Shown one piece after another: positions 1 through 7,041 of a DNA stretch of 7,041 nt. The notes beneath the pieces were generated by a model, which worked only from the letters and a program-made list of their open reading frames with translations, searched no databases and had not been told where the DNA came from. Source of the stretch: Candidatus Latescibacterota bacterium (GTDB lineage: Bacteria; JAAXHH01; JABIQT01). How positions within the stretch are numbered: position 1 is the stretch's first letter; each line of letters opens with the position of its first letter. Position numbers and translations under genes: made by a program. Location of the stretch: contig JABIQT010001022.1 in assembly GCA_018667995.1 (NCBI GenBank), forward strand, positions 1 through 7,041, read 5' to 3'.

Positions 1-340
1 CGGGCGTCTCAAAAATGGGGTCAGGGACGGGTGGCGGAATTTCCACACGTGACGGATTATCCGACACCCCAAAATCGTGGGGTCTCTCGGAGACATCGCA
101 GCACTCAACGACCTGACCTCTATCCTTGCCGGTTGCCTCGAGCTCTTTCAGCCCAGAGTAGACGGCATCGCCCCCGTCCTTTTTCATGTTCGCAAGTGCT
201 CGGCCGGAAACATCCCAGTCCGGAGGAAGGCTCAGGAGATAGCAGAGCAGACCTGTTGCCTTAAGGGACAGGTCGGCGTCGTGGATTGCCTGGTTGTCTA
301 TTACGGTGAAATTCTGCTGGTGAGGTCTGCGGATTATCAC
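1..340 (-). CDS. Winged-helix replisome-organizer-like protein, N-terminal part (cut by left edge)
   Basis: Reading the minus strand from a GTG at 340 gives 113 uninterrupted codons to the window edge, so the C-terminus is missing. The protein begins MIIRRPHQQNFTVIDN (GTG read as Met) and continues with SLKATGLLCYLLSLPPDWDV (residues 25-44) and GLKELEATG (63-71). This is the pattern of the winged-helix domain found at the N-terminus of many phage, plasmid and genomic-island replication-initiator or replisome-organizer proteins: FTVIDN, SLKAKGLL.YLLSLP.DW, LKELE.AG. The segment after ATG is shorter than usual in the wing region. A proline-rich linker follows (IPPPVPDP, 101-108), so a second domain probably lies outside the window. 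The start is chosen because MIIRR fits the family N-terminus; a G-rich stretch (minus strand 351-345) can serve as a weak ribosome site. The exact role (replication initiation or DNA binding) is inferred. It is transcribed away from the signalling operon. Confidence 0.75.
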   Translation of the reverse strand, partial: MIIRRPHQQNFTVIDNQAIHDADLSLKATGLLCYLLSLPPDWDVSGRALANMKKDGGDAVYSGLKELEATGKDRGQVVECCDVSERPHDFGVSDNPSRVEIPPPVPDPIFETP

Positions 341-443
341 GAGGCACCCCCATCTACAACGTATGTGTGGTACCGGGATACCTGTTGGTACACTATATTG
401 ACATTCATTGTATATTACCTTGCCCTGTTCGCCCTGGCGCGTT

Positions 444-463
444 TGGTGACGCGCTGGTGACGC
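444..463. repeat. Two direct copies of TGGTGACGC
   Basis: TGGTGACGC occurs at 444-452 and again at 455-463, separated by two bases, giving an 11-base period. This lies about 100 bases upstream of the leftward winged-helix gene. Short direct repeats with a helical-turn period are typical of protein-binding sites such as iterons or operators, but two copies alone do not show that. Confidence 0.6.
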
Positions 464-490
464 CGTAATGTGAAATGTTGTGGTTTAGTG

Positions 491-510
491 TGAACTGGGG
501 TGTACTGGGG
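491..510. repeat. Tandem 10-mer TGWACTGGGG, two copies
   Basis: TGAACTGGGG (491-500) is followed directly by TGTACTGGGG (501-510), one mismatch in ten. The second copy runs into the left arm of the terminator-like hairpin. A binding site or simple slippage duplication are both possible. Confidence 0.6.
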
Positions 511-534
511 GGAAGTGTCTGCTTCCCCCCTTTT
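507..534 (+). terminator. Intrinsic-terminator-like hairpin, rightward
   Basis: GGGGGGAAG (507-515) and CTTCCCCCC (522-530) pair perfectly over 9 bp around a 6-base loop, followed by TTTT on the plus strand. There is no T tract on the minus-strand side. This fits a rho-independent terminator for rightward transcription. The oddity is that no plus-strand gene is recognisable upstream inside the window. It may stop read-through or antisense transcription crossing the leftward gene, or end a small unannotated RNA. Confidence 0.6.
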
Positions 535-597
535 CTATGCCTGGGCGGCGAGCGGCCTGCCCTTCGGGGTAACAGGACAGAAACCCCTTTATCTTCC

Positions 598-625
598 TTG
601 TAAAAGCAGGGACTCCACATATATT
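598..625 (+). promoter_or_regulatory. Candidate sigma70-type promoter for the signalling operon
   Basis: TTGTAA (598-603, 4 of 6 matches to TTGACA) and TATATT (620-625, 5 of 6 matches to TATAAT) are 16 bases apart. They lie downstream of the terminator-like hairpin and about 100 bases upstream of the first receiver gene, a sensible position for the operon promoter. The match is moderate and such pairs arise by chance in AT-rich leaders. Confidence 0.35.
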
Positions 626-731
626 GATGATCGATATCTCAGCCAGGGATCGACGACGTTTTCCGGATGCATGGACGGTCCGTGACCGATAACTCCGAGG
701 CCCTGCGATAGATTACCAGCAACAGGAGATT

Positions 732-1211
732 ATGATGTCAGAAGAAACCGCGACGCTGTTGATCGTCGATGATGAGGAAATGGTGCTGACAAGTCTCAGT
801 GCCTTTCTCATGCTTGAGACCGATTACAATGTCGAGACGTTTACGTCGGCCAATGCTGCGATTGAATTCGCGGAGGGCAATCGCTTCGATTTGGTCATCT
901 CTGATTATCTGATGCCGGAAATGGATGGGATTTCGCTGCTTGGAAGGCTCAAGGAAATCCTGCCGGAGTCGCCTCGTATTTTGTTGACCGGATATACCGA
1001 TAAAGAGAACGCAATTAAAGGTATTAACGAGGTCGGGCTGTTTCAATATATCGAGAAACCTTGGGACAACGAACAGCTTCGCCTCGTTATCCGTAATGGT
1101 CTTGAGAAGCAACAACTGCTGTCCCAACTTCAGCAGAAGATAGGCGAGATCAATCAGGCATACGGTGACTTACAGAGCATCCAAAAAGAGATTCTGAAGA
1201 CTTTTGCCTAG
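732..1211 (+). CDS. Stand-alone CheY-like response regulator with coiled-coil tail
   Basis: A 159-residue protein made of one receiver domain (about 7-125) and a short Q/E/L-rich, probably coiled-coil tail (126-159), with no DNA-binding or enzymatic output domain. The acidic pocket D13-D14-E15, phospho-acceptor D58 (in ISDYLMPEMDG), T86 and K109 (EKPW) are all present, so it should accept phosphate. The ILLTGY...AI..INE.GLF.Y.EKPWDNE pattern is that of HupR/RpfG-type receivers. It is about 60% identical to the receiver of the phosphatase gene at 3165 (my ungapped count: 72 of 120). It is the first gene of the operon, 35 bases before the next. AGGAG at 724-728 lies 3 bases from the ATG at 732 but 6 from the second ATG at 735, so translation may start at 735. 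Likely a phosphate sink or adaptor for the kinase encoded at 1688; the role is inferred. Confidence 0.9.
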   Translation: MMSEETATLLIVDDEEMVLTSLSAFLMLETDYNVETFTSANAAIEFAEGNRFDLVISDYLMPEMDGISLLGRLKEILPESPRILLTGYTDKENAIKGINEVGLFQYIEKPWDNEQLRLVIRNGLEKQQLLSQLQQKIGEINQAYGDLQSIQKEILKTFA

Positions 1212-1246
1212 GATGGCATATACGGCTGTCCGGCCCGGAGAAGCGC

Positions 1247-1684
1247 ATGCTGACTGTCATTGAGAAAGTCATATTCCTGCAGAATGTGGATGTGTTTGCT
1301 GACGTACCTGCTGAACAGCTGTCATACCTTGCTGCCATAGCCGAAGAAGTAACCATTCCCACGGGTGAACCGGTATACAAGGTCAATGAGACCGCCGATT
1401 CCATGTATGTCGTGCTCGAGGGGCGGGTTCGACTATATCGGGAGGATATGGAAATCGGTGAGGTCGAGAAGAAAGGTGCGCTCGGTGCCTGGGCACTTCT
1501 GGACGATGAACCGCGCGTTGTTACTGCGGAGGCAGTAGAAGATACAGATCTCCTTAGAATTGATAAGGATGACTTTATTGACCTCCTGTCCGACCATGTA
1601 GAAATCACGCAGGGCGTACTGATGACCCTTACTAAGCGCTTGCATGGCCTGGCCGGACGCGTCGGCGTAGAGCCTCGAAAGTAA
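1247..1684 (+). CDS. Stand-alone cyclic-nucleotide-binding-fold protein, atypical phosphate cassette
   Basis: A 145-residue protein that is essentially one Crp-type cNMP-binding domain. The N-terminus MLTVIEKVIFLQNVDVFADV is the usual helical lead-in. The beta-roll includes MYVVLEGRVRLYRED (53-67), and the cassette GALGAWALLDDEPR (77-90) is followed by a C-terminal helix (about 108-133). There is no helix-turn-helix, so it is not a complete Crp/Fnr regulator. In the cassette, the Gly-Glu of cAMP-binding members reads G80-A81, so the Glu that contacts the ribose is replaced. R90 is kept, while the Ser/Thr-Ala after it is V91-V92. Binding of cAMP or cGMP is therefore doubtful; a protein-interaction or non-nucleotide role is possible. 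GGAGAAG (1237-1243) is the ribosome site. It lies between the receiver and kinase genes, 3 bases before the kinase start, so it is probably part of the same signalling unit. Confidence 0.88.
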   Translation: MLTVIEKVIFLQNVDVFADVPAEQLSYLAAIAEEVTIPTGEPVYKVNETADSMYVVLEGRVRLYREDMEIGEVEKKGALGAWALLDDEPRVVTAEAVEDTDLLRIDKDDFIDLLSDHVEITQGVLMTLTKRLHGLAGRVGVEPRK

Positions 1685-1687
1685 CCA

Positions 1688-3178
1688 ATGCCAAAATCCT
1701 CCTGCCGGATTTCCTCTATAGTAACATTCCTGATGACGCTGGGTTTGGCCTTGGCCTTTATCGGTCTGACCGGTGAATGGACATCGGGCATGGGGCTGGT
1801 CGTTAAGATCCTTCTATCGCTACTGGTAAGTGGACTCGCCGCCGCATTGTTGTATTCGTTCATGCGGACGCCCATAGTAGTTAACGAGGAAGTGACCACG
1901 CGGACGCAAAAGCTGGCGGCCTCCAATCAGGTGTTGAAGTCAGAAATCAGTGATTGGGAGCGTGCTGAGGTGGCTTTGCAGGAGAGCGAAGCGCGGTTCC
2001 GATCGCTTTTTCAGGCTACATTCGAAGGTATTCTCATTCATGATCAAGGGCGCATTCTTCACGCCAATGAGACCGCTGCCGCCATGGTTGGATATGAGGT
2101 TCAGGATGTCATAGGTATGAATGTCGTAGAACTGGTCACCTCGGAATCGCAGGAGCTCCTTAAGCAGATATTTCAGGAATTGGCGGAGGATCCGCGGGCC
2201 AAGCGCGATGCCTTTGAACTTGTTGTGAAACGCCGAGATGGTAGTACGTATCATGCCGAGATCCTCGGCAAGCCTTTTACATGGGAAGGGAAGGACGTTC
2301 GTGTGGCGGCATTTCGGGATATCACCGAGCGGCGCCAGGCACAGCTGACGCTTGAGCAGGCCAATGAAGTCCTGGAGCACAAAGTAGATGAGAGAACTAC
2401 GGAGCTCATGGAGCAGAGAGCACACTTGGTTCAGTCGGAAAAAATGGCGGCATTGGGTCAACTAGTTGCCGGCGTTGCGCATGAGATCAACACGCCCCTT
2501 GGCGCCATGAAGAGCAATAACGATGTTTTCATCCGGACCGTTGACAAGCTGCGCACAATCGTGGAAGCGGAGGACATGCCACAGGAAATACGAGAACATA
2601 GTCAGATGCACCGAATCTTTGACAGTGTTGAGAAGCTCAATCACATCAATAGAGATGCGGTTGAGCGTATCGTCACTATCGTAGGAAGTCTCCGAAAATT
2701 CGCAAGGCTGGACCAGGCTGAAGTGGATGACGTGGATATCCACGAGGGGATTGATAGCACACTGACTTTAGTTCATCACCAGCTCAAGAACCGGATAGAG
2801 GTGAACAGGAACTTTGGCGCCCTCCCTCTGGTCAGTTGCCATCCCGGCCAAATCAATCAGGTCTTGATGAATATTCTGGTAAATGCCAGTCAGGCTATAG
2901 AAGGCAATGGTGAGATTACTATTGCCACCTCTACAATGGGTGAGAATTCTGTAAGGATTGATATTTCGGATACGGGGAAAGGGATTGACAAGGATCAGCT
3001 CGCACGGATATTCGATCCCGGCTTCACAACGAAAGGATCGGGCGTGGGCACTGGTCTGGGATTGTCGATCGTACATCAGATCATAGACGAACACGGCGGC
3101 TCTATAGAAGTCGAGAGCGAACCCGGCGAAGGATCCACCTTCAGCATCATCTTACCGGTGCAAAATGACGCAACTTGA
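1688..3178 (+). CDS. Membrane-anchored PAS sensor histidine kinase
   Basis: A 496-residue kinase. Two hydrophobic segments (about 9-28 and 36-58) are joined by only a few residues, so there is an inner-membrane hairpin with no periplasmic sensor domain. A coiled-coil linker (about 68-98) leads to one PAS domain (about 99-216: FRSLFQATFEGILIHD, then RDITERRQ). A second coiled coil precedes the dimerization/phosphoacceptor domain, with the phosphorylated histidine at H265 (GVAHEINTPLGAMKSNND). The ATPase domain has the N box (390-404, N395 and N399), G1 DTGKGID (428-434), F box FDPGFTTKGSG (442-452) and G2 GTGLGLS (454-460). All catalytic motifs are intact. It has no receiver of its own; the two cognate receivers are probably the gene at 732 and the fused one at 3165, whose start overlaps this gene by 14 bases. 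The sensed signal is cytoplasmic or membrane-borne by inference. No strong Shine-Dalgarno is visible, so translation may be coupled to the upstream gene. Confidence 0.95.
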   Translation: MPKSSCRISSIVTFLMTLGLALAFIGLTGEWTSGMGLVVKILLSLLVSGLAAALLYSFMRTPIVVNEEVTTRTQKLAASNQVLKSEISDWERAEVALQESEARFRSLFQATFEGILIHDQGRILHANETAAAMVGYEVQDVIGMNVVELVTSESQELLKQIFQELAEDPRAKRDAFELVVKRRDGSTYHAEILGKPFTWEGKDVRVAAFRDITERRQAQLTLEQANEVLEHKVDERTTELMEQRAHLVQSEKMAALGQLVAGVAHEINTPLGAMKSNNDVFIRTVDKLRTIVEAEDMPQEIREHSQMHRIFDSVEKLNHINRDAVERIVTIVGSLRKFARLDQAEVDDVDIHEGIDSTLTLVHHQLKNRIEVNRNFGALPLVSCHPGQINQVLMNILVNASQAIEGNGEITIATSTMGENSVRIDISDTGKGIDKDQLARIFDPGFTTKGSGVGTGLGLSIVHQIIDEHGGSIEVESEPGEGSTFSIILPVQNDAT

Positions 3179-4409
3179 CGGCCAGACACTCGAACGTTCA
3201 CCCGTTGTAGTGATCGTCGATGACGAAGAGATGGTGACCAGCAGCCTTGGTGCGTTCCTGGAATGGGAGACGGACTATAAGGTGGAGACCTTCCTGTCGC
3301 CCGCGGACGCCTTGAATGTATTGCGGGACCGTCCGGCTGATATTGTTATTGCTGACTTTCTAATGCCCGAGATGAATGGTCTTCAGTTTCTTGCGAGGGT
3401 CAAGGACCTGTATCCGGATGTTCCTCGCATTCTACTCACCGGATATGCAGACAAAGAACACGCGATAAAAGCGATCAATGAAATAGGCCTATTTCATTAT
3501 TTCGAGAAACCCTGGGACAATGAGGCAATTAAGCTCGTAATCCAGAATGGTCTGGAAAACAAAACTGTAAAATCTGCTCTCGAACAAAAACTGCACGAGC
3601 TTGATCATGTACTGCTCCAGCGGGACGCTTTGACGGAGCAGAATGAGATATTCCATCAGGAGCTGTTGCTTGCACGGCAGGTCCAGCAGAGCATGCTCCC
3701 CAGCTGCTTGCCTAACACGCCAGATGTAGTCTTTTCAGCTGAATACGAACCAGCCCTCGGCATTGGGGGTGACTTCTATGACATTCAGCCACTGTCCGAT
3801 GGTCGTATAGCTTTACTTGTTGCCGACATGACAGGGCATGGTGTCCAGGCTGCATTGAGTACGGTTCTGCTCAAGATCGGCTTTGCCCCCTGCGCCAATA
3901 CGTCCGCTGGACCGGTAGAGATTTTGAACAATCTGAATGCTGTTCTGTATCAAGGCCTTCCCAAGGAGCTACCCAGCAGCATTTTTGCTGCGGCCGCCGT
4001 TGCCGTAATAGACCCTGCAAACAGTACGGTTCACATAGCGAATGCAGGTCTGCCGCAACCACTCCTTCTGAAGAGGGAAAAAGGTGAAGTGGAGCGTATT
4101 ACCGTTAGCGGTATGATCCTGGGGATATTCGACGATACCACGTATGTACCGTCGGATGAAGCTGAATTACGCATAGATACCGGTGATTTTCTATTGATTT
4201 ACTCGGATGGTTTGGCCGAAGCCGTCAACGAACAGAATGAACTCTATGAGATTGGTTCTATACGAACCACCATGTTGGCCCACGCTGAGCTGGAAGGTTC
4301 GGAAATACTCAAACAGCTGGTCACTTCGGTCCGCTCCTACGCGCGAAAAGGGCACGAGTGGGATGATCTGACAGTTCTGGGCATCGACTTTAGTAAGCGG
4401 GACGGGTAG
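3165..4409 (+). CDS. Response regulator fused to PP2C/SpoIIE-type serine phosphatase (RsbU-like)
   Basis: A 414-residue two-part protein. The N-terminal receiver (about 13-131) has D19-D20-E21, phospho-acceptor D64 (IADFLMPEMNG), T92 and K115. A helical, probably coiled-coil linker (about 132-178, ending LARQVQQSMLP) leads to a PP2C-type phosphatase domain (about 188-410). Its metal-site motifs are GGDFYD (201-206), VADMTGHG (219-226), YSDGLAE (346-352) and WDDLTVL (399-405), so catalysis is expected to be intact. In known cascades such phosphatases remove phosphate from a serine of a STAS antagonist, releasing it to bind an anti-sigma kinase. Here phosphorylation of the receiver would switch the activity. 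The ATG overlaps the kinase gene by 14 bases and has no clear ribosome site, suggesting translational coupling and matched expression of kinase and phosphatase. A STAS-like gene starting at 6981 is a possible substrate. The substrate itself is inferred. Confidence 0.95.
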   Translation: MTQLDGQTLERSPVVVIVDDEEMVTSSLGAFLEWETDYKVETFLSPADALNVLRDRPADIVIADFLMPEMNGLQFLARVKDLYPDVPRILLTGYADKEHAIKAINEIGLFHYFEKPWDNEAIKLVIQNGLENKTVKSALEQKLHELDHVLLQRDALTEQNEIFHQELLLARQVQQSMLPSCLPNTPDVVFSAEYEPALGIGGDFYDIQPLSDGRIALLVADMTGHGVQAALSTVLLKIGFAPCANTSAGPVEILNNLNAVLYQGLPKELPSSIFAAAAVAVIDPANSTVHIANAGLPQPLLLKREKGEVERITVSGMILGIFDDTTYVPSDEAELRIDTGDFLLIYSDGLAEAVNEQNELYEIGSIRTTMLAHAELEGSEILKQLVTSVRSYARKGHEWDDLTVLGIDFSKRDG

Positions 4410-4464
4410 AGACAGTTGCCCCTGGCCGCGGAGACAGATAACAGGGAACGAAAGGTATAGCAAG

Positions 4465-5568
4465 ATGGCGATCCCCCCGTATACGGATATCATCAAGAAC
4501 CTGCCGGCCATGGTTCCGTTTGTGGGGCCGGAGACCATAGAACGGAATCAGGGAAAAGCCTTTCTCGCACGAATCGGCGCGAATGAGAGCGTCTTCGGCA
4601 TTTCTCCGCTTGCCCGCACTGCCATGGCCGACGCAGCCTGTGAATCCTGGATGTATTGCGATCCCGAAGGGTACGATCTCCGCTTGGCCCTTGCCAAAGC
4701 GAACGGCGTCGAAATCGAAAACGTGATGCTTGGAGCGGGAATCGATGACATCCTGGGGGTAATTGTCCGGACTTTTATGAATCCAGGCGATACGGTTGTG
4801 GCTTCCTATGGATCCTATCCGACATTCGCTTACCACGTTCATGGTTTTGGTGGTGTTCTCAAGACGGTGCCATACCGGAACGATGCCAATGATCTTCAGG
4901 CCTTGGCTGATGCGGCGTCCGAGCATGGTGCGAAAATACTGTTTCTGGCGAATCCCGATAATCCAACCGGTTCGTACTATCCGCGCGAAGACATCGAAGA
5001 TTTGATCGCCCGGCTTCCAGACGGGTGCCTCTTTATTTTTGACGAAGCCTATCTCGATTTTGTGCCCGAGGGATCGGTCGTTCCTATGGTGTGTGACGAT
5101 CCAAGAATCGTCCGTGTCAGGACTTTTTCGAAAGCCCATGGTATGGCTGGTGCACGGGTCGGCTATGCCATAACTCACCCCGAAATCGTCCAGACTTTCA
5201 ATCGAATCCGACTACACTTTGGCGTGAATCGAATGGCGCAGGAAGGGGCCTTGGCCTCTCTGGGAGATAAGAAATTCATCGAAGATGTCATTCGGAAGGT
5301 CAATGAGGGTCGGCTCGAATATGAGTCACTCGGCCGAGAACTTGGTATTCCTACGCTGCCCTCCCGAACCAATTTCGTATCCTTTGACCTGAGCACGAAA
5401 GAACGGGCAGTCGGTGTCATGACATCATTGATAGAGCAAGGTGTCTTCGTGCGTATGCCGGGCGTTCCCCCTCTGGATCGCCTTGTTCGCATAACCATAG
5501 GCACTGAGCGTGACAGAGCTCTATTCGCCGAAGCTCTGCGAGGCGCATTGTCGAGCGGCCCGGATTGA
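4465..5568 (+). CDS. PLP-dependent aminotransferase, class I/II, HisC-like
   Basis: A 367-residue fold-type I aminotransferase, near the normal length for histidinol-phosphate aminotransferases. Visible motifs are ANES (39-42) near the N-terminus, the Y-x-D-PEGYDLRLALA segment (64-77), NPDNPTG (163-169), FDEAYLDF (192-199, with D193 and Y196 for the cofactor ring), and TFSKAHGMAGARVGY (220-234). In the last, K223 forms the Schiff base and R231 should hold the PLP phosphate. R342 in VRITIGT is placed to bind the substrate carboxylate. Family membership is clear, but the substrate is not. No other histidine-biosynthesis gene is in the window, so HisC itself should not be assumed; aromatic amino-acid or phosphonate/amino-alcohol transaminases belong to the same group. 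AAAGG (4451-4455) is 9 bases before the ATG. The 55-base gap after the phosphatase gene has no terminator I can see, so co-transcription is likely. Confidence 0.92.
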   Translation: MAIPPYTDIIKNLPAMVPFVGPETIERNQGKAFLARIGANESVFGISPLARTAMADAACESWMYCDPEGYDLRLALAKANGVEIENVMLGAGIDDILGVIVRTFMNPGDTVVASYGSYPTFAYHVHGFGGVLKTVPYRNDANDLQALADAASEHGAKILFLANPDNPTGSYYPREDIEDLIARLPDGCLFIFDEAYLDFVPEGSVVPMVCDDPRIVRVRTFSKAHGMAGARVGYAITHPEIVQTFNRIRLHFGVNRMAQEGALASLGDKKFIEDVIRKVNEGRLEYESLGRELGIPTLPSRTNFVSFDLSTKERAVGVMTSLIEQGVFVRMPGVPPLDRLVRITIGTERDRALFAEALRGALSSGPD

Positions 5569-5688
5569 AGACACGAGTGATCAGATTCCTCTAAGTTTGA
5601 TGAGGTCGATTGCAATTTGGATGAAAGGCGCACCTGGTTGAATAGCTGGGACTCAGAGAGAATATCCGAAAGGTAGACTGTAGATTTC
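5569..5688 (+). other. Short gap between aminotransferase and dioxygenase genes
   Basis: These 120 bases contain no gene, no obvious terminator and no clear promoter. The poor ribosome site of the following gene is the only point of note. Confidence 0.5.
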
Positions 5689-6447
5689 ATGACGGCAGTA
5701 GAACATAAATTCTTTGAGCGTAACGGCTATCTTGTTGTTAAGGATGCGCTGACGCCAGATGAGATTGCCTTCTATCAAGGCATCTACGACAGGGATCGTA
5801 AGGACACGGCCTACTTCTGGAGAGAGATAGGCCATGGTGAACATCAGACTGTTAACTGCGACTCACTGGTATCAAGTCCTGAATTCGACCAATTAATCAG
5901 GCATCCTATGCTCCTGCCACGGGTTGAGACTCTTCTTGGTGGTCCAGCCTGTCTCGCTGAAATATGCCTTCGGCATATGCGCCCACATCGCGAGGAACCC
6001 GTCCAGAAATGGCACCGGGACGCACCGCACGCTCTGAGCCATCCTCTGCGTGCTGGTTGGATTCACCTTCTGATATATCTCTCGGATGTGGACGACAACA
6101 CCCACTGCTTTTCAATTTCTCCAGAAGCCTGTGACGATCCGATTCTCGATCAGGATGCCCAACTTGCGCAGAAAGGCGCGGTGGATATTCACGGAGCCGC
6201 AGGTACCGCTGTGCTCTTCAACCTCTCTGTCCTACATACGGCCAACGTGCGACAAACCGATTTTGAGCGAAAGACCGTGCAAACGTACTATGGCCCTCGC
6301 TCGGGCCCGATTCTGAGCCATTATTCCCTGGTACCTACAGAACTCTGGCGCGACCATCCAAACACGGAGGTGCGAGCCTTTTACGGGAATCTGAACGACA
6401 AGTCGAAACGATACGCTGCCCGTTTCTCCAACTTGGGCAAACAGTAA
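5689..6447 (+). CDS. PhyH-family Fe(II)/2-oxoglutarate-dependent dioxygenase
   Basis: A 252-residue protein of the phytanoyl-CoA dioxygenase (PhyH) superfamily. The N-terminus FFERNGYLVVKDALTPDEI (8-26) is the typical opening of the family. The iron-binding triad is H109-x-D111 (KWHRDAPH) and H183 (VLHTANVR). R194 lies 11 residues after the distal His, the same spacing as the 2-oxoglutarate-binding Arg in human phytanoyl-CoA hydroxylase. The set of catalytic residues therefore looks complete, and a hydroxylation or related oxidation of a small substrate is expected. Members act on acyl-CoAs, amino acids, ectoine, phosphonates and others, and nothing here picks one. The ATG has an in-frame TAG shortly upstream (5671-5673), which supports this start; only a distant AAAGG (5669-5673) is seen as a ribosome site. 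The gene follows the aminotransferase by 120 bases on the same strand and may work with it on an amino-acid-like compound. Confidence 0.9.
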   Translation: MTAVEHKFFERNGYLVVKDALTPDEIAFYQGIYDRDRKDTAYFWREIGHGEHQTVNCDSLVSSPEFDQLIRHPMLLPRVETLLGGPACLAEICLRHMRPHREEPVQKWHRDAPHALSHPLRAGWIHLLIYLSDVDDNTHCFSISPEACDDPILDQDAQLAQKGAVDIHGAAGTAVLFNLSVLHTANVRQTDFERKTVQTYYGPRSGPILSHYSLVPTELWRDHPNTEVRAFYGNLNDKSKRYAARFSNLGKQ

Positions 6448-6614
6448 ACGGTTACATCCGCAGCAAATCCTTCGTTCTGTATCGCGTCATACCCCTGCCT
6501 TTCTCTCCTTGAATCCCCTGTCGGGTCATTGATAGTCCTACCCTTTGAAAATCTCCAGATCATATCGTGCTATCAGGTGCGGTAGACATATTCCGTATCG
6601 TATGGCTATTGGCC

Positions 6615-6693
6615 GCAGCTGTTCCTGCCTCGATAAGTCCCGTAACCTCATAGTGCTGAAGGCGGTTTCAGACTCAAGCGGGACTTAGGCTGC
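6615..6693. repeat. Nested inverted repeats, possible structured RNA
   Basis: Three pairs of arms enclose one another: GCAGC (6615-6619) with GCTGC (6689-6693), AAGTCCCG (6635-6642) with CGGGACTT (6679-6686), and CTGAA (6656-6660) with TTCAG (6667-6671). The middle stem is a perfect 8 bp. The transcript could fold into one long branched hairpin on either strand. There is no T tract after it, so it is not a standard terminator. I do not recognise it as a known riboswitch or RNA family. Confidence 0.4.
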
Positions 6694-6865
6694 AGACGCC
6701 TTCCTTGCAGAATCACCGATGTGATATCCTGAATGACCGCTGTGTGCGATCTACATCAGAGCGGACATAGCCATTTTCGGCCAAGCCCCGGTCAAATATG
6801 GCCACGGATACGGGCGCGGTCCTTTCTGGATTTCCTCTGTATATACCGTAACATTCATCATTACA

Positions 6866-6871
6866 TATAAT
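6866..6871 (+). promoter_or_regulatory. Possible -10 box (TATAAT) for the downstream gene
   Basis: A perfect TATAAT lies in an AT-rich stretch about 110 bases before the ATG at 6981. I find no good -35 box at 15-18 bases spacing, so it would need an activator or another sigma factor, or is a chance match. Confidence 0.2.
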
Positions 6872-6893
6872 TACATGTTTTCTGTCTGAAGTG

Positions 6894-6947
6894 GCACATC
6901 GTGTGCTTTAAACAATGGGTAGAGAACATTTGGAATAGCACATCGTG
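6894..6947. promoter_or_regulatory. Palindrome GCACATCGTGTGC and second half-copy, possible operator
   Basis: GCACATCGTGTGC (6894-6906) is a perfect 5-3-5 palindrome. Its first ten bases, GCACATCGTG, recur exactly at 6938-6947, 44 bases later, or about four helical turns. Both lie between the possible -10 box and the start codon of the gene at 6981, a fitting place for a repressor or activator dimer. The second copy overlaps a small hairpin, TGCCG/CGGCA (6946-6961), close to the ribosome site. Confidence 0.4.
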
Positions 6948-6980
6948 CCGAGAAACCGGCATTTGAGCCAGGAGAAAGCC

Positions 6981-7041
6981 ATGTTACGGATTGCCAGGGA
7001 TACCACGGATGAGATAGCAGTTCTGTCTTTGAAGGGGAAAC
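6981..7041 (+). CDS. Probable STAS-domain anti-sigma-factor antagonist, first 20 residues (cut by right edge)
   Basis: An ATG at 6981 is preceded by a strong AGGAGA (6970-6975) at 5 bases spacing, the best ribosome site in the window, and stays open to the edge. The 20 visible residues include DTTDEIAVLSLKGK, which resembles the first two beta strands of STAS-domain anti-anti-sigma factors (pattern ...IAVLSL.GKL...). If so, the protein is a likely substrate of the PP2C phosphatase encoded at 3165: its conserved serine would lie further downstream, outside the window. Only 20 residues can be read, so the domain call is tentative and another small beta-rich protein is possible. A 533-base gap with palindromes separates it from the dioxygenase gene, so it probably has its own promoter. 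Confidence 0.5.
   Translation, partial: MLRIARDTTDEIAVLSLKGK

Follow-up and report, generated by a model that had tools for sequence, protein, structure and literature searches.

Four adjacent genes, at positions 732 to 4409 of a 7041-base contig, appear to encode the cytoplasmic signalling components of a conserved module that has NTT-HEAT as its partner in the membrane; NTT-HEAT is a membrane protein of ~930 amino acids that joins a TLC ATP/ADP-transporter-like domain to HEAT repeats. We put this reading, together with the mechanism proposed below, at a probability of about 0.55. Homology across genomes established the conservation of the module: the gene set is kept in at least three phylum-level groups, and the suggestion from the sequence-only reading that the genes form a single signalling unit is thereby upheld. 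The component kinds are all known; what is new is their combination and an altered pocket in the cNMP-fold protein. Its kinase, both receivers, the phosphatase and the cNMP adaptor with the altered pocket are likely signalling partners of NTT-HEAT proteins, so that the role of ATP/ADP-translocase-like proteins in free-living bacteria becomes directly testable.

Gene layout and catalytic motifs

The window, that is, the whole stretch of DNA analysed, is the entire contig C63, and the genome to which it belongs comprises 6.06 Mb in 1165 contigs. All four genes lie on the + strand. The first (732..1211) encodes a stand-alone receiver (REC) of 159 amino acids with a C-terminal helical tail (Pfam Response_reg, 2.6e-25), and the second (1247..1684) a cNMP-fold protein of 145 amino acids without a DNA-binding domain (Pfam cNMP_binding, 1.6e-17). 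The third (1688..3178) is a membrane PAS histidine kinase (HK) of 496 amino acids (Pfam PAS, HisKA and HATPase_c, the last at 4.8e-27), and the fourth (3165..4409) is a receiver-SpoIIE/PP2C phosphatase, REC-PP2C, of 414 amino acids (Pfam Response_reg, 6.5e-23; SpoIIE/PP2C, 6.2e-40). Gaps of 35 and 3 bases separate the first three genes, and the HK gene overlaps that of REC-PP2C by 14 bases, so a cognate kinase is encoded next door to the phosphatase. ORF coordinates and Pfam matches agree exactly with the genes, domains, order, strand, gaps and overlap first read from the sequence.

The catalytic motifs are intact throughout. HK retains H265 and the N, G1 and G2 boxes, and its N-terminus has two hydrophobic stretches, at about residues 8-28 and 34-59, which are predicted to span the membrane. 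Both receivers keep their catalytic residues (Asp58/Thr86/Lys109 and Asp64/Thr92/Lys115). REC-PP2C carries the phosphatase motifs GGDFYD, DMTGHG, SDG and WDD and, with its N-terminal receiver Asp and C-terminal metal-binding PP2C motifs, belongs to the type of RsfR, RsbY and HsbR.

A terminator-like hairpin with a 10-pair stem, GGGGGGAAGTGTCTGCTTCCCCCC followed by TTTTC (507..530, + strand), lies 5' of the operon and would set it apart from the preceding sequence; this is only suggestive, because four hairpins of the terminator-like class were found against 3.3 expected in shuffles. Promoter and terminator scans of the window were at chance level overall, an Rfam search of it gave no matches, and the plasmid records searched gave weak matches only. 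On the 3' side, homology identifies as neighbours a PRK08153-like PLP aminotransferase (4465..5568, + strand) and a PhyH-type dioxygenase (5689..6447, + strand). Neither was seen in the module of other phyla among the loci compared. The aminotransferase also adjoins a broken REC-PP2C gene in another genome, G013.

Conservation of the module and its NTT-HEAT partner

No other gene neighbours cNMP as constantly as NTT-HEAT, which lies immediately upstream, on the same strand, in 45 of the 48 non-window loci, and most of the gaps are below 100 bp. The three exceptions are G001, a genome of the window's order in which REC stands between NTT-HEAT and cNMP, and two loci (L198 and L199) where a cNMP-REC pair lacks NTT-HEAT and has as neighbours a TonB-type receptor, a binding protein and a kinase; the L198 neighbours fall in the TonB receptor, ABC_sub_bind and HAMP/sCache kinase families. 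The membrane part of NTT-HEAT matches a solved ADP,ATP carrier (9j3n; E 1.2e-6).

The order NTT-HEAT, cNMP, HK, REC-PP2C, REC, all on one strand, occurs in three genomes of the Caldithrix phylum (G389, G452 and G453) and in one of a third phylum (G173). The pairing of HK with REC-PP2C is seen in L060, L064, L065, L068, L119, L131, L133 and L144; in two of the loci with the full order, L064 and L065, cNMP and HK lie about 1 kb apart. Many loci carry just NTT-HEAT, cNMP and REC, with HK elsewhere and PP2C not linked, and the four-gene set is therefore not obligatory. The stand-alone receiver precedes cNMP only in the window and G001; elsewhere it comes last or directly after cNMP. The refuting condition set for the operon, an order not conserved in related genomes, was examined and did not refute the unit: the gene set recurs in other phyla, although the position of REC differs outside the window and G001. 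Most loci were retrieved with the receiver as query, so its presence in them is by construction, and the genes within loci were called by homology.

A contig search returned a single close relative, on a 5.6-kb contig. In G001, one of 16 genomes examined from the window's phylum, a contig ends with the genes NTT-HEAT, REC and cNMP, the aligned identities being 69% for REC and 67% for cNMP. The window's own copy is short of one gene, since NTT-HEAT is not adjacent. An intact NTT-HEAT gene, 58% identical to its G001 counterpart, lies on contig C791 of the same genome, beside a metallophosphoesterase gene, and an Omp85-like barrel and a kinase-like lipoprotein are paired on C937; the unit is therefore spread over C63, C791 and C937. 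G013 holds a REC-PP2C remnant without its first 244 residues and, elsewhere, an NTT-HEAT remnant missing internal sections, so the two have decayed jointly. Paralogous NTT-HEAT genes (32-33% identity) occur on C192 of the window's genome and C34 of G013, and the only recognised module gene around either is a truncated HK-like ORF ~1.2 kb downstream on C34.

In the Caldithrix phylum, 18 of 82 genomes matched the receiver, one of them through REC-PP2C alone, which leaves 17 with the stand-alone form. REC-PP2C orthologues, at 37-50% identity, are present in 15 of the 82. The stand-alone receiver accompanies REC-PP2C, even unlinked, in 11 of these 15 genomes vs 6 of the 67 without it (Fisher p = 8.7e-7, indicative only, because species are not independent). 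Most of these REC-PP2C orthologues stand alone (L052-L063), and most such genomes carry the NTT-HEAT-cNMP-REC block elsewhere. The phylum of G173 has the receiver in 33 of 132 genomes, and the block recurs at its loci with or without HK or REC-PP2C. A broad sample yielded the receiver in 10 of 384 genomes, among them that of the window and G001.

Of all components, the stand-alone receiver is best conserved (51-69% identity in alignment A3), and it has a conserved helical tail and no output domain. A tree of 65 receiver rows separates stand-alone from PP2C-linked receivers as two clades with support of 100/99, and each window receiver falls within its expected clade; the bootstrap is not fully settled and some branches are long. 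As judged from this tree, the two are ancient paralogues, and their split thus predates the spread of the module.

Part of this arrangement has been described. Major, Embley and Williams (2017; PMC5381601), in the parts of their account considered here, describe a cNBD gene lying downstream of NTT-HEAT, as well as NTT-HEAT-cNBD fusions, and report NTT-HEAT to be widespread among bacteria, cyanobacteria and Chlamydia included. The likeness to the module is close, the cNMP-fold gene starting within a few bases of the 3' end of NTT-HEAT, but those parts mention neither a histidine kinase, a receiver nor a PP2C phosphatase. The open-licence literature searched held no description of the full module and no match to the four-gene arrangement, which the sequence-only reading had likewise not recognised as a named system; within those papers, the module is so far described only in part, as NTT-HEAT plus cNBD.

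Proposed mechanism and alternatives

We infer phosphotransfer, phosphatase control and docking along the following lines. HK would phosphorylate both receivers, and the phosphorylation state of REC-PP2C, likely the output enzyme of the module, would set its Ser/Thr phosphatase activity. Transfer from HK to REC-PP2C is likely because the biochemistry of such pairs is established: RsfSR (PMC10950880) and HsbR (PMC6482189) are proven cases of a kinase paired with REC-PP2C. The direction of control varies among the precedents, and phosphorylation could raise activity, as in HsbR and RsbY, or lower it, as in RsfR. Lacking an output domain, the stand-alone receiver may adjust the pathway by acting as a phosphate sink, as a buffer or competitor, or through mixed dimers. 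The cNMP protein may dock on the HEAT domain, as a split form of the NTT-HEAT-cNBD fusions; given the fusions described in the parts of the 2017 account considered here (PMC5381601), this is the most economical reading. Rather than sensing cAMP, it would relay the state of the transporter-like NTT-HEAT to the kinase and receivers, or pass signals in the opposite direction. Such a scheme suggests, from gene content and homology, that protein dephosphorylation is coupled to a transporter-like receptor, a connection not described in the papers searched.

REC-PP2C could instead act in classical partner switching, dephosphorylating a STAS anti-sigma-factor antagonist and so releasing a sigma factor. 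This is how REC-PP2C proteins that have a cognate kinase act in Mycobacterium, Bacillus and Pseudomonas (RsfSR, RsbKY and HsbR), and in the Caldithrix genome G039 (locus L009) the REC-PP2C orthologue is followed by a HATPase_c_2 (RsbT/RsbW-like) gene and an RsbX-like PP2C gene. However, L009 is alone among the REC-PP2C loci of its phylum in having such neighbours. BLAST recognised no RsbT/RsbW-like gene in any cluster locus, no STAS or anti-sigma-kinase gene was recognised at the other cluster loci, and in those linked loci that were read downstream of REC, the gene that comes next is not of STAS size. The candidate antagonist named earlier, a supposed STAS gene starting at 6981, is an ORF start of 20 codons (6981..7041, + strand) without a Pfam match; it is truncated where the contig stops and lies 2.5 kb from the operon, with two metabolic genes in between. 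Partner switching through that gene is thus not supported, and an unlinked STAS partner for REC-PP2C is possible. Overall, we consider this alternative somewhat unlikely.

RsfS/RsfR of Mycobacterium and RsbK/RsbY of Bacillus cereus share with the module an HK and its cognate receiver-PP2C, but their targets are STAS/RsbW/sigma switches, none of which was recognised as linked at the module loci read, and the module has in addition a second receiver, a cNMP protein and NTT-HEAT. The partner switches HsbR/HsbA of Pseudomonas and CrsR/CrsA of Shewanella also resemble it in combining a receiver with PP2C (HsbR), but HsbR and CrsR bear their own kinase/anti-sigma domain, whereas the REC-PP2C of the window stops after PP2C.

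The cNMP protein might alternatively be a true cyclic-nucleotide sensor, with cAMP setting the activity of the kinase or the transporter. The fold itself is confident: the structure model, built from 32 sequences, has a pLDDT of 91, and its best PDB matches include CRP- and PKG-type cNBDs. In the CRP/PKA pocket, Glu contacts the ribose and Arg the phosphate. Of 32 orthologues, 30 retain the phosphate-binding Arg, but the canonical FGE...PRSA cassette, which needs both Glu and Arg, is not complete in the family, and the window reads LGAWALLDDEPRVV where the canonical motif is FGE.AL...PRSAT. None of the 32 has Glu at the pocket position, which holds T (20), V (5), A (4), S (2) or I (1); the next residue is Trp in all 32, and V, L or I stands in place of the Ser/Thr that follows the pocket Arg. 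The missing Glu and the invariant adjacent Trp make ordinary binding of cAMP doubtful. Moreover, GE...RSAT is retained in three control cNMP domains from the phylum of the window (L078, L088 and L079). Two of these belong to further proteins of the window's genome, one of which fuses cNMP to PP2C, and the third to the NTT-HEAT-cNBD fusion in G013, so the pocket is non-canonical in the split clusters and canonical in that fusion. The protein shares its fold with CRP/FNR-type transcription factors and differs from them in lacking both the pocket Glu and a C-terminal helix-turn-helix, its 145 residues being cNMP domain only. Sensing of cAMP was put forward for NTT-HEAT-cNBD proteins in the parts of the 2017 account considered here (PMC5381601). 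Judging from the pocket residues, cAMP is probably not the ligand of the split protein, and we regard a cAMP sensor here as improbable.

That four unrelated genes are adjacent by chance, as a fragmented assembly of 1165 contigs and a gene order unlike that of other phyla might suggest, is refuted by the same families occurring in tight, conserved blocks across several phyla, and we give it almost no weight.

Envelope genes near the module

A lipoprotein of 520-615 amino acids, encoded outside the window, recurs near the module in two phyla as well as the window's own, and it is predicted to have a Fam20/HipA-like kinase fold. All 18 aligned members carry the KFDP lysine, the HxDxxxxN loop and DFG, and all 17 sequences extending to the lipobox column have its Cys. 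The structure model (pLDDT 83) matches CtkA (Z 14.0), Fam20C (13.2), PI4KII (about 13) and HipA/HipT (9-11); Foldseek taken by itself gave weaker matches, with E about 3e-5 and low TM. A small Omp85 barrel, metallophosphoesterases and PAP2 proteins, the latter two being exported or membrane phosphatases, recur near NTT-HEAT.

The pairing of a transporter-like NTT-HEAT with an exported kinase-fold lipoprotein raises the testable idea of phosphorylation outside the cytoplasm. Because this lipoprotein, the Omp85 barrel and the exported or membrane phosphatases recur near NTT-HEAT, one might picture phosphorylation in the cell envelope, NTT-HEAT exporting ATP or a related nucleotide for the lipoprotein kinase and the cytoplasmic HK, receivers, PP2C and cNMP protein gating the transporter. 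We hold this reading to be very unlikely as it stands.

Of 16 genomes from the window's phylum, just three encode the lipoprotein, the same three that also contain NTT-HEAT and module sequences. A single-domain NTT often lies beside NTT-HEAT, and at two Caldithrix-phylum loci a DUF2252 protein with a signal-peptide-like start is encoded near REC, in place of the lipoprotein.

PP2C phosphatases and cNMP domains

The coupling of cNMP domains to PP2C phosphatases is independently supported by a protein of 388 amino acids from the window's own genome (locus L078, 4065-5231), a cNMP-SpoIIE/PP2C fusion in which the nucleotide pocket is canonical. In Caldithrix-phylum genomes, the gene for a PP2C-containing protein (PDZ-GAF-SpoIIE at L188, 3582-6416) is convergent to the NTT-HEAT-cNMP-REC block at L188, L190, L191, L192 and L194, NTT-HEAT being an ATP/ADP-translocase-like membrane protein with HEAT repeats. 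In a Caldithrix MAG (L009, 1-4474), the genes after the REC-PP2C orthologue encode an RsbT/RsbW-like HATPase, a second PP2C that is RsbX-like, and a histidine kinase, and we regard this gene group as a compact, partner-switching-like cluster.

Remnants and gene neighbourhoods

Both REC-PP2C and NTT-HEAT have decayed to remnants (L023, 7654-8316; L086, 2874-4156) in G013, a genome of the window's phylum, and the lipoprotein and single-domain NTT adjoining the NTT-HEAT remnant look intact. NTT-HEAT is absent at cNMP-REC loci L198 (4056-9887) and L199 (1655-7525), where the pair is accompanied by a TonB-dependent receptor, an ABC-type substrate-binding protein and a histidine kinase, these domains having been read in L198 only. 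Just upstream of the operon in the window, a minus-strand fragment (2-340) matches HTH_36 below the threshold (E 0.0019) and may belong to the replication protein of a mobile element.

Kinase-like lipoproteins and DUF2252 proteins

A Pfam search of the exported lipoprotein at L024 (6411-8228) and its relatives returned nothing above threshold. Their fold is predicted to be that of a Fam20/HipA/PI4KII-like kinase, with the kinase motifs intact, and a small Omp85 barrel adjoins them. At L064 (2399-3637) and L065 (5539-6801), a DUF2252 protein with a signal-peptide-like N-terminus lies close to the stand-alone receiver, in the place taken by the kinase-like lipoprotein at other loci.
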